A stretch of 64,000 nt of DNA. It comes from Klebsiella pneumoniae. Lineage in GTDB: Bacteria > Myxococcota_A > UBA796 > SXON01. A program made the translations under genes and the position numbers. The notes beneath the pieces were generated by a model, which was not told the DNA's origin, did not search any database, and saw nothing but the letters and a program-made list of their open reading frames with translations. Positions 1-64,000 of this stretch are shown here, piece by piece. Position 1 is the first letter of the stretch. Each line of letters starts with the position of its first letter. The stretch lies in the NCBI GenBank assembly GCA_945862325.1, contig CAMAXZ010000009.1, positions 1 to 64,000 on the forward strand, read 5' to 3'.

Positions 1-282
1 CGGGGCGTGGCCGGCCGGCGCCGACGACGCGCCCTTGGCTGTGCCGTCGCCGAGGTCGATCTCGACCAGCGGCGCGTGCACCTTCACGACGTCGCCGGGG
101 TTCCCGTGCACCCGCGTGACCCGGCCGCTGTGCGGGCTCGAGATCTCGACGGTGGCCTTGTCGGTCATGATCTCGCAGAGGGGCTGGTCGCGCGACACTT
201 CGTCGCCGGGCTTGACCAACCAACGGACGACCTCGCCCTCCACGACGCCCTCGCCGATCTCCGGCAGCTCGAACACGAACAT
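1..282 (-). CDS. 2-oxoacid dehydrogenase E2 (dihydrolipoamide acyltransferase), N-terminal part only
   Basis: This is the N-terminal lipoyl domain (94 codons) of an E2 acyltransferase; the rest lies beyond base 1. The protein opens with MFVFELPEIGEGVVEGEVV and carries the lipoylation motif MTDKATVEISSP, whose Lys receives lipoate and shuttles acyl groups between E1 and E3. After about residue 80 an Ala/Ser/Gly-rich linker begins, as in branched-chain or pyruvate dehydrogenase E2 proteins. The gene starts 13 bases after the E1-beta-like gene and follows lipA, so lipoate synthesis and a lipoate-using enzyme share one operon. The acyl substrate cannot be told from the lipoyl domain; the short form with one lipoyl domain fits the branched-chain type best. 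Confidence 0.88.
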   Translation of the reverse strand, partial: MFVFELPEIGEGVVEGEVVRWLVKPGDEVSRDQPLCEIMTDKATVEISSPHSGRVTRVHGNPGDVVKVHAPLVEIDLGDGTAKGASSAPAGHAP

Positions 283-295
283 GTAGGCTGGCTCC

Positions 296-1105
296 TCAGT
301 AGTTCAGGCTGGCGCGCACCGCGGCCACGATGGCCTCGGGGTCCACGCCGGCGCGCGCCGGCGGGCTCTCGAGGTGCAGGAAGGCGTCGCGGGTGCCCGC
401 GTACAGGACGGACGCGGGGGCGCCGACGACGACGAGGCGGCCCGTCTTTCGGACGCTCTCTCCGAGGGCCGCGCCCTCGACCCGCGCCGAGCGCAGGTCG
501 ACGACCTCGGCGTCGAGGCCCGCGTTGTCGACGGCCGCGAGCGAGGCGGGAACGCCGTCCCCCACCGCCGCGATGGTGACGGCGGCGCCGGGCCGCCGGA
601 TGACCGGGCCGGACGGCGCCGGGGCCGCGCCCGACACCTCGCCGTCGAGCGCCGCGCGCCCGACGAGCAGGAGCGCGGGCGCGCCACGCGACACCGCGGA
701 TTCGAGCAGCGGCGCGACGTCATCCGCGACGCCCGCGATCAGACAATCGAGGGAGATTGCCGCGGATGCGGCGACGGCGTCGTCGCTCGCCGGCGCGAGC
801 ACCACGAGGGGGATCGTCCAGGCGCCGGCGCCTTCGCGCACGAGCCGCGCGGCTTCGCCGAGCGCCTCGGCGGCGCGGGCGACCCCCGCGCCGTCCACGA
901 GCTCCACCACCACCCGACGCCCCGACACGGCGAGGCCGACCGCGGCGCCCACCGTGCCGGCTTCGCCGAGGGGGGTGCGCAGCAGCCCGGGCCCGTCCGC
1001 GAAGCCCGCGGTTGGCCCGTGCACCCCAACGGCCTCGCCCATGAGCGTGGCGCCCGACTCCCGGAGACGGCGCAGGGCGGCGCGGAGCGAGTCGGTGCCG
1101 GTCAC
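296..1105 (-). CDS. Shortened 2-oxoacid dehydrogenase E1-beta-like protein
   Basis: The 269-residue protein resembles the transketolase-like E1 beta subunit: LMGEAVGVHG near the N-terminus, then TPLGEAGTVGAAVGLAVSG and a C-terminal transketolase_C-like half. Typical E1-beta subunits are about 325 residues. The missing part is the central pyrimidine-domain segment, and no QHSQ-type motif is visible where it would be expected. The GTG start overlaps the lipA stop by 4 bases (GTGA), which decides the start; 13 bases separate it from the E2 gene. No E1-alpha gene lies upstream; it may lie past the window edge. It could be a diverged functional beta subunit or a degenerate, perhaps structural, one. 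The family is fairly sure, catalytic competence is not. Confidence 0.75.
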   Translation of the reverse strand: MTGTDSLRAALRRLRESGATLMGEAVGVHGPTAGFADGPGLLRTPLGEAGTVGAAVGLAVSGRRVVVELVDGAGVARAAEALGEAARLVREGAGAWTIPLVVLAPASDDAVAASAAISLDCLIAGVADDVAPLLESAVSRGAPALLLVGRAALDGEVSGAAPAPSGPVIRRPGAAVTIAAVGDGVPASLAAVDNAGLDAEVVDLRSARVEGAALGESVRKTGRLVVVGAPASVLYAGTRDAFLHLESPPARAGVDPEAIVAAVRASLNY

Positions 1106-2019
1106 GGTGTTTCCCCGGGGTTGGAAGTCGTTTCTTCGGAGGAGGCGCGGCCGCGGAGGTGCTCGGCGATGAAGAACTCGCCGGCGCGGTAGCTGGAGCG
1201 TACCAGGGGCCCGCTCGCCACGTAGCGGAAGCCCATCGCGCGACCGACCTCGCCGAGGCGCTCGAACACCTCCGGCCGGACGAACTCGCGGACGGGGAGG
1301 TGCGTCATGCTCGGGCGAAGGTACTGGCCGAGGGTGAGGAAATCGACGTCGATCGCGCGCAGCGCGCGCATCGTGTCGACGATCTCGTCCTCCGTCTCGC
1401 CGTGGCCGACCTGGATGCTCGTCTTGGTCAGGCGATCGGCGCCGCCGCGCTTGGCGCCCGCGAGGATGTCCATCGACTGCGCCCAGCTGGCGCGCGGGTC
1501 GCGCACGGGCTGTTGGAGCCGGGGCACCGTCTCCACGTTGTGCGCGAGCACGTCCGGACGCGCGTCGAGCACGACGTCGAGCAGGTCGAGGCGGCCACGG
1601 AAGTCCGGGATGAGCACCTCGACCAGGGTGCGCGGGTTCCGTTCGCGGATGGTCCGGATGCAGGCGGCGAAGTGGCCCGCGCCCTGGTCGTCGAGGTCGT
1701 CGCGGTTGACCGAGGTCACCACGACGTAGTCGAGGTCCATCTCGTGGATCGCGTGGGCGACGTTGGCGGGCTCCGCCGGGTCGGGCGGGGGTGGATTCCG
1801 GGCGGTCGAAACGGCACAGAACCGGCACCCTCTCGTGCACGTGTCGCCGAGGACCATGAACGTCGCGGTGCCGGAGCCCCAGCACTCGCCGATGTTGGGG
1901 CACTGGGCCTCTTCACACACGGTGTGGAGCTTGAGGTCGCGCGCGCGCGACTTGATCTTGCCGTAGCGTTCGCCGCCCGGCATCCGCACCTTGAGCCAAT
2001 CGGGTTTTACCGCCGCCAT
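1102..2019 (-). CDS. lipA: Lipoyl synthase LipA
   Basis: This 305-residue radical SAM enzyme inserts two sulfurs into octanoyl groups on E2 and related lipoyl domains in the cytoplasm. Both iron-sulfur cluster sites are intact: the auxiliary cluster motif CEEAQCPNIGEC (C35, C40, C46) and the SAM-binding CTRGCRFC (C61, C65, C68). The C-terminal VRSSYRAGE region supplies the serine ligand of the auxiliary cluster. Length is normal. The ATG at 2017-2019 has a GGAGG ribosome site six bases upstream; the reading frame stays open further upstream but is antisense to the kinase gene there. Its stop overlaps the next gene's start, coupling it to a lipoate-dependent dehydrogenase complex. Confidence 0.97.
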   Translation of the reverse strand: MAAVKPDWLKVRMPGGERYGKIKSRARDLKLHTVCEEAQCPNIGECWGSGTATFMVLGDTCTRGCRFCAVSTARNPPPPDPAEPANVAHAIHEMDLDYVVVTSVNRDDLDDQGAGHFAACIRTIRERNPRTLVEVLIPDFRGRLDLLDVVLDARPDVLAHNVETVPRLQQPVRDPRASWAQSMDILAGAKRGGADRLTKTSIQVGHGETEDEIVDTMRALRAIDVDFLTLGQYLRPSMTHLPVREFVRPEVFERLGEVGRAMGFRYVASGPLVRSSYRAGEFFIAEHLRGRASSEETTSNPGETP

Positions 2020-2121
2020 GAGCCTCCACGGAAGGCCCGCCGCGCGCCCACCGGCGGGGGGCTTCTCTACCCGGTCCGACCCAGCTTGACCACGGGGGTG
2101 CGGCGCCGTAACGTCCGCGCG

Positions 2122-4038
2122 ATGCCGAAGCCGAGCGGGCGCGCCCTGTCGAACTTCCTGCTCCAGTGGGGCCGCTTGCTCGAGGCCGCGCCGTTTCCGA
2201 CCGTGGTGGTCGGCCTCCCGGCGGGCGAGGTGCGCCTGGCAAACGCGGCGGCCCTCGCGGTGCTCGGCGAGCGCCCGCGCGGGCTCGCGGACCTGCTCAC
2301 GGGCGACCCGGTGGAGCTGATCGCTCAGCTCGAAGCCGCGGAAGGTGCTGTCCTGGCCAACGGCGAGCTCCGCGTGGTCGGCGCCGCGCTCCGCGACGCC
2401 GACACAGGGACGATCGACGGGGCGCTGATCGGCGTGGGTCGCGGCGACGCGCCGGGCCGCCCGATCGACTGGCGGCCGGTCTTCGGGGTGATGGTCGCCA
2501 CGTCCGACGAAGCCTGGTTCGGGGTCGACGAGCTCGGCCGCGTCGACTGGGCCAACCCGACCGGCATGGAGTGGTTCGGCGAGCTTCGCGGCGCGTTCCT
2601 CGCGGGAGCCCTCCCTTCGGCCGCCCTGGTCGCCGTCACCACCGGCTCGGGCGGCCTGCAGCGCGTGGTCACGCGGGATCACGAGGCGCGCGTGCTGCAG
2701 TGGCGCGCGACGTCCGGCGTGTTCGGCGGCCAGAAGCTGCGCGGCCTCGCGGCGCGCGACGTGACGGCGACGCACGACGCCGCGCTGGACGTCCACGTGC
2801 GCCTGCGCCGCGTCGAGGCCCTCAACGGCATCGCGCTGTCGATGTCCCGCGGGCTGCCCGTCGTCCGGCTCGCGCGCGACGCGCTCGCGCGGCTCGAAGG
2901 GCTGATCCCCATGCGCGAAGGCCGCGTCTGCATCATCGACGGCGACGTCTTCCGCGTCGTGGCCGCGTGGCGGGACGGTGCTCCGTTGACCATCGACACG
3001 CCCATCGTGCGTTCGACGACCCCCGCGGACGTCGCGGTGGCGCGGCTCGGGTCGGTGCAGCGGGGGCTGCCTGCGCGGGAGTGGCCGGCCACGCGCGCGC
3101 TCGAGCCCCTCGGCATGCGCGCGGGCTTGTTCGCGCCGATGCGGGCGGAAGAGGCGATCCTCGGCGTCGTCGAGGTCTACACCGACCTGCGCGACGCGTT
3201 CTTCGACGACGAGGTGGCGCTCGTCGAGTCGATCGCGGGGGTCCTCGCCGCCGCGCACGTACGCGAGCGCGTGATGGAGCAAGTGGCGCGGCACGCCTCG
3301 GTCATGGAGCAGAACGCGGCGAGGCGCCACGAGGAGCTGCACCGGACGAACGAGCAGCTCGTCCATGCCGCGAAGCTCAGCTCCATCGGCGAGCTCGCGG
3401 CCGGCCTCGTCCACGAGCTGAACCAGCCGTTGAACGTCATCAGCGGCTACGTCGAGCTCCTCGCGGAGGGGTCCCTGTCGGAGTCCGCGCGGACGCGGGC
3501 GATGGACGTGATGGCCCGCGCGGTCCAGCGCATGGTCAGCATGGTCGACCACCTCCGCAACTTCTCCCGCGCCGGGGAGGCGCGCTCGGAGCGCGTGGAC
3601 CTCCTCGAGGTGTGCCGCATGGCCCGCGAGCTCAGCGTCGGCGCGCTCGAGCGGGGCGTCGAGGTCGTCGGGCCGTCGGGCCTCGCGGTCTGGGGTGACA
3701 GCGTCCGCCTCGAGCAGGTCGTGGTGAACCTCATCGCGAACGCGCTCCAGGCGGGGGGCGACCCGGTCACCGTGCGTGTGTCGGCGCTCGGAGCCTCTGC
3801 CGTCACGGTCGACGTGGCCGACCGTGGGCCGGGGGTGCCGCCGACGATCCGCGACCGCATCTTCGACGCGTTCTACACGACCAAGCCGCCAGGGCAAGGC
3901 ACGGGCCTGGGCCTCTCCGTCACCGCGCGCATCGTGCGTGATCACGGGGGCCGGGTGGAGGTGCACGACAACCCCGGCGGCGGCGCGATCTTCCGCGTCA
4001 TCTTGCCGAGCGGCGGCGCCGCCGACGACCGCACCTGA
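2122..4038 (+). CDS. Soluble sensor histidine kinase (PAS-like, GAF-like, HisKA, HATPase)
   Basis: The 638-residue protein has no membrane segment, so it is probably cytoplasmic. Two PAS-like regions lie around residues 15-100 and 125-220, a GAF-like region around 235-375, then a coiled-coil linker. The H-box is ELAAGLVHELNQPLNVISGY with phospho-acceptor H431, followed by N-box (NLIANALQAGG), the DRGPGVPP motif and TGLGLSV of the ATPase domain. The family is the NtrB/FleS-like class with HELNQPL. It stands alone, divergent from lipA across 102 bases, and no response regulator is adjacent. The ligand is unknown. The ATG at 2122 lacks an obvious ribosome site; the open frame upstream of it is antisense to lipA. 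Confidence 0.9.
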   Translation: MPKPSGRALSNFLLQWGRLLEAAPFPTVVVGLPAGEVRLANAAALAVLGERPRGLADLLTGDPVELIAQLEAAEGAVLANGELRVVGAALRDADTGTIDGALIGVGRGDAPGRPIDWRPVFGVMVATSDEAWFGVDELGRVDWANPTGMEWFGELRGAFLAGALPSAALVAVTTGSGGLQRVVTRDHEARVLQWRATSGVFGGQKLRGLAARDVTATHDAALDVHVRLRRVEALNGIALSMSRGLPVVRLARDALARLEGLIPMREGRVCIIDGDVFRVVAAWRDGAPLTIDTPIVRSTTPADVAVARLGSVQRGLPAREWPATRALEPLGMRAGLFAPMRAEEAILGVVEVYTDLRDAFFDDEVALVESIAGVLAAAHVRERVMEQVARHASVMEQNAARRHEELHRTNEQLVHAAKLSSIGELAAGLVHELNQPLNVISGYVELLAEGSLSESARTRAMDVMARAVQRMVSMVDHLRNFSRAGEARSERVDLLEVCRMARELSVGALERGVEVVGPSGLAVWGDSVRLEQVVVNLIANALQAGGDPVTVRVSALGASAVTVDVADRGPGVPPTIRDRIFDAFYTTKPPGQGTGLGLSVTARIVRDHGGRVEVHDNPGGGAIFRVILPSGGAADDRT

Positions 4039-4097
4039 AGTGCGGCCGCGCGCCCCTCCGGCGCGATAGCTGCACTGTCCCGATCGAGGTGCGTTCG

Positions 4098-5567
4098 ATG
4101 TACTCCTGGCTTCTCGCCACGTCACTCGCGGCGGCGGCGCCGCGCGCGGCCGTCCCGGCGACGCCCCCGCCGCCGCCGGTCGCGACGATGCCGGCGGCGC
4201 TCGAGCGATCCGTGGTGCGCCTCACCAACACCGCCCAGCGCGCCGACTGGCGCACCCCCTGGAACCCCGGTCGTCCCGGCACGGGCACCGGGAGCGGCTT
4301 CGTGGTGGCCGGCGGGCGCATCCTGACGAACGCGCACGTCGTCTCCGACAGTCGCAATCTCGTCATTCATCTTCACGGCGACGCCAACCCACACCCGGCG
4401 CGCATCGTCGCGATCGGTCACGACTGCGACCTCGCGTTGGTCGAGCCGGTCGAGCCGGGCCTGCTCGATGGGCTCGCGGTGCTGGAGATCGGTGAAATGC
4501 CGAACATGGGCGACGAGGTCGCCACGTTCGGGTATCCGACGGGCGGTCGGTGGTTGTCCTCCACACGCGGCGTCGTGTCCCGCATCGATGTGGTCGGGTC
4601 CGCGCACAACCCGAGCAGCTACCACCTCGCCGTCCAGACGGACGCGGCGATCAACCCTGGTAACTCCGGTGGGCCCGTGCTCCTGGGCGGCAAGGTTGCC
4701 GGTGTGGCGTACCAGGGCGCGGGCGGCTTGGAGAACGTCGGGTATTTCATCCCTCCTTCGATCGTGCGCCACTTCCTCGCCGACGTGGACGCGAAGGACG
4801 GCTACCAGGGGTTTCCGAGGCTCGACGTCTACTTTGCCAACATGGACGCCCCCGCCGCCCGTCGCTTCGCTGCGATGGGTGACGCCGAAACGGGGGTGCG
4901 CGTCGAGTTCGTGCACCCGGGCAGCCCCGCCCACGGGGTGCTCCGCAACGGCGACGTCCTCCTGACGCTCGACGGCGAGCCGATCGCCAACGACGGGACC
5001 TTCGCGTTCGCGGGGCAACGTCTGCAGATGCAGGCCATCGTCGATCGGTTCCACGTCGGCGACCGGGTGCGGGCCCGCGTCTTGCGCGACGGCGCTCGTT
5101 TGGACATCGAAGTGCCGGTGGGCCGCAGCGTGTACCCGGATCGGGCATTCGAGAGCCTGCCTTCCTACTACATCTACGCCGGCCTCGTGTTCGTTCCGCT
5201 CGATCGTGAGTACCTCGGCGTGTTGGGCAGCGGGGCCAACAACGACGTGCTCTACGAGTACGGGTACCGGCAGCTCGAGCACCCCGACCAGGTGCTCCCC
5301 GGGCGCGTGCTGTTGTTCCGTCGCCTCGACCACGAAGTGAACATGACGCTCCCGGTCGCGAACGCGGTGCTCGTCGTCGACCGCGTGAACGGCACCGCCG
5401 TGCACACCCTCGCCGAGGTCGCCGCCGCGATCGCCGGAAACACCGATACGCACCACGTGATCGAGTTCGCGCACTTCGATCGTGTCGCCGTGCTCGATCG
5501 CGCGCAGGCGGACGCGTCGAACGCCGCCATCCTCGCCGCCTACGCCGTCCCGAAGGATCGCCGATGA
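4098..5567 (+). CDS. HtrA/Deg-type serine protease with PDZ domains
   Basis: A secreted or periplasmic S1C protease of 489 residues. The start begins with a signal-like segment (MYSWLLATSLAAAAP) and a Pro-rich stretch. The catalytic triad is complete: His80 in LTNAHVV, Asp111 in HDCDLALVE and Ser190 in NPGNSGGPV. A PDZ domain follows (about 250-340), then a second PDZ-like region (about 345-480), the arrangement of the plant Deg9/Deg2 type. I chose ATG 4098 over GTG 4089 because GAGG at 4086-4089 is spaced 8 bases from it. The gene overlaps the following pseudoprotease gene by 4 bases, so the two are probably made together and may form mixed oligomers. Confidence 0.93.
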   Translation: MYSWLLATSLAAAAPRAAVPATPPPPPVATMPAALERSVVRLTNTAQRADWRTPWNPGRPGTGTGSGFVVAGGRILTNAHVVSDSRNLVIHLHGDANPHPARIVAIGHDCDLALVEPVEPGLLDGLAVLEIGEMPNMGDEVATFGYPTGGRWLSSTRGVVSRIDVVGSAHNPSSYHLAVQTDAAINPGNSGGPVLLGGKVAGVAYQGAGGLENVGYFIPPSIVRHFLADVDAKDGYQGFPRLDVYFANMDAPAARRFAAMGDAETGVRVEFVHPGSPAHGVLRNGDVLLTLDGEPIANDGTFAFAGQRLQMQAIVDRFHVGDRVRARVLRDGARLDIEVPVGRSVYPDRAFESLPSYYIYAGLVFVPLDREYLGVLGSGANNDVLYEYGYRQLEHPDQVLPGRVLLFRRLDHEVNMTLPVANAVLVVDRVNGTAVHTLAEVAAAIAGNTDTHHVIEFAHFDRVAVLDRAQADASNAAILAAYAVPKDRR

Positions 5568-7000
5568 TCATCGCCCTTGTCGCCGCTTCGTTCGCCGCGG
5601 GTCCGGGGGACTCGGTCGTGTCGCTCACCGTCACGTGGCAGGGTTGGGAGACCGCCCAGCCGTGGTCGAAGACCAGCCCCGCCCAGCGCACCGGCAACGC
5701 CACGGTGGTGGTCGGCCCGAAGGGCCAGCCCCACCTGCTCACCACGGCCTCCGCGGTGCTCAACGCGACCCTCGTGCGCGTCACCAAAAATGGCGAGCCG
5801 AACGAGATCCCCGCCCGCGTCGTCCGCCTCGATCGCGAAGCGAACCTCGCCCTGCTCGCGGTTGACGAGCCGACGTTCTTCCGCGATCTTCAGCCCGTCC
5901 GCGTCGACGTCCGTCCGTTCGCCTCGGGCGATGTCACCGTCGCGCGCTGGCGCGGCAATCAGCTCGAGACGGTCGCGGGAACGGTCAGCCGGTCCGTGGC
6001 CATCGACAGCCCTACCGGCATGCTCGACGTCCTGGCCTTGCGGGTCGTGTCGGACGTGACGGGCGCGGGCGCCGCGGAGCCCGTGTTCCGCGGAAAGTCC
6101 CTCGTGGGGGTCGCGACCTCCCAGTCCGGGTCGGACCTCACCGTCCTCACGGCCCCGTTCGTCGCCGGTTGGCTCGCCGACGCCGCGAAGGACGCGCCGG
6201 TGCGTTGGGCGTCGGCGCTCGGCGCCGGCCTCCAGGAGATCCGCTCCCCGACGCTCGCGGCGTGGTTGCACCTCGATCGTCCGCGTGGGGTGCTCGTCAC
6301 GCGGATCGCGCAAGGCTCGCCGGCGTGTGGCGCGCTGCGCAGCGGCGACGTCCTCTTGCGCGTCGACGGGCAAGAGCTCGACGGCGAGGGCAACGTACGC
6401 GACCCCGTCTACGGCCTCGTCTACTTCGAACACCTCCTCGCGCGGCACCACGTCGGCGACCTCCTGCCCGTGCAGGTGGTGCGCGACGGCACCACCCTGG
6501 ACACCACCGTCCCCCTGCGCCCGTACGACGGTTCGAGCTTGCTCCTCCCGATCGACCGGGTCGGGCCGCCGCCGTACCTCGTGGCCGGCGGGCTCGTCTT
6601 CCGCGAATTCGACGAGTCGCTCCAGGCGCGCTCGGTCGAGCTGCGCATCGTGTCGCAATTGCGGCGCACGGCGCAGTCCGCCGACCGCCGCCGCGTGGTG
6701 GTTCTGTCGAGCGTGCTCCCCGACACCTACAACCTCGGCTACCACGGTACCTCGGAGCTCGAGGTCGAGCGCGTGAACGGGCAGCTCGTCGATGGCCTGG
6801 AGGCCGTGCGCGCGGCCTTCGGCGCGCCAAAAGACGGCTTCCACGTAGTCACCTTCGCGCCCAACCCGCGCTTGCGGCAGCTCGTGCTCGACGCGTCCAC
6901 CTTCGCCGAAGCCGGCGAACGCATCGCCGCGTCCTATGGGATCCCGGAGACCTGGCGCCCGTCGGAGCCGCTCCCGGACCTCGGCCCGGCCTGCGAGTGA
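5564..7000 (+). CDS. Catalytically dead HtrA-like paralogue (pseudoprotease)
   Basis: This 478-residue protein aligns over its length with the preceding Deg protease but has lost all three catalytic residues. The His position reads LLTTASAV (Ser63), the Asp position EANLALL (Asn94) and the nucleophile region GAGAAEPVF (Ala170) in place of NPGNSGGPV. A short signal-like N-terminus (MIIALVAASFAAGPG) and two C-terminal PDZ-like regions are kept, including a GALRSGDVLLRVDG carboxylate-binding region. The ATGA overlap with the protease gene and the preserved PDZ domains suggest a regulatory or substrate-presenting partner rather than a decaying gene: there is no frameshift and the frame is full length. 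Confidence 0.87.
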   Translation: MIIALVAASFAAGPGDSVVSLTVTWQGWETAQPWSKTSPAQRTGNATVVVGPKGQPHLLTTASAVLNATLVRVTKNGEPNEIPARVVRLDREANLALLAVDEPTFFRDLQPVRVDVRPFASGDVTVARWRGNQLETVAGTVSRSVAIDSPTGMLDVLALRVVSDVTGAGAAEPVFRGKSLVGVATSQSGSDLTVLTAPFVAGWLADAAKDAPVRWASALGAGLQEIRSPTLAAWLHLDRPRGVLVTRIAQGSPACGALRSGDVLLRVDGQELDGEGNVRDPVYGLVYFEHLLARHHVGDLLPVQVVRDGTTLDTTVPLRPYDGSSLLLPIDRVGPPPYLVAGGLVFREFDESLQARSVELRIVSQLRRTAQSADRRRVVVLSSVLPDTYNLGYHGTSELEVERVNGQLVDGLEAVRAAFGAPKDGFHVVTFAPNPRLRQLVLDASTFAEAGERIAASYGIPETWRPSEPLPDLGPACE

Positions 7001-7004
7001 CGGC

Positions 7005-8675
7005 TCAGCGCCCCATTCGCCACGTCAAATCGTACAGGCTCGGGTACCACTGCACGCGGTAGAACCCGGCCCCATAGTCCACGCAGTCGAAGGACCACAG
7101 GAGCTCGCCCTCCGGGTACGAAACCTCCCGTAGGAACGGCCCACCCCACCCGTTTCCGGTGCCGTAGCCGCTCGACCACGCCGCGCGCTCCTCGTCCGGC
7201 AGCACCATCGCGCCGCCCATGCCCCACGCGATGAGGTAGTCCGGATCGTACGGGTCGCGGGGGCCGTACTCCCACACGATCTCGCCGAGCATCGTGCCCT
7301 CGTCCAAACGGTACTCGACCATCCGGCTCCAGCTCGGGTCGACCCAGTTGCCTGCGTCGTCCATGCGGTAGTACCCGTTGTCGAACATCGTGAACGTCGT
7401 GCGGTCGCCGTCGAAGGAGCGGAAGCGCGCCTCGTGCTCCCCGAAGAACCACTCTTCCGTCGGGAGGGTGACCGGGCGCTCGGCGTCGATGTCGTCGACG
7501 AGCGTGAAGTCGCCGCCCATCCCGAAGCGCCACACGACGGAGGAGGTTTCGACGTCGATCTTCACGATCCAGCTCTGGGAGCGCATGCTCATCCAGAACA
7601 CCTTCCGGCCATCGTCGTCGATGCGGAAATCCAACGAGTTGCCGTGGCCATAGTCGGAGATGAAGCCGCCGTAGGCCGACCGCCCATAGTCCAGCATCGG
7701 GTCGACCGAGACGCCGTCGTTGACGTCCCCCGCCGTCGTCCAGTCCCACAAGACTTCCCGGTTGTACGGGTCGAACACGACGATGCCCTGCGAGTACACC
7801 CACCCGTAGGTCCACGAGTATTCCCAGGTGCCGGTGATGACGGCGAGCGCGCCGGCCCAGTCGCCTTCGGTGATCTGGATGGTCTCGTGATTGTCGATGT
7901 AGTCGTGCTGCCAGGTGGTCCGCCCACTGAACCAGATGGGAGCAAACTGGGCGATCGCCTCGCTCTTCTCGTCGAACATCACGAGGACCGAGTTCGTGCT
8001 CGACACCCCCGCCCAACCGCCGTCCATCAACGGCACGGGCGAGTACACGAGCTCGCTGGGCATCCCCTCGATGCGGTAGACGACGTCGCCCTGGTGGTCG
8101 ACGCAGAAGTAGTTGTACGTGCCCGTGGACGAATAGTACCCGTCGGTGCAATACACCTCGTCCGGGTCGTGGCGGTCCGCGTAGGTGCTCGCGATGCACC
8201 GTTGGAAGTCCCGGGGGATCGGGGGCGCGTCGACCACGATCGGCTCGCTCTCCCACGGCGCCCCGTCCGGCGCCTCCGCGCGCACCACGAGCGACGTGGC
8301 CAGGCCCGACTTGAGGCCCAACACGAGGATCTCCGTCGGTTCGTCGGCGGTGAGCAGCCGGGGCGGGGTGGTTTGTCCGCGCTCGCCGTACTCCACCCAC
8401 ACCATGGCGTCGTGGTCGACCGTGACCACGACGGCGGCGGCGTTGGGGTTGTACGGGAGGATCGTCGCCACCGCGGTTCCGGACACGACGAAGCTCGGCG
8501 CGGTGTCCTGGGCGGTGTCGTCGGTGTCGGTGTCGTCGGTGTCGTCGGTGTCGTCGGTGTCGTCGGTGTCGTCGGTGTCGTCGGTGTCGGCCGCCGAGTC
8601 GGTGTCGGAGTCGCCGATGTCCACACCGCTCGAGCGGCAGGCGGTGAGGAGGGCGAGGAGGGTCGCGAGTCGCAT
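7005..8675 (-). CDS. Arylsulfotransferase-like surface lipoprotein
   Basis: A 556-residue lipoprotein: the signal peptide ends in LLALLTAC (lipobox LTAC). An Asp/Thr tether of DDT repeats runs from about residue 25 to 55. A Fn3-like region follows, then a beta-propeller region of the arylsulfotransferase (ASST, PF05935-like) family; the hallmark block is DYGHGNSLDFRIDDD followed by RSQSWIVKIDVETSSVVWRFG. ASST enzymes move sulfate between phenolic esters without PAPS, but many family members with such tethers have unknown roles, so sulfotransferase activity is uncertain. The stop lies 5 bases from the convergent pseudoprotease gene. A -10-like TATCGT ends 7 bases before the ATG, suggesting a leaderless transcript. 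Confidence 0.82.
   Translation of the reverse strand: MRLATLLALLTACRSSGVDIGDSDTDSAADTDDTDDTDDTDDTDDTDDTDTDDTAQDTAPSFVVSGTAVATILPYNPNAAAVVVTVDHDAMVWVEYGERGQTTPPRLLTADEPTEILVLGLKSGLATSLVVRAEAPDGAPWESEPIVVDAPPIPRDFQRCIASTYADRHDPDEVYCTDGYYSSTGTYNYFCVDHQGDVVYRIEGMPSELVYSPVPLMDGGWAGVSSTNSVLVMFDEKSEAIAQFAPIWFSGRTTWQHDYIDNHETIQITEGDWAGALAVITGTWEYSWTYGWVYSQGIVVFDPYNREVLWDWTTAGDVNDGVSVDPMLDYGRSAYGGFISDYGHGNSLDFRIDDDGRKVFWMSMRSQSWIVKIDVETSSVVWRFGMGGDFTLVDDIDAERPVTLPTEEWFFGEHEARFRSFDGDRTTFTMFDNGYYRMDDAGNWVDPSWSRMVEYRLDEGTMLGEIVWEYGPRDPYDPDYLIAWGMGGAMVLPDEERAAWSSGYGTGNGWGGPFLREVSYPEGELLWSFDCVDYGAGFYRVQWYPSLYDLTWRMGR
8515..8608 (-). repeat. 9-base tandem repeat encoding DDT units
   Basis: Near-identical copies of GTCGTCGGT (plus strand) encode the (Asp-Asp-Thr)n tether just after the lipobox of the arylsulfotransferase-like lipoprotein. 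The unit is a multiple of three, so slippage would change tether length without breaking the frame. Confidence 0.85.
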
Positions 8676-8683
8676 GGGGAGGA

Positions 8684-8689
8684 CGATAG
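8684..8689 (-). promoter_or_regulatory. -10 element of a probable leaderless promoter
   Basis: On the minus strand TATCGT ends 7 bases before the ATG of the arylsulfotransferase-like lipoprotein (8675). With start of transcription about 7 bases after a -10 box, the mRNA would begin at the start codon. The same spacing recurs at six or more other genes of this window. Confidence 0.5.
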
Positions 8690-8734
8690 CACGTCGTCAG
8701 CCCGACCGCGCTCGTCGCGCTGGGCCCGCGTCGC

Positions 8735-8759
8735 TCCGGTGGTGGCGCAGGCCACCGGA
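8735..8759 (-). terminator. Hairpin after the PKS stop codon
   Basis: TCCGGTGG and CCACCGGA form a perfect 8-base stem with a 9-base loop, 12 bases past the PKS stop on the minus strand. There is no T-tract, so it may be a stabilising 3' hairpin or a weak terminator. Confidence 0.4.
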
Positions 8760-8770
8760 CGCCGCCGCCC

Positions 8771-11700
8771 CTACGCTCCGTGCTGCGCGCGGACCTCGGC
8801 GAGCTCCGCGGCGGTCTCGGCGGCGGCGCGCTCGAGCTGGGCGTCCGAGTGCAAGGAGCTGAGGAAGAACCTCAGGCGCGACGCGTCGTCCGCGACCGCC
8901 GGGTACAGGATGGGCTGGACGTTGATGCCCCGCTTCATCAGCCCGTCGCTCAACAGCAGCGCGTGGAAGCTGTTGCCCACGATGACCGGGACCACTCCGC
9001 TCTCTCCGCGGCTGGGCCCCGTGTCGAGCCCGTGGCGCACGCACGCGGCGTAGAACACCTGCGCGTTGTGCTGCAGGGTGGCCACCGCGGACGTGTCCTG
9101 CTCCATCAGCTCCAAGGACGCGATGGCGGCGGCCGTGTTCGCGGGGGTGAGGCCCGCGGAGTACACGAAGCCCGGGGCGGTGTACTTCAAGAGGTCACAG
9201 AGGACCTTGGTTCCGGCGATGTAGCCGCCGCAGCTCGACAGCGACTTCGACAGCGTGCCCATCCAGATGTCGATCTCGCGCGCGTCGCATCCGTAGTGCT
9301 CGGCCACGCCGTAGCCGCGCGCCCCGACGACGCCGAAGCTGTGGGCCTCGTCGACCATCAGGAAGGTCTTGAAGCGGCGCTTGAGCTCGATCAGGCGTGG
9401 GAGATCGCAGAGGTCCCCGTCCATCGAGTAGACGCCTTCGACGAGGATCAGGCACTTCTCGAAGTTGCCGCGCAGCTGGTGCAGCATGCGCTCGAGGGCG
9501 TGGGTGTCGCCATGCGGGAACGGGCGGCGTGTGGCGCCCGAGAGCCGCATGCCCTGGAAGCCCGAGTCGTGGATGTACTCGTCGTGAAGGATGAGGTCCT
9601 TCGGGCCGAACAGATGACCGATGGTCGTCACGTTCGTGGCGTGCCCCGCGGTGAACACCACGGCGTCCTCCACCCCGACGGCTTCGGCGATGCGGCGCTC
9701 GAGCTCGACGTGGATCGGGCGTTCGCCCGAAGCGACGCGGCTCGCGCTGACGCTCGTGCCGTAGGTCTGCACGGCTTCGATCACGCGGCGCTCGACGTGG
9801 GGGTGCCCCGAGTAGCCCAGGTAGTTGTACCCGGAGAAGTGCAGGAGCTCCCGGCCGCCGATCGTGACGGTGTCGCGGGCGACGCCCTCGAGCACCTTGA
9901 AGTACGGGTTGGCGATGCCGAGCAGCGGGAGGGCGTCGAGCCGCTCGCGCAGGTCGAGCCACGCGGGGAACTTCGCAAAATCGAGGTGCTCGGCCGCGAC
10001 CTGCACCTCCGGCTCGCTCGCCGCGTCGGCGCGGAGCTCGGCCTCGATCCCCTCGGCCAGGCCGACCACGCGCCCGTCTTCGGCGAGGAACCAGATCGAG
10101 CCGGTGAAGCGGTCGCCCGTGGAGGCCTCGAAGCGTCCCACGACGCGCAGCTCGGTCGCGCCGTCGAGCGGACGCGAGCGCCAACGCGCGACGCGCACCG
10201 GGAAGCCGCCTCGCGCGAAGCGTACGCGGGCGTAGATCGCCGCCAGCTGGAAGCCGCTGTCGATCGCGAGCGGGCCGAAGCGCCAGGGCTCCTGCTCCCA
10301 CGCGGCCGCGTCGCCGACGCGCACGCGCCCGAGCACGCCGCCTTCGCCCACACCCTCGACCGACAGCACCCCCCGCAGCAGGGGGCCATGGAAGGTGTGC
10401 CGGGCGTAGAACGTCGGGAGATCGAGCTCGCACGCCGCGGTCGGGCCAGTCGGCTCGGGCTCGGGCAGCGGCCGGCTGTCCGCGACGACGCGGCCCCGCC
10501 ACGCGAGTCGGCCGCCCATCGTGGCGGTGAACCGACCGGAGTCGAGTCGAAGGTGCGCCGCGATGGGCTGCTCGACGACGAGGCCGTCGAAGAGGGTGAG
10601 GTCCTCCACGGCCGCTTCGACGCCGATCGCGCGCCCGAGGGCGTCCGCCCACTCCATGACCATCGCCATCGGCACCGTCGGACGCCCGTAGAGGGCGTGG
10701 TCGCGCAGCCAGCCGAAGGAAGGATCGAGCGGTACTTCGACCTCGATCGCACGGGGGTGCTCGGGGAGATCGAGGCCGAGCACGACCTCGCCGGATGCGC
10801 CCAGGGTGTCGAGGAAGGCGCGTACGCCCTGCTCGAGGTCGACGAACCACACCCCGCGCTCGCGCATCTCGCGGCGCGCCGCCGCGGGGATCGTCGCGAC
10901 CATGTCGCTTCCCGCCCACGGGCCCCACACCTGGGTGACGACCTGCACACCGGCGCGCGCGAGGCGTCGACCGAGGGCGGCAAGACCATCGTTCGCGGCG
11001 GCGTATTCCGTCTGGAAGGCGTTTCCGAAGCGGCCGGCCTGACTGCCGATCGACGCGACCCACAGCGGTGCGACGCGTTCGGCGGCGCCGAGCGCCTCGG
11101 CGAGGCGGGCAAGGGCGCCGACCTTGACGTCCCACGCCCCCGCCCCGTCGACCGTGCCCGCCACGCCGTCGGCGAGGGCGCCCGCGGCGTGCACGAGCCC
11201 GTCGACCCGGCCGATCGCGGGGAGGGCGGCCGCGATCGACGCGCCGTCCCGCAGGTCGGCACGAACGTAGCGGGCGGCGGCGCCGATCGCGGCGAGCGCT
11301 TCGGCGGCGTCAGGGCGGGAGCCCAACACGACCACCTCGGCGCCGGCGTCGGCGAGGGCGCGCCCGAGCACGCGCCCGAGCCAGCCCGTGCCGCCGGTGA
11401 GGAGGACCCGCTGCCCGGTGAGGGTGCGCGGCGCGGCCGGCGCGGGCGCGAGCCCCATGACGTACCGGGCGCCGTTTCGCCAGACGACTTCGACGTCGCG
11501 CTCGGCGGCGGCGAGCTCCGCGCGCGCCTCCGCTTCGGTGCCATCGACGAGCACGACCTTGTGGGCCGGCCACTCCCGTGCGAGCGCCTTCACGTACCCG
11601 GAGACCCCGCCGGAGAGCGGATCGTCGGGGAGAACCTCGGAGATGACCGCGAGGTCCGCGCCCGGCGCGAGCGCGCGGGCGGCGCGCCGCAGGTCGTCGA

Positions 11701-14700
11701 GGGTAGGCCGCACGAGCACCGTCGCCTCGCCGCCGGCACGGCCGCGGCCGGACAGCGGCGCGAGCCGAAGCGTCGGCGCCCAGGCGCCGAGGGGGCGCGT
11801 GGGGTCCGTCAGCGCGACCTCGGCTTCGTCGCCGCCCTCGACGTGACGCACGAGGTCGTCGATCGTCGGGTTGGTCGCGAACAGCGAGCGCGGCAGGCCC
11901 GGGAAGCCCGGGAAGTTCTCGCCGAGCCTCGTCGAGAGCTCCTGAAGCATCAGCGAGTCGAAGCCGAGATCCTCGAAGATCTTCTGGTCGGCGCGCAACG
12001 CGTCGGTGGGGAACGCCGAAACCTTCGACACGGCTGCGAGCACGCGGGCGCGGACGTCCTTCGGGTCGGGCGCGGCGTCGGAGGGGCGACCGGCCGGCGC
12101 GGGGTCCGGCGTGGTCGCGCTCGCGGTGGGGTTCGTGCCCAGCGCCGCGACGGACGGGGCCTTGAGGTCGTCTCCGACGCCCCAGTACACCTGGGTGGAG
12201 AGGGGGGTGGGCGGGAGGGTCGCGAGGCCGTCGCCGAACCCCGAAAGGTCGACGGGGTGGCCATTGGCAGCGAGGAACGCCAAGACGCGAAGGAGGCCGT
12301 GCCCGCCGTCGTCCTGTTCGCTCGCGACGCTGAGCACCGCCTCGTCGTCCGCGAGCACGCCCCGCACGAACGCGGCGAGCGTGGCGCCGGCGGAGAGCTG
12401 GACGTAGATCCGGGCGCCCGCGCCGCGGCACATGCCGAGGCCGCGCACGTACTCGACCGGCGACACCGCGTGGCGACGGAAGATCGCGCGCACGTCGTCC
12501 GCCGTCGCGGGCCGCGCGGCGGCGATGCAGCTCGCCATCGGCGTGGAGGGCGCCGCGAACCGAACCTGGGCGAGCCCACGATCGACGTCGTCCTGGACGG
12601 CTTCGAGCACCGGGCTGTGGAACGCGTGAGAGACCGGGATGCGCCGGGCCTTCATGCCCGCCGCGAGCATGCGCTCGACGGAGCGCTCGACGCCCGCGGT
12701 CGCGCCGGAGATGACGTTCTGGCGAGGGTGGTTGCGGTTGGCGATGGTGACGCCGGGCTCGAGGTGCGGCTCGATCTCTTCGGGTGCGGCCATGCACGCC
12801 GCCATCGCGCCGTGATCGCCCGGCAGGTCCGCCATGGCGCGCCCGCGTTCGGCCACGAAGCGCAGGGTGTCGGCGATCGGCGCGCCGCCCGAGAGCGCCG
12901 CCGCGGTGAACTCGCCGAGGCTGTGGCCCAGGATGATCGAGGGAGAGACGCCGTAGTCGGCGAGAACCCGGGCGACCGCGAGACCGATGGCGAACATCGC
13001 CGGCTGCGCCACGGCGGTGTCCGTCAGGGCGTCGTCGGTGGCCTCCGGCGCGTAGAGGTAGTCGCGCAAGGGGCGCGGCAGGATGTCGCGCACCACCTCC
13101 TCGCACTCGGCGAGGGTGGCCGCGAACGCCGGGATGCCGAGCCAATCCCGCAGGAGCCCCACGCGCTGCATGCCCTGACCGGGGCACAGGAAGGCCACCG
13201 GCACCGGGGCCTCGGCGTCGCCCACCACCACGTCGCGCTCGAGCGCGCCGCGCGCGGTAGGGTCGGCGGCGAGCGTCGCCGCGACCTTTCGGAGTCGTGC
13301 GTCGAGCTCGTGAATCGACGCGCACACGATGGCCACGCGCACCGCGCGGCGGCGGCGGGCGAGGTTCAGGGTGTGGGCCACGGCGGCGAGGTCGCCCGCC
13401 TCTGGCAGCGAGGCCGCGACCTCGGCGCAATAGCGGGCGAGCAGCGCGCCGTCGTCGGCGCTCAGCACGACGAGCTGAGCGGGCAGCGCCGCGCGGCGGG
13501 CCGGCACCGGAAACACGCGGGTGACTCGGCTGGTCGGGACGGAAGGAGCTTCCTCGATCACGAGATGGGCGTTCGTGCCGCCGAACCCGAAGCTCGACAC
13601 CGTGCCGCGGCGCGGGGTGACCGAGCGCCACGGCGTCGCCGCCGTCGGGATCGTGAAGGTGCCGTCGTCGAGCTCGTGGTCGGGGTGCGGGGCCGTCCAG
13701 TTGGCGAGCGGGAGGATGGTCTTGTGGTGCACCGCGAGCACCATCTTGATGAGCCCCGCCACGCCGGCGGCGGACATCGTGTGGCCGATGTTCGCCTTGA
13801 CCGAGCCGAGGGGGATCGGCGCGCGCGGAGCGCCGAGCGTGCGCCGCAGCGCCGTCAGCTCCGTGCGATCGCCCACGGTGGTGCCGGTGCCGTGCGCCTC
13901 GACGTACCCGATCGAGTCGCCGTGGATGCCGGCGTCGTCCCACGCCGCGCGGATGACCTCGGTCTGGCCCTCGGCGCGGGGGCTCATCGGGCCGTCGCCG
14001 CGCCCGTCGTTGTTCATGGCGGTGCCACGAATGACGGCGTAAATCCTATCGTTGTCCCGAACGGCATCTTCGAGCCGCTTCAGCACGACCATGCCGGCGC
14101 CCTCGCCCTGGACGAAGCCGTCGGCGTCGAGATCGAAGGGGCGACACACGCCGCGGGCGCTGATGGCGCCGATGCGCGAGAACGCGATGAGGTTCTCGGG
14201 CGTGAGGTTCAGGTAGGCGCCGCCCGCGAGGGCGACGTCGATCTGGCCGTCACGGAGGAACGTGACCGCGTCGTGGACCGCGACGAGCGCGGACGCGCAC
14301 GCGGCGTCGACCGTGTACGCGGGGCCGCCGAGATCGAGCTCCTGCGCCACGACCGCCGCGCTCATGTTCGCCAGCACCCCGGGCGCCGTGAACGCGCGCG
14401 CGGACACCACCCGACCGACAGAGGCGGCGATGATCGCCGCCTCTTCGTCGTTCGCGGGGGCTCGGCCGAGCGTGCCCGCCATCATCATCTGCGCCGCGAT
14501 GCGGGTGCTGAGCAGGCTCTTGTACTCGGTGGCCGTCAGGCCGACCCAGGTGCCGACCCGGCGGCGATCCATCGGCCGCGCGCCTTCTTTGTCTTCGAGC
14601 GACGCGGCGTATCCGGCGTCCTGCATCGCGAACCACGAGCACTCCAACAGCATGCGCTGCTGGGGGTCCATGACCTCCACCCGGCGCGGCGGAATGCCGA

Positions 14701-14941
14701 ACTCGAGCGCCGCGAAGCGCCGGATGTCCGACACGAACGCGCCGTGCGGCGAGTAGTAGCGATCGTTCGCCCGCTGCTGTGCGCTGAAGAAGGCCGCGTG
14801 GTTCCAGCGGTCGGCGGGCGGCGTGCTGAACGCGTGCCGGCCATCTCGGAGGAGCCGCCAGTAGGCGGTGATGTCGTCGGCACCCGGAAATCGACATGCG
14901 AGGCCGACGACCGCGATCGTGCCCCCGGAAGTACGCGCCAT
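8771..14941 (-). CDS. Single-module polyketide synthase fused to an alpha-oxoamine synthase (KS-AT-ACP-KR-DH-AOS)
   Basis: A 2056-residue megasynthase. The ketosynthase (1-440) has C215, H350 (HGTGTT) and H387 (NIGHT). The acyltransferase (about 560-860) has GHSLGE with S674 and HAFH, the malonyl-type motif. The ACP has GFDSLM with S996. The ketoreductase has TGGTGWLG and Y1313. A dehydratase-like hotdog pair has H1415 in HALYGRPTVP and D1561 in DSGFQ. From about 1655 to the end it is a PLP-dependent alpha-oxoamine synthase (AONS/KBL/serine palmitoyltransferase family) with K1899 in TLSKS. There is no thioesterase or enoylreductase. The AOS would release the chain by decarboxylative condensation with an amino acid. 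Start has GGAG 8 bases upstream. It is the last gene of the FAAL-ACP-PKS operon. Confidence 0.95.
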   Translation of the reverse strand: MARTSGGTIAVVGLACRFPGADDITAYWRLLRDGRHAFSTPPADRWNHAAFFSAQQRANDRYYSPHGAFVSDIRRFAALEFGIPPRRVEVMDPQQRMLLECSWFAMQDAGYAASLEDKEGARPMDRRRVGTWVGLTATEYKSLLSTRIAAQMMMAGTLGRAPANDEEAAIIAASVGRVVSARAFTAPGVLANMSAAVVAQELDLGGPAYTVDAACASALVAVHDAVTFLRDGQIDVALAGGAYLNLTPENLIAFSRIGAISARGVCRPFDLDADGFVQGEGAGMVVLKRLEDAVRDNDRIYAVIRGTAMNNDGRGDGPMSPRAEGQTEVIRAAWDDAGIHGDSIGYVEAHGTGTTVGDRTELTALRRTLGAPRAPIPLGSVKANIGHTMSAAGVAGLIKMVLAVHHKTILPLANWTAPHPDHELDDGTFTIPTAATPWRSVTPRRGTVSSFGFGGTNAHLVIEEAPSVPTSRVTRVFPVPARRAALPAQLVVLSADDGALLARYCAEVAASLPEAGDLAAVAHTLNLARRRRAVRVAIVCASIHELDARLRKVAATLAADPTARGALERDVVVGDAEAPVPVAFLCPGQGMQRVGLLRDWLGIPAFAATLAECEEVVRDILPRPLRDYLYAPEATDDALTDTAVAQPAMFAIGLAVARVLADYGVSPSIILGHSLGEFTAAALSGGAPIADTLRFVAERGRAMADLPGDHGAMAACMAAPEEIEPHLEPGVTIANRNHPRQNVISGATAGVERSVERMLAAGMKARRIPVSHAFHSPVLEAVQDDVDRGLAQVRFAAPSTPMASCIAAARPATADDVRAIFRRHAVSPVEYVRGLGMCRGAGARIYVQLSAGATLAAFVRGVLADDEAVLSVASEQDDGGHGLLRVLAFLAANGHPVDLSGFGDGLATLPPTPLSTQVYWGVGDDLKAPSVAALGTNPTASATTPDPAPAGRPSDAAPDPKDVRARVLAAVSKVSAFPTDALRADQKIFEDLGFDSLMLQELSTRLGENFPGFPGLPRSLFATNPTIDDLVRHVEGGDEAEVALTDPTRPLGAWAPTLRLAPLSGRGRAGGEATVLVRPTLDDLRRAARALAPGADLAVISEVLPDDPLSGGVSGYVKALAREWPAHKVVLVDGTEAEARAELAAAERDVEVVWRNGARYVMGLAPAPAAPRTLTGQRVLLTGGTGWLGRVLGRALADAGAEVVVLGSRPDAAEALAAIGAAARYVRADLRDGASIAAALPAIGRVDGLVHAAGALADGVAGTVDGAGAWDVKVGALARLAEALGAAERVAPLWVASIGSQAGRFGNAFQTEYAAANDGLAALGRRLARAGVQVVTQVWGPWAGSDMVATIPAAARREMRERGVWFVDLEQGVRAFLDTLGASGEVVLGLDLPEHPRAIEVEVPLDPSFGWLRDHALYGRPTVPMAMVMEWADALGRAIGVEAAVEDLTLFDGLVVEQPIAAHLRLDSGRFTATMGGRLAWRGRVVADSRPLPEPEPTGPTAACELDLPTFYARHTFHGPLLRGVLSVEGVGEGGVLGRVRVGDAAAWEQEPWRFGPLAIDSGFQLAAIYARVRFARGGFPVRVARWRSRPLDGATELRVVGRFEASTGDRFTGSIWFLAEDGRVVGLAEGIEAELRADAASEPEVQVAAEHLDFAKFPAWLDLRERLDALPLLGIANPYFKVLEGVARDTVTIGGRELLHFSGYNYLGYSGHPHVERRVIEAVQTYGTSVSASRVASGERPIHVELERRIAEAVGVEDAVVFTAGHATNVTTIGHLFGPKDLILHDEYIHDSGFQGMRLSGATRRPFPHGDTHALERMLHQLRGNFEKCLILVEGVYSMDGDLCDLPRLIELKRRFKTFLMVDEAHSFGVVGARGYGVAEHYGCDAREIDIWMGTLSKSLSSCGGYIAGTKVLCDLLKYTAPGFVYSAGLTPANTAAAIASLELMEQDTSAVATLQHNAQVFYAACVRHGLDTGPSRGESGVVPVIVGNSFHALLLSDGLMKRGINVQPILYPAVADDASRLRFFLSSLHSDAQLERAAAETAAELAEVRAQHGA

Positions 14942-14981
14942 TCAGTAGTCTCCGCGGGCTTGGCTTCTCGCCCGTCGCGCG

Positions 14982-15236
14982 TCAAGCGGCGCGCGACTTC
15001 TCGATCAGGGACACGAGGTCGCCGAACGTGGTGATTCGGATCATGACCTCGTCGGGGAACTGGGTCTCGAGCTTGTCCTCGAGGTACGCCACCATCTCCA
15101 TCGTCGCGACGGAGTCGAGACCCAGCTCGCGGATCTCCGTCTCCGGCTTGACCGCCAACACCTTGTTGGCCTTGCTGGTGTCGACGGCGGTGACCGCGGC
15201 GCGGATGAGGTCCATGGCGTCCATGTAGAGGTCCAT
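14982..15236 (-). CDS. Stand-alone acyl carrier protein
   Basis: An 84-residue acyl carrier protein; the phosphopantetheine site is in ELGLDSVATMEMVAY. It lies 20 bases after the FAAL gene and 40 bases before the PKS, so it is the natural acceptor of the acyl-adenylate and the donor to the ketosynthase. The start is unclear: the first ATG (15234-15236) directly abuts an AAGGA, while the in-frame ATG four codons later sits 12 bases from it. Either gives a complete four-helix carrier protein. Confidence 0.92.
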   Translation of the reverse strand: MDLYMDAMDLIRAAVTAVDTSKANKVLAVKPETEIRELGLDSVATMEMVAYLEDKLETQFPDEVMIRITTFGDLVSLIEKSRAA

Positions 15237-15256
15237 TCCTTCGGGTAGAGGGGCGT

Positions 15257-17053
15257 TCAGCGACCGAGCATTTTGCTCGCCGCGTGCGTAGCACGGCCGA
15301 GCAGTGAGCGCGCGACATGGCGGGCAACGGTGAGCGTCTCGCCGCCGGAGCCGAGGGTGCGATCTCCCTCGGAGCCGAGGTTGCCCGCGAGGTACTGGTC
15401 ACGCGTCTTGCGACGCTGGAGTTTCCCGCTGCTGGTCTTGGGGAGCTGCCCGGCCTGGAGCACGACCACGTCGGCCACCTTCAGCGACAGTTGATCGGCG
15501 ACCGCGGCGCGGACCGCGTCCGCGACGTTCGCGGGGGCGTCCGGCTTGACCTCCACCACGACCACGAGCTCCTCGCTGTCCTTTCCGGGGCGAGAGAACG
15601 CGACGACGTTGCCCTTCCGCACGCCCTCGACGTCCGCCGCGGCCCACTCGATGGTCTGCGGGTGGTGGTTGCGACCGTTGAGGATGATGAGGTCCTTGCA
15701 GCGGCCGGTGATGAAGATCTGCCCGTCGAGCAGGAAGCCGAGGTCGCCCGTGCGGAGCCAGCCGTCAGCGCCGTAGCTCGCCTGCGTCGCCTCTTCGTTC
15801 TGCCAGTACCCGGCGGTGAGCGACGGCCCGCGGAAGCAGACCTCGCCCTGGTTGCCTTCGGGCAGCTCGTTGCCGTCGGCGTCGATGATGCGGAAGCCGT
15901 GCCCGGAGAACGCCTTGCCGCAGCCGACGAAGGCGAGGGCGAGGGCGTCCGGCTCGGGGTTCTTCACGAGGCCCTCGGCGCGAAACGCCTCGGCGTCCAC
16001 GAGGGCCACCGGGAGCTCTCCCTCCTGGCTCGCGAAGCTCATCGCGAGCGTCGCCTCGGCCATGCCGTACGCGGGCATGACCGCGTTGCCGGGCATGCCG
16101 CAGCGCTCGAACGTCTCGACGAACTCGAGCATCACCTGGGCGTTGATCGGCTCCGCGCCGCACCCGACGCACCGCATGCGGGAGAGGTCCCACGCGGCGA
16201 GCTCCTTTTCGGTCGCGCGCTTGGCGGCGAGGGCGAACGCGAAATTCGGCCCGAAGCTGACGGTGCCCTTGAAGTCGTGCATCGTCTGCATCCAGACGTT
16301 CGGTCGCTTCACGAACGACAGCGTCGGGATGAACACCGCGTCGACCCCGCGGATCATCGGCGTGATGACGAAGCCGATGAGCCCCATGTCGTGGTAGAGC
16401 GGCAGCCACGAGATCGCGCAATCCTGGCCGTGAACGAGGTTCATGCCCTCGGTGGCGATGGCCCAGCAGTTGGCGACGAGCGACCCGTGGGTGACCATGA
16501 CGCCCTTGGGCGCCGAGGTCGAACCGCTCGTGAACTGGAGGAACGCGAGGTCCTCCCAAGTCAACGACGGGAGCGCACCGTCGAACCGCTTGCCGGACTG
16601 GAGCTGGTCGACCGTGACGAGGTCGCGCAGGGTCTTGACGCGCGGCACGACCTGCCAGAGGACGTTGCTCAGCGCCCGGTCGGTGATGATCAGCTTCGCG
16701 CCTGCCACCTGGAGGATGTTGACCGCGGAGTCGGCGTAGGCGTCGAGCCGGCCGAAGGACAGGGGCGGGAACATCGGCACGGGCACGAGGCCGGCCACCA
16801 GGCATCCGTAGAAGGTGACCACGAAGTCTTCGGGGAGCGACAACACCATCGCCACGCGGTCGCCCGACTCGAGGCCGTGCGCGAGGATGGCGCGGGCGCG
16901 ATCCTGGGCGGCGGACCAGACTTGCTTCCACCCGAGCGTGGTCGGCTTGCCGGCGTTGTCCAGGAAGGTGAGGCCGCCCGTGGACAGCTCGGCGTTTCGC
17001 CGGAGGGCGTCGACGACCGTGAGCGGGGCCACGTCGAGTTCGGGGGGTTGCAT
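15257..17053 (-). CDS. Fatty acyl-AMP ligase (FAAL)
   Basis: A 598-residue acyl-adenylating enzyme. The P-loop FTSGSTSAPKGVMVTHG is at about 174-190; the C-terminal region has DGWLRTGDLGFL, ITGRCKDLIILNGRNHHP and a catalytic Lys region (KTSSGKLQRRKT). The stretch FIPTLSFVKRPNVW followed by SFGPNFAFA is typical of FAALs, which hand acyl-AMP to a carrier protein rather than to CoA. Here that carrier should be the ACP encoded next. The ATG at 17053 has GAGG six bases upstream; the frame stays open further upstream but without a good start. Substrate is probably a medium or long fatty acid; chain length cannot be read from sequence. Confidence 0.94.
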   Translation of the reverse strand: MQPPELDVAPLTVVDALRRNAELSTGGLTFLDNAGKPTTLGWKQVWSAAQDRARAILAHGLESGDRVAMVLSLPEDFVVTFYGCLVAGLVPVPMFPPLSFGRLDAYADSAVNILQVAGAKLIITDRALSNVLWQVVPRVKTLRDLVTVDQLQSGKRFDGALPSLTWEDLAFLQFTSGSTSAPKGVMVTHGSLVANCWAIATEGMNLVHGQDCAISWLPLYHDMGLIGFVITPMIRGVDAVFIPTLSFVKRPNVWMQTMHDFKGTVSFGPNFAFALAAKRATEKELAAWDLSRMRCVGCGAEPINAQVMLEFVETFERCGMPGNAVMPAYGMAEATLAMSFASQEGELPVALVDAEAFRAEGLVKNPEPDALALAFVGCGKAFSGHGFRIIDADGNELPEGNQGEVCFRGPSLTAGYWQNEEATQASYGADGWLRTGDLGFLLDGQIFITGRCKDLIILNGRNHHPQTIEWAAADVEGVRKGNVVAFSRPGKDSEELVVVVEVKPDAPANVADAVRAAVADQLSLKVADVVVLQAGQLPKTSSGKLQRRKTRDQYLAGNLGSEGDRTLGSGGETLTVARHVARSLLGRATHAASKMLGR

Positions 17054-17234
17054 CCAGCGCCTCGCTTGACCAGGGGACAGGCCCCTCTGTCTAGCACAGC
17101 CAGCGCGCTTCGTCCAAGTGCGCGTCGGTCTTCGATCTTCGACTGTCTGGTCGGTTTTCTGACCGGGCGGGAACATCCGCGCGGGTCGGTCTCGCGTGGG
17201 CGAAGGCGCCGCCGCCGCGAGATAGCTCCCGCCC
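17054..17234. promoter_or_regulatory. Divergent control region of the FAAL operon and a thioesterase gene
   Basis: This 181-base spacer separates the FAAL operon (minus) from a hotdog thioesterase gene (plus). It holds small inverted repeats, for example AGGGG-ACAGG-CCCCT around 17071-17085 and GGTC/GACC arms around 17150-17165. A GATAGCT element (17221-17227) lies 7 bases before the thioesterase ATG, again a leaderless-type spacing. No operator can be assigned. Confidence 0.4.
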
Positions 17235-17648
17235 ATGCACGACCTCTGGCCCGGCCTGCCCGTCACCGTCCAGTCGACCCACATCGACATGTTCGGCCAC
17301 GTCAACCACACGCGGTACCTGGAGTATTTCGAGTGGGCCCGGTTCGCGTGGGCCGAGTACCACGGCTTCCCCATCCCGCGCATGGTGGCGGAAGAGCACG
17401 TCGGCCCTGCCATCCTCCGTGCCCAACTCCAGTTCCGTCGCGAGTGTCGCATGGGTGACCGCCTGCTCGTGACGGCGCGCGCCGTGAGCGCCCGTCGCGG
17501 CATCGGACGGGTGTATCAGACGATTCAGCTCGAACACGGCGGCGAGCTCGCCTGCGAGGGTGAGCTCACCTTCGTGGCGATGGACCTCCGGGCGCGGCGC
17601 GCGGTGGCCTTGCCTCCGCAGTTCGTCGCGTTGGTGGCCCGGGCCTGA
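17235..17648 (+). CDS. Hotdog acyl-CoA/acyl-ACP thioesterase (4HBT/YbgC type)
   Basis: A 137-residue single hotdog domain. The signature STHIDMFGHVNHTRYLEYFE has the catalytic Asp and the GHVN-xx-YL pattern of 4-hydroxybenzoyl-CoA thioesterases and YbgC. It hydrolyses acyl thioesters to free acids. Divergent from the FAAL operon, it could recycle stalled chains or supply free fatty acid to the FAAL; this link is inferred only from position. Its stop is 3 bases from that of the convergent TesB-like gene. Confidence 0.88.
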   Translation: MHDLWPGLPVTVQSTHIDMFGHVNHTRYLEYFEWARFAWAEYHGFPIPRMVAEEHVGPAILRAQLQFRRECRMGDRLLVTARAVSARRGIGRVYQTIQLEHGGELACEGELTFVAMDLRARRAVALPPQFVALVARA

Positions 17649-17651
17649 CCG

Positions 17652-18527
17652 CTACCCCGGGGTGTGGCCCCGCCGGTCGCGCATCAGTCCTTCCTGCACC
17701 ACGGTCGCCACCCGTTCGCCGCGCTGATCGTAGAAGGCACCCCGGACGAGGCCGCGTGCGCCGCCCGCGAACGGGCTGTGTACGTCGTACAACAGCCACT
17801 CGTCCATCCGGAACGGACGGTGGAACCACATCGCATGGTCGAGGCTGGTCACTTGCATTCCGGGCGTCGCCCAGCTCACGCCGTGCGGGAACATGGCGGT
17901 GATCAAGAAGTTGAAGTCGGACGCATACGCCAGCAGGTAACGGTGCACCGCGGGGTCGTCGGGGAGCGAGCCGGTCGCGCGGTACCAGCTGCGCCGGTGT
18001 GGCGGAGCGGGGCGTGGCGCCAGCAAGTTGTATGGTTCGACCGGTCGAATCTCGATTGGTCGCGGCGCGAGCGCGATGGCGCGGAACACGGGCGGGATGG
18101 CGTCTCCTGCGCGGCGGGCGAGCTCCAACTCCGAGAGCAGGCCTTCTGGGGCGGGGACGTCCGGCATCGGGTCCGCGTGCTCCAGGCCCGGCTCGTCCAC
18201 CTGGAAGGACGCGGACATGACGAAGATCGGCTGCCCGCCCTGCACGGCGACCACCCGCCGAGTCGCGAAGCTCGCGCCGTCGCGGACGGGGTCGACCGTG
18301 TACACGACGGGCCGCGCCGCGTCGCCCTGACGCAGGAAGTACGAGTGCAGGGAGTGCACGGCGCGGTCCGGCGGGACGGTCTGGGCCGCGGCCGACAGCG
18401 CCTGGCCGAGCACCTGCCCGCCGAAGATCGCGCCCCAACCGAGGTCCTGACTCTGCCCACGGAACACGAGCGACTCGATTCGTTCCAGCCGGAGGAGGAC
18501 GAGGAGCTCGTCGAGGACGTCGCGCAT
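17652..18527 (-). CDS. tesB: Acyl-CoA thioesterase II (TesB family)
   Basis: A 291-residue double-hotdog thioesterase, close to the usual 286 residues of TesB. It has VFRGQSQDLGWGAIFGGQVLG near the N-terminus, the ASDFNFL Asp, the SLDHAMWFHRPF block and the C-terminal VQEGLMR Gln, matching the Asp/Thr/Gln catalytic set of the family. It hydrolyses a broad range of acyl-CoA esters in the cytoplasm. It is divergent from the M2 peptidase gene (57-base spacer) and convergent with the hotdog thioesterase. Confidence 0.93.
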   Translation of the reverse strand: MRDVLDELLVLLRLERIESLVFRGQSQDLGWGAIFGGQVLGQALSAAAQTVPPDRAVHSLHSYFLRQGDAARPVVYTVDPVRDGASFATRRVVAVQGGQPIFVMSASFQVDEPGLEHADPMPDVPAPEGLLSELELARRAGDAIPPVFRAIALAPRPIEIRPVEPYNLLAPRPAPPHRRSWYRATGSLPDDPAVHRYLLAYASDFNFLITAMFPHGVSWATPGMQVTSLDHAMWFHRPFRMDEWLLYDVHSPFAGGARGLVRGAFYDQRGERVATVVQEGLMRDRRGHTPG

Positions 18528-18584
18528 GGGGCGGCCCGCTAACCGGCCTCGGCGACGGTCGGCGCGTCGCCATCGGCCCGCGCT

Positions 18585-20480
18585 ATGTTGACCGCGCTTT
18601 CGGGGTCCTCGTTGCTGCTCGCCGCTCTCGCCTCCTTCGCGCTCGCCGCGCCTCCCGCCGCTCCGCCGCCGCCCCCGCCCTCGGGGCCCCGCGTGGCGCC
18701 GATGGTGCCGCCCGGCGCGCCGATCCTGCCGGTGCCGCCGATGCTCCAGATTCGCGAGGAAGCGAGGAAGTTCCTCGAGGTCTACAACTCCCTCTATGTG
18801 TCGCTGTCCACGGTGTCCGCCGAAGCGGCCTGGGCGTCGAGCACCGACGTGCGGCCGGAGCACGAGGGACGGCGCGTGGCCGCGGATGAGGCGTTCGCCG
18901 CCTTCATCGGCGATCCCGCGGTCATCGAGCAGGCGCGCGGCTTCCTCGGCAAGAAGGACGCCCTCGACCCCTTGCAGGTGCGGCAGCTCGAGCGCCTCGT
19001 CATGCTCGCCAGCTTCGCGCCAGGGAACGCGCGCGACATCGTGCGGGCGCGCATCGCCGCGGAGGCCCGCGCGGCGGCCGTCCAGGACGCGTTCGTGTAC
19101 TGCTTCACGCCGCGGGCGGCGGACGGGTCGTGCCCCGCGCCGAAGACCGCGAACGACATCGATCAGACCCTCGCCAACAGCACCGACCTCGAGGAGCGCC
19201 GCCGGGTGTGGGAGGCCAGCAAGGAGATCGGGCGCCCCCTGAAGGCCAACCTCGTCGAGCTGCGCCGGCTGCGCAACGAGATCGCGCGCGCAAACGGCTG
19301 GTCGTCCTACTTCGGCCTCATGACCGCCGAGTACGGGCTCACCGCCGACGAGATGATCGCCATCCTCGACGCGGTGTCCAACGACGTCATGCCCCTGTAC
19401 GGCGACGTGTCGACGTGGGCCACGAAGCAGCTCGCGAAGCGCTACCGCCAGCCGGCGCCGCGGTCCGGCGTGCCGGCGCATTGGTACCCGAACCGCTGGG
19501 CGCAGGAGTGGGGCGGTCTCGTGCCGGCGTTGGACCTCGACCCGTACTTCAAGGACCGCAGCCCCGAGTGGATCGTGAAGACCGCGGAGGACTTCTACGT
19601 GGGCATCGGGTTCGCGCCGATGCCCGAGAGCTTCTGGACGAAGTCCGACCTCTACCCGGTGCCCGCCGGCACGGCGCGCCAGAAGAACTCCCATGCGTCG
19701 GCGTGGCACGTCGACCTCCGAAACGATCTGCGCTCGCTGATGAGCGTCGAGCCGAACGCCGAGTGGTTCTTCACGTCCCACCACGAGTTCGGCCACATCG
19801 TCTACTACCAGTCGTACACGCGGCCGGAGGTGCCGCCCATCCTGCGCGAGGGCGCCAATCGTGCGTTTCACGAGGGGGTGGGCGAGCTCATCTCCCTCGC
19901 CGCCGGGCAGACCCCGTACCTGCGCAAGCGCGGCATCCTTCCGGCCGACCTGAAGATCGATCCCAACCAGGCCCTCCTCGAGGACGCCCTCACCCGCACC
20001 GTCGCGTTCCTCCCGTGGAGCGCCGGTGTGATGACCCACTTCGAGTACGAGCTCTACGAGAAGGAGCTGCCGCCGGAGCAGTGGCAGAAGCGCTGGTGGG
20101 AGCTCGTGGCGAAGTACCAGGGCGTGGTGCCGCCGGACGCGGCGCGCCTGACCGACCCCGACCTCTGCGACGCCTGCACGAAGACCCACATCATCGACGA
20201 TCCGGCGGGGTACTACGACTACGCGCTCGCGACGGTCATCAAGTTCCAGCTCCACGAGCACATCGCGCGCGACATCCTGAAGCAGGACCCGCACGCCTGC
20301 GACTACTCGGGCAACAAGGCCGTCGGCGACTACCTGAAGACGATCCTCGAGAAGGGCTCGACGGAAGACTGGCGCTCGGTGCTCCGCGAAGCCACGGGCG
20401 AAGACCTCAGCACGCGGGCCATGCTCGAGTACTACGCGCCCCTGCGGAAGTGGTTGGCGAAGGAGAACAAGAAGAAGTGA
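18585..20480 (+). CDS. M2-family metallopeptidase (angiotensin-converting-enzyme-like)
   Basis: A 631-residue exported dipeptidyl carboxypeptidase-like protein. The N-terminus is a signal peptide (GSSLLLAALASFALA) followed by a Pro-rich linker. The zinc site is H400-E-F-G-H404 and the third ligand E430 in FHEGVGELISL, the spacing of ACE. The helical M2 fold is further suggested by EWIVKTAEDFYVGIGF and KNSHASAWHVDL. It would cleave dipeptides from the C-termini of peptides outside the cytoplasm. The next gene, a spondin_N lipoprotein, starts on its stop codon (TGATG). Confidence 0.92.
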   Translation: MLTALSGSSLLLAALASFALAAPPAAPPPPPPSGPRVAPMVPPGAPILPVPPMLQIREEARKFLEVYNSLYVSLSTVSAEAAWASSTDVRPEHEGRRVAADEAFAAFIGDPAVIEQARGFLGKKDALDPLQVRQLERLVMLASFAPGNARDIVRARIAAEARAAAVQDAFVYCFTPRAADGSCPAPKTANDIDQTLANSTDLEERRRVWEASKEIGRPLKANLVELRRLRNEIARANGWSSYFGLMTAEYGLTADEMIAILDAVSNDVMPLYGDVSTWATKQLAKRYRQPAPRSGVPAHWYPNRWAQEWGGLVPALDLDPYFKDRSPEWIVKTAEDFYVGIGFAPMPESFWTKSDLYPVPAGTARQKNSHASAWHVDLRNDLRSLMSVEPNAEWFFTSHHEFGHIVYYQSYTRPEVPPILREGANRAFHEGVGELISLAAGQTPYLRKRGILPADLKIDPNQALLEDALTRTVAFLPWSAGVMTHFEYELYEKELPPEQWQKRWWELVAKYQGVVPPDAARLTDPDLCDACTKTHIIDDPAGYYDYALATVIKFQLHEHIARDILKQDPHACDYSGNKAVGDYLKTILEKGSTEDWRSVLREATGEDLSTRAMLEYYAPLRKWLAKENKKK

Positions 20481-21214
20481 TGCTCGTCGCTGTGTTCCTG
20501 GGGTGCACCACCCCGTCCGCGGACGACTCGGCCGACCCTGTCCTGCCCGTGAGCGTGCGCGTCACGCTCGCCAACGTGAGCGTGCCGGGCGCGCTCGACA
20601 CGTCCAACGGCGCGGCGGACGCGGTGCTCGCCCCGGGTGTCATCGTCGTGCACGACGGGCAGACGCGGCTCTTCGAGGAGGGGCAGCTCGCCGGCGAGGG
20701 GATGGAGCGTGTGGCCGAGGATGGGGATCCCGCGGTGCTCGTCGCCGAGCTCCAGGGCCGCGACGGCGTCGTCTCCATCGACTACCTCTCCGCGGTGGAC
20801 GACGCGACCTACGAGGCCGCGCCGATGTACTCGGGGGAGCTCGGGTACGAGGTGATCGACGCGCCCCAGGGCGCCGTGGTCGAGGTCGTGTTCATGTTCG
20901 CCCAGTCCAACGACATCTTCGGCGCGACGATCGCGCCGATCGCCGTGGCGGATCTCGAGGCCGCGCCCGCCTCCGGGCCGCTCGGCGGCGAAGGGGAGCT
21001 CGACCTCACCCCGCGCCTGGCCTGGTTCGACGCGGGCACCGAGGCCAACGAGGAGCCGGGGGTCGGGGGCGACCAGGCCCCGCGGCAGGTCGGGCCGGAC
21101 GTCGGCACGTCCACGTCGGACCCCATCGCGCGGATTGACGGCCAGGACGCCGCGGGCTGGACGATGCCGCCGCTCGCCGACGTCGCGCGGCTCAGCGTGT
21201 CGCGGGAGCCTTGA
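20480..21214 (+). CDS. Spondin_N-domain lipoprotein
   Basis: A 244-residue protein. Its very short N-terminus MLVAVFLGC ends in a lipobox-like Cys but lacks positive charge, so lipidation is likely but not sure. The body matches the spondin_N domain seen in bacterial surface proteins: LAPGVIVVHDG, LAGEGMERVAEDGD, FMFAQSNDIFGATIAP and FDAGTEANEEPGVGGDQAP. In animals this fold is in extracellular-matrix F-spondin. It starts one base inside the M2 peptidase stop (TGATG), so the two surface proteins are coupled. Function in bacteria is unknown. Confidence 0.85.
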   Translation: MLVAVFLGCTTPSADDSADPVLPVSVRVTLANVSVPGALDTSNGAADAVLAPGVIVVHDGQTRLFEEGQLAGEGMERVAEDGDPAVLVAELQGRDGVVSIDYLSAVDDATYEAAPMYSGELGYEVIDAPQGAVVEVVFMFAQSNDIFGATIAPIAVADLEAAPASGPLGGEGELDLTPRLAWFDAGTEANEEPGVGGDQAPRQVGPDVGTSTSDPIARIDGQDAAGWTMPPLADVARLSVSREP

Positions 21215-21235
21215 CGCCTGCGCGTCCCGCGATGC

Positions 21236-21931
21236 TCACCCGTCGCGCCGACGCGCATACAGCAGCGCCTCCGCGTAGCGCTCGCGAGAGAGCCCCCGGT
21301 CGTCCTCCGTCGCGTCGAGGAGCTCCTTCGCGGCGCGCGTCGCCACGCCGTCGCGGCTGGCGATGCGGAGCGCCCACGCCTGCGCCTCGGCGCGCGGGTC
21401 GGGCGCGACGCGGGCAACGAGCCCCCAGGCCGCGGCGGTGGTCGCGTCGATCGTGGCGCCGCCGAGGATCACCTCCTTGGCCCGTCCAGGGCCGACGAGG
21501 CGGGCGAGGCGGGTGGTGCCACCGGCGGACGGCACGATGCCGAGGCTGGTCTCGGGGAGGGAGAAGGTGGCTCTCGGCCCGGCGACCCGAAGATCGCACG
21601 CGAGCGCGAGCTCGAAGCCTCCCGCCACCGCGGGCCCGTGCACGGCGGCGATCGTGACGCAAGGCAGGCGGGCGATGGTCGTGAAGACCCGCTGCGAGCG
21701 GAGCTCGAGCGCGTCGAGGGGCGACGCCGCGCGAAGCTCGCGCAGATCCGCGCCGCCGCAGAACGCGCCGTCGCCGGTGCTCCGCGCGACGATGACCGCG
21801 CAGTCGCGCGCCAGGGAGACCGCCGCGTCGAGCAACGCGTCGAGGTGCGCGCGGTCGTAGGCGTGGGCGCGCTCGGGGCGGTCCAGCACGAGGTGTCCGA
21901 CGGCGCCGTGCCGCTCCGCGTGGACGGGCAT
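21236..21931 (-). CDS. Enoyl-CoA hydratase/isomerase family protein
   Basis: A 231-residue crotonase-fold protein, about 25 residues shorter than usual. Oxyanion-hole segments are seen in CGGADLRELRA and HGPAVAGGFELALACDLRV, and the catalytic Glu region in LPETSLGIVPSAGGTTRLARLVG. Both Glu positions used by hydratases appear present. It would add water to, or isomerise, 2-enoyl-CoA in the cytoplasm. The ATG at 21931 is 21 bases from the divergent bpt start. No beta-oxidation partner is adjacent, so the substrate is open. Confidence 0.85.
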   Translation of the reverse strand: MPVHAERHGAVGHLVLDRPERAHAYDRAHLDALLDAAVSLARDCAVIVARSTGDGAFCGGADLRELRAASPLDALELRSQRVFTTIARLPCVTIAAVHGPAVAGGFELALACDLRVAGPRATFSLPETSLGIVPSAGGTTRLARLVGPGRAKEVILGGATIDATTAAAWGLVARVAPDPRAEAQAWALRIASRDGVATRAAKELLDATEDDRGLSRERYAEALLYARRRDG

Positions 21932-21937
21932 CCGACC

Positions 21938-21946
21938 GGATAACCT
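21938..21946. promoter_or_regulatory. AT-rich core of a 21-base divergent promoter
   Basis: The only AT-rich stretch (GGATAACCT) between the divergent starts at 21931 (minus) and 21953 (plus). TAACCT (21941-21946) ends 6 bases before the bpt ATG, fitting a leaderless -10 box. The reverse-strand match (TTATCC) is weaker. Confidence 0.45.
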
Positions 21947-21952
21947 GTGCCG

Positions 21953-22663
21953 ATGCGGTTCCGTGTCCTTTGGGACCAGCACGAGCGGTGCCCGTACCTG
22001 CCGGATCGGACGGCCCGGCTGCCGCTGCGCGTTCCGCTCGACCCCGTCGCGCCGAGCGACTTCGACGCGCTCCTCGCGGCGGGGGAGCGGCGCTCCGGGC
22101 GAATGATGTACCGCACGCAGTGCCCGTCGTGCGCGGCGTGCGTCCCGCTGCGGGTGCCCGTGGCCGATCACGCTCCGACCCCGAGCCAACGTCGCGTATG
22201 GCGCCGCAACGAGGGCGACGTGCGCGTCGCGGTAGGCCCGCCGGTCGTCGACGAGGTGAGGTTGAACCTCTACAACCGCCACAAGATCGAGCGCGGCTTG
22301 TCGACGGACGACCAGCCCATCACGGCGCTCGGGTACCGCACGTGGCTGGTCGACTCGTGCGCCGACAGCCGGGAAGTAAGGTACTACGTGGGGGATCGGC
22401 TCGTGGCCGTCAGCGTGCTCGACGTCGGGCTCGAGGCCGCCTCGAGCGTGTACCACTACTTCGACCCCGACGAATCACGGCGTTCGCTCGGAGTGTTCAG
22501 CGTGCTCGCGGAGATCGAGGTGTGCCGGCAGTGGGGGCTGCGCTGGTACTACCTCGGCTTCTGGGTTGAGCAGTGTCGAAGCCTCGCCTACAAGGCAAAC
22601 TATTGGCCACACGAGCGCCGCGAGCGAGGAGAGTGGCGTCGCGTCAGCGGGCCCGAGAAGTAG
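21953..22663 (+). CDS. bpt: Leucyl/arginyl-tRNA-protein transferase (Bpt/Ate1 family)
   Basis: A 236-residue aminoacyl-tRNA-protein transferase of the bacterial N-degron pathway, which adds Leu (or Arg) to the N-termini of proteins so that ClpS/ClpAP can recognise them. Motifs: YRTQCPSCAACVPLRV (Cys cluster), SSVYHYFDPDE, SLGVFSVLAEIE and YLGFWVEQCRSLAYKANYWP. Length is standard. ATG 21953 is favoured over GTG 21947 because the latter touches the probable -10 box. Its 3' end overlaps the convergent hypothetical gene by 20 bases. Confidence 0.93.
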   Translation: MRFRVLWDQHERCPYLPDRTARLPLRVPLDPVAPSDFDALLAAGERRSGRMMYRTQCPSCAACVPLRVPVADHAPTPSQRRVWRRNEGDVRVAVGPPVVDEVRLNLYNRHKIERGLSTDDQPITALGYRTWLVDSCADSREVRYYVGDRLVAVSVLDVGLEAASSVYHYFDPDESRRSLGVFSVLAEIEVCRQWGLRWYYLGFWVEQCRSLAYKANYWPHERRERGEWRRVSGPEK

Positions 22664-23216
22664 CCGACGCCCCGGTCCGCAGCCGCTCGGTCTCGGAGCG
22701 GATGTCGGCGGCTGCGTCGCGCAGGCCCGCCGCGAGCGCGTCGAGGGCGGCGAGGGTGTCGGGGCCGCGAAGCGCGTCGGCGAGCGGGTTGGGCGCTGCC
22801 GGCGTCGCGGCGGCCTCGGCGACCTGCGCGACGAAGCCGCGCAGGGCCTCGCCGACGGCGGCCCCCACGCGGTCGGGGTCTCGCGCCTCGTCGGGGCGGA
22901 GCCCAAGCAGCGCGTCGATGCTGATCGTGGACGTCGCGCGCGGGGTGTCCCCGCGGGCCGCCGCCAGGGAACCTGCGAGGGTGGCGCCGAACGCGAGCAC
23001 GTGGGCGCGGACATGGGCCTCCGCGTCGGCCTGCGAGACCTCCCAGGGGGCCATCGCATCGGGGTCGGCCTGCGCTTCGGCGCCGAGCACGGTGCGGACG
23101 GGCAGCGCGCCGGGTGGAGGCGTCGAACCGTCAGGAACGAGGAAGAACCTTGATTCTGGACCGCCTTCGGCGGCCTCCGCGATCCACAGGGTACCGGGGG
23201 GCGCGTCGGTCTTCAC
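22644..23216 (-). CDS. Hypothetical protein, Ala-rich
   Basis: A 190-residue soluble protein that I do not recognise. The N-terminal third (PPGTLWIAEAAEGGPESRFF, then LVPDGSTPPPGALPV) looks like a small folded domain; the rest is Ala-rich and probably helical, with no signal or membrane segment. The GTG start at 23216 is preceded by TATCAT ending 6 bases upstream on the minus strand, so it fits the leaderless class. It is divergent from the orphan SPASM gene. Confidence 0.6.
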   Translation of the reverse strand: MKTDAPPGTLWIAEAAEGGPESRFFLVPDGSTPPPGALPVRTVLGAEAQADPDAMAPWEVSQADAEAHVRAHVLAFGATLAGSLAAARGDTPRATSTISIDALLGLRPDEARDPDRVGAAVGEALRGFVAQVAEAAATPAAPNPLADALRGPDTLAALDALAAGLRDAAADIRSETERLRTGASATSRAR

Positions 23217-23240
23217 GCGTCGATGATAACGTCTACGGCG
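23217..23240. promoter_or_regulatory. Bidirectional promoter with overlapping -10 boxes
   Basis: Within ATGATAACGT (23223-23232) the minus strand reads TATCAT, ending 6 bases before the GTG at 23216, and the plus strand reads TAACGT, ending 8 bases before the ATG at 23241. The two -10 boxes share two bases. Both transcripts would be leaderless. Confidence 0.5.
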
Positions 23241-23543
23241 ATGGAACGCCCCGCTTGCGCCGGATTGTGGTTGACGCCGATGGTGCATGTCGGCGGCGAC
23301 CTCACGACCTGTTGCCTCGACGAGCGCCTGGAGAACCGCCTCGGCAACGTCACGCAGACCCCCCTGGCCGAGCTGTGGACGGGGCCCACGGTCGAGCGAT
23401 GGCGCGCGGCGCAGGCCGAGGGGCGCTTCGAGGAGAGCGGGCCGTACTGCACGCGTTGCAACTGGCAGAGCGCGGGGGCGGTGCCGGCGGACGTGCTCGC
23501 GCGCTGGCGCGATGACGCGGCGCGTCGGGGGCGACGTGTCTGA
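23241..23543 (+). CDS. Orphan SPASM-domain protein (no radical SAM domain)
   Basis: A 100-residue protein consisting of a SPASM iron-sulfur domain only. It shows an early Cys (PACAGLW), a CC pair (GGDLTTCCLDE), GNVTQTPLAELW and a final CTRCNW, the order found at the C-terminus of radical SAM/SPASM enzymes. The segment aligns with the C-terminal end of the radical SAM protein at 61689-62768. I prefer ATG 23241 to 23223 because the upstream ATG lies inside the probable -10 region. It is the first gene of an operon with ABC transporter, DegT, PilD and sulfotransferase genes, overlapping the ABC gene by 8 bases. It may complete a truncated radical SAM enzyme elsewhere. Confidence 0.75.
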   Translation: MERPACAGLWLTPMVHVGGDLTTCCLDERLENRLGNVTQTPLAELWTGPTVERWRAAQAEGRFEESGPYCTRCNWQSAGAVPADVLARWRDDAARRGRRV

Positions 23544-24480
23544 CGCGGCCATCCGCACCGAGAAGCTCTGCAAGACCTACAAGGTCGGCTTCTTCATGCG
23601 CCCGCTCGTCGGACTCATCGACCTCGACCTCGAGGTTCCACGCGGGTGCAGCTTCGGCTTCGTCGGGCCGAACGGCGCAGGCAAGACGACGACCATCAAG
23701 ACGCTCATGTCGCTTCAGCGCGCCACGAGCGGCCGGGCGTGGATCCTCGGGCAGCCGGTCCCCACGCCGGAGTCGAGGAAGAGCGTCGGGTTCCTGCCGG
23801 AGCGCCCGTACTTCTACGAGCACCTCACCGCGGGCGAGTTCCTCGACTTCTACGGGCGGCTCGCCGAGGTGCCCTCGGTGGAGCGCGGCCGCCGTGTCAC
23901 CCGCCTGTTGGAGCGCGTCGCCCTCGAGCGCTTCCGGGACGTGCCGCTCGGCAAGTTCAGCAAGGGCATGCTTCAGCGGGCCGGGCTCGCGCAGGCGTTG
24001 ATCTCGGACCCCGACCTCCTGGTGCTCGACGAGCCCATGTCGGGGCTCGATCCCCTCGGGCGGGTGCTCGTGCGAGACCTCATCCTCGAGGAGCGCCGCG
24101 CGGGGAAGACCGTCTTCTTCTCGAGTCACATCCTCGCGGATGTCGAGGCGATCTGCGACAGCGTGGCCATCGTCGTGCAAGGCCGCCTTCGTGGCGTCGG
24201 GCCCGTGCGGCAGCTCGTCGGGCGGACGGTGGAGCACGTCGACTGCGTGTTTCACGGTGTCGAACGCGACGCATCGGGTGCCTGGGTTCGGCGCGACCAC
24301 GCCGAGGCGCACATGCGCCTGCCCCCCGACGCCGTCGACGCGGCGGTGGACGCGGTGCGCGCCATCGGCGGCGCGGTGATCGCGGTGGTGCCGGCGCTGC
24401 GCACCCTCGAGCAGGTGCTCCTCGACGAGGTCGAGCGCGCGAAGCCCGTCGACGCGCGGAAATTGGGGGTGCTCGCATGA
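23536..24480 (+). CDS. ABC transporter ATP-binding protein
   Basis: A 314-residue ABC-2 type ATPase. Walker A is GPNGAGKTT (44-52), the signature [11 protein letters not shown], Walker [13 protein letters not shown] and the switch His in SSHIL. The C-terminal 80 residues form the accessory region usual in NosF/CcmA-like exporters. It pairs with the permease encoded next (ATGA overlap). The GTG start lies 8 bases inside the SPASM gene. The cargo is unknown; neighbouring modifying enzymes suggest a surface polymer or lipid. Confidence 0.93.
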
Positions 24481-25244
24481 CCCGCATCTGGGCCGTCGCC
24501 ACCAACACCTTTCGCGAGGCCGTGCGCGACCGCGTCCTGCACAGCATCTTCTTCTTCGCCGTCCTTCTCGTCGTCGTGTCCGTGGCCTTGCGCGAGATCA
24601 GCATCGGCGACGTCGACAAGGTCGTGCGCGGCACGGCGCTCGCGGCCATCGCGGCCATCGGGGCGATCATCGCCATCTTCTTGGGGATCAACCTCGTCTG
24701 GAAGGAGATCGACCGGAAGACGATCTACACCCTGGCGAGCAAGCCCCTCCCGCGCTGGGAGATCCTGCTCGGCAAGTACCTCGGGCTCTGGCTCACCCTG
24801 GCCGCGGAGGTCGGCCTGCTGTCGGCGTTGTACGTCGGCGTGGTTGGCGTACAGCAGGGTTTGCCCCCGGTCCAGGTGTACGTGGCCCTGGGCCTGCTGT
24901 TGGTCGAGCTGACGGTGTTGTGTGCGTGGGCGACGATGTTCTCCACCTTCGCCGCGCCCACGTCTGCCGCGGCGTACACCCTCGCGATCTACGTCATCGG
25001 CCACTTCTGCGACGACCTCCGCGACTATGGCGAGGCCGCCGACAGCCCGCTGTTCCGCAGCGTGGCGCTCACGCTCTACCGGGTGCTCCCGAACCTCGAC
25101 GTCTTCAACCTGCGCGCGGAGGCGGTGCACGCGGTGGTGGTGCCGTGGTCCGAGGTGGGCTGGGCGCTCCTCTACGGCGCCGGGCACACGGGCGTCGTCC
25201 TCGCCATCGCCTGCTGGATCTTCAACGAGCGGGACTTCAAGTGA
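24477..25244 (+). CDS. ABC-2 type transporter permease
   Basis: A 255-residue membrane protein with about six hydrophobic segments. The N-terminal block [20 protein letters not shown] and the motif DRKTIYTLASKPLPRWEILL are typical of ABC-2 permeases of the NosY-like group. It starts inside the ATPase stop codon (ATGA) and ends inside the aminotransferase start (GTGA), so it belongs to the same operon and forms an exporter with the upstream ATPase in the inner membrane. Confidence 0.9.
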   Translation: MTRIWAVATNTFREAVRDRVLHSIFFFAVLLVVVSVALREISIGDVDKVVRGTALAAIAAIGAIIAIFLGINLVWKEIDRKTIYTLASKPLPRWEILLGKYLGLWLTLAAEVGLLSALYVGVVGVQQGLPPVQVYVALGLLLVELTVLCAWATMFSTFAAPTSAAAYTLAIYVIGHFCDDLRDYGEAADSPLFRSVALTLYRVLPNLDVFNLRAEAVHAVVVPWSEVGWALLYGAGHTGVVLAIACWIFNERDFK

Positions 25245-26308
25245 GCGTCGTCCGGCTCGCCGACCCGTCGCGGCGGCACGCGCGGGTGGCGGCCGAGGTC
25301 GAGCGGCGGGTGGCGGAGGTGCTCCGCGGCGGGCGGTACGTCGGGGGCCCGGTGGTCGACCACGCGGAGCGGGCCCTGGCCGGGGTGTTCGGCTGGGCCC
25401 TCGGGGTCGGGGTGAACAGCGGGACCGACGCCCTGATCTACGCCCTGCTGGCGTTGGGGGTCGGGCCGGGCGACGAGGTCGTCGTGCCGGCCGTCACGTT
25501 CTTCGCCACCGCGGGGGCCGTCGTGCGTGTGGGTGCAACGCCGGTGATCGCGGACGTGCGGGCGGATCTTCCGCTCATCGACCCGGCGCGGCTGCCGATC
25601 GGGCCCCGAACGCGGGCGATCGTGGTCGTCCACCTGTTCGGAGAGGGCGCCACCCTCGGGCCGGTGCCCGTGCCCGTCGTCGACGACGCGGCGCAGGTGG
25701 CAGGGGCGGACCCGCCGCCGCGCGTCGGGGTCATCGGCGCGACCAGCTTCTACCCTACAAAAACGCTCGGCGCGGCGGGCGACGGGGGGCTCGTGCTGAC
25801 CGACGACGCGCGCCTCGCCGACGCCGTGCGCCGCCTCACGCACCACGGGATGACCGAGCCGAACGTCGCGGAGCGGGTGTCGGGACACGTCGGCGGAAAC
25901 TCGAGGTTGGACGCGATCCAGGCGGCCGTCCTGCTCGCGCACCTCGACGACCTCCCCGCGCGCGTCGCCGCGCGTCGACACCATGCCGAGGTGTACGACG
26001 CGGCGTTCGCCTCGTGCTCTGGCGTCCGCCTCGTGCGGCGTTCGCGCGGGCATCCTGTCCACCAGTACCTCGTGCGCGCCGAGCGGCGGGACGCCTTGCG
26101 CGCGGGCCTCGCCGCGCGTGGCGTGGAGACGGGCGTGTACTACCCGCGGTCGCTCGCCGCGCAGCCGGCGCTGGCCGAACACGCGCGCGCGACGCCCAAC
26201 GCCGACGCGTGGTGCGCGGAGGCGCTCGCGCTGCCGGTGCACGAGTGCCTCACGCCTTCCGACGTCGGTTACGTCGTCGACGCCGTTCTGGCGGAGGTGG
26301 GCCGATGA
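25241..26308 (+). CDS. DegT/DnrJ/EryC1-type sugar aminotransferase
   Basis: A 355-residue PLP enzyme that aminates nucleotide-linked keto sugars. It has NSGTDALIYALLALGVGPGD, VPAVTFFATAGAV, VVHLFG, the cofactor Asp region PVVDDAAQV and the Schiff-base K174 in SFYPTKTLGAAGDGG. The region around HHGMTEPN and GGNSRLDAIQAAVL supports the assignment. It is translationally coupled on both sides (GTGA and ATGA). With the sulfotransferase and ABC exporter it suggests synthesis of an amino-sugar-containing surface glycan, but no glycosyltransferase is in this operon. Confidence 0.9.
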   Translation: MSVVRLADPSRRHARVAAEVERRVAEVLRGGRYVGGPVVDHAERALAGVFGWALGVGVNSGTDALIYALLALGVGPGDEVVVPAVTFFATAGAVVRVGATPVIADVRADLPLIDPARLPIGPRTRAIVVVHLFGEGATLGPVPVPVVDDAAQVAGADPPPRVGVIGATSFYPTKTLGAAGDGGLVLTDDARLADAVRRLTHHGMTEPNVAERVSGHVGGNSRLDAIQAAVLLAHLDDLPARVAARRHHAEVYDAAFASCSGVRLVRRSRGHPVHQYLVRAERRDALRAGLAARGVETGVYYPRSLAAQPALAEHARATPNADAWCAEALALPVHECLTPSDVGYVVDAVLAEVGR

Positions 26309-27147
26309 GCCCGGACACGATGGTGTACGCGCTGTTCGCCGCCTACGCCGGGCTGTTCGGCCTGCTCTTCGGCAGCTTCATGAACGTCTGCATCGCGCGG
26401 ATGCCGGCCGACCGCTCGATCGTGTTCCCCGGCTCGGCGTGCCCGAAGTGCGGCACGGCCATCAAGCCCTACGACAACGTGCCGGTGCTCGCGTGGCTGT
26501 GGCTCGGAGGTCGGTGTCGGGCGTGCAAGGCGCCCATCTCCGCCCGTTATCCGGCGGTCGAGGCCGCGTTCGGCGTGCTCGCGGTGCTGTTGTTCCGGCA
26601 CCTCGTGCCCGACCTCGCCGACGTCGACGCCGGCCACCTCGTGGCCTTCGTCTGGTACGGCTGGCTCGCGTTCTGCTTGATGGCGCTGACGTTCATCGAC
26701 CTCGAGCACCAGATCATCCCCGACCCCTTCAGCATCTACAGCGTGCCGGTAGGGGTCTTGGGCGCGCTCGCGCTCCCCGCGCTCGGGTACCACGACACGA
26801 TCACGTGGCAGCAGTCGGTCGTGGGCGCGATGGTCGGCGGCCTCGGGCTCTGGGCGATGGCGGCGGCAGCGTCCTGGTGGTACGGGCTCGAGGCGATGGG
26901 CACGGGAGACGCGAAACTGATGGCGTTGATCGGTTCGTACTTCGGTGCGGTGCCCGCGCTGGTGTTCATCCTGGTCCTCGGTTCGGTGGTGGGGAGCGTG
27001 GTCGGCGTGACCGTGGCGGTCGTGCGCCGGCGCTCGTTGAAGCTGGCGATGCCCTTCGGTCCATTTCTGGCGCTGGGCGCTCTGGTTTGGCTGTTCTTCG
27101 GAGACGAGGTGCGCGTGACCTTCTTGCCGTGGGCGTTCTGGGGATGA
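26305..27147 (+). CDS. pilD: Prepilin peptidase / N-methyltransferase
   Basis: A 280-residue inner-membrane aspartic protease that cleaves and methylates type IV prepilins and pseudopilins. The zinc-binding motif is complete (CPKCG ... CRACK), and both catalytic Asp regions are present (FIDLEHQIIPD and GTGDAKLMA). About eight hydrophobic segments are seen. Being locked into an operon with an ABC exporter, an aminotransferase and a sulfotransferase rather than pil genes is unusual. It starts in the aminotransferase stop and ends in the sulfotransferase start. Confidence 0.95.
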   Translation: MSPDTMVYALFAAYAGLFGLLFGSFMNVCIARMPADRSIVFPGSACPKCGTAIKPYDNVPVLAWLWLGGRCRACKAPISARYPAVEAAFGVLAVLLFRHLVPDLADVDAGHLVAFVWYGWLAFCLMALTFIDLEHQIIPDPFSIYSVPVGVLGALALPALGYHDTITWQQSVVGAMVGGLGLWAMAAAASWWYGLEAMGTGDAKLMALIGSYFGAVPALVFILVLGSVVGSVVGVTVAVVRRRSLKLAMPFGPFLALGALVWLFFGDEVRVTFLPWAFWG

Positions 27148-27902
27148 GCGCGGGGACGGTGCAAGGCTGGCGGTGGTACGCGAAGCAGCAGCTGCTCTAC
27201 GCGCGCGCGCTCGCGCGGCATCGACAGCTCGATCCTCGAGAGTGGCTCGTCTTTCCGGATCGCCGCCTCGCGTTCCTCGTGCTGTCGAAGAACGCGTGCA
27301 CCTCGATCAAGCGCGCGATCGGGCAGCGCTACGGGGTCGACGCGCCGGACATCCACGCCGCGTCCGGCTGGAAGCCGTACAAGCGTTGGGGCCTGCTGGC
27401 GGGCGAAGAGCGCGACTACGAGGGCTTCGCGTTCGTGCGGGATCCCTTCGCGCGATTGGTGAGCTGCTACCGGGACAAGATCCTGTGGGAACCGGGCGAC
27501 GCGGTGTACCCCCGGCCCTACTTCGACATCGTCCCCTACTCCTTGCCGACGAACATCCCTTTCGCGGAGTTCGCCGCGCGGGTCGCGCGCATCCCCGATC
27601 GGGTCGCGGATCGCCACTTCAAGAGCCAGTCGTCCCACCTCTACCGGCGCGGCGCGCGCGTCGTGGGCTTCGTCGGACACATGGAGCGGCTCGACGCAGA
27701 TTGGCGCGCGCTCGCGGCACGTCACGACCTCCCACCGACGCTCGAGCGCGCCCACTCCACGAAGGCCAAGGGCCCCCACGCGGACTGGCGCGACTACTAC
27801 GATCGCGCGACCGTCGAGCTCGTGGCGGTTCGGTACGCGGAGGATCTCGCGCGGCTGGGCTACGAGGGCGCGCGCGAGGAGCTCCTCGCGCACCTCCGCT
27901 GA
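27144..27902 (+). CDS. PAPS-dependent sulfotransferase (family 2, carbohydrate type)
   Basis: A 252-residue soluble protein. The 5'-phosphosulfate loop is LVLSKNACTSIKRAI and the 3'-phosphate motif GFAFVRDPFARLVSCYRDKI, as in the Sulfotransfer_2 family of carbohydrate sulfotransferases. Later motifs FKSQSSHLY and GFVGHMERLDADW fit the family. It would place sulfate on a glycan or lipid head group. It is the last gene of the six-gene operon and converges on the FG-GAP lipoprotein gene 7 bases away. Confidence 0.9.
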   Translation: MSAGTVQGWRWYAKQQLLYARALARHRQLDPREWLVFPDRRLAFLVLSKNACTSIKRAIGQRYGVDAPDIHAASGWKPYKRWGLLAGEERDYEGFAFVRDPFARLVSCYRDKILWEPGDAVYPRPYFDIVPYSLPTNIPFAEFAARVARIPDRVADRHFKSQSSHLYRRGARVVGFVGHMERLDADWRALAARHDLPPTLERAHSTKAKGPHADWRDYYDRATVELVAVRYAEDLARLGYEGAREELLAHLR

Positions 27903-27909
27903 TCGTCGC

Positions 27910-30036
27910 TCACGAACCGTTGAGGAAGACGTACGCCTCGCCGGCGTTCGACGTGTACTCGGGGTCGCCGACGCCGTAGTCGCGCTTGCCGTCGCCGTCG
28001 AAGTCGCCCGGGAGGGGCGCCGCGCCGTACCCGGCGTTGCCGTTGCCGTAGTCGCTCGTGCCGGACATCTCGCCCGAGACCGCGTCGTCCTCGTCGATCG
28101 TGGTCGTGTGGTCGCCCGAGTACATCTTCATCTTGCCGTAGCCGCCGTCGTCCTCGAGGAACACGAACACGTCGCCGATGCCGTCGCCGGTGTAGTCGCC
28201 GGTGTTGCGGATGAGCTCGGCGTCGGACGTGCGAGAGCCCCACTGGAGGAACCCGCTGTGCGCCGTGGAGGGGTTTCCGAAGGCCGAGCGGCGGTCCGCG
28301 CCCCCTTCGATGATGTAGATGCCCTCGTCGAGGGTGTAGGTCCAGAGCTCGTCGTCGCCGTCGGCGTCGCGATCTTCGATCATCTGGGTGGACCAGCCCA
28401 CACCGTCGGACGACGTGGTGCCGTTCGCCACGCGGGTACCGGCGGAATTCGCCGAGGCGGAGCCGGAGTATCGCGTGGCGCTGCCCCACATCACCCAGAT
28501 CGCGCCGCCGTCGGTGGCGGCGGCGTCGGACTTGCCGTCGCTCAGGACGAGGTCGTCACGGCCGTCGCCGTCGAAGTCCCCGCCGACCGGCGCGTTGCGG
28601 TAGAACGCGACCTCGCTGCCGTCGGTGCTGAAGATGGCGTCGAAGGTGGTCGTGCCGCCGCTGCTCAGCCCGCCGCCGTACTCGACGCCCGCGTAGTTGT
28701 AGCCGCCGCTCGCGTAGAGGATGACGAGCTCGTGCAGGCCGTCGCCGTCGAGGTCGATGTCGCTGCCGATGCCGCGACCGAGGTAGTTGCTCGACGACCC
28801 GGTGTATTGGGCCGAGGCGCGGCGGAGGTCCTCCCGCAGTGCGTCGGGGCCGCTGAGCACGTACACGCTGCCCTGGTTGGACGTCATGGAGGGCGCGCCG
28901 ATGGCGAGGTCGTCCACGCCGTCGCCGTCGATGTCGCCGGGGCTGGCCACGAACTGGCCGATCAGGTCGGTCGACCCGGTGCCTTCGATCCACGAGTCGG
29001 AGCGGTCGATCTGGGTGCCGCTCGGCAGGGGCGACGCGCCGCCGAAGAAGATCGCGACGCCGCCGGGGCCGGAGCCGGTGCCGCCGTTGTACGGGGCGCC
29101 CACCACGAAGTCATCGGCGCCGTCGTCGTCGAAGTCGCCGAACGCCGTGGCGAAGCCGGTGCGGTCGGACCGCCCGTCGGCGTAGTACACGTACGAGGCG
29201 TACTCGACGGTGGCGGCGATGTCGGTGTCCCCGTCGCAGTCGTCGTCCTTGCCGTTGAAGGTCTCGTTGCCGTCGGTGTTGACGAGCGGGTCGTCGTCGT
29301 CGCAGTCGAAGCCCTTGTTGTAGGCCGCGGAGCCCGACCCGTCCCCGTCGGCGTCCCAGTCGTTCGAACCGTCGCAATTCGTGTCGCGGTTGTCGTACGG
29401 CTCGTCGGGGGCGCCCGGGTAGTACTCGGGGTTGGTGTCGTTGCAGTCGGGACCGTCGTCTTCGCGCAGCCACTCCCAGCCGTCGCCGTCCTGGTCGGAG
29501 TCGTTCCCGTCGCAGTTTTCGTCGATCCCGTTGTACCACTCCTCGCGCGCGGTCGGGTTGACGGCCCCGTCGTCGTCGTCGCAGTCGTCGCCGCCGGCCT
29601 CGAGGGCGTCGTGCCCGTCGCCGTCGACGTCGCGCACGACGTCCGCCGTGACGGGAATCTCGATGGTGCCGATGCCGTCGACGTCGGTGACGATGACGAG
29701 GGTGCCGGCGACATCGGCGAAGTCCACCGGCTGCAGGTACACCGTGATCGTCGGGTCGGTGCCAGCGTTGGCGGTCATCGAGCCGGGGGACACCTGAAAC
29801 GGCGGATCGATGGTGATCGACGACACCGACACCGGCTCGGTGCCGGGGTTGTGGAGGTGAACTTCGGCCGAGTAGAGCTCGCCGACGATGACGGACCCGA
29901 ACGCGATGCTCGTCTCGTCGACATCGAGGAACGCGCCCTCTTGCTGGGCCGCGGTGTCGGTGTCGTCGTTGCTGAAATCGGTGCCCTTCACCGGGCCTTC
30001 GCACGCCGCCAACCACAGGAGAGCAAGCACGGTCAC
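27910..30036 (-). CDS. FG-GAP beta-propeller lipoprotein with MopE-type metal-binding motifs
   Basis: A 708-residue surface lipoprotein (lipobox LAAC at residue 12). After an acidic stretch, an ASPM/HYDIN-like Ig domain spans about 38-130 (VDETSIAFGSVIVGELYSA). Three MopE-type motifs follow (for example DCDDDDGAVNPTAREEWYNG ending in DENCDG). A seven-repeat FG-GAP/integrin-alpha-like propeller makes up the rest, with blocks such as GDFDDDGADDFVVGAP and GDIDGDGVDDLAIGAP binding calcium. The GTG start has a strong GAGGAGG five bases upstream and a TATCCT -10-like box (30057-30062), a leadered gene. Probable adhesion or envelope role. Confidence 0.9.
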   Translation of the reverse strand: MTVLALLWLAACEGPVKGTDFSNDDTDTAAQQEGAFLDVDETSIAFGSVIVGELYSAEVHLHNPGTEPVSVSSITIDPPFQVSPGSMTANAGTDPTITVYLQPVDFADVAGTLVIVTDVDGIGTIEIPVTADVVRDVDGDGHDALEAGGDDCDDDDGAVNPTAREEWYNGIDENCDGNDSDQDGDGWEWLREDDGPDCNDTNPEYYPGAPDEPYDNRDTNCDGSNDWDADGDGSGSAAYNKGFDCDDDDPLVNTDGNETFNGKDDDCDGDTDIAATVEYASYVYYADGRSDRTGFATAFGDFDDDGADDFVVGAPYNGGTGSGPGGVAIFFGGASPLPSGTQIDRSDSWIEGTGSTDLIGQFVASPGDIDGDGVDDLAIGAPSMTSNQGSVYVLSGPDALREDLRRASAQYTGSSSNYLGRGIGSDIDLDGDGLHELVILYASGGYNYAGVEYGGGLSSGGTTTFDAIFSTDGSEVAFYRNAPVGGDFDGDGRDDLVLSDGKSDAAATDGGAIWVMWGSATRYSGSASANSAGTRVANGTTSSDGVGWSTQMIEDRDADGDDELWTYTLDEGIYIIEGGADRRSAFGNPSTAHSGFLQWGSRTSDAELIRNTGDYTGDGIGDVFVFLEDDGGYGKMKMYSGDHTTTIDEDDAVSGEMSGTSDYGNGNAGYGAAPLPGDFDGDGKRDYGVGDPEYTSNAGEAYVFLNGS

Positions 30037-30056
30037 GGGGACCTCCTCAGCCCGGC

Positions 30057-30062
30057 AGGATA
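30057..30062 (-). promoter_or_regulatory. -10 element of the FG-GAP lipoprotein gene
   Basis: TATCCT on the minus strand, 20 bases before the GTG start, with a strong ribosome site (GAGGAGG) in between. It is an example of the leadered promoter class, in contrast to the leaderless spacing of 6-8 bases seen elsewhere. Confidence 0.45.
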
Positions 30063-30086
30063 CCCGTCCTTCGCGACGGAGGCTAT

Positions 30087-30416
30087 GTGTCCGACCGACT
30101 CTCCGCTGCGCGCGACTACGTCGCGCGCAAGCCCACCGACCGCTTCGGCCTCTACACGCTCGGCATGGAGCTTCGAAAGGTGGCCGCGTGGTCCGAGTGC
30201 TTCTCGACGTTCGACCGCCTGATCGAGCATCACCCGGACTACGGCGCGGCCTGGTACCACTACGGCATGGCGCGCTACGAGTCCGGCGACAAGGCCGGCG
30301 CGCTGCGCACCCTTCGCGGCGGCCTGCCGGCCTGCGATCGGACGTCCGACGCGCGCACGCGCAACGAGATCCTCGGCGCGGTGGAGACGATCGAGGCGTC
30401 GGACGACGAGGCCTGA
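30087..30416 (+). CDS. Small TPR-like protein
   Basis: A 109-residue soluble protein with about two and a half tetratricopeptide-like repeats: RFGLYTLGMELRKVAAWSEC, then AAWYHYGMARYESGDKAGAL. The start is GTG 30087 with GGAGG four bases upstream (30078-30082). TPRs mediate protein contacts; the partner is unknown. It converges on the minus-strand lipoprotein gene one base away. Confidence 0.8.
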   Translation: MSDRLSAARDYVARKPTDRFGLYTLGMELRKVAAWSECFSTFDRLIEHHPDYGAAWYHYGMARYESGDKAGALRTLRGGLPACDRTSDARTRNEILGAVETIEASDDEA

Positions 30417-30417
30417 G

Positions 30418-31062
30418 CTACTCCGCCGGCAGCACGAAGCCCGCGATGAGCCGCTCCAGGAGCACCGCCCGAAGCGTGGTGTCGTCGCACGGCGCGGCGC
30501 GGAAGGTCCCGTGCAGGTCGATCGCCTCGAAGTCGAACTCCCCGCGCCAACGGTCGGCCACCGGCGGGTCGAGGTGCAGGGTCCCGTTGACCCCGTCGAA
30601 CAGCGCGGCTTCGAACTCCGTCGGGACCTGGGTGACCGAGAGGTCCTCCAGCGGGTCGCCGGTGGCCTCGTACACCACCCAGTACATGCCGATCCCCAGC
30701 CGGTCGGAAGACAACGCCGCCGCGAGTGGGTCGGCGCCGCGCGTCCCGTCCAGCCGGTAGTCACCGGCCCATGCGCTGTCGGGGTCGGACACCAAGAACG
30801 CGGTCAGAATGGCGCCCTCGCGGTAGAACGCCGCGCTGATCTGGGCGTTCCACCACGCCACCGCGGCCGCGGCGTCGTCCACGGGGGTGGCCGGGTCGTT
30901 GCTCGCCTCGTCCGGGCCGCACGGCAGCGCGGAGTTCCCCACGACCACCGCCCGCGCTTGCGGGGCTCCGTCGATCTCGAGGATCCACGCCGTCCGTACC
31001 TCGTCGGGCGCACCGTCCAGGACGACGTTGCCGAGGCAGCCGCCGAGGAGCAGCACGAACAT
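30418..31062 (-). CDS. Hypothetical lipoprotein coupled to radical SAM genes
   Basis: A 214-residue protein with an N-terminal lipobox (MFVLLLGGC, Cys9), otherwise not recognised. The mature part is soluble with a few conserved-looking Trp residues (WILEIDG, AWWNAQISAAFYREG, YWVVYEATGD). It starts on the stop codon of the upstream radical SAM gene (TGATG), so it is the third gene of a radical SAM - radical SAM - lipoprotein operon and could be a substrate or anchor of that system; that is inference from position. Confidence 0.7.
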   Translation of the reverse strand: MFVLLLGGCLGNVVLDGAPDEVRTAWILEIDGAPQARAVVVGNSALPCGPDEASNDPATPVDDAAAAVAWWNAQISAAFYREGAILTAFLVSDPDSAWAGDYRLDGTRGADPLAAALSSDRLGIGMYWVVYEATGDPLEDLSVTQVPTEFEAALFDGVNGTLHLDPPVADRWRGEFDFEAIDLHGTFRAAPCDDTTLRAVLLERLIAGFVLPAE

Positions 31063-31811
31063 CAGAAGCTCCCCGGCAGGCGCACCTGGGTCGCGAGGCC
31101 CACCTCGCGACAGGCGTCGGCGTGCAGGCGGTCCGCGGCGGCCTGATCGCCCGCGTTCAGGCGCCGAAGGTAGATGGCGTCGCGGTCGCGCGCGGGCCAG
31201 TCCGCGGTGAGGCGCCACCGGGCGCCGGCGGCGTCGAGCCGCTTGGCCCAGTGATCGACGAACGCGCCGACCTCGTGTGAGTTTCCAGGTTGAACGACGA
31301 TCGCGAGGTGCACGCGCGGCCACTCGCCGCCGGTCGCCGCGCGCGCAGTGAGGAAGCGTTCGACGTTTCGATACACGAGCTCGCGACGATCGGCGCCTTT
31401 CACCCACGCGTACGCCTCGCGGCTCCAGGCGTCGATCGAGAAGTGGATGGCCTCGAAGGTGTCGGAATGTTGGCCGGGGCTGCGCGCGAGCCGCACGAGG
31501 CGCTCCGCGCGCGCCGGCGGGAGGATCACCCCGTTCGTATGCAGCTTGAACGTACGAAAGAGCGCGTTCGCCCGGTTGACCGCGAACGCGTACTCCACGA
31601 ACGCGTCGAACTGCGGGTGCAGGGTCGGCTCGCCCAGCCAGTGCGGGCAGAGCGCGACGTCGGGCATGCCGCGCAGCCCCAGCACGCCCTTTCTCCAGGT
31701 TTCGAAGTCCATGAAGCGCATGGGGGTGTCGTGCGCCTGGTCGCGCATCGACTGGCTGCACATGCGGCAGGCGATGTTGCAGTGGTCGGTGAGCTCGAGG
31801 TTGACGTTCAC
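31062..31811 (-). CDS. Radical SAM protein lacking a SPASM domain
   Basis: A 249-residue protein; the cluster motif CNIACRMC (C11, C15, C18) follows LELTDH at the very N-terminus. The body (CPHWLGEPTLHPQF, FKLHTNGVILPP, AIHFSIDAWSREAY) aligns with the paralogue at 61689-62768, which continues for about 95 more residues including a SPASM domain. Here the protein stops where SPASM would begin, without a visible frameshift remnant downstream because the next gene starts on its stop codon. The GTG start overlaps the upstream radical SAM stop (GTGA). Substrate unknown. Confidence 0.85.
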   Translation of the reverse strand: MNVNLELTDHCNIACRMCSQSMRDQAHDTPMRFMDFETWRKGVLGLRGMPDVALCPHWLGEPTLHPQFDAFVEYAFAVNRANALFRTFKLHTNGVILPPARAERLVRLARSPGQHSDTFEAIHFSIDAWSREAYAWVKGADRRELVYRNVERFLTARAATGGEWPRVHLAIVVQPGNSHEVGAFVDHWAKRLDAAGARWRLTADWPARDRDAIYLRRLNAGDQAAADRLHADACREVGLATQVRLPGSF

Positions 31812-32866
31812 GCGGTAGCCTCGGGCAGACGGTCGCGGATCGACCGCTCGTGCGCGAGGATGTTCTCGCTGCACTCTGCGCAACGGGCCGTCGCGCGCCC
31901 CTCGCGCATGCCCGCGCGGATCGCGTCGAGCGCCGGGCCCCGCCATGTTCCGGCGAGCGCGCCGGCCTCCACGGGGTCGCCGGTCCCCGAAAGGACGCAG
32001 CACGGCGCCGAGACCCCGGCGGCGTCGACGACGAGGTGGTGCCACGCGCGGAGGCAGGGGGCGCGCGCCGGCCCCACGGGCCCGTCACCGGCGGCGATCG
32101 TGCGGGCGCCGCGGTCCACGGCGTCCGGAGCGCCGAACCGGTCGAGCGTCGTCTCGAGCCCGAGGCGGTCCGCGAGCGCCTGCGCGGCGGCGATCCGCGC
32201 GGGGAGGCGCGCGCGCTCCCGCGGCCCGAGGGCCAACGCCTGTTGCTCGGGCCGGTACGCCACGAGGGCGTCGAGCTCCCAACGGTAGGCCCCGAGCGCG
32301 TGCGCGAGGTGGGCGAGCGCCGCGAGCTCATCCACGTTCTTCCGGGTCAGGACGGTGTGCAGCGCGAGGCGCGGCGCTCCGGCCACCCGACGCAGGTGGC
32401 ACACGTTCGTGATCGTCCGGGCGAAGGCGCCGTTCTTGCCTCGCAGCGCGTCGTGGGTCGCCGCCGTCGCGCCGTCGACCGACACGTGCACCTCGTCCCA
32501 GCCCATCGTGGTCAGGCGGTCGCGCGCCGCGGCGTCGAGGCGCGTGCCGTTCGTGGTGAGCGTGCCGATGAGCCCGCGCGCCTTCGCGCGCGCCATGAGC
32601 GGGAGCGTGGCGGCGGCGAGCAGCGGTTCACCGCCCCCGAGCACGAGGATCCGACGCGCGCCGAGGTCGGCGGCCTCGTCGACCACCGCGCACCACCACG
32701 CGGCGTCGCGCTCGGCCACGGCGGGCCGGTGGCGCTCGGTCGTGTCGCAGAAGCCGCAGTCGAGGTTGCAGCGGAGCGTCGGGTACACCTCGATCGTCCA
32801 CGGCCCGACCGCCGCGCCCGACTCCGTCGCGCGGACCCTCGCCGCGATCGCGATGCGCTCGTCCAC
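31808..32866 (-). CDS. Radical SAM/SPASM protein
   Basis: A 352-residue enzyme with the SAM-cluster motif CNLDCGFC (C33, C37, C40), LGGGEPLL and a C-terminal SPASM domain with Cys in APCLRAW, APCCVLSG and ARCAECSEN. Such proteins modify peptides, lipids or proteins by radical chemistry, using extra clusters held by SPASM. It is the first gene of a three-gene operon with a SPASM-less paralogue and a lipoprotein. Start GTG 32866 has TAGCGT ending 6 bases upstream, the leaderless pattern. No precursor peptide with an obvious leader is adjacent. Confidence 0.9.
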   Translation of the reverse strand: MDERIAIAARVRATESGAAVGPWTIEVYPTLRCNLDCGFCDTTERHRPAVAERDAAWWCAVVDEAADLGARRILVLGGGEPLLAAATLPLMARAKARGLIGTLTTNGTRLDAAARDRLTTMGWDEVHVSVDGATAATHDALRGKNGAFARTITNVCHLRRVAGAPRLALHTVLTRKNVDELAALAHLAHALGAYRWELDALVAYRPEQQALALGPRERARLPARIAAAQALADRLGLETTLDRFGAPDAVDRGARTIAAGDGPVGPARAPCLRAWHHLVVDAAGVSAPCCVLSGTGDPVEAGALAGTWRGPALDAIRAGMREGRATARCAECSENILAHERSIRDRLPEATA

Positions 32867-32872
32867 GTCGAC

Positions 32873-32903
32873 ACGCTACCACCGGGCCGCCGTGCGGTAC
32901 ACT
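32873..32903. promoter_or_regulatory. Paired divergent -10 boxes
   Basis: The 45-base spacer between the radical SAM gene (minus, start 32866) and the lipoprotein gene (plus, start 32912) has TAGCGT on the minus strand (32873-32878), 6 bases before the GTG, and TACACT on the plus strand (32898-32903), 8 bases before the ATG. Both fit leaderless transcription. Confidence 0.5.
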
Positions 32904-32911
32904 GCGGGGCC

Positions 32912-33343
32912 ATGCGTGTCCTCTTCGCCTTCCTCCTCGGCTGCACCGGCAACGCGGCGATCGACTCCTCCGGCGACTCCGCCGCGGTCGACGAATATTG
33001 CGACACCCTCGACGAGGGCGGGCGCTTTTCGACGGCGGAGGGCGGCGCCACCGGCGCGAGCGGGCTGCTCGCCGCGCGGGTCATCACCAGCGAGTCGGAG
33101 GTCGCGCGCGATCCGCTGTACACGGCGTTCAAGCAGTACACCATCGAGAACGTCGACAGCGGCGGCGTCCAGACCACCGGCGAGACGACGGGCGACGGCC
33201 TCGTCGAGGAGGTGCTCGGCGCGGGCACCTGGGCGCTGCGCGTGAGCTACCCGCGTGGGAGTGCCGCTTGCACCGCGGAGATCGAGGTGCCGATCGTCGC
33301 CGGATCGACCACCAACGCCTGCGTCGTGATGGACTGCCCGTAG
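32912..33343 (+). CDS. Small hypothetical lipoprotein
   Basis: A 143-residue protein starting MRVLFAFLLGC with a lipobox (LLGC). The mature region contains paired Cys residues (EYCDTLDEG; SAACTAEIEVP; NACVVMDCP) that could form disulfides, and an acidic Thr/Gly-rich middle (QTTGETTGDG). The C-terminal part resembles a small beta domain with a TWALRVSYP strand. I do not recognise the family. It is divergent from the radical SAM operon. Confidence 0.7.
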   Translation: MRVLFAFLLGCTGNAAIDSSGDSAAVDEYCDTLDEGGRFSTAEGGATGASGLLAARVITSESEVARDPLYTAFKQYTIENVDSGGVQTTGETTGDGLVEEVLGAGTWALRVSYPRGSAACTAEIEVPIVAGSTTNACVVMDCP

Positions 33344-33411
33344 TCGATCGCGTTCGGCTTGAATGACCGCGCGGCCGCCGCGTCCGAGTGCACGAACACC
33401 TCGGAGGCACC

Positions 33412-34158
33412 ATGAACCGCGCCATCTTCGCCCTCGTCGGCCTGCTCACCCTCGCCACCGCCGTGGCGCCCGCCCCCGCGGAGGCCGGCGTGCTCGTCCG
33501 CGTCGCCGGGCCGCGCTGGTCGGTGTCCATGAACCCTTGGCACCCCTATTGGCGCCCCGCGCCGCGGGCCGGGTGGGTCTGGGTGGACGGCTACCACGAC
33601 CGCTGGGGCGCCTGGCACCCCGGACACTGGCAGCCGGTCGACACCCGCCCCGGGTACACCTGGGTGCCGGGCCACTGGAGCGGGCACAGCTACGTGGACG
33701 GCTACTGGCGTCCGTACACCCGCTACGGCCACGGCTGGGTCGGCGGCGACTACGACCGCGACGGCAACTGGCGCGAGGGCTACTGGAAGGAGCGCCACGA
33801 CCTCGCCCAGCAGCGCGAGCGGTGGGAAGACCGCCGTGAGTACGTCGAAGATCGCCACGAGCGCCGCGAGGATCGCGAGGAGCGATGGGAGGACCGCGCG
33901 GAGCGCTGGGAGGACCGCGACGAGCGTCGCGAAGACCGCTCGGACCGCGGCGACGACCGCTCGGATCGCGGCGACGACCGCTCGGACCGCGGCGACGACC
34001 GCTCGGATCGCGGCGACGACCGCGGCGACGCGCGGTCGGATCGCGGGGACGAACGCTCGGATCGCGGTGGGAGCGCCGAGCGTGACGGCGGCGAGCGGCG
34101 CGAAGGGGGCGCGAACAGCGGCGGCGGTCGTCGCGAGCGTCACCACGACATCGACTGA
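33412..34158 (+). CDS. Exported WXXGXW-repeat protein with charged RSDRGDD repeats
   Basis: A 248-residue protein with a signal peptide (ALVGLLTLATAVAPAPAEA). Residues 30-125 carry aromatic WXXGXW-type units such as WHPGHWQPV, WVPGHWSGH and VDGYWRPY. Residues 130-230 are almost purely charged (ERWEDR/ERREDR, then RSDRGDD repeats) and should be extended or helical. TCGGAGG five bases before the ATG gives a clear ribosome site. The bipartite design, a compact Trp-rich head and a long charged tail, suggests an envelope or periplasmic spacer; function unknown. Confidence 0.82.
   Translation: MNRAIFALVGLLTLATAVAPAPAEAGVLVRVAGPRWSVSMNPWHPYWRPAPRAGWVWVDGYHDRWGAWHPGHWQPVDTRPGYTWVPGHWSGHSYVDGYWRPYTRYGHGWVGGDYDRDGNWREGYWKERHDLAQQRERWEDRREYVEDRHERREDREERWEDRAERWEDRDERREDRSDRGDDRSDRGDDRSDRGDDRSDRGDDRGDARSDRGDERSDRGGSAERDGGERREGGANSGGGRRERHHDID
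33934..34029 (+). repeat. 21-base tandem repeat encoding DRSDRGD units
   Basis: Four copies of a 21-base unit GACCGCTCGGAYCGCGGCGA(C) at 33934-34017, followed by a partial copy. The variable base alternates C, T, C, T, so the array looks like two copies of a 42-base unit, the trace of a recent duplication. The frame is kept. Confidence 0.85.
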
Positions 34159-34170
34159 CCCCGGATAGAT

Positions 34171-34191
34171 CGGGCCTCCCACGGAGGCCCG
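34171..34191 (+). promoter_or_regulatory. Hairpin that masks the fumarase ribosome-binding site
   Basis: CGGGCCTCC (34171-34179) and GGAGGCCCG (34183-34191) form a perfect 9-base stem with a 3-base loop (CAC), directly abutting the ATG at 34192. The GGAGG ribosome site lies in the 3' arm. A GATAGAT -10-like element (34164-34170) would start transcription around 34177, inside the 5' arm, so the hairpin would form mainly in transcripts entering from upstream. It may also act as a terminator, though there is no T-tract. Confidence 0.6.
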
Positions 34192-35808
34192 ATGCCGGAG
34201 TTCGTGTTTCAGGAGATGTTCCCCCTCACCGACGACGGCACCCCCTACCGGCGCCTCGAGGCCGACGGGGTGGGGGTCGAGTCCTTCCGGGGGCGTGAGG
34301 TGCTCGTCGTGCCGGGGAGCGCGCTGACCACACTCGCAGCCGCCGCGGTGCGCGACGTCTCCCACCTGTTCCGCCCGGGCCACCTCGCGCAGCTCCGGGC
34401 GATCCTGGATGACCCGGAGGCGAGCGGCAACGACCGCTTCGTCGCCCGGCAGATGTTGTCGAACGCCAATGTGTCTGCCGGCATGGTGCTTCCGTCCTGC
34501 CAGGACACCGGCACCGCGATCGTCGTCGGCAAGAAGGGCCAGGCGGTGTGGACCGACGGCGACGACGAAGCGGCGCTGTCGCGCGGCGTGTTCCGCACCT
34601 ACACCGAGACGAACCTCCGCTACAGCCAGCTCGCGCCGATCGACACCTACGAAGAGGTGAACACCGGCTCGAACCTCCCCGCGCAGATCGAGCTCTACGC
34701 CACCCCCGGCGCGGACTACCGCTTCCTGTTCATGACGAAGGGTGGGGGGTCCGCCAACAAGACGTTCCTCTACCAGGAGACCAAGGCGCTCCTGAATCCC
34801 AAGACTCTCCTGACGTTCCTCGAGGCCAAGATCCGTTCGCTCGGCACCGCGGCGTGCCCGCCGTACCACCTCGCGATCGTGATTGGCGGCACCAGCGCCG
34901 AGCACACCCTCAAGACCGTGAAGCTCGCGAGCGCTCGGTACCTCGACACCCTCCCCACGCGCGGCTCGAAGGCGGGGCACGCCGTCCGCGATCTCGAGCT
35001 CGAAGCACAGGTCCTCGACCTCACCCGTCGCCTCGGGATCGGCGCCCAGTTCGGCGGCAAGTACTTCTGCCACGACGTGCGGGTCATCCGCCTTCCGCGC
35101 CACGGCGCGAGCTGCCCGGTCGGCATCGGCGTGTCGTGCTCGGCGGACCGGCAGGCGAAGGGAAAGATTACGAAGGACGGGGTCTTCCTCGAGGCGTTGG
35201 AGACGAACCCCGCGCGGTTCTTGCCCGAGGCGACCGACGCGGAGCTGGGCGACGAGGTGGTCCGCGTCGACCTCAATCGGCCCATGAGCGAGATTCGGAC
35301 CCAACTCTCGCGCTACCCAATCAAGACCCGCCTCTCCCTGAGCGGCACGATGATCGTGGCGCGCGACATCGCCCACGCGCGGGTCAAGGAGCGCCTCGAC
35401 CGTGGCGAGCCGCTCCCGCAGTATTTCAAGGATCATCCGGTGTACTACGCCGGCCCCGCCAAGACGCCGGACGGCATGCCGTCGGGCAGCTTCGGGCCTA
35501 CGACGGCGGGCCGCATGGACAGCTATGTCCACCAGCTCCAGCAGGCCGGAGGCAGCTTCGTCATGCTCGCGAAGGGCAACCGGAGCAAGGCCGTGACGGA
35601 TGCCTGCAAAGAGAACGGTGGCTTCTACCTCGGTTCCATCGGTGGGCCCGCCGCGCTCCTCGCCCGCGACCACATCCGCAAGGTCGACGTGCTCGACATG
35701 GCGGAGCTCGGCATGGAGGCGGTGTGGCGCATCGAGGTCGAGGACTTCCCCGCGTTCATCGTGGTGGATGACAAGGGGAATGATTTCTTCCGCGACACCC
35801 TCGGCTGA
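34192..35808 (+). CDS. fumA: Class I fumarate hydratase
   Basis: A 538-residue iron-sulfur fumarase of the TCA cycle converting fumarate and malate. Cluster Cys candidates are C103 (PSCQDTGTA), the Cys in [11 protein letters not shown] and one in [13 protein letters not shown], matching the three-Cys pattern of FumA/FumB. The C-terminal half ([31 protein letters not shown]) is the TtdB-like domain fused as in FumA. Length is standard. ATG follows GGAGG, which lies in a hairpin. Such enzymes are oxygen-sensitive and often the low-oxygen or iron-replete isozyme. Confidence 0.95.
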
Positions 35809-35815
35809 CGACCCC

Positions 35816-36244
35816 CTACCAGCTCCCCACATTGGGCATGCTCACCCACGGCTCGGCGAGGGCGAGCGCGGGGCCGGCCTGGAGCAGCTCGACCGACTGG
35901 TCGTCGGGGCTGCGTACGAAGGCCATTCGGCCCTCGCGCGGCGGGCGGAGGATGGTGACGCCGTGCGCCTGCAGTCGCGCGCAGGTGGCGTACACGTCGT
36001 CCACGGCCACGGCGACGTGCCCGAAGCTGCGGCCGACCGAGTAGGGCTCGGACTGATCCCAATTGTGGGTGAGCTCGAGCTCGGCCGCCCCGGCAGCGTC
36101 GTCGGGGGCCCGGAGGAACACCAGGGTGAATTGGCCGGACTCGCTGGAGGAGCGCCGCACCTCGCGGAAGCCGAGGGCGTCGCACCAGAAGGCGAGGGCG
36201 GCGTCGAGGTCGCGGACCCGGAGCATCGTGTGCAGGAGGCGCAT
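35816..36244 (-). CDS. Glyoxalase I-like (lactoylglutathione lyase family) protein
   Basis: A 142-residue VOC-fold protein. The four metal-ligand positions are present: His in MRLLHTMLRVRDLD, Glu in ELELTHNW, His in GHVAVAVDD and Glu in SVELLQ, and KPLTG-like FVRSPDDQS precedes the last. This is the pattern of glyoxalase I, which converts the methylglyoxal-glutathione hemithioacetal to lactoylglutathione. The in-frame upstream starts lack a ribosome site, so the ATG at 36244 is chosen. It converges on the fumarase gene. Confidence 0.88.
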   Translation of the reverse strand: MRLLHTMLRVRDLDAALAFWCDALGFREVRRSSSESGQFTLVFLRAPDDAAGAAELELTHNWDQSEPYSVGRSFGHVAVAVDDVYATCARLQAHGVTILRPPREGRMAFVRSPDDQSVELLQAGPALALAEPWVSMPNVGSW

Positions 36245-36318
36245 GGGCCTGGGGATATCCCGAGTTGCCAAGGCTGCGGTAGTGGTTCGCCCGGCGCGTG
36301 CCACCCCCGGCGCCGCGA

Positions 36319-36324
36319 TACGCT
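36319..36324 (+). promoter_or_regulatory. -10 element of the TerB-like gene
   Basis: TACGCT ends 21 bases before the ATG at 36346, with GGAG in between: a leadered promoter with the same -10 type as elsewhere in the window. Confidence 0.4.
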
Positions 36325-36345
36325 GCGGCTCACTCCGGAGCTTCG

Positions 36346-36729
36346 ATGTCCCGTCCCGAATGGCTCGCCGCGCGCACCGACGCCGCCTACCTCGAGGGGC
36401 TGCTCGCCGTCGCCTGGGCCAACGGGTCCTTTTCCCCGGAGGAGTACACCACGCTCGAAGTCCTGCTCGACGCGGCGGGCGTGACCGCGGGCGCCGCCGA
36501 GCGCGTGTCCTGGTACACCACGCGCCCAGATCCGGTCGCGGTCGCCGCGGGGGTCACCGACCCTACGATGCGGTCGTTCCTCCTCGATCGCGCGATGACC
36601 CTCGCCTGGGCGGACGGGGCACCCGGCCCGGGCGAGGACGCGCTGATCGCGGTCTGGGCGGAGCATTGGGGCTACACCGACGAGCAGGTCGCGGTGCTGC
36701 GCGAACGGGCGCTCGCCCGGCTCGGGTGA
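36346..36729 (+). CDS. TerB-like helical protein
   Basis: A 127-residue soluble helical protein with two similar acidic halves: LLAVAWANGSFSPEEYTTLE and MTLAWADGAPGPGEDALI. This internal symmetry with Asp/Glu after Trp-Ala-(N/D)-G resembles TerB-type domains that bind metal ions. The resemblance is weak and function is unknown. Ribosome site CCGGAG lies about six bases before the ATG. It converges on the minus-strand protease gene. Confidence 0.55.
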   Translation: MSRPEWLAARTDAAYLEGLLAVAWANGSFSPEEYTTLEVLLDAAGVTAGAAERVSWYTTRPDPVAVAAGVTDPTMRSFLLDRAMTLAWADGAPGPGEDALIAVWAEHWGYTDEQVAVLRERALARLG

Positions 36730-36751
36730 GGCGGGCGAGCGCGGCGTCGCC

Positions 36752-37678
36752 TCAGGCGACGACGTAGCCGAGGGTGTTCGTGATGGGGTCGAGCGGGGTG
36801 ATGAAGGTGCGGTAGTTGCCGTTGAAAACCGCGGCCGCGCTCACGATGCCGACCGCGTACGCGCCGGTCGCGTCGGTGAAGACCACCGGCGCGCCGGAGT
36901 CGCCCGGGCACGCCTTGAGGTCCGCCACGATCATCGGGGCGAAGCGCGCCGTGCGCCCGCGGCCGTACTTCCAGATCGCGTCGCCGTTGAGGCTGACGAT
37001 CGTCCCGGACGTCGTCCCCGACGCGGCGCCGTACTTGGTGACCTGCATTCCGATCGTGAGGTTCGCGAGGAGCTTCTGCCCGACGAGGTTGACCCCGTGC
37101 ACCTGGCGCCAGCTGGCGGGGCGCGCGCCGCCGATGACCGCGGCGACCGCGGCGTCCATCGTGTTCGGGAAGGGCTGCAGCTGGATGTTCCCGAAGCCCG
37201 CCAGTTTCGCCACGACCCAGCCCGCGGTCGCCGCGGCGCTGGACGTCGACGTCGCGCCGGGCTGCACGACACACGCATCCGGGCCCGCGGCCTCGTCGAG
37301 GTAGCGGAGGACGTGCTCCGAGGTGAGCAGGTAGTCGGGGCCCACGTCGCGCGTCAGCGGTCGGCGAGCGACGAACCCGAGGGTGCCCGACGCGCCGTGG
37401 CGCGAGCCGATGGACACGCCGCCGCGGAGGTCCGGGCTGAAGCCGTCGACGGGCGTGAAGGCGAGGGCCTCGAGCTCGCCGATGACGCGCGTGCTCGGGT
37501 TGGCCGCGCGGACGGCGTCCAGGGCTCGGTCCGACCGCATGGCCTCGGTCACCGACCGCTCCGTCGCCTCGTCGCGCACGAGGATCTCGAAGCCGTCCTT
37601 GGTCTCCATGACGCCGGTGACGCCGCGGTCGACCAGGGCGTCAAGCAGGTCGGACGGGGTTCGGCGCTTGGTCTCCAT
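36752..37678 (-). CDS. Trypsin-like (Nal1-type) serine protease, cytoplasmic
   Basis: A 308-residue protein without a signal peptide. The N-terminal 90 residues are a separate small domain; the protease domain begins near GGVSIGSRHGASGTLGFVA. The His motif is LLTSEHVL and the nucleophile motif ACPGDSGAPVV, with a conserved GIVSAAAVF behind it; the Asp is not obvious. This matches the Nal1-like group of S1 proteases. It starts on the stop codon of a membrane histidine kinase gene (TGATG), suggesting it acts in, or is released by, that signalling pathway. Confidence 0.8.
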   Translation of the reverse strand: METKRRTPSDLLDALVDRGVTGVMETKDGFEILVRDEATERSVTEAMRSDRALDAVRAANPSTRVIGELEALAFTPVDGFSPDLRGGVSIGSRHGASGTLGFVARRPLTRDVGPDYLLTSEHVLRYLDEAAGPDACVVQPGATSTSSAAATAGWVVAKLAGFGNIQLQPFPNTMDAAVAAVIGGARPASWRQVHGVNLVGQKLLANLTIGMQVTKYGAASGTTSGTIVSLNGDAIWKYGRGRTARFAPMIVADLKACPGDSGAPVVFTDATGAYAVGIVSAAAVFNGNYRTFITPLDPITNTLGYVVA

Positions 37679-39123
37679 CAAATGCTCCTCGCCAGCGTCT
37701 GCGGCTGGCAACTCTGTTGGTTCGGGTCGGTGGGATCGTGCAGGGGAAGCAGGAGTTCGAACTCCACGCCGGGGCCTTCGTCCCCGGGAGGTGCGCAGGA
37801 CAGCCAACCGCCGTGGCGGGTGACGTACACCTTTGCGAGCATCAGGCCGACGCCCAGCCCGCGATAGGTCGCGGCGCGGGCCCCGTCCACGGGCTCCAAG
37901 GCGAGCGAACGACGGATGCGCGCGAGGGCCTCGGCGCGCGCCTCGGGCGCCACGCCGCGGTCACGGATCGTCAGGCGGTAGAACCCGCCGCCCGCGGGCC
38001 CGCCGACGAGGTCGATGTCCTGGCCGGGCGCGTGCAGCGCGCAGTTGGTCAGGATGTTCGCGAGGGAGCTGCCGTGCCCCGACGCGATCCACACGTCGGC
38101 GGGCCGCAGCCGCGTGACGACGGTCGGGACCGGAGCCGCGGCGTCGCCGAGCGCCGCCGCGGCGGCGACCTGCGCGCGCTCGACCAGGTCGCCGATGGCG
38201 GTGGCCGAAGGACGTTCGGGGCGCCGCACGGCGAGCGCGAACTCGCCCGCCATGGCGTCGATGCGCGCCACCGCCTCTTGAACGTCGCGCACCAACTCCG
38301 GCAGCGCGCCCGGCGGCGCGGCGTTCGCCAGCTCGTGGACGGTGTGCCCGAGCTCTTCGGCGGTGAGGCGCAGCGCGGCCACGGGCCCCGCGAGGTCGTG
38401 GCTGAACTTGGTGGCCACCAGGCCGTTGGCGATGAGCGCGGAGCTCGTCTGTACGACCTCTCGCTCCTTCGCCATCAAGCTGAGGGCGCGCTCGAGGCGC
38501 GCGCTGCTCTCGGCGAGGCGGGCGCGCTCGTCCACCTCGCGGCCTACCCACCGGATCAGCCACAGTGTGGACGCCGTCATGACGATCTGGACGGCGACGA
38601 AGGCCAGCGCATGCGTGTAGTCGTGGCTGAACGCCCAGATCAGGCCTCGGCCCCCGGCTGCGTCGACGGCGAGGAGCGCGATGTCCATCGCCGGCGCCGC
38701 CGCCAGGTACACCGGGGCGATGGCGTGCCCCGACGCCGTCCATGCGTCGTGGTAGGCCCACACCACGAAGAGGGTGGCGAGCACCACCGCGTAGAACGGC
38801 GGAGCGGCCCACGTGAGGAGGCCGAGCCACACGAACATGGTGACGCTGAGCAGGACGCTCCAGAACCAGAACGCTTGCCGCGCACGGGTCGCGAAGAGCC
38901 GCGCCGTGAGGAGCGTGAGCGGCACCTGGCACGCCAGAGCGAGCCACGCCGGGGCGTATTGGCCGCCGTGCGGCGCGACGGTGTCTGGGAGGAGGTACGC
39001 CAGCAGCATGCCGATGCCGGTGACGGCGGCATGAAACGCGAGCACCGACGCGATGCTCGTGGGGCTGAAGCCGGCCAGGGCGACGTCGTAGCGAGCGGGG
39101 TCGTCGAAGATGTCGCGGCTCAT
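37678..39123 (-). CDS. Membrane-bound sensor histidine kinase
   Basis: A 481-residue protein with about six hydrophobic segments in residues 25-215, a short coiled coil, then an H-box KFSHDLAGPVAALR with H242 and an ATPase domain with NILTNCALHAPG and GLGVGLMLAKVY. The DRGVAPE motif replaces the usual DxGxG, so the G1 box is atypical, and catalytic strength is uncertain. The next gene, a trypsin-like protease, starts inside its stop codon. No response regulator is adjacent. Start ATG 39123 overlaps the 5' end of the divergent EAL reading frame. Confidence 0.85.
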   Translation of the reverse strand: MSRDIFDDPARYDVALAGFSPTSIASVLAFHAAVTGIGMLLAYLLPDTVAPHGGQYAPAWLALACQVPLTLLTARLFATRARQAFWFWSVLLSVTMFVWLGLLTWAAPPFYAVVLATLFVVWAYHDAWTASGHAIAPVYLAAAPAMDIALLAVDAAGGRGLIWAFSHDYTHALAFVAVQIVMTASTLWLIRWVGREVDERARLAESSARLERALSLMAKEREVVQTSSALIANGLVATKFSHDLAGPVAALRLTAEELGHTVHELANAAPPGALPELVRDVQEAVARIDAMAGEFALAVRRPERPSATAIGDLVERAQVAAAAALGDAAAPVPTVVTRLRPADVWIASGHGSSLANILTNCALHAPGQDIDLVGGPAGGGFYRLTIRDRGVAPEARAEALARIRRSLALEPVDGARAATYRGLGVGLMLAKVYVTRHGGWLSCAPPGDEGPGVEFELLLPLHDPTDPNQQSCQPQTLARSI

Positions 39124-39967
39124 CCGGGGAGCACGAGCAGCCGGGAGGCGGCGAGCGTGTCCGAAGGTCGGAACGGCGCAAACGCGGGCCAGACGGCGCG
39201 AGCGGCGGCGCACGCGTCCGCGTGACGTACCGCCCGGTGAGGCTCGTCGGGATGCTCGACGAGCGCTGGAGGCGGCGTTCGAGCGCGCCGTCGCGTCGCT
39301 CTGGCCCGCGTTCCAGCCCATCGTGCACGTCGCGTCGCGTCGCACCGTGGGCTACGAGGCGCTCCTCCGCACCGACGAGGCCTCCTTCCGAGGGTCTCCG
39401 CAGTTCATCGACGCGGCCGAGCGCCTGGGTCGGGTCTACGAGCTCGGACGCCGCATCCGCGCCGCCATCGCCGATGCCGCGAAGGACGGGCCGTCCGACG
39501 TCGACATCTTCGTCAACCTTCACCCTTCCGACCTCGCCGACCCCCAGCTGCGCGACCCGGACGCGCCCCTGAGCGCCCTCGCGTCGCGCGTCGTGCTCGA
39601 GGTCACCGAGCGACACTCCCTCGACGGGGTGACAGACCTCCCCGCGCACCTCGCCGCCCTGCGCGCGATGGGCTTCCGCATCGCCGTCGACGACCTCGGG
39701 GCCGGCTATGCCGGCCTCACGAGCGTGATTCAGCTCCACCCCGAGGTGGTGAAGCTCGACATGTCGCTCGTCCGAGGGTGCGACCGCGACCTCGCCCGGC
39801 GTCAGGTCCTCCAGTCCATGAGCGAGCTCTCGCGGTCGCTCGGCATGAAGGTCGTCGTCGAAGGCGTGGAGACGGCCGGCGAGGCGGACGTCTTGTCCGC
39901 GATCGGCTGCGAGCACCACCAGGGCTGGCTCTACGGCCGCCCAGGGCGCGGCTTCGCTACTTCGTGA
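39110..39967 (+). CDS. EAL-domain cyclic-di-GMP phosphodiesterase
   Basis: A stand-alone EAL domain. The catalytic set is complete: YEALLR, FVNLHPSDL, VVLEVTERHSL, AVDDLGAGYAGL, KLDMSLVRG, VVEGVET and a terminal GWLYGRPG, so it should hydrolyse c-di-GMP. The start is uncertain: the only in-frame ATG (39110) gives an Arg-rich first 50 residues and overlaps the divergent kinase by 14 bases, while later GTG/ATG codons in this frame fall inside the domain. An unusual start codon or an upstream frameshift is possible. The 3' end overlaps the universal stress gene by 11 bases. Confidence 0.85.
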   Translation: MSRLIRGARAAGRRRACPKVGTAQTRARRRERRRTRPRDVPPGEARRDARRALEAAFERAVASLWPAFQPIVHVASRRTVGYEALLRTDEASFRGSPQFIDAAERLGRVYELGRRIRAAIADAAKDGPSDVDIFVNLHPSDLADPQLRDPDAPLSALASRVVLEVTERHSLDGVTDLPAHLAALRAMGFRIAVDDLGAGYAGLTSVIQLHPEVVKLDMSLVRGCDRDLARRQVLQSMSELSRSLGMKVVVEGVETAGEADVLSAIGCEHHQGWLYGRPGRGFATS

Positions 39968-40400
39968 CGAGGACGGGGATCGGGCAGGAGCGCAGCACGC
40001 GCTCCGTCACCGAGCCCAACACGACGCGCGCGAGGCCCGTGCGCCCGTGGGTGCCCATCACGAGGAGGTCGTACCCGGCGTCGGAGCCGGCTTCGGCGAC
40101 GATCTCCTCGGGGGGGTAGCCGTCGCGCACGACCGCGCGCCAAGGGACGTCCTCGGGGATCTCCTCCCGCGCCAGGCGGTCGATGGCGTGGCGACGCTCC
40201 TTCGCGAAGTCGTCGACCATCTCCGGGAAGATCGGCGGCACCGGCACGCCGTAGGTGTCGACCACCGGCACGCCCGGCGCCATGCCGACGTGCAACAAGG
40301 TGATGCTGCCCTTCGAGGCGCGGGCGACGCGAATGGCGAGGCGGAGGGCGTGGTTCGCGCCGTCGGAGAAGTCGACGGGCACCAGGATCGAGCTGAACAT
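39957..40400 (-). CDS. Universal stress protein (UspA family)
   Basis: A 147-residue ATP-binding stress protein. It has ILVPVDFSDGANHAL, LLVMGTHGRTGL and the phosphate-binding GSVTERVLRSCPIPVLV. GAGGAGA with good spacing precedes the ATG. It lies 31 bases after the CoA-transferase gene and is probably the last member of the sigma-54-driven operon beginning at 42580; UspA homologues are commonly induced by low oxygen in other bacteria, which fits. Confidence 0.93.
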   Translation of the reverse strand: MFSSILVPVDFSDGANHALRLAIRVARASKGSITLLHVGMAPGVPVVDTYGVPVPPIFPEMVDDFAKERRHAIDRLAREEIPEDVPWRAVVRDGYPPEEIVAEAGSDAGYDLLVMGTHGRTGLARVVLGSVTERVLRSCPIPVLVTK

Positions 40401-40431
40401 GGACTCTCCTCGAGGTGTGAGTGCAGGATGT

Positions 40432-41733
40432 TCACGCGAGATAGGCGAGGGCCTTCGCCTCCGCCGTGAGCGCGTCGCGAAATCGTGGATGCGCGAGGGT
40501 GATCAGCGCGTGGGCCCGCTGCCGGACGGACAGCCCGTGGAGGTCGACGCGGCCCCACTCCGTGACGACGAACCGGACGTCGGCGCGGGTCGTCACCACC
40601 CCGGCCCCGGGGGCGAGCGTGCCCACGACGCGGCTCACCGTGCCGCCGCGCGCGGTGGAGGGCAGGGCGACGATGGCCCTGCCGCCGTCCGACTGCGCGG
40701 CCCCCCGCAAGAAGTCCGCCTGCCCGCCGACGCCTGAGTAGAACCGGTGGCCGACGCTGTCCGCGTTCACCTGACCAGTGAGGTCGATGCTGATCGCCGA
40801 GTTGATGGCGACCATCTTCGGGTTCGCGGCGATGAGGGCGGGGTTGTTGGTCACGTCGCTGGGCTGCATCTCGAGCGCGGCGTTGTCGTCGGCCCACCGG
40901 TACAGCGCTTCGGAGCCGAGGATGAACGAGGCGACCGCCTTTCCAGCCCACCTCGGCTTTCGTACGCCGGTGGCGGCGCCGCACTCGACGAGGGCCATCA
41001 TGCCGTCGGAGAACCACTCGCTGTGGATGCCGAGGTCCCGGCGGTCCCGGACGCGGGCGAGCGTCGCCTCGGGGATGCTGCCGAAGCCCACCTGCAAGGT
41101 CGATCCGTCCTCGATCAGCTCCGCGATGCGCTCGGCGATGCGCTGCCGCGACGCGTCGGTGGCCTCGGGGCTGAAGGTCGCGAGCGGCGTGTCGGACCGC
41201 ACCAGCGCGGTGAGCCGCGAGACGTGGACCGACGAAGCCCCGTGGGTACGGGGGACGCGTGGGTTCACCTCGGCGATCACGATGGGGGCGTGGTCGACGG
41301 CGGCGCGCAGGACGTCGACGCTCGGCCCGAGGGAGCACCATCCGTGGGCGTCGGGAGGGGAGACCTGCACGAGCGCGGCGTCGAGGGCGAGCCGGCCGCC
41401 CGGACGAAAGAGCGCGGGGACGTCGGAGATGAACACCGGGGTGTAGTCCGCGTCGGCGCGCGCCACGGCGTCGCGCACGGCGGGGCCGATGAACACGGAG
41501 TTGATGCGGAGGTGGCCGCGCAACGCGGCCGTGACGAGGGCGTCGGCGCCGAAGGACAGGGTCTGCACCACCTCGAGCTCCCGGAACCGGGCCCCCGAGG
41601 CGGCGAGCGCGGCGACGAGGGCCGTGGGCTCGGTGGCGTTTCCGCCGACCGCGACGCGCCCGGAGCGCGGCAGGCGGGCCACCGCCTGGGCGGCGTCCAC
41701 CCACGGCAAGACGTCGCTGTCCGTGCCGTTCAA
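40432..41733 (-). CDS. Acetyl-CoA hydrolase/transferase family protein
   Basis: A 433-residue class I CoA transferase of the 4-hydroxybutyrate/acetyl-CoA transferase group. Motifs: VAVGGNATEPTAL, VQVSPPDAHGWCSLG, EVNPRVPRTHG, LQVGFGSIPEA and the active-site Glu region HSEWFSDGMM. It could exchange CoA between acetate and other acyl groups, giving a fermentative acetate route. The TTG start (41731-41733) overlaps the upstream stop (TTGA), which decides it; GAGG lies 8 to 10 bases upstream. It is in the operon with the SafE-like protein and a universal stress protein. Confidence 0.9.
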   Translation of the reverse strand: MNGTDSDVLPWVDAAQAVARLPRSGRVAVGGNATEPTALVAALAASGARFRELEVVQTLSFGADALVTAALRGHLRINSVFIGPAVRDAVARADADYTPVFISDVPALFRPGGRLALDAALVQVSPPDAHGWCSLGPSVDVLRAAVDHAPIVIAEVNPRVPRTHGASSVHVSRLTALVRSDTPLATFSPEATDASRQRIAERIAELIEDGSTLQVGFGSIPEATLARVRDRRDLGIHSEWFSDGMMALVECGAATGVRKPRWAGKAVASFILGSEALYRWADDNAALEMQPSDVTNNPALIAANPKMVAINSAISIDLTGQVNADSVGHRFYSGVGGQADFLRGAAQSDGGRAIVALPSTARGGTVSRVVGTLAPGAGVVTTRADVRFVVTEWGRVDLHGLSVRQRAHALITLAHPRFRDALTAEAKALAYLA

Positions 41734-42350
41734 GGAGCGGCCTCGTGGCACGACGGCGCGTCGGCGCGCAGCTGGGCGCGCATGCCGATCGACACGAGGC
41801 CCGCGGCGAGGACCGCGCCCGCGACGCCGCGCCGTACCCACGGGTGCGCGCCCGCGAGCCGACGCAGGGCCACCGCCGCCACGCTCAGCGCGGGCAGCGT
41901 GCCGACCCAGAACACCGCCATCACCGCCGCGCCCCCCGCCACGGAGGCGGCCGACACCGACAAGGCGAGGGCGCTCCAGACGAGGCCGCACGGCAAGAGG
42001 CCGCTGACGACCCCGAACCCGAAGTGGCCCAACGGGCCGCCGCGGCGGAGGAGGTCGGACCCGGCGCGCAGCAACCACGGCGCGTGGATCGCGGGGCCCT
42101 CGACGAGCCCGGCCATTCGGGCGGCGAAGGCGACGAGGAGCACGCCGGAGACGATGGCGGACGCCGTAGAATCGACAAGGAAGCTCGCCATTCCTGCCGA
42201 CCCGGCGAGCGCGCCGAGCGTGGCGTAGGTGAACATGCGCCCGGCGTGCCACCACGGGCCGGTGGCGCTCACGAAGGGGCCGCACATGCCGACGCAGTGT
42301 GGGCCACCGAGCAGCGCCGCCGTGGCGGCGCCCGCGAGCAGCGGGATCAT
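41730..42350 (-). CDS. SafE/DsbD-like membrane protein (cbb3-associated type)
   Basis: A 206-residue membrane protein with about six helices. Two Cys-containing helices, GGPHCVGMCGP and SGLLPCGLVWS, mark the DsbD_2 / sulfite-exporter TauE/SafE-like group. Homologues are often found beside ccoGHIS genes and are proposed to move copper or electrons for cytochrome assembly. It is coupled by ATGA to the upstream small gene and TTGA to the CoA transferase. Control by the same sigma-54 and operator pair as the oxidase regulator supports a respiratory role. Confidence 0.85.
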   Translation of the reverse strand: MIPLLAGAATAALLGGPHCVGMCGPFVSATGPWWHAGRMFTYATLGALAGSAGMASFLVDSTASAIVSGVLLVAFAARMAGLVEGPAIHAPWLLRAGSDLLRRGGPLGHFGFGVVSGLLPCGLVWSALALSVSAASVAGGAAVMAVFWVGTLPALSVAAVALRRLAGAHPWVRRGVAGAVLAAGLVSIGMRAQLRADAPSCHEAAP

Positions 42351-42580
42351 CGGTCGAACTCGACGGCGAGCACGCGCAGCCCGGACCCGTGGGGGCGCGC
42401 CGCGATCTCCACCTCGGGCTCGCCCGCGGCGGCGAGCGCGTCGCGCACGGCGACGGCCAGCGCGTCGGCGGGGAGGCTCTGGGGTACGCCCAAGGTGACG
42501 GCGGCGAGGCGGCCCGGACGCGTACGCTGATGCGCGCGCACCGCGTTCACGATCTCCTGGGCCTGCTGTTGTAGCCGCAC
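42347..42580 (-). CDS. Small hypothetical protein, first gene of the sigma-54 operon
   Basis: A 77-residue soluble protein (MVRLQQQAQEIVNAVRAHQ..., ending LRVLAVEFDR). The alternation of a helix, a LAAVTLGVPQSLPADALA strand-turn-helix and a terminal strand is faintly like HypA without its metal-binding part, but I cannot assign a family. GTG 42580 is chosen because GGAGG lies four bases upstream and a sigma-54 promoter would start mRNA near 42591. The following gene begins inside its stop codon (ATGA). Confidence 0.65.
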   Translation of the reverse strand: MRLQQQAQEIVNAVRAHQRTRPGRLAAVTLGVPQSLPADALAVAVRDALAAAGEPEVEIAARPHGSGLRVLAVEFDR

Positions 42581-42602
42581 GACGCCTCCACGAGCCTCCT
42601 CA

Positions 42603-42617
42603 GCAAGGGCCGTGCCG
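42603..42617 (-). promoter_or_regulatory. Sigma-54 promoter (minus strand)
   Basis: On the minus strand CGGCACGGCCCTTGC matches the sigma-54 consensus TGGCACGNNNNTTGC except for the first base, with the required 10 bases between GG and GC. It would start transcription near 42591, just before the ribosome site of the 42580 gene. Confidence 0.7.
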
Positions 42618-42646
42618 CCCCCTGTGGGGCCGTGGGGCGGTGTGGG

Positions 42647-42683
42647 TGTGGGATCCCACACACGATCTGTGCGGTCTCACACA
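42647..42683. promoter_or_regulatory. Two TGTG-N8-CACA operators between divergent sigma-54 promoters
   Basis: TGTGGGATCCCACACA (42647-42662) and TGTGCGGTCTCACACA (42668-42683) start 21 bases apart, two helical turns. The first contains a perfect 16-base palindrome (42646-42661). They match two sites upstream of ccoN and are the likely activator sites of the NtrC-type regulator encoded at 42742. Confidence 0.75.
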
Positions 42684-42712
42684 TGAACCCGGATCGTCGC
42701 GCTCCGTCCGGC

Positions 42713-42728
42713 TGGCCCGGATCTTGCT
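42713..42728 (+). promoter_or_regulatory. Sigma-54 promoter of the NtrC-type regulator gene
   Basis: TGGCCCGGATCTTGCT has the GG-N10-GC core of sigma-54 promoters with one deviation (CCC for CAC). The -12 element lies 14 bases before the ATG at 42742, so the transcript would have almost no leader. The activator operators lie 30-66 bases upstream, implying autoregulation. Confidence 0.7.
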
Positions 42729-42741
42729 AAGCTTCCGCGTG

Positions 42742-44112
42742 ATGTCCGACACGATCCTGGTCTGCGACGACGAAGAGCTCATCCGCTGGTCTCTGTGCGA
42801 GCACCTCGAGCTCGAGGGGTTCGGCACGCTCTCGGCCACCAACGGCAAGGAGTGCCTCGAGGGGGTGCGTCGGCACGCGCCCGCGCTCGTGATCATGGAT
42901 CTGAAGATGCCGGAGATGGACGGGCTCACCGCCCTCCGCCACCTTCGCGAGACCGACCCCGATCTCCCCGTCATCGTCATCACCGCCCACGGCGGCGTCG
43001 AGAGCGCCATCGAGGCCACGCGGCTCGGCGCCGCCGGGTACATCGCCAAGCCGTTCGACCTGCGCGAAGCCACGCTCGCGATCCGGCGGGCCCTCGCGGA
43101 GGACCGCCTCAAGCGCGAGGTGCACTACCTGCGCGCGCGCGATCGCGGCGGGTACGCGGAGATCGTGGGCGACAGCCCTTCGATGCGCCGCCTGTTCGAG
43201 ACCCTCCAGCGTCTCGAGCGCATCGACGCCCCGACCGTGCTCATCCAAGGCGAGAGCGGCACCGGGAAGGACCTCGTCGCCCGCGCGATCCACAATCGGG
43301 GCCCCCGCAAGGCCGCGCCGTTCATGGAGATCGACTGCACCGCCCTGCCCGAGCACCTCATCGAGAGCGAGCTCTTCGGTCACGAGCGCGGCGCGTTCAC
43401 CGACGCGCGCTCGACCAAGCGCGGGCTGTTCGAGGTGGCCAGCGGCGGCGTCATCTTCCTCGACGAGATCGGCGAGCTGCCGCTCGGGATGCAGGCGAAG
43501 CTGCTGCGCGCGCTCGAGAACCGTCGGTTCCGGCGCGTGGGCGGGGTCGCCGACATCCCGATGGACGCCGCGATCATCGCCGCGACGAACCGGAACCTCC
43601 GCGACGAGGTGAAGGGCGGCCGGTTCCGCGAGGACCTCTTCTTCCGGCTGCACGTGGTGCCGATCGACGTGCCGGCCCTCCGCGAGCGCCGCGAGGACAT
43701 CCCCGTGCTCGTACACCACTTCGTCGAGCGCCTGAACAAGAGCTTCGGCCGCTCGGTCCGCGGCACCAGCGGCTCGGCGATGGAGCTGTTGCAACGGTAC
43801 GCCTGGCCGGGGAACGTCCGCGAGCTGCGGAACGTCATCGAGCGCACGGTCATCCTCCTGCAAGAAGACGTCATTCAGCCTTCGGATCTGCCGTCGGAGC
43901 TCCGGCTTCACTCCGGCGGTCAGGCGCCAGGGACGAGCCCCGGCTGCCCCTTCCTGCTCCCCGAGGAGGGGGTCGACCTCGAGGGCGTCGAGCGCGGCCT
44001 GCTCGAACAGGCGCTGGCCCGCACCAACGGCAACCAGTCCGCCGCGGCGCGCCTGCTCGGGATCTCGAGGTACGCACTGCGTTATCGGATGGAGAAGCTC
44101 AAGCCGGCCTGA
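42742..44112 (+). CDS. NtrC-family sigma-54-dependent response regulator
   Basis: A 456-residue activator. The receiver domain has DD at 9-10, phospho-Asp D53 ([12 protein letters not shown]) and K in AKPFD; the AAA+ domain has GESGTGKD, the sigma-54 contact loop ERGAFTDA, Walker [13 protein letters not shown] and [15 protein letters not shown]; the C-terminal Fis-type helix-turn-helix is [23 protein letters not shown]-containing linker precedes it. Its partner is very probably the globin-type kinase, whose gene converges and overlaps by 14 bases. It is expected to bind the TGTG-N8-CACA sites at its own promoter and at ccoN. Confidence 0.96.
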
Positions 44113-45577
44113 GCTGGAGCTCGAGCAGGAACGCCGCTCCGGGCAGAGGCCCGCGCGACAGGCTGAGCTGCGCGCCCATCGCCGAGGCCGCCTTGCGGCA
44201 GATGGCGAGCCCGAGGCCCGTGCCGCGGGTGCGGGTGGTGAAGAACGGCTCGAAGATCTTCTCCTGGTTCTCCGGTGGGATTCCAGGGCCGGAGTCGTTG
44301 ACCAGGATGCGTCCGGGCTCCATGAGCACGCGCACCTCCCCTTCGGACTGGATGGCCTGAACGGCGTTGAGCACGAGGTTGAGGACGATCTGGTGCGTGA
44401 GGTTGAGGTCCGCGAGCCCGACGCCTGCGCCGCTCGCCACGAGGGTGACGCCGGGGTGGTCGCGCTGCACGAGGTCGACCACCTGCCGCACCACGTCCTC
44501 GAGCGGGATCGCCGTGAGGCGCGCCTCGGTCGGGCGCGCGAAGTCGAGCAGCTCGGTGACCAGGGTGTCGAGGCGCCGCACCTGCTGCTCGACCTTCTCC
44601 ATGATGGGCTTGCGTCGGTCGTCCGCGGCCAGCGAGCGCGTGAGCACCTGGATGGCGCCGGAGATCCCGGCGAGCGGGTTGCGGAGCTCGTGCGCCACGG
44701 CCGCCGAGAGCGCGCCGAGCTGCGCGAGGGACTCGGACCGCCGAAGTCGGGCTTCGGCGCGGATGGCCTCCGTCAGCTCCTCGAGGTGCACGAGCATGCG
44801 CGCGTGCGGGTGGTCGAGCGGCACGAGCGAGATCTGGAAGTGGCGCGTCTCGCCGTCGAGCGCGACGTCGACCCGCGGGAGGGTGATCTCTCGGTTGGTC
44901 GCGAGCGCGTGTTGAATGACGCTCCCCAGCTCGGCGGCGGCGACGAGGGCCGGCGGGAACGCGTCCTCCCAGCGGCGCCCGAGCACCGGCACGTCCCCGA
45001 ACAGCCGCGTGCCGGGGCGCGTGGCCGCGGTGACCACCCCGTGGGCGTCGAGCATGAGCACCGTGACCGGGAGGTGCGACACGATGAGGTCCTGCGCCGT
45101 CATGAGCTGCCGGGCCTCGCGAACGGAGACGTAGGTCCCGGTCATCAGCGCGAGGTCGATGTCGGTGATGCGGCCGATGCTGCGCGCCGTGAGACGCGCC
45201 TCTTCCGCGGGCAACGCGGCGAACGCGAGGTCTTCGAGGGCGCGGCGGAAGACGTTCATGGCGGTGAACATGTACCGGCTGGGCAGGCCCACCTCGACGT
45301 GGACCCGCCCGATGCGCTCGCGCCGCTCGGCGTAGGCGTCGTCCCACGGGCCGCGCACGAGCTGTTGCGCCCAGAGGCGCAGCGTTCCCTTCAGGCGTTC
45401 GACCTGTGCGTCGTCACGCAGCACGGCGGCGGCGCCGGGATGCGCGAGGATGTGGTCGTAGAAGCTGTCCGCGAGGGCGCCGAGCTCGGGGGCGACGAAT
45501 GGCCAGAGCGCGACGAGGCGCGCCTCATCGTCCCTGGTGAACCCGACCCAGGACTTCATCTCGTCGAAGTGGAGCAT
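44099..45577 (-). CDS. Globin-coupled (protoglobin-like) sensor histidine kinase
   Basis: A 492-residue soluble kinase. Residues 1-150 look like a protoglobin/globin-coupled-sensor domain: WVGFTRDDEARLVALWPFV, the probable proximal heme ligand H93 in RIGRVHVEVGLPSRYMFTAM, and helical spacing typical of the family. A PAS-like region follows (about 165-265). The kinase core has SAAVAHELRNPLAGISGAI with H296, NLVLNAVQAIQSEG, NDSGPGIPPENQEKIFEPFF and TGLGLAICR. It probably senses oxygen or NO by heme and controls the NtrC-type regulator. Start ATG 45577 or 45559 cannot be settled. It is divergent from the cbb3 operon. Confidence 0.85.
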   Translation of the reverse strand: MLHFDEMKSWVGFTRDDEARLVALWPFVAPELGALADSFYDHILAHPGAAAVLRDDAQVERLKGTLRLWAQQLVRGPWDDAYAERRERIGRVHVEVGLPSRYMFTAMNVFRRALEDLAFAALPAEEARLTARSIGRITDIDLALMTGTYVSVREARQLMTAQDLIVSHLPVTVLMLDAHGVVTAATRPGTRLFGDVPVLGRRWEDAFPPALVAAAELGSVIQHALATNREITLPRVDVALDGETRHFQISLVPLDHPHARMLVHLEELTEAIRAEARLRRSESLAQLGALSAAVAHELRNPLAGISGAIQVLTRSLAADDRRKPIMEKVEQQVRRLDTLVTELLDFARPTEARLTAIPLEDVVRQVVDLVQRDHPGVTLVASGAGVGLADLNLTHQIVLNLVLNAVQAIQSEGEVRVLMEPGRILVNDSGPGIPPENQEKIFEPFFTTRTRGTGLGLAICRKAASAMGAQLSLSRGPLPGAAFLLELQLRPA

Positions 45578-45616
45578 GCGCGGCCACTGTGCCGCGCCGC
45601 GCGTTGACCGGCAATC

Positions 45617-45655
45617 TGTGTGGTTCCACACACCCGGCGTGTGCGTGCCTACACA
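45617..45655. promoter_or_regulatory. Two TGTG-N8-CACA operators upstream of ccoN
   Basis: TGTGTGGTTCCACACA (45617-45632) and TGTGCGTGCCTACACA (45640-45655) start 23 bases apart and lie 29-67 bases upstream of a sigma-54 promoter. With the pair at 42647-42683 they define a consensus TGTGNGNTYYYACACA (one deviation). Confidence 0.78.
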
Positions 45656-45683
45656 GGCGACCGCCCAGCGGGCGCGCCAGCGC

Positions 45684-45699
45684 TGGCACGATCCTTGCC
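45684..45699 (+). promoter_or_regulatory. Sigma-54 promoter of the cbb3 oxidase operon
   Basis: TGGCACGATCCTTGCC matches the sigma-54 consensus (TGGCACG, 4 bases, TTGC) exactly at the conserved positions. It would start mRNA near 45710, giving an 18-base leader that contains the GAGGAG ribosome site (45714-45719) of ccoN. Confidence 0.88.
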
Positions 45700-45727
45700 A
45701 AGGTGGGCCGCGCGAGGAGTGTCAAAC

Positions 45728-47140
45728 GTGTCAAGCGCACCGACAAACTACGACGACGCCACCGTCCGTCGATTCGTCACTGCTACGGTGGTGTTCGGCA
45801 TCGTGGGCATGCTGGTCGGGGTCATCCTGGCCGTGCAGCTCGCCTGGTGGCCCGCGAACATGGGCCTGCCCTGGACCACCTTCGGACGCCTGCGTCCGCT
45901 CCACACCAACGCCGTCATCTTCGCCTTCACGGGGAACGCGTTGTTCGCCGGCATCTACTACTCGATGCAGCGCCTGCTCAAGGTGCGGATGTGGTCGGAC
46001 GCGCTGTCGGCGTTCCACTTCTGGGGGTGGCAGGCGATCATCGTCTCGGCGGCCATCACGCTGCCGCTCGGCATGAGCCAGAGCAAGGAGTACGCGGAGC
46101 TGATCTGGCCGATCGACCTCGCCATCGCCGTGGTTTGGGTCGCGTTCGCCGTCAACTTCTTCGGCACCATCTTCACACGCAAGGTCAAGCACCTGTACGT
46201 GGCGCTCTGGTTCTACATGTCGATGGTGATCACCATCGCGGTGCTCCACATCGTCAACAACCTCGCGATGCCGGCCACAATCCTCCGGAGCTACCCCATC
46301 TACGCGGGCCTCACGGACGCGCTGGTGCAGTGGTGGTACGGACACAACGCCGTCGGCTTCTTGCTCACCACGCCGATCCTGGGCCTGATGTACTACTTCC
46401 TGCCGCGCGCGGCGGAGCGTCCGGTCTACAGCTACCGCCTGTCGATCATCCACTTCTGGGGCCTCGTGTTCCTCTACATGTGGGCGGGCCCCCACCACCT
46501 GCTCTACAGCGCCTTGCCCGATTGGGCGCAGACGCTCGGCATGGTGTTCTCCCTGATGCTCCTCGCGCCGAGCTGGGGCGGTATGCTCAACGGCCTCCTG
46601 ACGCTGCGCGGCGCCTGGGATCGCCTCCGCACCGACCCGGTCATCAAGTTCTTCGTCGTCGGCATCACGTTCTACGGCATGTCGACCTTCGAGGGGCCGA
46701 TGATGTCCATCCGCGCCGTCAACGCCCTCTCGCACTACACCGACTGGACCATCGCGCACGTTCACCAGGGCGCGCTCGGTTGGGTCGGCATGACGATGTT
46801 CGGCATGTTGTACTACCTCGCGCCGCGCATCTACAATCGTCCGCTCTACTCGGTTTCGCTCGCCACGACGCACTTCTGGCTCGCGACGATCGGCATCGTG
46901 CTCTACATCGTCGCCATGTGGACCGCGGGGGTCACCCAGGGCCTGATGTGGCGCGCCACGACGCCGGACGGGCTGCTGCAGTACCCCAACTTCCTCGACA
47001 CGGTCACCGCCCTGATGCCGTTCTACTGGATCCGCGTGCTCGGCGGCACGATGTACCTCGTCGGCCTGTTGTTGCTCGCCTTCAACCTCTTCCAGACCGC
47101 CACGTCCAACGCTCCGAGCGTCGCGAAGGAGGCCGCGTGA
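45728..47140 (+). CDS. ccoN: cbb3-type cytochrome c oxidase subunit I
   Basis: The 470-residue catalytic subunit of the high-affinity cbb3 oxidase, with about 12 membrane helices. Heme and copper ligands are visible: [10 protein letters not shown], the CuB/cross-link region [20 protein letters not shown], and [11 protein letters not shown]. It reduces oxygen and pumps protons at low oxygen. GTG 45728 is preferred over 45719 because GAGGAG is spaced eight bases from it. Transcription is predicted from a sigma-54 promoter with two upstream activator sites. Confidence 0.97.
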
Positions 47141-47841
47141 GCTCCGAACAAGACACCAACAAGGACGCCTTTCACCGCCGGGTCATCGAATCGCGGGGTG
47201 GCCTCATGGCCATCCTCACGACGGTCGCCATCTCCGTGGGCGGGCTCGTCGAGATCATCCCGATGTACGTCATCCCCGCGGAGCCCGAGGCCGTGAACGT
47301 GACGCCGTACACCCCGCTCGAGGTGGCCGGCCGCGACATCTACGTCCGCGAGGGCTGCTACAACTGCCACTCGCAGATGGTTCGGCCGTTCCGGGCGGAG
47401 ACCCTGCGCTACGGCCCCTGGACCCGCGCGTGGGAGTACACCTACGACCGCCCGTTCCAGCTCGGTTCCCGCCGCATCGGTCCAGACCTTCAGCGTGTGG
47501 GCGGCAAGTACCCGGACGCGTGGCACTGGGAGCACCTGCGCGACCCGCGCAGCACGTCGCCCGGCAGCATCATGCCGCCGTACGCGTGGCTGCTCGATTG
47601 GAAGGTCGACCCCGCCGACGTACGTGCGTCGATCGGGGCGCTCGCCGCCCTCGGCACGCCCTACGACGACACGAGCCTCGAGGGCGTCACCCAGGCGGTC
47701 GACGCCCAGGCCGCGGAGATCGTGGGTCGCCTTTCGACCGCGAAGATCGACGCCGAGCCCCGGAGCGAGGCCGTGGCGATGATCGCGTACCTCCAACGCC
47801 TCGGCAAGGACGGCCGCGCGGCCATCGAGAAGGCCGAATGA
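47137..47841 (+). CDS. ccoO: cbb3-type cytochrome c oxidase monoheme subunit II
   Basis: A 234-residue membrane-anchored c-type cytochrome. One N-terminal helix ([20 protein letters not shown]) precedes the heme motif [15 protein letters not shown] (C74, C77, H78). The later [12 protein letters not shown] holds a candidate Met ligand. It passes electrons to CcoN. Starts inside the ccoN stop (GTGA) and ends inside the ccoQ start (ATGA). Confidence 0.97.
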
Positions 47842-48017
47842 ACCCGATCAAAGACGCCGTCGCGGGCGCCGCCGACTACGGCTGGATCCCCGGGGTGATG
47901 ACCCTCGCTTTCCTCCTGTTCTTCGTGGCCTGGGTCCTCTGGGCGTGGTGGCCCTCCAACCGCCAGCTCATGGAAGCCGCGGCCCGCCTTCCCCTCGACG
48001 ATGGAGATGAGTCATGA
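47838..48017 (+). CDS. ccoQ: cbb3 oxidase small subunit CcoQ
   Basis: A 59-residue single-helix protein (GVMTLAFLLFFVAWVLWAWW) in the position and size of CcoQ, which stabilises the cbb3 complex, especially under oxygen. The helix is followed by a charged cytoplasmic tail. Coupled on both sides by ATGA overlaps, to ccoO and ccoP. Confidence 0.9.
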   Translation: MNPIKDAVAGAADYGWIPGVMTLAFLLFFVAWVLWAWWPSNRQLMEAAARLPLDDGDES

Positions 48018-48511
48018 GCGCCGAACGTGATCGCGTCCTCGGGCACGCCGACGAGTGCGACGGCATCGAGGAGTACGACAACCCGCTCCCGGCCTGGTGG
48101 CTCGGGCTGTTCTACGTCACCATCGTGTACGCCGTGGTGTACGCGACCGACTACCACTTCGTGTCGCAGCGCTCGCAGACGAAGTCCTACGACGCCGAGA
48201 TCGCCGGCGCGCCCATGCCGACCGCGGTCGCGATCGCGGCGCCCGCGAGCGTCACCCCCGAGCTCGTCGCGGCGGGCAAGGCCGTGTACGACGCCAACTG
48301 TGTCGCGTGTCACGGCCCGGAGCTCAAGGGCGGCGTCGGGCCCGACCTCACGGATGCGACCTGGGTTCACGGCGGCACGCTCAATGACATCACCACGACG
48401 GTCACCAAGGGCGTGCCCGAGAAGGGCATGCTCACGTGGGGGCCGATCCTCGGGCCCGAGAAGGTCGCTCAGGTGTCCGCGTTCGTCCACCAGGCCGGCG
48501 GAGGGCAGTAG
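48014..48511 (+). CDS. ccoP: cbb3 oxidase subunit CcoP, monoheme form
   Basis: A 165-residue membrane-anchored cytochrome c. It keeps the CcoP N-terminus (DGIEEYDNPLPAWWLGLFYV) and one helix but only one heme motif, CVACH (C96, C99, H100), with the Met ligand region in EKGMLTWGP. Standard CcoP is about 300 residues with two hemes. The gene has clean starts and stops, so this is a true short form, not a frameshift. Electrons from cytochrome c must use this single heme. Confidence 0.94.
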   Translation: MSAERDRVLGHADECDGIEEYDNPLPAWWLGLFYVTIVYAVVYATDYHFVSQRSQTKSYDAEIAGAPMPTAVAIAAPASVTPELVAAGKAVYDANCVACHGPELKGGVGPDLTDATWVHGGTLNDITTTVTKGVPEKGMLTWGPILGPEKVAQVSAFVHQAGGGQ

Positions 48512-48513
48512 TC

Positions 48514-49779
48514 ATGCGCCAATGGGTGTACCCGCTCACCGTGAAGGGCAAGTATCGCGACATCCGGCGTTGGGTCGGGTACGCGCTGCAGGCCTTCCTG
48601 CTCGTGGTTCCCTGGATCACGGTCGGTGGCCACCCCGCGGCGCAGTTCGATCTCGTGTCGCGCCGTGCGTTCGTGCTCGGGTACGTGTTCACCCCGCGTG
48701 ACACGATCTTCCTCGTGCTCGCCGGGCTCTCCGCGGCGTTCACCCTGTTCTTCTTCACGGCGCTGTTCGGGCGCCTGTGGTGCGGCTACGCGTGCCCGCA
48801 GACGGTGTTCCTCGAGGAGTGGGTGCGCCCGGTCGAGACCTTCTTCGAGGGCGACCGTGGGGCGCGCATCGCCCGCGACCGGAAGGGGTGGGTGTGGGAC
48901 GTCATCTGGCGCAAGGCCGCGAAGTGGTCGGTTTTCCTCGGGATGTCGGTCGTGGTCGCGATGACCGCCACGAGCTGGTTCACCGGGGCGTGGCCGCTCT
49001 GGTCCGGGTCGGCCGGAAGCGGCGCGTACGTGGTCGTGGGCGTGCTCAGCATGGTCATGTTCTTCGACTTCGCGTGGTTCCGCGAGCAGTTCTGCAACTA
49101 CCTCTGCCCCTACGCGCGCTTCCAGGGCGCCCTCGCGGACGACGGCAGCCTCGTCGTTGCCTACGACGAGGGCGCCGGGGAGCCGCGTCGCAAGGGTGGG
49201 CGCTGCATCGGCTGTGAGAAGTGTGTGGTGGTGTGCCCACAGGGGATCGACATCCGCCAGGGCTTCCAGCTCGAGTGCATCTCCTGCGCGAGCTGTGTGG
49301 ACGCGTGCGAGAGCGTCATGTCCAAGCGCGGGGAGCCGAGCTTGATCACCTACAAGGCGCTCGAGCCCCGCCCGCTCGTCCGTCCGCGTACCGTCGCGTA
49401 CGCCGGCCTGCTGGGCCTCCTGGCCACCGCGGCCATCGTGATGTTCGCAAACAAGGGCGAGCTCGAGGCGACGGTCGCGCGCGCGCCCGGCACCCTCTAC
49501 ACCGTCGACGGTGACGGGTGGATCCGCAACACCTTCCTGCTCCGCGTGTCGAACGACAGCTTGCACGCGGTCGACGTGACCGTGGTCGCGCAGCTCGACG
49601 CGGCCGAGCTGCTGGTGCCCCCCGTTCACGTGGCGCCCGCCGGTAGCGCCATGGCCCCAGTCGTGGTGCGTATTCCGCCAGACGCCGCCCACGGTGACCG
49701 TACGCTCCCCCTGCACTTCACGGTGACCGCCGGCGACGCTTCGGTCGACCTCACCACCACCTTCAAGTCCGGAGGCTGA
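48514..49779 (+). CDS. ccoG: cbb3 assembly ferredoxin-like protein CcoG
   Basis: A 421-residue membrane protein with five helices, a FWCGYACPQTVF-type motif (RLWCGYACPQTVFLEEWV), two [4Fe-4S] sites (CIGCEKCVVVCP and CISCASCVDACE), and a C-terminal Ig-like periplasmic domain (about 300-421). CcoG is a cupric reductase that prepares Cu(I) for CuB insertion. It starts three bases after the ccoP stop. Confidence 0.96.
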   Translation: MRQWVYPLTVKGKYRDIRRWVGYALQAFLLVVPWITVGGHPAAQFDLVSRRAFVLGYVFTPRDTIFLVLAGLSAAFTLFFFTALFGRLWCGYACPQTVFLEEWVRPVETFFEGDRGARIARDRKGWVWDVIWRKAAKWSVFLGMSVVVAMTATSWFTGAWPLWSGSAGSGAYVVVGVLSMVMFFDFAWFREQFCNYLCPYARFQGALADDGSLVVAYDEGAGEPRRKGGRCIGCEKCVVVCPQGIDIRQGFQLECISCASCVDACESVMSKRGEPSLITYKALEPRPLVRPRTVAYAGLLGLLATAAIVMFANKGELEATVARAPGTLYTVDGDGWIRNTFLLRVSNDSLHAVDVTVVAQLDAAELLVPPVHVAPAGSAMAPVVVRIPPDAAHGDRTLPLHFTVTAGDASVDLTTTFKSGG

Positions 49780-49780
49780 C

Positions 49781-49906
49781 ATGCGCTGGCCCATCGGGAT
49801 CGCCGTCGCTCTGCTCGTCGTCGTCGTGGTTCAGCTCGCCTTCGCCTACGTGGCCGTCACGCGGGCGGACGCCGTGGACCCGACCTACCTCGCCGAAAGG
49901 CGCTGA
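49781..49906 (+). CDS. Minimal CcoH/FixH-like membrane peptide
   Basis: A 41-residue protein starting two bases after the ccoG stop, with GGAGG upstream. MRWPIGIAVALLVVVVVQL is a membrane helix; the tail AYVAVTRADAVDPTYLAERR resembles the end of the FixH/CcoH helix region (aromatic, Val, Asp, Tyr). The large periplasmic domain of FixH (about 100 residues) is absent. Its place between ccoG and ccoI is that of ccoH. It could be a reduced CcoH or an unrelated small subunit. Confidence 0.7.
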   Translation: MRWPIGIAVALLVVVVVQLAFAYVAVTRADAVDPTYLAERR

Positions 49907-49914
49907 CCGTACGC

Positions 49915-52143
49915 GTGGGGGCGCGCATCGCGAGCACCTGTCCGCACTGCGGGACCGGCGTCGAGACGCCGGGGTACTGCTGCACGGGCTGTGAGATGGC
50001 CGCGGCGATCATCCGCGGCGCCGGAGTGGAGCGCTACTACGCGGATCGCGCCGCCCCGGCGCCACGCCCGACGATGGACGCCGCGGCGGTGGCGTGGTCC
50101 GAGGTGCCGGTGGAGTCGATGGCCGACGGCACGCGAGAGGTTCGTCTGCACGTCGGCGGCCTGACCTGTGCGTCGTGCGCCTGGGTGACCGAGCGCGTGG
50201 TGCTGGACCTGGCGGGCGTGCGCGAGGCCACGGTCTCGCCCGCCACGGGGCGCGCGCGCATCGCGTGGGACCCCGAACAGACCTCGCTGAGCGAGATTTG
50301 TGAGCGGATCGCGGCGGTCGGCTACCGCCCTCGGGCGGTGGTCGCGGGGGCGCGCCCCGACCGCGAGCTCATCACGCGCTTCGGCGTCGCGGCGTTCATC
50401 GCGATGAACGTGATGTTGCTGTACACCGGCCTCTACGCGGGGTGGCTCGAGGGCATCGGCGCGCGCGAGTCGGCGCTGCTCCGTTGGACCGCCCTCGCGC
50501 TGTCCACCCCGTCGGCCTTGTGGTGCGCCGAGCCGTTCCTGCGCGGCGCGATCGGCGCGCTCCGCCGGCGTCTGCTCTCGGTCGACCTCCCCGTCGCGGT
50601 CGGGATCGTGGGGATGTACGGGCACGCCGTCGTCGCGACCTTCCGCGGTCAGGAGGCGTGGCTCGACTCGCTCACGATGCTCGTCGCGCTCCTCCTCGGC
50701 GGCCGACTGCTCGAACAGGGCGGTCGCCGACGGGCCGTCGCGGCGGCGGAGGCCCTCGCCGGCACGGCCCCCGCGGTCGCGCGGCGGATCGACGGCGCCG
50801 CGGTGACGCGGGTGCCGACGAACCAGCTCGTCGCCGGCGACCACGTGCTCGTGGGCCTCGGCGAACAGGTGCCGGCGGACGGCGCGGTCGTCGACGGTCG
50901 CGGGCGCGTGCGCATGGCCCTCCTCACGGGTGAGTCCGAGCCGATCGAGGTCCACCCTGGTGATCGCCTCGTCGCGGGCGCGGTCGCGGAGGAAGGCGCG
51001 TTCGAGGTTCGGGTCACGGCGGCGGGGGACGACACGCTCGTGGCGCGCATGGCCGCGGAGCTCGCGCGGGCGGCGGACCGGCCGGCGGCCCCGGTGCTCG
51101 CGGATCGCCTCGCCCCCGCGTTCACGGTCGGCACCCTGGCCCTCGCCGCCCTCGGATACGCGCTTCACGGCGGCGAGGTGGCGGTGGCCGTCCTCGTTGT
51201 CGCGTGCCCGTGCGCGCTCGCCCTCGCCGCGCCGCTCACCACGGCGGCGGGCCTGGGCACCGCCGCGCGTCGGGGCCTCGTCGTGCGGGGCGGCGACGCC
51301 CTCCGGCGCCTCGCCGAGGTCGATCTGGTCGCCTTCGACAAGACCGGCACCCTCACCGCCGGGGAGCCGGTGGTGGTGCAGGCCGAGGCGTCCGTGCTGC
51401 GAATCGCCGCCGCGCTCGCCCGATACTCCGCGCACCCCGTGTCGCGCGCGATCGTGTCGGCCGCGGCGGCGCGCGGGGTGCCCCTCGCCGACGCGCGTGA
51501 AGTGCGCGAGGTGCCCGGCGAGGGCCTCGTCGGCCTCGTGGACGGCCGAGAGGAGCGCCTCGCCCGCGGCGCTCACGGCGCGGCGGTGGTCGGACGCGGC
51601 GAGATCGAGCTTCGCGACGCGCTTCGTCCCGACGCGGCGCGGGTGGTCGAGCGCTTGCGGGGCCTCGGGCTGCGCGTCGCCCTGCTGTCGGGCGACACCG
51701 ACGCGGTCGCGTCGCGCATCGCCGCGGAGGCGGGGATCCACGAGTGTGTCTCCGGAGCGCGTCCCGACGACAAGGTCGCGTGGATCGCGGCGCGGCGCGC
51801 CGAGGGGCGCGTGGTGCTGTTCGTCGGCGACGGTGTGAACGACGGGCCGGCGCTCGCCGCCGCGGACGTGGGCGCCGCGATGGCCGACGGCGCCGCGTCG
51901 AGCGTGCTGGTGGCCGACGCGGTGCTCGCCGGAGAGGGCTTGGTGCCGATCGTGGCCGGCGTGGAGATCGCGCGCGCGGCGCGCGGCGCGATGCGGGCCG
52001 GGGTCGCGCGCGCGGCGGTCTACAACGTCGTCGCCGTCACGGTCGCCCTCGCCGGGTGGATGAACCCCCTGGTCGCCGCGGTCTCGATGCCGATCTCGAG
52101 CGCGGTCGCGGTGTGGGGCGCCCGCCGTGTGGAGGCGACGTGA
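49915..52143 (+). CDS. ccoI: Copper-translocating P-type ATPase CcoI
   Basis: A 742-residue P1B-type ATPase exporting copper for cbb3 assembly. The N-terminal Cys motif CPHCG ... YCCTGCEMA is typical of FixI/CcoI; a heavy-metal domain has LTCASCAW; membrane motif CPC is in VACPCALALA; catalytic DKTGTLT and hinge GDGVNDGPAL are intact. GTG 49915 is the first in-frame start after the small ccoH-like gene. Ends inside the ccoS start (GTGA). Confidence 0.95.
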   Translation: MGARIASTCPHCGTGVETPGYCCTGCEMAAAIIRGAGVERYYADRAAPAPRPTMDAAAVAWSEVPVESMADGTREVRLHVGGLTCASCAWVTERVVLDLAGVREATVSPATGRARIAWDPEQTSLSEICERIAAVGYRPRAVVAGARPDRELITRFGVAAFIAMNVMLLYTGLYAGWLEGIGARESALLRWTALALSTPSALWCAEPFLRGAIGALRRRLLSVDLPVAVGIVGMYGHAVVATFRGQEAWLDSLTMLVALLLGGRLLEQGGRRRAVAAAEALAGTAPAVARRIDGAAVTRVPTNQLVAGDHVLVGLGEQVPADGAVVDGRGRVRMALLTGESEPIEVHPGDRLVAGAVAEEGAFEVRVTAAGDDTLVARMAAELARAADRPAAPVLADRLAPAFTVGTLALAALGYALHGGEVAVAVLVVACPCALALAAPLTTAAGLGTAARRGLVVRGGDALRRLAEVDLVAFDKTGTLTAGEPVVVQAEASVLRIAAALARYSAHPVSRAIVSAAAARGVPLADAREVREVPGEGLVGLVDGREERLARGAHGAAVVGRGEIELRDALRPDAARVVERLRGLGLRVALLSGDTDAVASRIAAEAGIHECVSGARPDDKVAWIAARRAEGRVVLFVGDGVNDGPALAAADVGAAMADGAASSVLVADAVLAGEGLVPIVAGVEIARAARGAMRAGVARAAVYNVVAVTVALAGWMNPLVAAVSMPISSAVAVWGARRVEAT

Positions 52144-52280
52144 GCGCGCTGGTCCTGCTCGTCCCGTTGTCGGTGGCGCTCGGCGCCACCTTCGCGGTCC
52201 TGTTCCTGCGCGCCGCCCATCAGGGCCAGTTCGACGATCTCGACGAGGAAGCTCGAAAGATCCTCGACGACGAGGGGTGA
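52140..52280 (+). CDS. ccoS: cbb3 oxidase maturation protein CcoS
   Basis: A 46-residue single-helix protein (ALVLLVPLSVALGATFAVLF) with the diagnostic tail QFDDLDEEARKILDDEG. CcoS is needed for heme b and copper insertion into CcoN. It starts with GTG inside the ccoI stop codon and ends the operon. The convergent lipoprotein gene ends 17 bases away. Confidence 0.95.
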   Translation: MSALVLLVPLSVALGATFAVLFLRAAHQGQFDDLDEEARKILDDEG

Positions 52281-52297
52281 TCCGCCGCGTCCGGCGG

Positions 52298-52930
52298 CTA
52301 CGCGCCGGGTCCTCCGCCGGTCCGATTCCACACGCCCTCCGCCGCGCGCGCGCGCCCTTCCGCCCGTTCGGCCGCTCGCGCGGCCTGCTCGTAGGCGGCG
52401 CGGAGCTTCTCGACGCGGGCCTCGAAGTCGGCGACATCGTAGGCGCCTCCGTCGCCGACGGTCTGGAGGAAGCGCGCGCGGGCGAGCTCGATCTCGCTGG
52501 CCCGCAGGTCGGCGAGCGCCCCGGCGGCGTCGGCGCGATCGTTCGCGGCCTCGAGCGCCGCCTGCTTCCAGGCGACCTTCGCGGCCGCGCGCGCGACGGC
52601 GTCTCGGGCCTCGGCAAAGCCGCGTTCTGCGGCGTCGATCCGCGCGTCGTCCCGCGCGTCGCGGGCGGCGCGGATCTCGGCGTCGACCGCGTCCTGGCGG
52701 GCCTCCGCCGCGCGTTGCTCGGCGCGCGCGGCGTCGAGGTCGCCCTGGGCGATCGCGATCGCCGCCTCGGCGCCGGCGGCGTCGCGCTCCGCCGTCATGT
52801 GCGCCAGGACCGGCTCTCGTACGGCCCCGTCGACCGCGGTCGCGTCATGGCGCGCGAGGTCCGCGAGCTCGACCTTCGGCTGCCGCGTCGCGCACGCCGC
52901 CAGCAGGATCAACAAGAATCGAGGATCCAT
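52298..52930 (-). CDS. Ala-rich coiled-coil lipoprotein
   Basis: A 210-residue protein with a lipobox (LLILLAAC, Cys13). The rest is a long Ala/Glu/Arg-rich helix, probably coiled coil, broken by a short region (LQTVGDGGAYDVADF) at about 160-175. A perfect GGAGGTGA ribosome site lies just before the ATG, so it may be abundant, in the manner of outer-membrane structural lipoproteins. Function is not recognised. It is upstream of no obvious partner. Confidence 0.75.
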   Translation of the reverse strand: MDPRFLLILLAACATRQPKVELADLARHDATAVDGAVREPVLAHMTAERDAAGAEAAIAIAQGDLDAARAEQRAAEARQDAVDAEIRAARDARDDARIDAAERGFAEARDAVARAAAKVAWKQAALEAANDRADAAGALADLRASEIELARARFLQTVGDGGAYDVADFEARVEKLRAAYEQAARAAERAEGRARAAEGVWNRTGGGPGA

Positions 52931-52943
52931 CCGTCACCTCCCT

Positions 52944-53762
52944 TCAACGACCACTTCGCGCGAACCGGAGCAGACGCGCCCAGGTCCACGCCGGAGCCTC
53001 GACGTGCGGGACGTGACCGCACCGCGGGGTCTCGATGGTGGCCGGCAGGTTTGCCCGCCACCAGTCGAGCATGGCCGGCGGGAGCACCCGGTCCGACCTG
53101 CCCCATGCAAGCAGCGTGGGAACGCGCAGCGCTCGCACGTCCGGGGCGGAGAAGCTCTGCTCGTTGGTCACGCTGGCGATGAGCGCGCGGATGTGTGGGC
53201 GATCGAAGCGCGCCCGGACGTCCGCGGACAACAATCGCAAGAGCCACAAGGAACCGGGCACCGACCGACCGTCCGCCACCTGCAGGAGCCCGTCGCACAA
53301 CGGGCGCAGCGCGGTCTCCTCGAGGGGGGTCCCCGCCGGAGAGGTGAGGAACAAGCCCGCGGTGGGGCGGGTGAGCCCGTACTTGAGCGCCACGGCACCG
53401 CCGAGCGAGTTCCCGTATACGAACGGCGGGGCCGACACGAGGCGGTCGATGGCCTGGGCCGCGGCGTCGTAGAGCCCCAGCGGGTCCATCTGGGGGAGCG
53501 GAGCGCTCTCCCCGTGGCCGGGGAGATCCAACGCCACGACCCTCGAAAATAGTCGTTGTGCCGCGATCATCAGCGGAACGAACTCCGCGCGGCTGCCGAG
53601 CGCGAGCCCGTGGACGAACACGAGCGGCGGGAGGGTGCCGCGCCCCTCCGCGGTCCAGGCCACCACGGGCCCGTGGGGGAGCTCCACCGCGCTGCGCACG
53701 AACCCGGCGGCGCGCGCCATGCGGTGCAGGCTCGCCTCGATGCGGTCCAGGACTCCTCTCAC
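52944..53762 (-). CDS. Alpha/beta-hydrolase fold enzyme
   Basis: A 272-residue hydrolase. Oxyanion region FVHGLALGSR, DLPGHGES, nucleophile elbow YGNSLGGAVAL, acid region WGRSDRVLPP and catalytic His in CGHVPHVE make a full Ser/Asp/His triad. Substrate unknown; small esters are likely. The GTG at 53762 is chosen because GGAGGAGG lies 4 bases upstream; ATG 53780 would put that site inside the gene. Located 13 bases after the coiled-coil lipoprotein start, reading toward it. Confidence 0.88.
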   Translation of the reverse strand: MRGVLDRIEASLHRMARAAGFVRSAVELPHGPVVAWTAEGRGTLPPLVFVHGLALGSRAEFVPLMIAAQRLFSRVVALDLPGHGESAPLPQMDPLGLYDAAAQAIDRLVSAPPFVYGNSLGGAVALKYGLTRPTAGLFLTSPAGTPLEETALRPLCDGLLQVADGRSVPGSLWLLRLLSADVRARFDRPHIRALIASVTNEQSFSAPDVRALRVPTLLAWGRSDRVLPPAMLDWWRANLPATIETPRCGHVPHVEAPAWTWARLLRFARSGR

Positions 53763-53863
53763 CACGCCTCCTCCGCGCATCGCGTGTCGGCCATGCGCTT
53801 AGGCTAGGCGCCCCGACGGCGCGGCCAACCCTGCGGAGCGCGCGGCACGACGATCGAGGCGGG

Positions 53864-54463
53864 TCAATACGACTGGAGGGCGAACCACATGCTCTGGACC
53901 ACGACGTAGACCAACGCTCCACCAACGAGGAGCGTGATCGCTCCGGCGGTGCCCAGGCGCTCCCAGTAGGGGCGCAGGGAGGCGGGGATCAGCGCGTCCA
54001 CCACACGACTGCCGTCGAGCGGCGGGATGGGGAGCAGGTTGAACACCGCGAGCGCGAGGTTCATGGAGGCGACGTCGAGCAACGAGGCCGAGAGCCAATG
54101 TCGGCCTTCCAGGTCGATCGCGACCGAGAGCGCCCACGTCCAGACCGCGAGGAAGGCGTTGCTGGCGGGCCCCGCGGCGGCCACGACCATCATCGCGCCG
54201 CGACCCGACCAATCGGCGCGCAACCGCAGCACGTTCACGGGGACCGGCTTCGCCCACCCGAACGGCACGCCCACGAGCGGCAGCATGAGGCCGAGGGGAT
54301 CGATGTGCGCCGTGGGGTCGAGGGTCTCCCGCCCTTGCGCCCGCGCGGTGTCGTCGCCCATCGCGCGCGCGGCGCGGGCATGGGCGTACTCGTGCACCGA
54401 CAGTGACAACAGCAGGGCCACGAGCGTCGGCAGGCGATCGAGGAGCAGTCCCGCGAGGTTCAT
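53864..54463 (-). CDS. Site-2 protease family (M50B) membrane metalloprotease
   Basis: A 199-residue membrane protease with four to five helices. The zinc motif HEYAH lies in the first helix (LSLSVHEYAHARAARAMG) and the third-ligand region is NLLPIPPLDGSR; DPTAHIDPLGLMLP is the loop typical of the bacterial M50B/rhomboid-independent S2P group. It would cleave proteins within the membrane. It starts inside the stop codon of the FtsH-like gene (ATGA), strongly suggesting the two work together. Confidence 0.9.
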   Translation of the reverse strand: MNLAGLLLDRLPTLVALLLSLSVHEYAHARAARAMGDDTARAQGRETLDPTAHIDPLGLMLPLVGVPFGWAKPVPVNVLRLRADWSGRGAMMVVAAAGPASNAFLAVWTWALSVAIDLEGRHWLSASLLDVASMNLALAVFNLLPIPPLDGSRVVDALIPASLRPYWERLGTAGAITLLVGGALVYVVVQSMWFALQSY

Positions 54464-55836
54464 GCGGTCCCCGTCACGCGGTTCGCCCACGGGTCGACCG
54501 CCGGCGCCGACACGAGCTCCGCGGTGCCGGTGAGGGCACGCAACGTGCGCACGTGACGCTTCGCGAGGACCACGGGGCCCGCTTCGGTGTTCACTTTCAG
54601 GAACGACGCGTCGACCCAGACGATCTCGCCGGTGACCTCCGTGCCGTCGCTCAGCGTGGCGCACACCCTCGCCGCGCCGTCCGGCTGGGCGAGCTGGCTG
54701 GCGCTGTCGAGCAGCGCGCCGTCCACGGCGTCGAAGCGGCGACCGGCGCGCGCGCGCCCTTCGAGCACCCGCTCCAGGTCCGCCGGCGTGATCAGTGGGT
54801 CGACCCCAGGCCCCGCGCCGCGGGTGCGACGCAGCGCGTGCATCGCGCTCTCGTTGCAGAGGTGCTCGATCGCCGCGCCGGTGAGCCCGGCGATGCGGCC
54901 CGCCAGAGCGGGTAGATCGACGTTGTCCAGGACCTTTCGCCCACGGAGATGGATGCGCAGGGCATCGAGGCGCTCGTCGGCGGTGAGGGGGGTCATGCGC
55001 AGGATGACGTCGAAGCGGCCGGGCCGCAGCAGCGCGCCGTCGAGCAGATCGACCCGGTTGGTGGCGGCGATCACCACCACCTTGCCGCCGGTCTCGAAGC
55101 CGTCGAGGGCGACGAGCAGCTGGTTGAGCGTCTGCTCGCGCTCCTCGTGCGCCATGCCGATGCCGGCGCCGCGCCGGCGCCCGACCGCGTCGAACTCATC
55201 GATGAACACGACACACGGCGCTGTCTTCTTGGCGGTCTCGAACAGGTCGCGCATGCGCGCCGCGCCGACGCCGACGAACATCTCGACGAACTCCGACGCG
55301 CTGATGACGTGGACGGGTACCCCCGCCTCCCCGGCCACGGCGCGCGCCAGGAGGGTCTTCCCGCACCCCGGGGGGCCTTCGAGCAACACGCCGCGCGGCG
55401 GTCGCACGCCCGAGCGCGCCCAGCGATCGGGCGCGCGGAGGAAGTCGACCACGTCGGTGAGCCGCTCCTTGGCCTCCGCCGCCCCGGCCACGTCCGCGAA
55501 GCGCGTCTTCTCGTCGCCGGGGCGCACCACCGTGGCCTTGTTCTTCCGCAGGTCGAAGATGCTGTTCTGTTGGGTCTGCTGGCGCGCGCGGAGCCACACG
55601 ATCGCCGCGGCGATCAGCGCGACGGCGATGACGAGGATCACGACCGTGTCGAGCCACGCGGGGGTCGACGCCTGTGGCTCCCACGCGTCGACCGGCTCGA
55701 CGTAGCCGAGCTCCGCCTCCGGGATCGAGAGCTGGGGGTCGACGGTGGAGGCGCCGCCGTACTTGCGATACGACCCGTACAGGAAGAGCAGGACGAAGCT
55801 CATCCATACTGAAAATGTCCGCAGCGGACCAACCAC
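54460..55836 (-). CDS. FtsH-like AAA+ membrane protein lacking the M41 protease domain
   Basis: A 458-residue protein. Two N-terminal helices flank a short periplasmic loop; the AAA+ core has [14 protein letters not shown], Walker A GPPGCGKT, pore motif [17 protein letters not shown], Walker [12 protein letters not shown] and arginine finger region RPGRFD, all FtsH-specific. After the AAA lid, instead of HEAGH and the M41 domain there is a region of about 80 residues with an SH3/Sm-like strand set ([20 protein letters not shown]). GTG 55836 has GGGAG five bases upstream; upstream ATGs lack one. Coupled to an M50 protease. Confidence 0.9.
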
Positions 55837-55916
55837 GCGCGCTCCCTGGGGCGGCGAGTCTATTCCGTTGACGGTGGAGGGCCTGCGTGACATCATGCGC
55901 GCGCACGGAGACTGCA

Positions 55917-57329
55917 ATGCGCCTCGACATCCTCCCGTTCCTCCTCGTCCTCGCCGCTTGCGACGGCGCCAAGGATGACGCGGATGACTCCGCCGACACC
56001 GATGCGGATGCCGACACCGACACGGACTCCGACACGGACTCCGACACGGACTCCGACACCGATTCCGACACGGACGCCGACACCGATTCGGACACCGATT
56101 CGGACACCGATTCGGACACGGACACGGACACGGACACCGACACGGACACGGACACCGACACGGACACGGACACCGACGCGGACTTCGCGGTCACGCTCGT
56201 CGCGGACGACGTCACGTTCTTCGGCTACACGTCCTTCTCGGTGAGCACCACCGGCTCGGGCACCCTCACCGGCACTTCCGGTGCTTGGACCGGCTTCTCC
56301 GGGGACGCGACGCTCTACACCACGGACCTCTCCACCGGCGCGACGGTGTGTGACTTCGACGTGTCGCTCAGCGGCACGCCCTCGTCGACCACCTGCGACA
56401 ACTGCGAGTTCCAGTTCGACATCACCTCGACCGTGTCGCGCGATGCGTCGACGGGCGACTGCGACCCGGACCTGCTCCACCACCTGACGTGGATCGACAC
56501 GACGGACGCGTACGACCACTACATGTGGTACCGGAACGAGTACACCACCCCCGAGTACACGTACACCTACACCAACCCGCGCACGGGTCGGGAGTACACC
56601 TACACCTGGGGCGGCTACGAGATGCCGTCCGCGTTCGGCAGCGGGTACACCGAGGTTTACTCGGGCTACTACGGCACCTACGTGTTCACCGACCGGTTCA
56701 CGATCGCCGGCGGCTACGGCTACGACGGCGGCGTCGACACCGCAGGGCCTCCGATGCCCGACACCGGCGCGACGACCGACACCGCCCGCTGGGACACCGC
56801 GTGGGACACCGCGTGGGACGTGGACACGGGCGATTGGGACACCGGCGGCGGCTGGGGTTCCTCCGGTGAGGTCGCGTTCGACCGGGATCTCGGCCAGATC
56901 TCCTGGAGCTACGAGGGCTCCGACGAGATCGAGACCTACAGCTACCTCTACCCGGAGTGCGGCTACGACTGGTCCACGGAGTCCCGGGCGGTCGCGCCGC
57001 AGGTCAGCGTCACCGGCGAGATCGTCGATTGTGGGTACAACACCGGCGACGTGTGGGCGATCGACCTCGTCGCGGGAGACCGGCTCGGCGCGTCGGCGGA
57101 CACCGTCACGGCGCGCAGCGCGTTCCAGACCGCGCTGTGGGTGAACACCCCGAGCGAGTGCACCGAGGTGCTCGCGTCGGAGAACTTCACCTGCTCCTAC
57201 GGGCGCGGGTACACGTGCGCCTCGCTCGAGTACGTGGCCGCGGAGACCGGGACGCACCAGATCGTGGTGTACGCGCTCGAGTGCAACGGCGGGAGCGGGG
57301 AGTACCAGCTCGACGTCCGCATCGACTGA
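55917..57329 (+). CDS. Large acidic surface lipoprotein
   Basis: A 470-residue lipoprotein with lipobox LAAC (LPFLLVLAACDG). A DTDSDTD tether spans about residues 20-90. The mature part is Thr/Tyr-rich with several Cys pairs (TTCDNCEF; CGYDW; CSYGRGYTC) and a C-terminal region (TGTHQIVVYALECNGGSGEY) like pre-peptidase C-terminal domains. A repeat-like YTYT stretch sits at about 215-235. No enzyme motif is visible. Divergent from the FtsH-like gene across 80 bases; first of three lipoprotein genes in a row. Confidence 0.75.
   Translation: MRLDILPFLLVLAACDGAKDDADDSADTDADADTDTDSDTDSDTDSDTDSDTDADTDSDTDSDTDSDTDTDTDTDTDTDTDTDTDTDADFAVTLVADDVTFFGYTSFSVSTTGSGTLTGTSGAWTGFSGDATLYTTDLSTGATVCDFDVSLSGTPSSTTCDNCEFQFDITSTVSRDASTGDCDPDLLHHLTWIDTTDAYDHYMWYRNEYTTPEYTYTYTNPRTGREYTYTWGGYEMPSAFGSGYTEVYSGYYGTYVFTDRFTIAGGYGYDGGVDTAGPPMPDTGATTDTARWDTAWDTAWDVDTGDWDTGGGWGSSGEVAFDRDLGQISWSYEGSDEIETYSYLYPECGYDWSTESRAVAPQVSVTGEIVDCGYNTGDVWAIDLVAGDRLGASADTVTARSAFQTALWVNTPSECTEVLASENFTCSYGRGYTCASLEYVAAETGTHQIVVYALECNGGSGEYQLDVRID
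55998..56176 (+). repeat. Hexamer/12-mer repeat encoding (DT/DS)n tether
   Basis: Repeats of GACACGGACTCC, GACACCGATTCG and GACACGGACACG encode an Asp/Thr/Ser tether of about 60 residues after the lipobox. Units are multiples of three, so length changes keep the frame. Homogeneous blocks of each variant suggest stepwise local duplication. Confidence 0.85.
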
Positions 57330-57338
57330 GATCTGCGG

Positions 57339-57344
57339 TATGCT
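57339..57344 (+). promoter_or_regulatory. -10 element of the vWA lipoprotein gene
   Basis: TATGCT, 21 bases before the ATG at 57366, with GGAG (57354-57357) in the leader. A leadered promoter. Confidence 0.4.
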
Positions 57345-57365
57345 CGCGGCCTCCGGAGCATACCC

Positions 57366-59381
57366 ATGGCCCTGTTCATCCTCGCGATCGCCGCCTGCAC
57401 GCCTTCGGGCGCGGGCAAGGCGGCGGAGCAGCTCGCCGCCGAGCTCACGTGGCTCGACACCGACGACGACACCATCGTCGACCAGCACGAGGGCTTCGTC
57501 GACCCGGACGCGCCGAACGCCGAGGACAGCGGCGGCGAGGCCGAGTCGGTGGACAGCGACGGGGACGGCAAGCCGGACTACGACGACAAGGACAGCGACG
57601 GCGACGGCGTTCCCGACGAGATCGAGGCGGGCGACGACGACCCGCTGACGCTCCCGTGGGACAGCGACGGGGACGGCATCAAGGACTTCCGTGACCTCGA
57701 CTCCGACGCGAACTGCATCGCCGACGCGGACGAGGGCATGGACGACCTCGACGGCGACGGCATCGTGGCGAGCTCCGACCTCGACGACGACGGTGACGGC
57801 ATCAGCGACTCCTGGGAGATCGGCGCGGACTGCGCGCCGCCGGACTCCGACGCCGACGGCACGGCCGACTACCTCGACCTCGACAGCGACGGCGACGGGG
57901 TGGGCGATCTGTACGAGAGCGGCACGTCGGCGTGGGGCGACGCGCCCCGCGACGCCGACGAGGACGGCACCCCCGACTACCTCGACCCCGACAGCGACGG
58001 CGACGGCGTGTCCGACACCGACGAGTCCGGGGGCGGCGGCGCGGACAGCCCGCCGCGCGACACCGACGGCGACGGGATCTACGACTTCGTCGACCTCGAC
58101 AGCGACGGCGACGGCCTGAGCGAGCTCGAGGAAGAGGCGCTCGGCACCGATCGGTACGACAGCGACACCGACAGCGACGGCTACAGCGATGGCGCGGAGC
58201 TCGAGGCCGGCACGGACCCGAACGACGCGAGCTCGGTGATCTCCGGCTTGTACGTCACGGTCCCGGAGCGCAACCGCATCGAGGAGCGCTTCGAGTTCGA
58301 GCTCAACGTGCAGCGCGGCGACGTCGCGTTCCTGCTCGACACCACCTGCTCGATGTCGAGCACCCTGACGGGCGTGTCCGGCGAGTTCAGCCGCATCGTC
58401 AGCGAGCTGAGCGCGGCGCTGCCGGACGCCCAGTACGGGGTGGCCAACTTCGACGACTACGCGTACAGCGGCTACGGGTCGGCCGGGTCGGACAAGCCGT
58501 TCAACCTCGATCAGCAGGTCACGAGCGACACGTCGCGGGTGCAGAGCGCGCTGAGCGCCCTGAGCCTGCACAACGGGGGCGACGGCCCGGAGAGCGGCAT
58601 GGAGGCGCTGTACCAGAGCCTCACCGGCGCCGGCTACGACCAGGGATGCAACGGTCGGTACGACAACAGCGTCGACGTGCGGCCCTTCCTGGCCACGGGC
58701 GCCGACCCCTTCGGCGGCAGCGGCGGCCAGTTCTACGACAGCAGCTCGGCCGGGGGCGGCAGCCTCGGTGGCTTCGGGTTCCGTGACTACGCGCTCCCCA
58801 TCGTGATCTACGCGACCGACAACTACATGCGCGATCCGGACGCGAGCAGCGGGTCGTACCGGGGGTCGCCGGGCGGATGTCCGCTCGACGCGGGCCGAAA
58901 CGACGTGGTGTCGGCGGCGGGCGCGCTCGGCGCGTACCTGATCGGCATCTCGGTGTCGGGCACCACCCCGGTGCCCCAGATGAACGACCTCGCGGACGCC
59001 ACGGGCAGCCTCGCGGACACCGACGGGGACGGCATCGCCGACGACCGCCTCGTGTTCACGTGGAGCGGCTCGAGCAGCACCTTGCGCAGCACGATCGTCG
59101 GCGCCGTGCAGGACCTGGTGAGCTCCGTGCAATTCGGCACCGTCTCCCTCGTCGTCGACGGCGACGAACACGGGTTCATCGCGGAGATCGAGCCGGAGTC
59201 GTACACGCTCAGCTCCAGCGCGAGCGGCCAGGTGGTCGACTTCGTGCTCACGTTCCGCGGCGCGGTCGCCGCGACCACGGAGGATCAGGTGTTCCGCGTC
59301 ACGCTCAACGTCGTCGGCGACGGGTCCATCCTCCTCGACACCCTCGACATCTTCGTCGTCGTCCCCGGGAGCGACTCGTGA
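57366..59381 (+). CDS. vWA-domain lipoprotein with thrombospondin type 3 repeats
   Basis: A 671-residue lipoprotein (lipobox IAAC, Cys11). Residues 55-280 are calcium-binding TSP3-like repeats of the form DSDGDGxxD, about twelve of them. A von Willebrand A domain follows (about 318-590) with the MIDAS-like motif FLLDTTCSMSSTL and an integrin-beta-like loop region. The C-terminus resembles an Ig-like domain. Such proteins bind calcium and extracellular ligands. Leadered promoter TATGCT (57339-57344) and GGAG precede it. It is followed on its stop codon by the next lipoprotein gene. Confidence 0.88.
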   Translation: MALFILAIAACTPSGAGKAAEQLAAELTWLDTDDDTIVDQHEGFVDPDAPNAEDSGGEAESVDSDGDGKPDYDDKDSDGDGVPDEIEAGDDDPLTLPWDSDGDGIKDFRDLDSDANCIADADEGMDDLDGDGIVASSDLDDDGDGISDSWEIGADCAPPDSDADGTADYLDLDSDGDGVGDLYESGTSAWGDAPRDADEDGTPDYLDPDSDGDGVSDTDESGGGGADSPPRDTDGDGIYDFVDLDSDGDGLSELEEEALGTDRYDSDTDSDGYSDGAELEAGTDPNDASSVISGLYVTVPERNRIEERFEFELNVQRGDVAFLLDTTCSMSSTLTGVSGEFSRIVSELSAALPDAQYGVANFDDYAYSGYGSAGSDKPFNLDQQVTSDTSRVQSALSALSLHNGGDGPESGMEALYQSLTGAGYDQGCNGRYDNSVDVRPFLATGADPFGGSGGQFYDSSSAGGGSLGGFGFRDYALPIVIYATDNYMRDPDASSGSYRGSPGGCPLDAGRNDVVSAAGALGAYLIGISVSGTTPVPQMNDLADATGSLADTDGDGIADDRLVFTWSGSSSTLRSTIVGAVQDLVSSVQFGTVSLVVDGDEHGFIAEIEPESYTLSSSASGQVVDFVLTFRGAVAATTEDQVFRVTLNVVGDGSILLDTLDIFVVVPGSDS

Positions 59382-60430
59382 TGGCCCTCTTCCTCGCGCT
59401 GCTCGCCTGCAACGAGCAAGGATTCTCGAAGATCGCCGACTACGGCGGCGTGTACGAGTCGGTGCTCACGGGCCGCGTGTGCGACCCGGACAGCGGGCGG
59501 TGGCTCGAGGGCGCGCTCGTGTACACGCACATCATCACGGACGAAGGCGCGCTCATCGACACGCGCGAGACCTACACCGACGCCGACGGCAACTGGTCCC
59601 TCGAGGACATGCGCGGCGACCAGCAGTACACGATCTATGTGCAATACGGCAACGTCATCATCGACATGCGCGAGGTCACCGTCGACAACTCCGAAGAGGT
59701 GGAGGTGCGCACCCCGGAGTGTGGTGCCTCCCTCGGGCGCGTGGCCGTCGTGTCGGGCAACTACGACGATTGGGAGACGGCGCTGCCCGAGGCCGGCATC
59801 ACCAACTACGAGCTCATCGACGGCCTCGCGGCGGAGGAGCTCGGGCAGTTCCTGTCGGACGTGACGAACCTCCAGGAGTACGGGGCGGTATTCTTCGCCG
59901 GCGGGCACCTCGAAGAAGACGTCATCTACGACACCGACGGCAGCGACGCCGACGGGCAGGTCGACGCCGTGCACGCGGCGATCAAGGCCTACGTCGCCGG
60001 CGGCGGTGTGGTGCTCGGGTCGGACTGGTCGTACGACGTCATCGAGGTGTTGTGGCCGAACAAGGTCGACTTCCTCGGGGACGACGAGGAGCCCGACGCC
60101 GCGCAGCTCGGCGAGCCGGAGACGGTGCGCGCGTCCATCGTGCACGAGGGCATGGTCGAGGCGGTCGGCGGCGACGCGATCAACGTCAACTTCGACCTCG
60201 ACACCTGGCCGCTGGCGACCTCGGTGGCCGAGGGTGTGAAGGTGTACGTCCGCGCCGACGAGGTGCCATACCGCGTCGGCACCGAGGCCTACACCCAGGA
60301 CCGCACGCCCCTGGCCTTCGCGTTCACGCCGGAGGAAGACGGCGGGCGCGTGATCTTCCTCTCGTGGCGGGTGGCCGCCAACCTCGAGAACCGCGGCCCG
60401 GGCATCCTCCGCTACCTGCTCGGCGACTGA
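59381..60430 (+). CDS. Lipoprotein with carboxypeptidase-regulatory-like and ThuA/GATase-like domains
   Basis: A 349-residue lipoprotein (ALFLALLAC). Residues 25-110 look like a carboxypeptidase regulatory-like beta domain (VLTGRVCDPDSGRWLEGALV; YTDADGNWSLEDM). Residues 120-349 resemble a ThuA/class I glutamine amidotransferase-like fold: GRVAVVSGNYDDWE, EYGAVFFAGGHLEED and YVAGGGVVLGSDWSYDVIE; no Cys nucleophile is seen after FFAGGH, so no amidotransferase activity is expected. Starts on the stop of the vWA gene (TGATG), so the two are coupled. Confidence 0.8.
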   Translation: MALFLALLACNEQGFSKIADYGGVYESVLTGRVCDPDSGRWLEGALVYTHIITDEGALIDTRETYTDADGNWSLEDMRGDQQYTIYVQYGNVIIDMREVTVDNSEEVEVRTPECGASLGRVAVVSGNYDDWETALPEAGITNYELIDGLAAEELGQFLSDVTNLQEYGAVFFAGGHLEEDVIYDTDGSDADGQVDAVHAAIKAYVAGGGVVLGSDWSYDVIEVLWPNKVDFLGDDEEPDAAQLGEPETVRASIVHEGMVEAVGGDAINVNFDLDTWPLATSVAEGVKVYVRADEVPYRVGTEAYTQDRTPLAFAFTPEEDGGRVIFLSWRVAANLENRGPGILRYLLGD

Positions 60431-60477
60431 ACGCGTCTCGACTTGTCGGCGCTCGGGGCGAAGTTCGAACGGGCTGG

Positions 60478-60483
60478 TACGCT
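60478..60483 (+). promoter_or_regulatory. -10 element of a probable leaderless msrB promoter
   Basis: TACGCT ends 6 bases before the ATG at 60490; transcription would begin at the start codon. No ribosome site is present between them. Confidence 0.5.
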
Positions 60484-60489
60484 GTCCAC

Positions 60490-61050
60490 ATGTCGCGTCC
60501 CAACCCTCTCGCCCTGCTCTTCACCGCCCTCGTCGGCGTGCTGCTCGCCATCGGCTGCAGCCGCGCCACCGCTCAGCCCACGTTCACCTCCGCTCGCCCT
60601 GACGCGGTCTCGGTGCCGGCGGAGCGATGGCGTGAGCTGTTGAGCGCCAACGAGCACCGGGTCCTCCGCGAGGCCGGGACCGAGCGCGCGTTCTCCGGCG
60701 ATCTCTGGGATCATCACGAGGACGGCGTGTACGTGTGCGCGGGCTGCGGGCTGCCGTTGTACGACAGCGCCGCAAAGTTCGAGAGCGGGACGGGGTGGCC
60801 GAGCTTCACCCAGCCCATCGCGAAAGGGGTCGTGGCGGACCGCCAGGACCTGTCGCTCGGCGCGGTGCGCACCGAGAACGTGTGCGCGCGGTGCGGTGGG
60901 CACCTCGGCCACGTGTTCCCGGACGGGCCTCGGCCCACGGGCTTGCGGTACTGCATGAACAGCGCCGCGCTCGACTTCGTCCCGCGGTCGAAGGTGTCGC
61001 AGCTCCAGGGCGAGCCGGTCAAGCTGGGCGGCTGGGAGGTGGCCCGATGA
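60490..61050 (+). CDS. msrB: Exported methionine-R-sulfoxide reductase
   Basis: A 186-residue MsrB with an N-terminal signal peptide ending in LLAIGC (possible lipoprotein). Zinc ligands are C83/C86 (CAGC) and C132/C135 (CARC); the catalytic Cys is C155 in LRYCMNSAAL. It reduces Met-R-sulfoxide in envelope proteins. The next gene is MsrA, coupled by ATGA, together covering both stereoisomers. The electron donor is not evident nearby. Confidence 0.93.
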   Translation: MSRPNPLALLFTALVGVLLAIGCSRATAQPTFTSARPDAVSVPAERWRELLSANEHRVLREAGTERAFSGDLWDHHEDGVYVCAGCGLPLYDSAAKFESGTGWPSFTQPIAKGVVADRQDLSLGAVRTENVCARCGGHLGHVFPDGPRPTGLRYCMNSAALDFVPRSKVSQLQGEPVKLGGWEVAR

Positions 61051-61685
61051 TCGCGCTGGTCCTGCTCCTCGTGTCGTGCGCCGCGGACGCCGGCGGCTAC
61101 GGAGTGGCCGCGCGCACGGAGGCCGCGGCGCCGGCGCCGGCCGGCAAGGAGGTCGCAATCTTCGCCAGCGGCTGCTTCTGGTGCTCGGAGTCCGACTTCG
61201 AGAAGGCGGCGGGGGTGCTCCAGGTGGAGAGCGGGTACATCGGCGGCACCGTGGAGCACCCGCGCTACGAGGACGTGGGCGCCGGTCGGACGGGGCACAC
61301 CGAGGCCGTGCGGGTCGTCTACGATCCAGGGATCACCTCGTATACCGCCATGCTCGACTGGTATTGGACCCACGTCGACCCGTTCGACGGTAAGGGCCAG
61401 TTCTGCGACCGCGGGTCGCAGTATCGTCCGGCGATCTTCCCGATCGACGCGGCCCAACGCGCCGCCGCCGAGTCCTCCAAGGCCGCGATCGGCAAGCGCG
61501 CGCCGCAGCCGATCGCCGTCACCATCGAGCCGACCGCCACGTTCTGGGTCGCCGAGTCGTACCACCAGGACTTCTACAAGACCAACCCCGGTCGCTACAG
61601 CACCTACCGCGCCGGCTGTGGCCGCGACCGGCGCATCGCCGAGGTCAACGCCATGCTCGCCCCCGGGGGCGCGGCGGTACACTGA
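61047..61685 (+). CDS. msrA: Exported methionine-S-sulfoxide reductase
   Basis: A 212-residue MsrA with a lipobox (LLLVSCAAD, Cys11). The catalytic motif is SGCFWC (C43, with a second Cys at C46 in place of Gly of GCFWG). Later blocks: GYIGGTVEHPRYEDV, TGHTEAVRV and ESYHQDFYKTNPGRYSTY are normal. Coupled to msrB. The altered motif GCFWCSES is shared by several MsrA groups and should still be active. Confidence 0.93.
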   Translation: MIALVLLLVSCAADAGGYGVAARTEAAAPAPAGKEVAIFASGCFWCSESDFEKAAGVLQVESGYIGGTVEHPRYEDVGAGRTGHTEAVRVVYDPGITSYTAMLDWYWTHVDPFDGKGQFCDRGSQYRPAIFPIDAAQRAAAESSKAAIGKRAPQPIAVTIEPTATFWVAESYHQDFYKTNPGRYSTYRAGCGRDRRIAEVNAMLAPGGAAVH

Positions 61686-61688
61686 GGC

Positions 61689-62768
61689 GTGCGCGCCCCT
61701 CCGTCGCTCCCTGGCAGCTACCTCGTCCTCGAGACGACCAATCGGTGTTCGCTGGCGTGTGTGCATTGTTCCGTGTCCGAGGCCGCACATCCGCACCACA
61801 CGCGCACCGGCATGCTGGGCCTCCACACCGTCGACGCCTTGTACGCCGACCTGACGCGCGTGGGCGCCCGTTTCGACACCCTCATCCCGTTCTGGCTCGG
61901 CGAGCCCCTGATCCACCCCGAGTTCGGGGCGATCTGGCAGGCTTCCCTGCGCGTCGCGACCGAACACGGCGTGTTCGGCGCCGTCGAGCTGCACACCAAC
62001 GCCACCCACCTCGACCGCGCGCGCGCCCGCCTCGCGCTCAACGAGGCGCCGGTCCGACAGGTGTGGCATCTCTCGCTCGACGCCGCGACGCGCGACACCT
62101 ACCGTCGCGTGAAGGGGCGCGACCTGTTCGAGACGGTCGAGGCCAACATCACGGCGTTCCTCGCAGAGAAGGCGCGTCTCGGCGCCGTGTGGCCCCGACC
62201 GGTGTTCCAGTTCATCGTCGGGCGCAACAACGCGAACGAGGCGGAGGCCTTCGTCGAGCGTTGGACGCGGGTGTGTCGGGACCTCGGCATCGTCGCGCGC
62301 GTCGCCGCGCAGGACGTCCCGCCGGGGGACGACCCCGTCGTGTATCTCCGTCAGCTCGACGCGCCGACCCCCGAGGATCAGAGCTCGGAGAACCGGATCT
62401 TTCGCGATGTGGCCGCGCGCCTCGGGCTGCCCCTGCCTCGGCCGGAGCTCTCGCCCGCGGTGGTCGTCGGCCCCAATCGTGCCGTGTGCGCGTCGCCATG
62501 GAAGAGCCCCACGGTGGGGTGGGACGGCACCGTGACCATGTGCACGCGGGACAACGCGCATCGCCAGGCGCTGGGGAACCTGCACCAGACGCCGTTCTCC
62601 GAGCTGTGGTGGGGCCGGGCCATGGGCGCGCGTCGGGCGCGGGTTGCGGCCGCCGACTACGGCGGGCTCGAGGTGTGCGCGTCGTGCTTCATCCCGCGTA
62701 GCGGGAACACGACGGGGATTACAGAGGGGGAGATTCGGGGGTGGTTACAGGGGCCGCATGGTGGATGA
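61689..62768 (+). CDS. Radical SAM/SPASM protein
   Basis: A 359-residue enzyme, cluster motif CSLACVHC (C20, C24, C27). The body is paralogous to the radical SAM protein at 31062-31811 (IPFWLGEPLIHPEF; VELHTNATHLD; WHLSLDAATRDTY). From about residue 265 a SPASM domain follows: VCASPWKSPTVGWDGTVTMC, GNLHQTPFSELWWG, VCASCFIP. GTG 61689 starts three bases after the msrA stop. Substrate unknown. It overlaps the P-loop ATPase gene by 11 bases. Confidence 0.9.
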   Translation: MRAPPSLPGSYLVLETTNRCSLACVHCSVSEAAHPHHTRTGMLGLHTVDALYADLTRVGARFDTLIPFWLGEPLIHPEFGAIWQASLRVATEHGVFGAVELHTNATHLDRARARLALNEAPVRQVWHLSLDAATRDTYRRVKGRDLFETVEANITAFLAEKARLGAVWPRPVFQFIVGRNNANEAEAFVERWTRVCRDLGIVARVAAQDVPPGDDPVVYLRQLDAPTPEDQSSENRIFRDVAARLGLPLPRPELSPAVVVGPNRAVCASPWKSPTVGWDGTVTMCTRDNAHRQALGNLHQTPFSELWWGRAMGARRARVAAADYGGLEVCASCFIPRSGNTTGITEGEIRGWLQGPHGG

Positions 62769-64000
62769 CGTCGCCCTCAGAGCCTACTACCGCGCCATCG
62801 CGGAGCGCCCGCTTCCTCCTGGCGATCCGGCATACATCCAGATCTATCCCCAAGACTCGAGCGACCCTGTGGAGAAGCTCGCGACCGGGGTGGAGTGGGC
62901 GTCCAACGAGAGCGCGCAGATCTTCAGCGGCTTCCGCGGTTCCGGAAAGAGCACCGAGCTGATGCGTCTGCAAGAGCGGCTGAGCGGCCGCGGGTACACC
63001 GTCGTGTACTGCGACATGGAGGACTACCTCAACCTCACGACGCCGGTGGACGTGTCCGACTTCCTCCTCTCCACGTGCGGCGCGTTGGGCGAGGCGCTCG
63101 CCAATGGGCCGCTGAAGGGACGTCACTTCGAGCGCGAGGGCTACTGGACCCGCATCGGCGCGTGGATGACGAAGACGAACGTCGTCGTCGACGAGCTCGG
63201 GGGCGATCCGTACGCGCTGAAGATGAGTTTGAAGCAAGATCCGACCTTTCGTCAGCGCCTGCAGGAGCGCATGGCGGGGCACCTCGGCGCGCTCGTCACC
63301 GAGGCGCGTGCGTGGGTGCAGGAATGCGCGAAAGCGGTCGACGGGGCCCACCCCGGCAAGCCGTTGGTGCTCCTCCTCGACAGCCTCGAGCACATCCGCG
63401 GCACGACGGTCAACGCGGAGGACGTGGCCAGGTCCCTCGTCACCTTGTTCTTCGGGCACGCGGACAAGCTGCGCTTCGCGAACCTGCACGTCGTCTACTC
63501 CGTCCCTCCCTGGCTGAAGATCAAGGAGCCGGGAATCTGCGCGAGGTTCGACGCGGCGGTGCAGATCCCCTGTGTTGCGGTGCGCGACCGCGGCGGACAC
63601 CCCGACCGGAGCGCCTGCGACAAGCTCCACGCGGCGGTCGCGGCGCGGGGCCCGTGGGCGACGTTGGCGAGCGACGCCGACCGCGAGCGGCTCGTGCTCG
63701 CCTCCGGCGGGCACCTGCGCGACCTCCTTCGGCTCGTGCGCGCGGTCCTGGTCGAACAGCGCGGGCGGGACTGGCCCGCGGGGGAAGCCGTGGTCACCGC
63801 GTCGATCCGGCAGGTGCGCCAGCACTACCTGCCCCTCGCGCAGAGCGACATGGCGTGGCTCGCGCGCGTGGCGAACACCCACACCACGCAGCTCCAGGAC
63901 GGCACGCAGCTCCCTGACCTCGCGCGCTACTTCGACAGCTTGCTCGTCATGACCTACCAGGACGGCGAGGAGTGGTGGGACGTCCACCCGCTCGTCCGCG
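62758..64000 (+). CDS. P-loop ATPase, cut by the window end
   Basis: At least 414 residues; no stop before base 64000. Walker A is GFRGSGKST (58-66), in a context (QIFSGFRGSGKSTELMRLQE) like AAA ATPases of the Orc/Cdc6 or STAND type. Walker B is PLVLLLDSLEHI (about 206). A segment GGHLRDLLRLVRAVLVEQ resembles sensor-2 or lid helices. No effector domain is seen in the available part. The ATG is 62758, 11 bases inside the radical SAM gene. Its role could be signalling, defence or chaperone; context does not decide. Confidence 0.8.
   Translation, partial: MVDDVALRAYYRAIAERPLPPGDPAYIQIYPQDSSDPVEKLATGVEWASNESAQIFSGFRGSGKSTELMRLQERLSGRGYTVVYCDMEDYLNLTTPVDVSDFLLSTCGALGEALANGPLKGRHFEREGYWTRIGAWMTKTNVVVDELGGDPYALKMSLKQDPTFRQRLQERMAGHLGALVTEARAWVQECAKAVDGAHPGKPLVLLLDSLEHIRGTTVNAEDVARSLVTLFFGHADKLRFANLHVVYSVPPWLKIKEPGICARFDAAVQIPCVAVRDRGGHPDRSACDKLHAAVAARGPWATLASDADRERLVLASGGHLRDLLRLVRAVLVEQRGRDWPAGEAVVTASIRQVRQHYLPLAQSDMAWLARVANTHTTQLQDGTQLPDLARYFDSLLVMTYQDGEEWWDVHPLVR

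Follow-up and report, generated by a model that had tools for sequence, protein, structure and literature searches.

The present locus raises the question of which lipid would be produced by an operon that combines a fatty acid loader, a polyketide synthase and a PLP-dependent release enzyme. In the window, i.e., the whole stretch of 64,000 nucleotides herein analyzed, three co-directional open frames on the minus strand, separated by 20 and 40 bp, encode a fatty acyl-AMP ligase (FAAL; 15257..17053, 598 aa), a stand-alone ACP (14982..15236, 84 aa, with the phosphopantetheine site LGLDSV) and a fused PKS/alpha-oxoamine synthase (AOS) of the order KS-AT-ACP-KR-DH-AOS (8771..14941, 2056 aa). The three-gene operon described in the initial annotation was borne out by these frames and gaps as well as by Pfam domains and motifs, and the search for other such neighborhoods, as was proposed there, was carried out: FAAL adjoins the PKS in 21 of 21 loci, a small ACP frame lies between them in at least 18 of these, and the trio is strictly syntenic. 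Since full-length homologues of PKS-AOS (62-67% identity) were found throughout the window's family, the operon is not a product of chance, and a spurious PKS-AOS frame was ruled out by the conserved active sites of these homologues.

The PKS domains, all on the minus strand, are KS (13541..14941; residues about 1-467, Pfam 9-414; PF00109/PF02801) with C215, H350 and H387, a malonyl-type AT (12350..13192; residues 584-864; PF00698, 135 bits) with GHSLG and HAFH, an internal ACP (11840..12046; residues 966-1034; PF00550) with DSL and S996, KR (10913..11407; residues 1179-1343; PF08659, 66 bits) with S1300 and Y1313, and DH (10043..10789; residues about 1385-1633) with H1415 in an intact HxxxGxxxxP motif and D1561. 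The domain order, the malonyl-type AT and the lack of ER and TE, all noted at first sight of the sequence, were confirmed by Pfam and motif scan: neither ER nor TE was detected by Pfam in the 2056-aa protein, and the catalytic residues of KS, AT, ACP, KR and DH are all present, as in a dehydratase-bearing type I PKS module. Motif scan and alignment indicated that all the catalytic motifs of PKS-AOS are conserved in 21 homologues; the KS motifs, the DSL of internal ACP, the KR active site and the H, P and D of DH are invariant, and HAFH of AT is HGFH in some of the homologues. The neighborhoods of the homologous loci contained no conserved ER gene beside the operon. A degenerate DH was suspected from its weak Pfam score (PKS_DH_N at 1406-1467, 25.7 bits, under the cut-off of 27; PS-DH at 1501-1633, 43.5 bits), but was ruled out by the residue conservation and by an AlphaFold2 model (pLDDT 88), of which the best PDB matches were PKS dehydratases.

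The AOS domain (8771..9991, minus strand; residues 1651-2056; H1791, DEAHS and TLSK1899) carries the PLP aminotransferase fold at 1699-2041 (PF00155, 141 bits; Pfam), and the conservation of TLSK1899 in 21 homologues confirmed the predicted PLP-dependent enzyme with K1899. A structural model of the domain gave a pLDDT of 91 with the SPTs 8guh and 3a2b as the top PDB matches. In the tree, the AOS and the SgaB type share one clade (SH-aLRT 100), from which canonical SPT, KBL and BioF are separate; the identity is 54% to the Pseudomonas putida orthologue of SgaB, from a locus recognized as SgaAB because its sequence ends agree with the primers published, and 33% to E. coli SPT. The AOS carries the PAV loop of SPT type, and KBL, ThAOS and BioF have PVV or PTV. 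Its identification as 8-amino-7-oxononanoate synthase (BioF) was rejected, with 331 bits against the BioF family, under the cut-off of 426, and a separate position in the tree. PfSgaB of P. fluorescens is an SPT with almost exclusive preference for L-serine (PMC12134224). Because the AOS falls into the SgaB clade at 54% identity, and the P. fluorescens member of this type is nearly serine-only, L-serine appears to be favored as substrate over Gly and Ala; the choice between Ser and Gly/Ala, both of which were initially considered, is thus narrowed in favor of Ser.

For the loading step, FAAL carries PF00501 (219 bits) and the FAAL/DIP2 C-terminal domain PF23024 (Pfam), scored 503 bits against the fatty acyl-AMP ligase family NF006624, under the cut-off of 600, and gave E. 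coli fatty acyl-adenylate ligase 3pbk as the best PDB match (5e-100). Aligned over 551 aa, it shows 35% identity to AasR from the sphingolipid operon of E. coli BL21, and the stand-alone ACP (PF00550, 40.9 bits) shows weak similarity (1e-6) to AcpR of the same strain. The predicted task of FAAL is the adenylation of a free fatty acid, followed by its transfer to the stand-alone ACP. A hot-dog thioesterase (4HBT_2; 17235..17648, plus strand; PF13279, 67 bits), divergent from the operon, adjoins it in each of the 11 loci read from the window's family, and might supply the free fatty acid for FAAL. The TesB-like thioesterase at 17652-18572 and the ASST-like lipoprotein at 7005-8675 were not seen conserved with the operon, and were left out of the system.

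Sequence or structure directly shows the order of the genes, the domains and their catalytic residues, the clade of the AOS, the near-universal presence in two families and the co-occurrence with aca (see below). The best reading of the locus is a core sphingolipid pathway making a 3-keto-4-ene (sphingosine-type) base. We place slightly better than even confidence in the proposal that the operon makes a sphingolipid long-chain base of the 3-ketosphingosine type by FAAL/ACP loading, PKS extension and release with L-serine. A free fatty acid would be converted by FAAL into acyl-AMP and transferred to the stand-alone ACP, from which KS would take the chain for one condensation with AT-supplied malonyl on the internal ACP. 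The beta-keto group would be reduced by KR and dehydrated by DH to yield a trans-2-enoyl thioester, with no further reduction in the protein, and the fused AOS would join it with L-serine by decarboxylative condensation to give a 2-amino-1-hydroxy-4-en-3-one (3-ketosphingosine type), the acyl side of which would be two carbons longer than in the canonical SPT product from the same fatty acid. The steps to a ceramide-type lipid would then be taken by an aca/YghO-like ceramide synthase, as a separate N-acyltransferase, and by a putative reductase. We infer a single extension round, serine, a role in membrane lipid and a 4,5 double bond that is kept in the base, the last because the protein lacks ER and has an apparently intact DH. 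Sequence does not tell how many extension rounds take place.

The same route could also lead to a saturated or longer base, by means of a trans-acting ER or an iterative PKS with outside reduction, giving sphinganine as in PfSgaAB. The PfSgaA orthologue has DH, ER and KR, PfSgaAB makes saturated C24-C28 sphinganines, and the canonical bacterial pathways described run through 3-oxo-sphinganine; we nevertheless consider this outcome rather unlikely, given the lack of ER both within the protein and as a conserved gene nearby, and a FAAL/ACP loader that would fit one extension of a ready-made chain, not building from malonate. A change of double bond position is highly improbable. In favor of it, the DH model matches most closely the fold of GphF DH1, which acts both as dehydratase and as isomerase (the top entry, 6mbh, is its isomerase-inactive variant); a DH of this kind might shift the double bond by one position in the acyl chain, leaving it differently placed in the base. 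Ordinary dehydratases, however, rank close behind. The proline of HxxxGxxxxP and the catalytic Asp, both kept in 21 of 21 homologues, are features of ordinary PKS dehydratases.

For several AOS enzymes the amino acid is Gly or Ala, and the residues alone do not fix the amino acid; if alanine, glycine or another amino acid were taken, the product would be a 1-deoxy sphingoid or amino-enone lipid. We regard this as quite doubtful in view of the SgaB clade, the strong preference of the SgaB type for serine over Ala and Gly, the SPT-type loop and fold matches, and the link with aca ceramide synthase. The product might instead be a secondary metabolite or signal, such as an amino ketone of the CAI-1 or prodigiosin-like kind, in line with the description of the published relative as a secondary-metabolite cluster (PMC12134224) and with CqsA being a distant relative of the AOS. 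This is very unlikely for an operon that, unlike a patchy cluster, is single-copy, strictly syntenic and near-universal in two families, and is associated with a ceramide synthase homologue.

The system has close known relatives. The anatomy and the logic of loading, extension, reduction, dehydration and release, as put forward in the initial annotation, stood up; both PKS-derived sphingolipids, by PfSgaAB of Pseudomonas fluorescens MYb115 in 2025 (PMC12134224), and loading by a FAAL-kind acyl-ACP synthetase with ACP and SPT, known as AasR/AcpR/SPT (PMC9386255), were already published. The general idea of PKS-AOS sphingolipids is therefore known, and what differs is the assembly, i.e., FAAL/ACP loading, no ER and a single fused polypeptide. 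In PfSgaAB(C), a type I PKS passes on its chain, and sphingoid bases are formed by an AOS that belongs to the same clade as that of the window. The SgaA-type PKS, however, is fully reducing (KS-AT-DH-ER-KR-ACP, about 2530 aa; ER is present in the P. putida orthologue) and its AOS is a separate gene, whereas the window has KS-AT-ACP-KR-DH without ER, the AOS fused C-terminally in one 2056-aa frame, and FAAL and ACP in addition; its KS is only about 32-38% identical to Sga-type PKSs. In the closest relatives of which the chemistry is known, the bases are saturated, which counts against the 4-ene reading.

In AasR/AcpR/SPT of Caulobacter and E. coli BL21, a FAAL-kind synthetase likewise loads a dedicated ACP feeding an AOS, and the window shares with this canonical pathway (AasR-AcpR-SPT-epi-aca) the FAAL-type synthetase beside a dedicated ACP. 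The SPT therein stands as a protein of its own, in another clade than the window AOS, and uses acyl-ACP directly; in the absence of polyketide extension, the chain acquires no double bond. Planctomycete FAAL-ACP-AOS proteins (about 1150 aa), which came from this analysis and not from the literature consulted, belong to the same AOS clade as the window and carry FAAL and ACP in one polypeptide, but have no PKS module. Streptomyces KS-AT-ACP-AOS proteins (S. anthocyanicus plasmid NZ_CP109229.1, WP_331753165.1; S. amritsarensis L106) are PKS-AOS fusions with related KS, AT and AOS, but without KR and DH, and neither FAAL nor ACP was found among the annotated neighbors of the S. anthocyanicus plasmid copy. 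The PKSs of fungal fumonisin and sphingofungin, likened here by description, are highly reducing and their products are different. In these systems, also mentioned in PMC12134224, a polyketide is released by AOS to a sphingoid-like product. A literature search combining FAAL, AOS, PKS and sphingolipid gave no match within the collection of papers covered, and a review of FAAL in natural products did not mention sphingolipids or AOS. The AOS clade, with FAAL-ACP-AOS, PKS-AOS, HR-PKS plus AOS and KS-AT-ACP-AOS, offers a natural series on substrate uptake by AOS from differing carrier-protein systems.

Nearly all genomes of two families within one Myxococcota order carry the operon, in one copy each (21 of 22 and 20 of 21 genomes). 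The window's genome, an assembly about 90% complete, yielded no canonical SPT, although one could lie in the absent part; the AOS of the window lies outside the SPT clade, and the only other AOS enzymes therein are KBL- and BioF-like. The same genome carries a homologue of aca/YghO ceramide synthase (G000 C26:1473-2582; 34%, 3e-64), which at the window's locus lies outside the operon, but stands beside it in two Archangiaceae-type MAGs. The aca homologue was detected in 31 of 40 operon-bearing relatives against 3 of 18 others (Fisher p 2e-5, not corrected for kinship), and 9 operon-bearing relatives are without strong aca match. For 3-keto reduction, no enzyme was identified in the window's genome with one CerR query, which gave a partial, weak match (7e-12).

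With a little less than even confidence, we propose that in whole Myxococcota families FAAL-ACP-PKS-AOS replaces canonical SPT as the entry into sphingolipids and builds 4,5-unsaturated bases directly, the double bond arising by PKS dehydration before release of the base. If this is true, it would represent a third bacterial entry, joining acyl-ACP-fed SPT and PKS-fed AOS, and would explain sphingolipids without an SPT gene, the survey marker for sphingolipid production, in bacteria of this order. Sphingolipids are best known from animal cell membranes, and the sphingosine double bond in animals is made by a desaturase; the present route, if correct, would give rise to sphingosine-type bases without a desaturase. 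Genes downstream that are conserved in the sister family were considered as pathway enzymes, but were excluded by their content: the best-conserved one, without Pfam match, appears by eye to be a repeat (beta-propeller-like) lipoprotein, and the others encode metallo-beta-lactamase, HHH, DUF3006 and regulator proteins.

The three genes described in the initial annotation are all encoded on the minus strand in the order fatty acyl-AMP ligase (FAAL; 15257-17053), stand-alone ACP (14982-15236, 20 bp from FAAL) and PKS-AOS (8771-14941, 40 bp from ACP), the last ending in a PLP-dependent alpha-oxoamine synthase (AOS). The Pfam scan of the PKS-AOS protein gave the domain order KS, AT, ACP, KR, DH and class I/II PLP domain, with neither enoylreductase (ER) nor thioesterase (TE), and the motif scan located the KS catalytic residues C215/H350/H387, the AT motifs GHSLG and HAFH, S996 of the internal ACP, S1300/Y1313 of KR, H1415 and D1561 of DH, and K1899 of AOS. 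The operon, with the positions of all three genes, and its domain architecture were correctly described. The catalytic residues of all domains are kept throughout 21 homologous loci. Since the Pfam score of DH was weak, this domain was modelled from an alignment of the 21 homologues (pLDDT 88), and the top PDB matches were PKS dehydratases. For the AOS model (pLDDT 91), the closest PDB match was serine palmitoyltransferase (SPT) of Sphingobacterium. The closest solved structure to FAAL is an E. coli fatty acyl-adenylate ligase.

In the proposed route, FAAL would put a fatty acid onto ACP, KS and AT would add one malonyl unit to the loaded chain, KR and DH would yield a trans-2-enoyl chain, and AOS, ER being absent, would couple it to serine to form a 3-keto-4-ene base, giving a C20 base from palmitate or the C18 sphingosine skeleton from myristate. 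Retention of the double bond is predicted because DH is intact and ER is missing. Serine as the probable amino acid is supported by the AOS clade, by the PAV loop that the window's AOS shares with SPTs, and by the link to the ceramide synthase gene aca (see below). No canonical SPT was detected in the window's genome (about 90% complete).

FAAL-type loading is known in Caulobacter and E. coli BL21, where the FAAL-like acyl-ACP synthetase AasR loads a dedicated ACP, AcpR, and acyl-AcpR is the substrate of SPT (PMC9386255); the BL21 AasR is 35% identical to the window's FAAL over 551 aa, and the BL21 SPT is 33% identical to its AOS. C24-C28 sphinganines of P. fluorescens MYb115 are made by an iterative PKS (SgaA) and an AOS (SgaB), an SPT with almost exclusive preference for L-serine (PMC12134224, published in 2025). 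Both P. putida (L101) and P. paraversuta carry SgaAB orthologues, recognised by a PKS that starts with TKRRQV after TTG and ends with PNRLI plus one residue, as in the primers of PMC12134224. The P. putida PKS is organized as KS-AT-DH-ER-KR-ACP, and its AOS is 54% identical to that of the window. The route initially proposed is plausible and fits the anatomy, and was partly anticipated by this published work; the operon is plausibly a variant of PKS-derived sphingolipid synthesis, set apart by its loader, missing ER and fusion. The P. putida genes (L101, 11605-19080) lie beside capsule polysaccharide (PF05159), PhyH-like oxygenase and sulfatase-family genes, a setting which suggests that the capsule may be anchored by sphingoid bases of PKS origin.

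Bacterial and archaeal genomes were found to hold at least 593 relatives, of which the best 80 were examined. In the AOS tree these form one clade with the window's AOS (SH-aLRT 100), apart from canonical SPT, KBL and BioF, in a quick tree with long outgroup branches. This clade includes Myxococcota FAAL, ACP and KS-AT-ACP-KR-DH-AOS (one group, support 91), Planctomycetota FAAL-ACP-AOS in a single protein, HR-PKS plus AOS in Pseudomonadota and others, a few HR-PKS-AOS fusions, and Streptomyces KS-AT-ACP-AOS. Because the clade spans several assemblies, AOS is paired repeatedly with different acyl-carrier suppliers, the window's version having one non-fully-reducing PKS module inserted between loader and AOS. 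The Pirellulales FAAL-ACP-AOS proteins of about 1150 aa (L076 6757-10230, L086, L091, L102 and others) are predicted to be one-polypeptide, acyl-ACP-fed amino ketone (sphingoid base) synthases without any PKS. Planctomycete PKS-AOS fusions of about 2600 aa (L105 2494-10197, L118 2245-10200, L140 2461-10233), that of L140 being fully reducing with ER, represent a fused form of the SgaA/SgaB pair. The Streptomyces fusions, in S. anthocyanicus plasmid NZ_CP109229.1 (L064 12001-16839; 1612 aa, adjoined by a divergent MMPL transporter gene) and S. amritsarensis (L106 4189-10215), lack KR and DH; their predicted release step joins a beta-keto chain to an amino acid.

Near named relatives of the window's genome (assembly of 4.9 Mb) are metagenome-assembled Myxococcota. 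Full-length fused homologues show 62-67% identity across its family and 46-51% in the sister family. Within the whole class of 71 genomes, AOS of the PKS-AOS type was found in 21 of the 22 genomes from the window's family, in 20 of 21 from the sister family (the two genomes missing it being 76-77% complete) and in 4 of the 10 from a third family belonging to the same order; it was absent from three further families within that order and from the other orders, except for one genome with a stand-alone AOS (37% identity). Its occurrence is sporadic in more distant families of the phylum. FAAL adjoins PKS in every one of the 21 loci examined, and at least 18 of them have a recognisable small ACP. 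Loci of the window's family also retain a divergent hot-dog thioesterase. One PKS-AOS frame (G094 C9:82231-83502, locus L045) carries a single in-frame TGA inside the AOS match. Near-universality in two families is notable, and because the gene set is single-copy, syntenic and near-universal, the operon looks more like core metabolism than a mobile secondary-metabolite cluster.

In the canonical pathway, the N-acyltransferase that forms dihydroceramide is encoded by yghO/aca, and the reductase by epi (PMC9386255). An aca homologue (34% identity, 3e-64) adjoins a Dus gene on a different contig of the window's genome. For the reductase, a CerR query gave a partial, weak match in this genome (7e-12). 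Strong aca matches (E < 1e-40) were found in 31 of 40 operon-bearing relatives versus 3 of 18 others (p 2e-5, relatives counted as independent), these three carrying a stand-alone AOS, carrying PKS fragments, or being an incomplete sister-family genome. The aca homologue is adjacent and divergent to FAAL in two Archangiaceae-type MAGs (L122 and L141), an epi-like gene lies beside PKS-AOS in another Myxococcota MAG (L079), and aca adjoins a canonical-like SPT in two further relatives in the class. The co-occurrence of aca and its adjacency to the operon point to an N-acylated sphingoid base as the likely end product.

In Archangiaceae and another Myxococcota family, a PF02353 (cyclopropane-fatty-acid-synthase-like) gene sits inside or directly after the operon (L113 10216-11232, L141 10196-11131, L048 13344-14375), a position which suggests that the base, or its acyl chain, is methylated or cyclopropanated. 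In the window, the PKS-AOS gene is directly followed by a minus-strand gene (7005-8675) whose product, predicted to be a lipoprotein, carries an arylsulfotransferase (ASST) domain and a linker rich in D and T (DTDDTDD), and a plus-strand gene (18585-20480) for a 631-aa M2 peptidase of the angiotensin-converting-enzyme family (PF01401, 319 bits) lies downstream of the divergent thioesterases.
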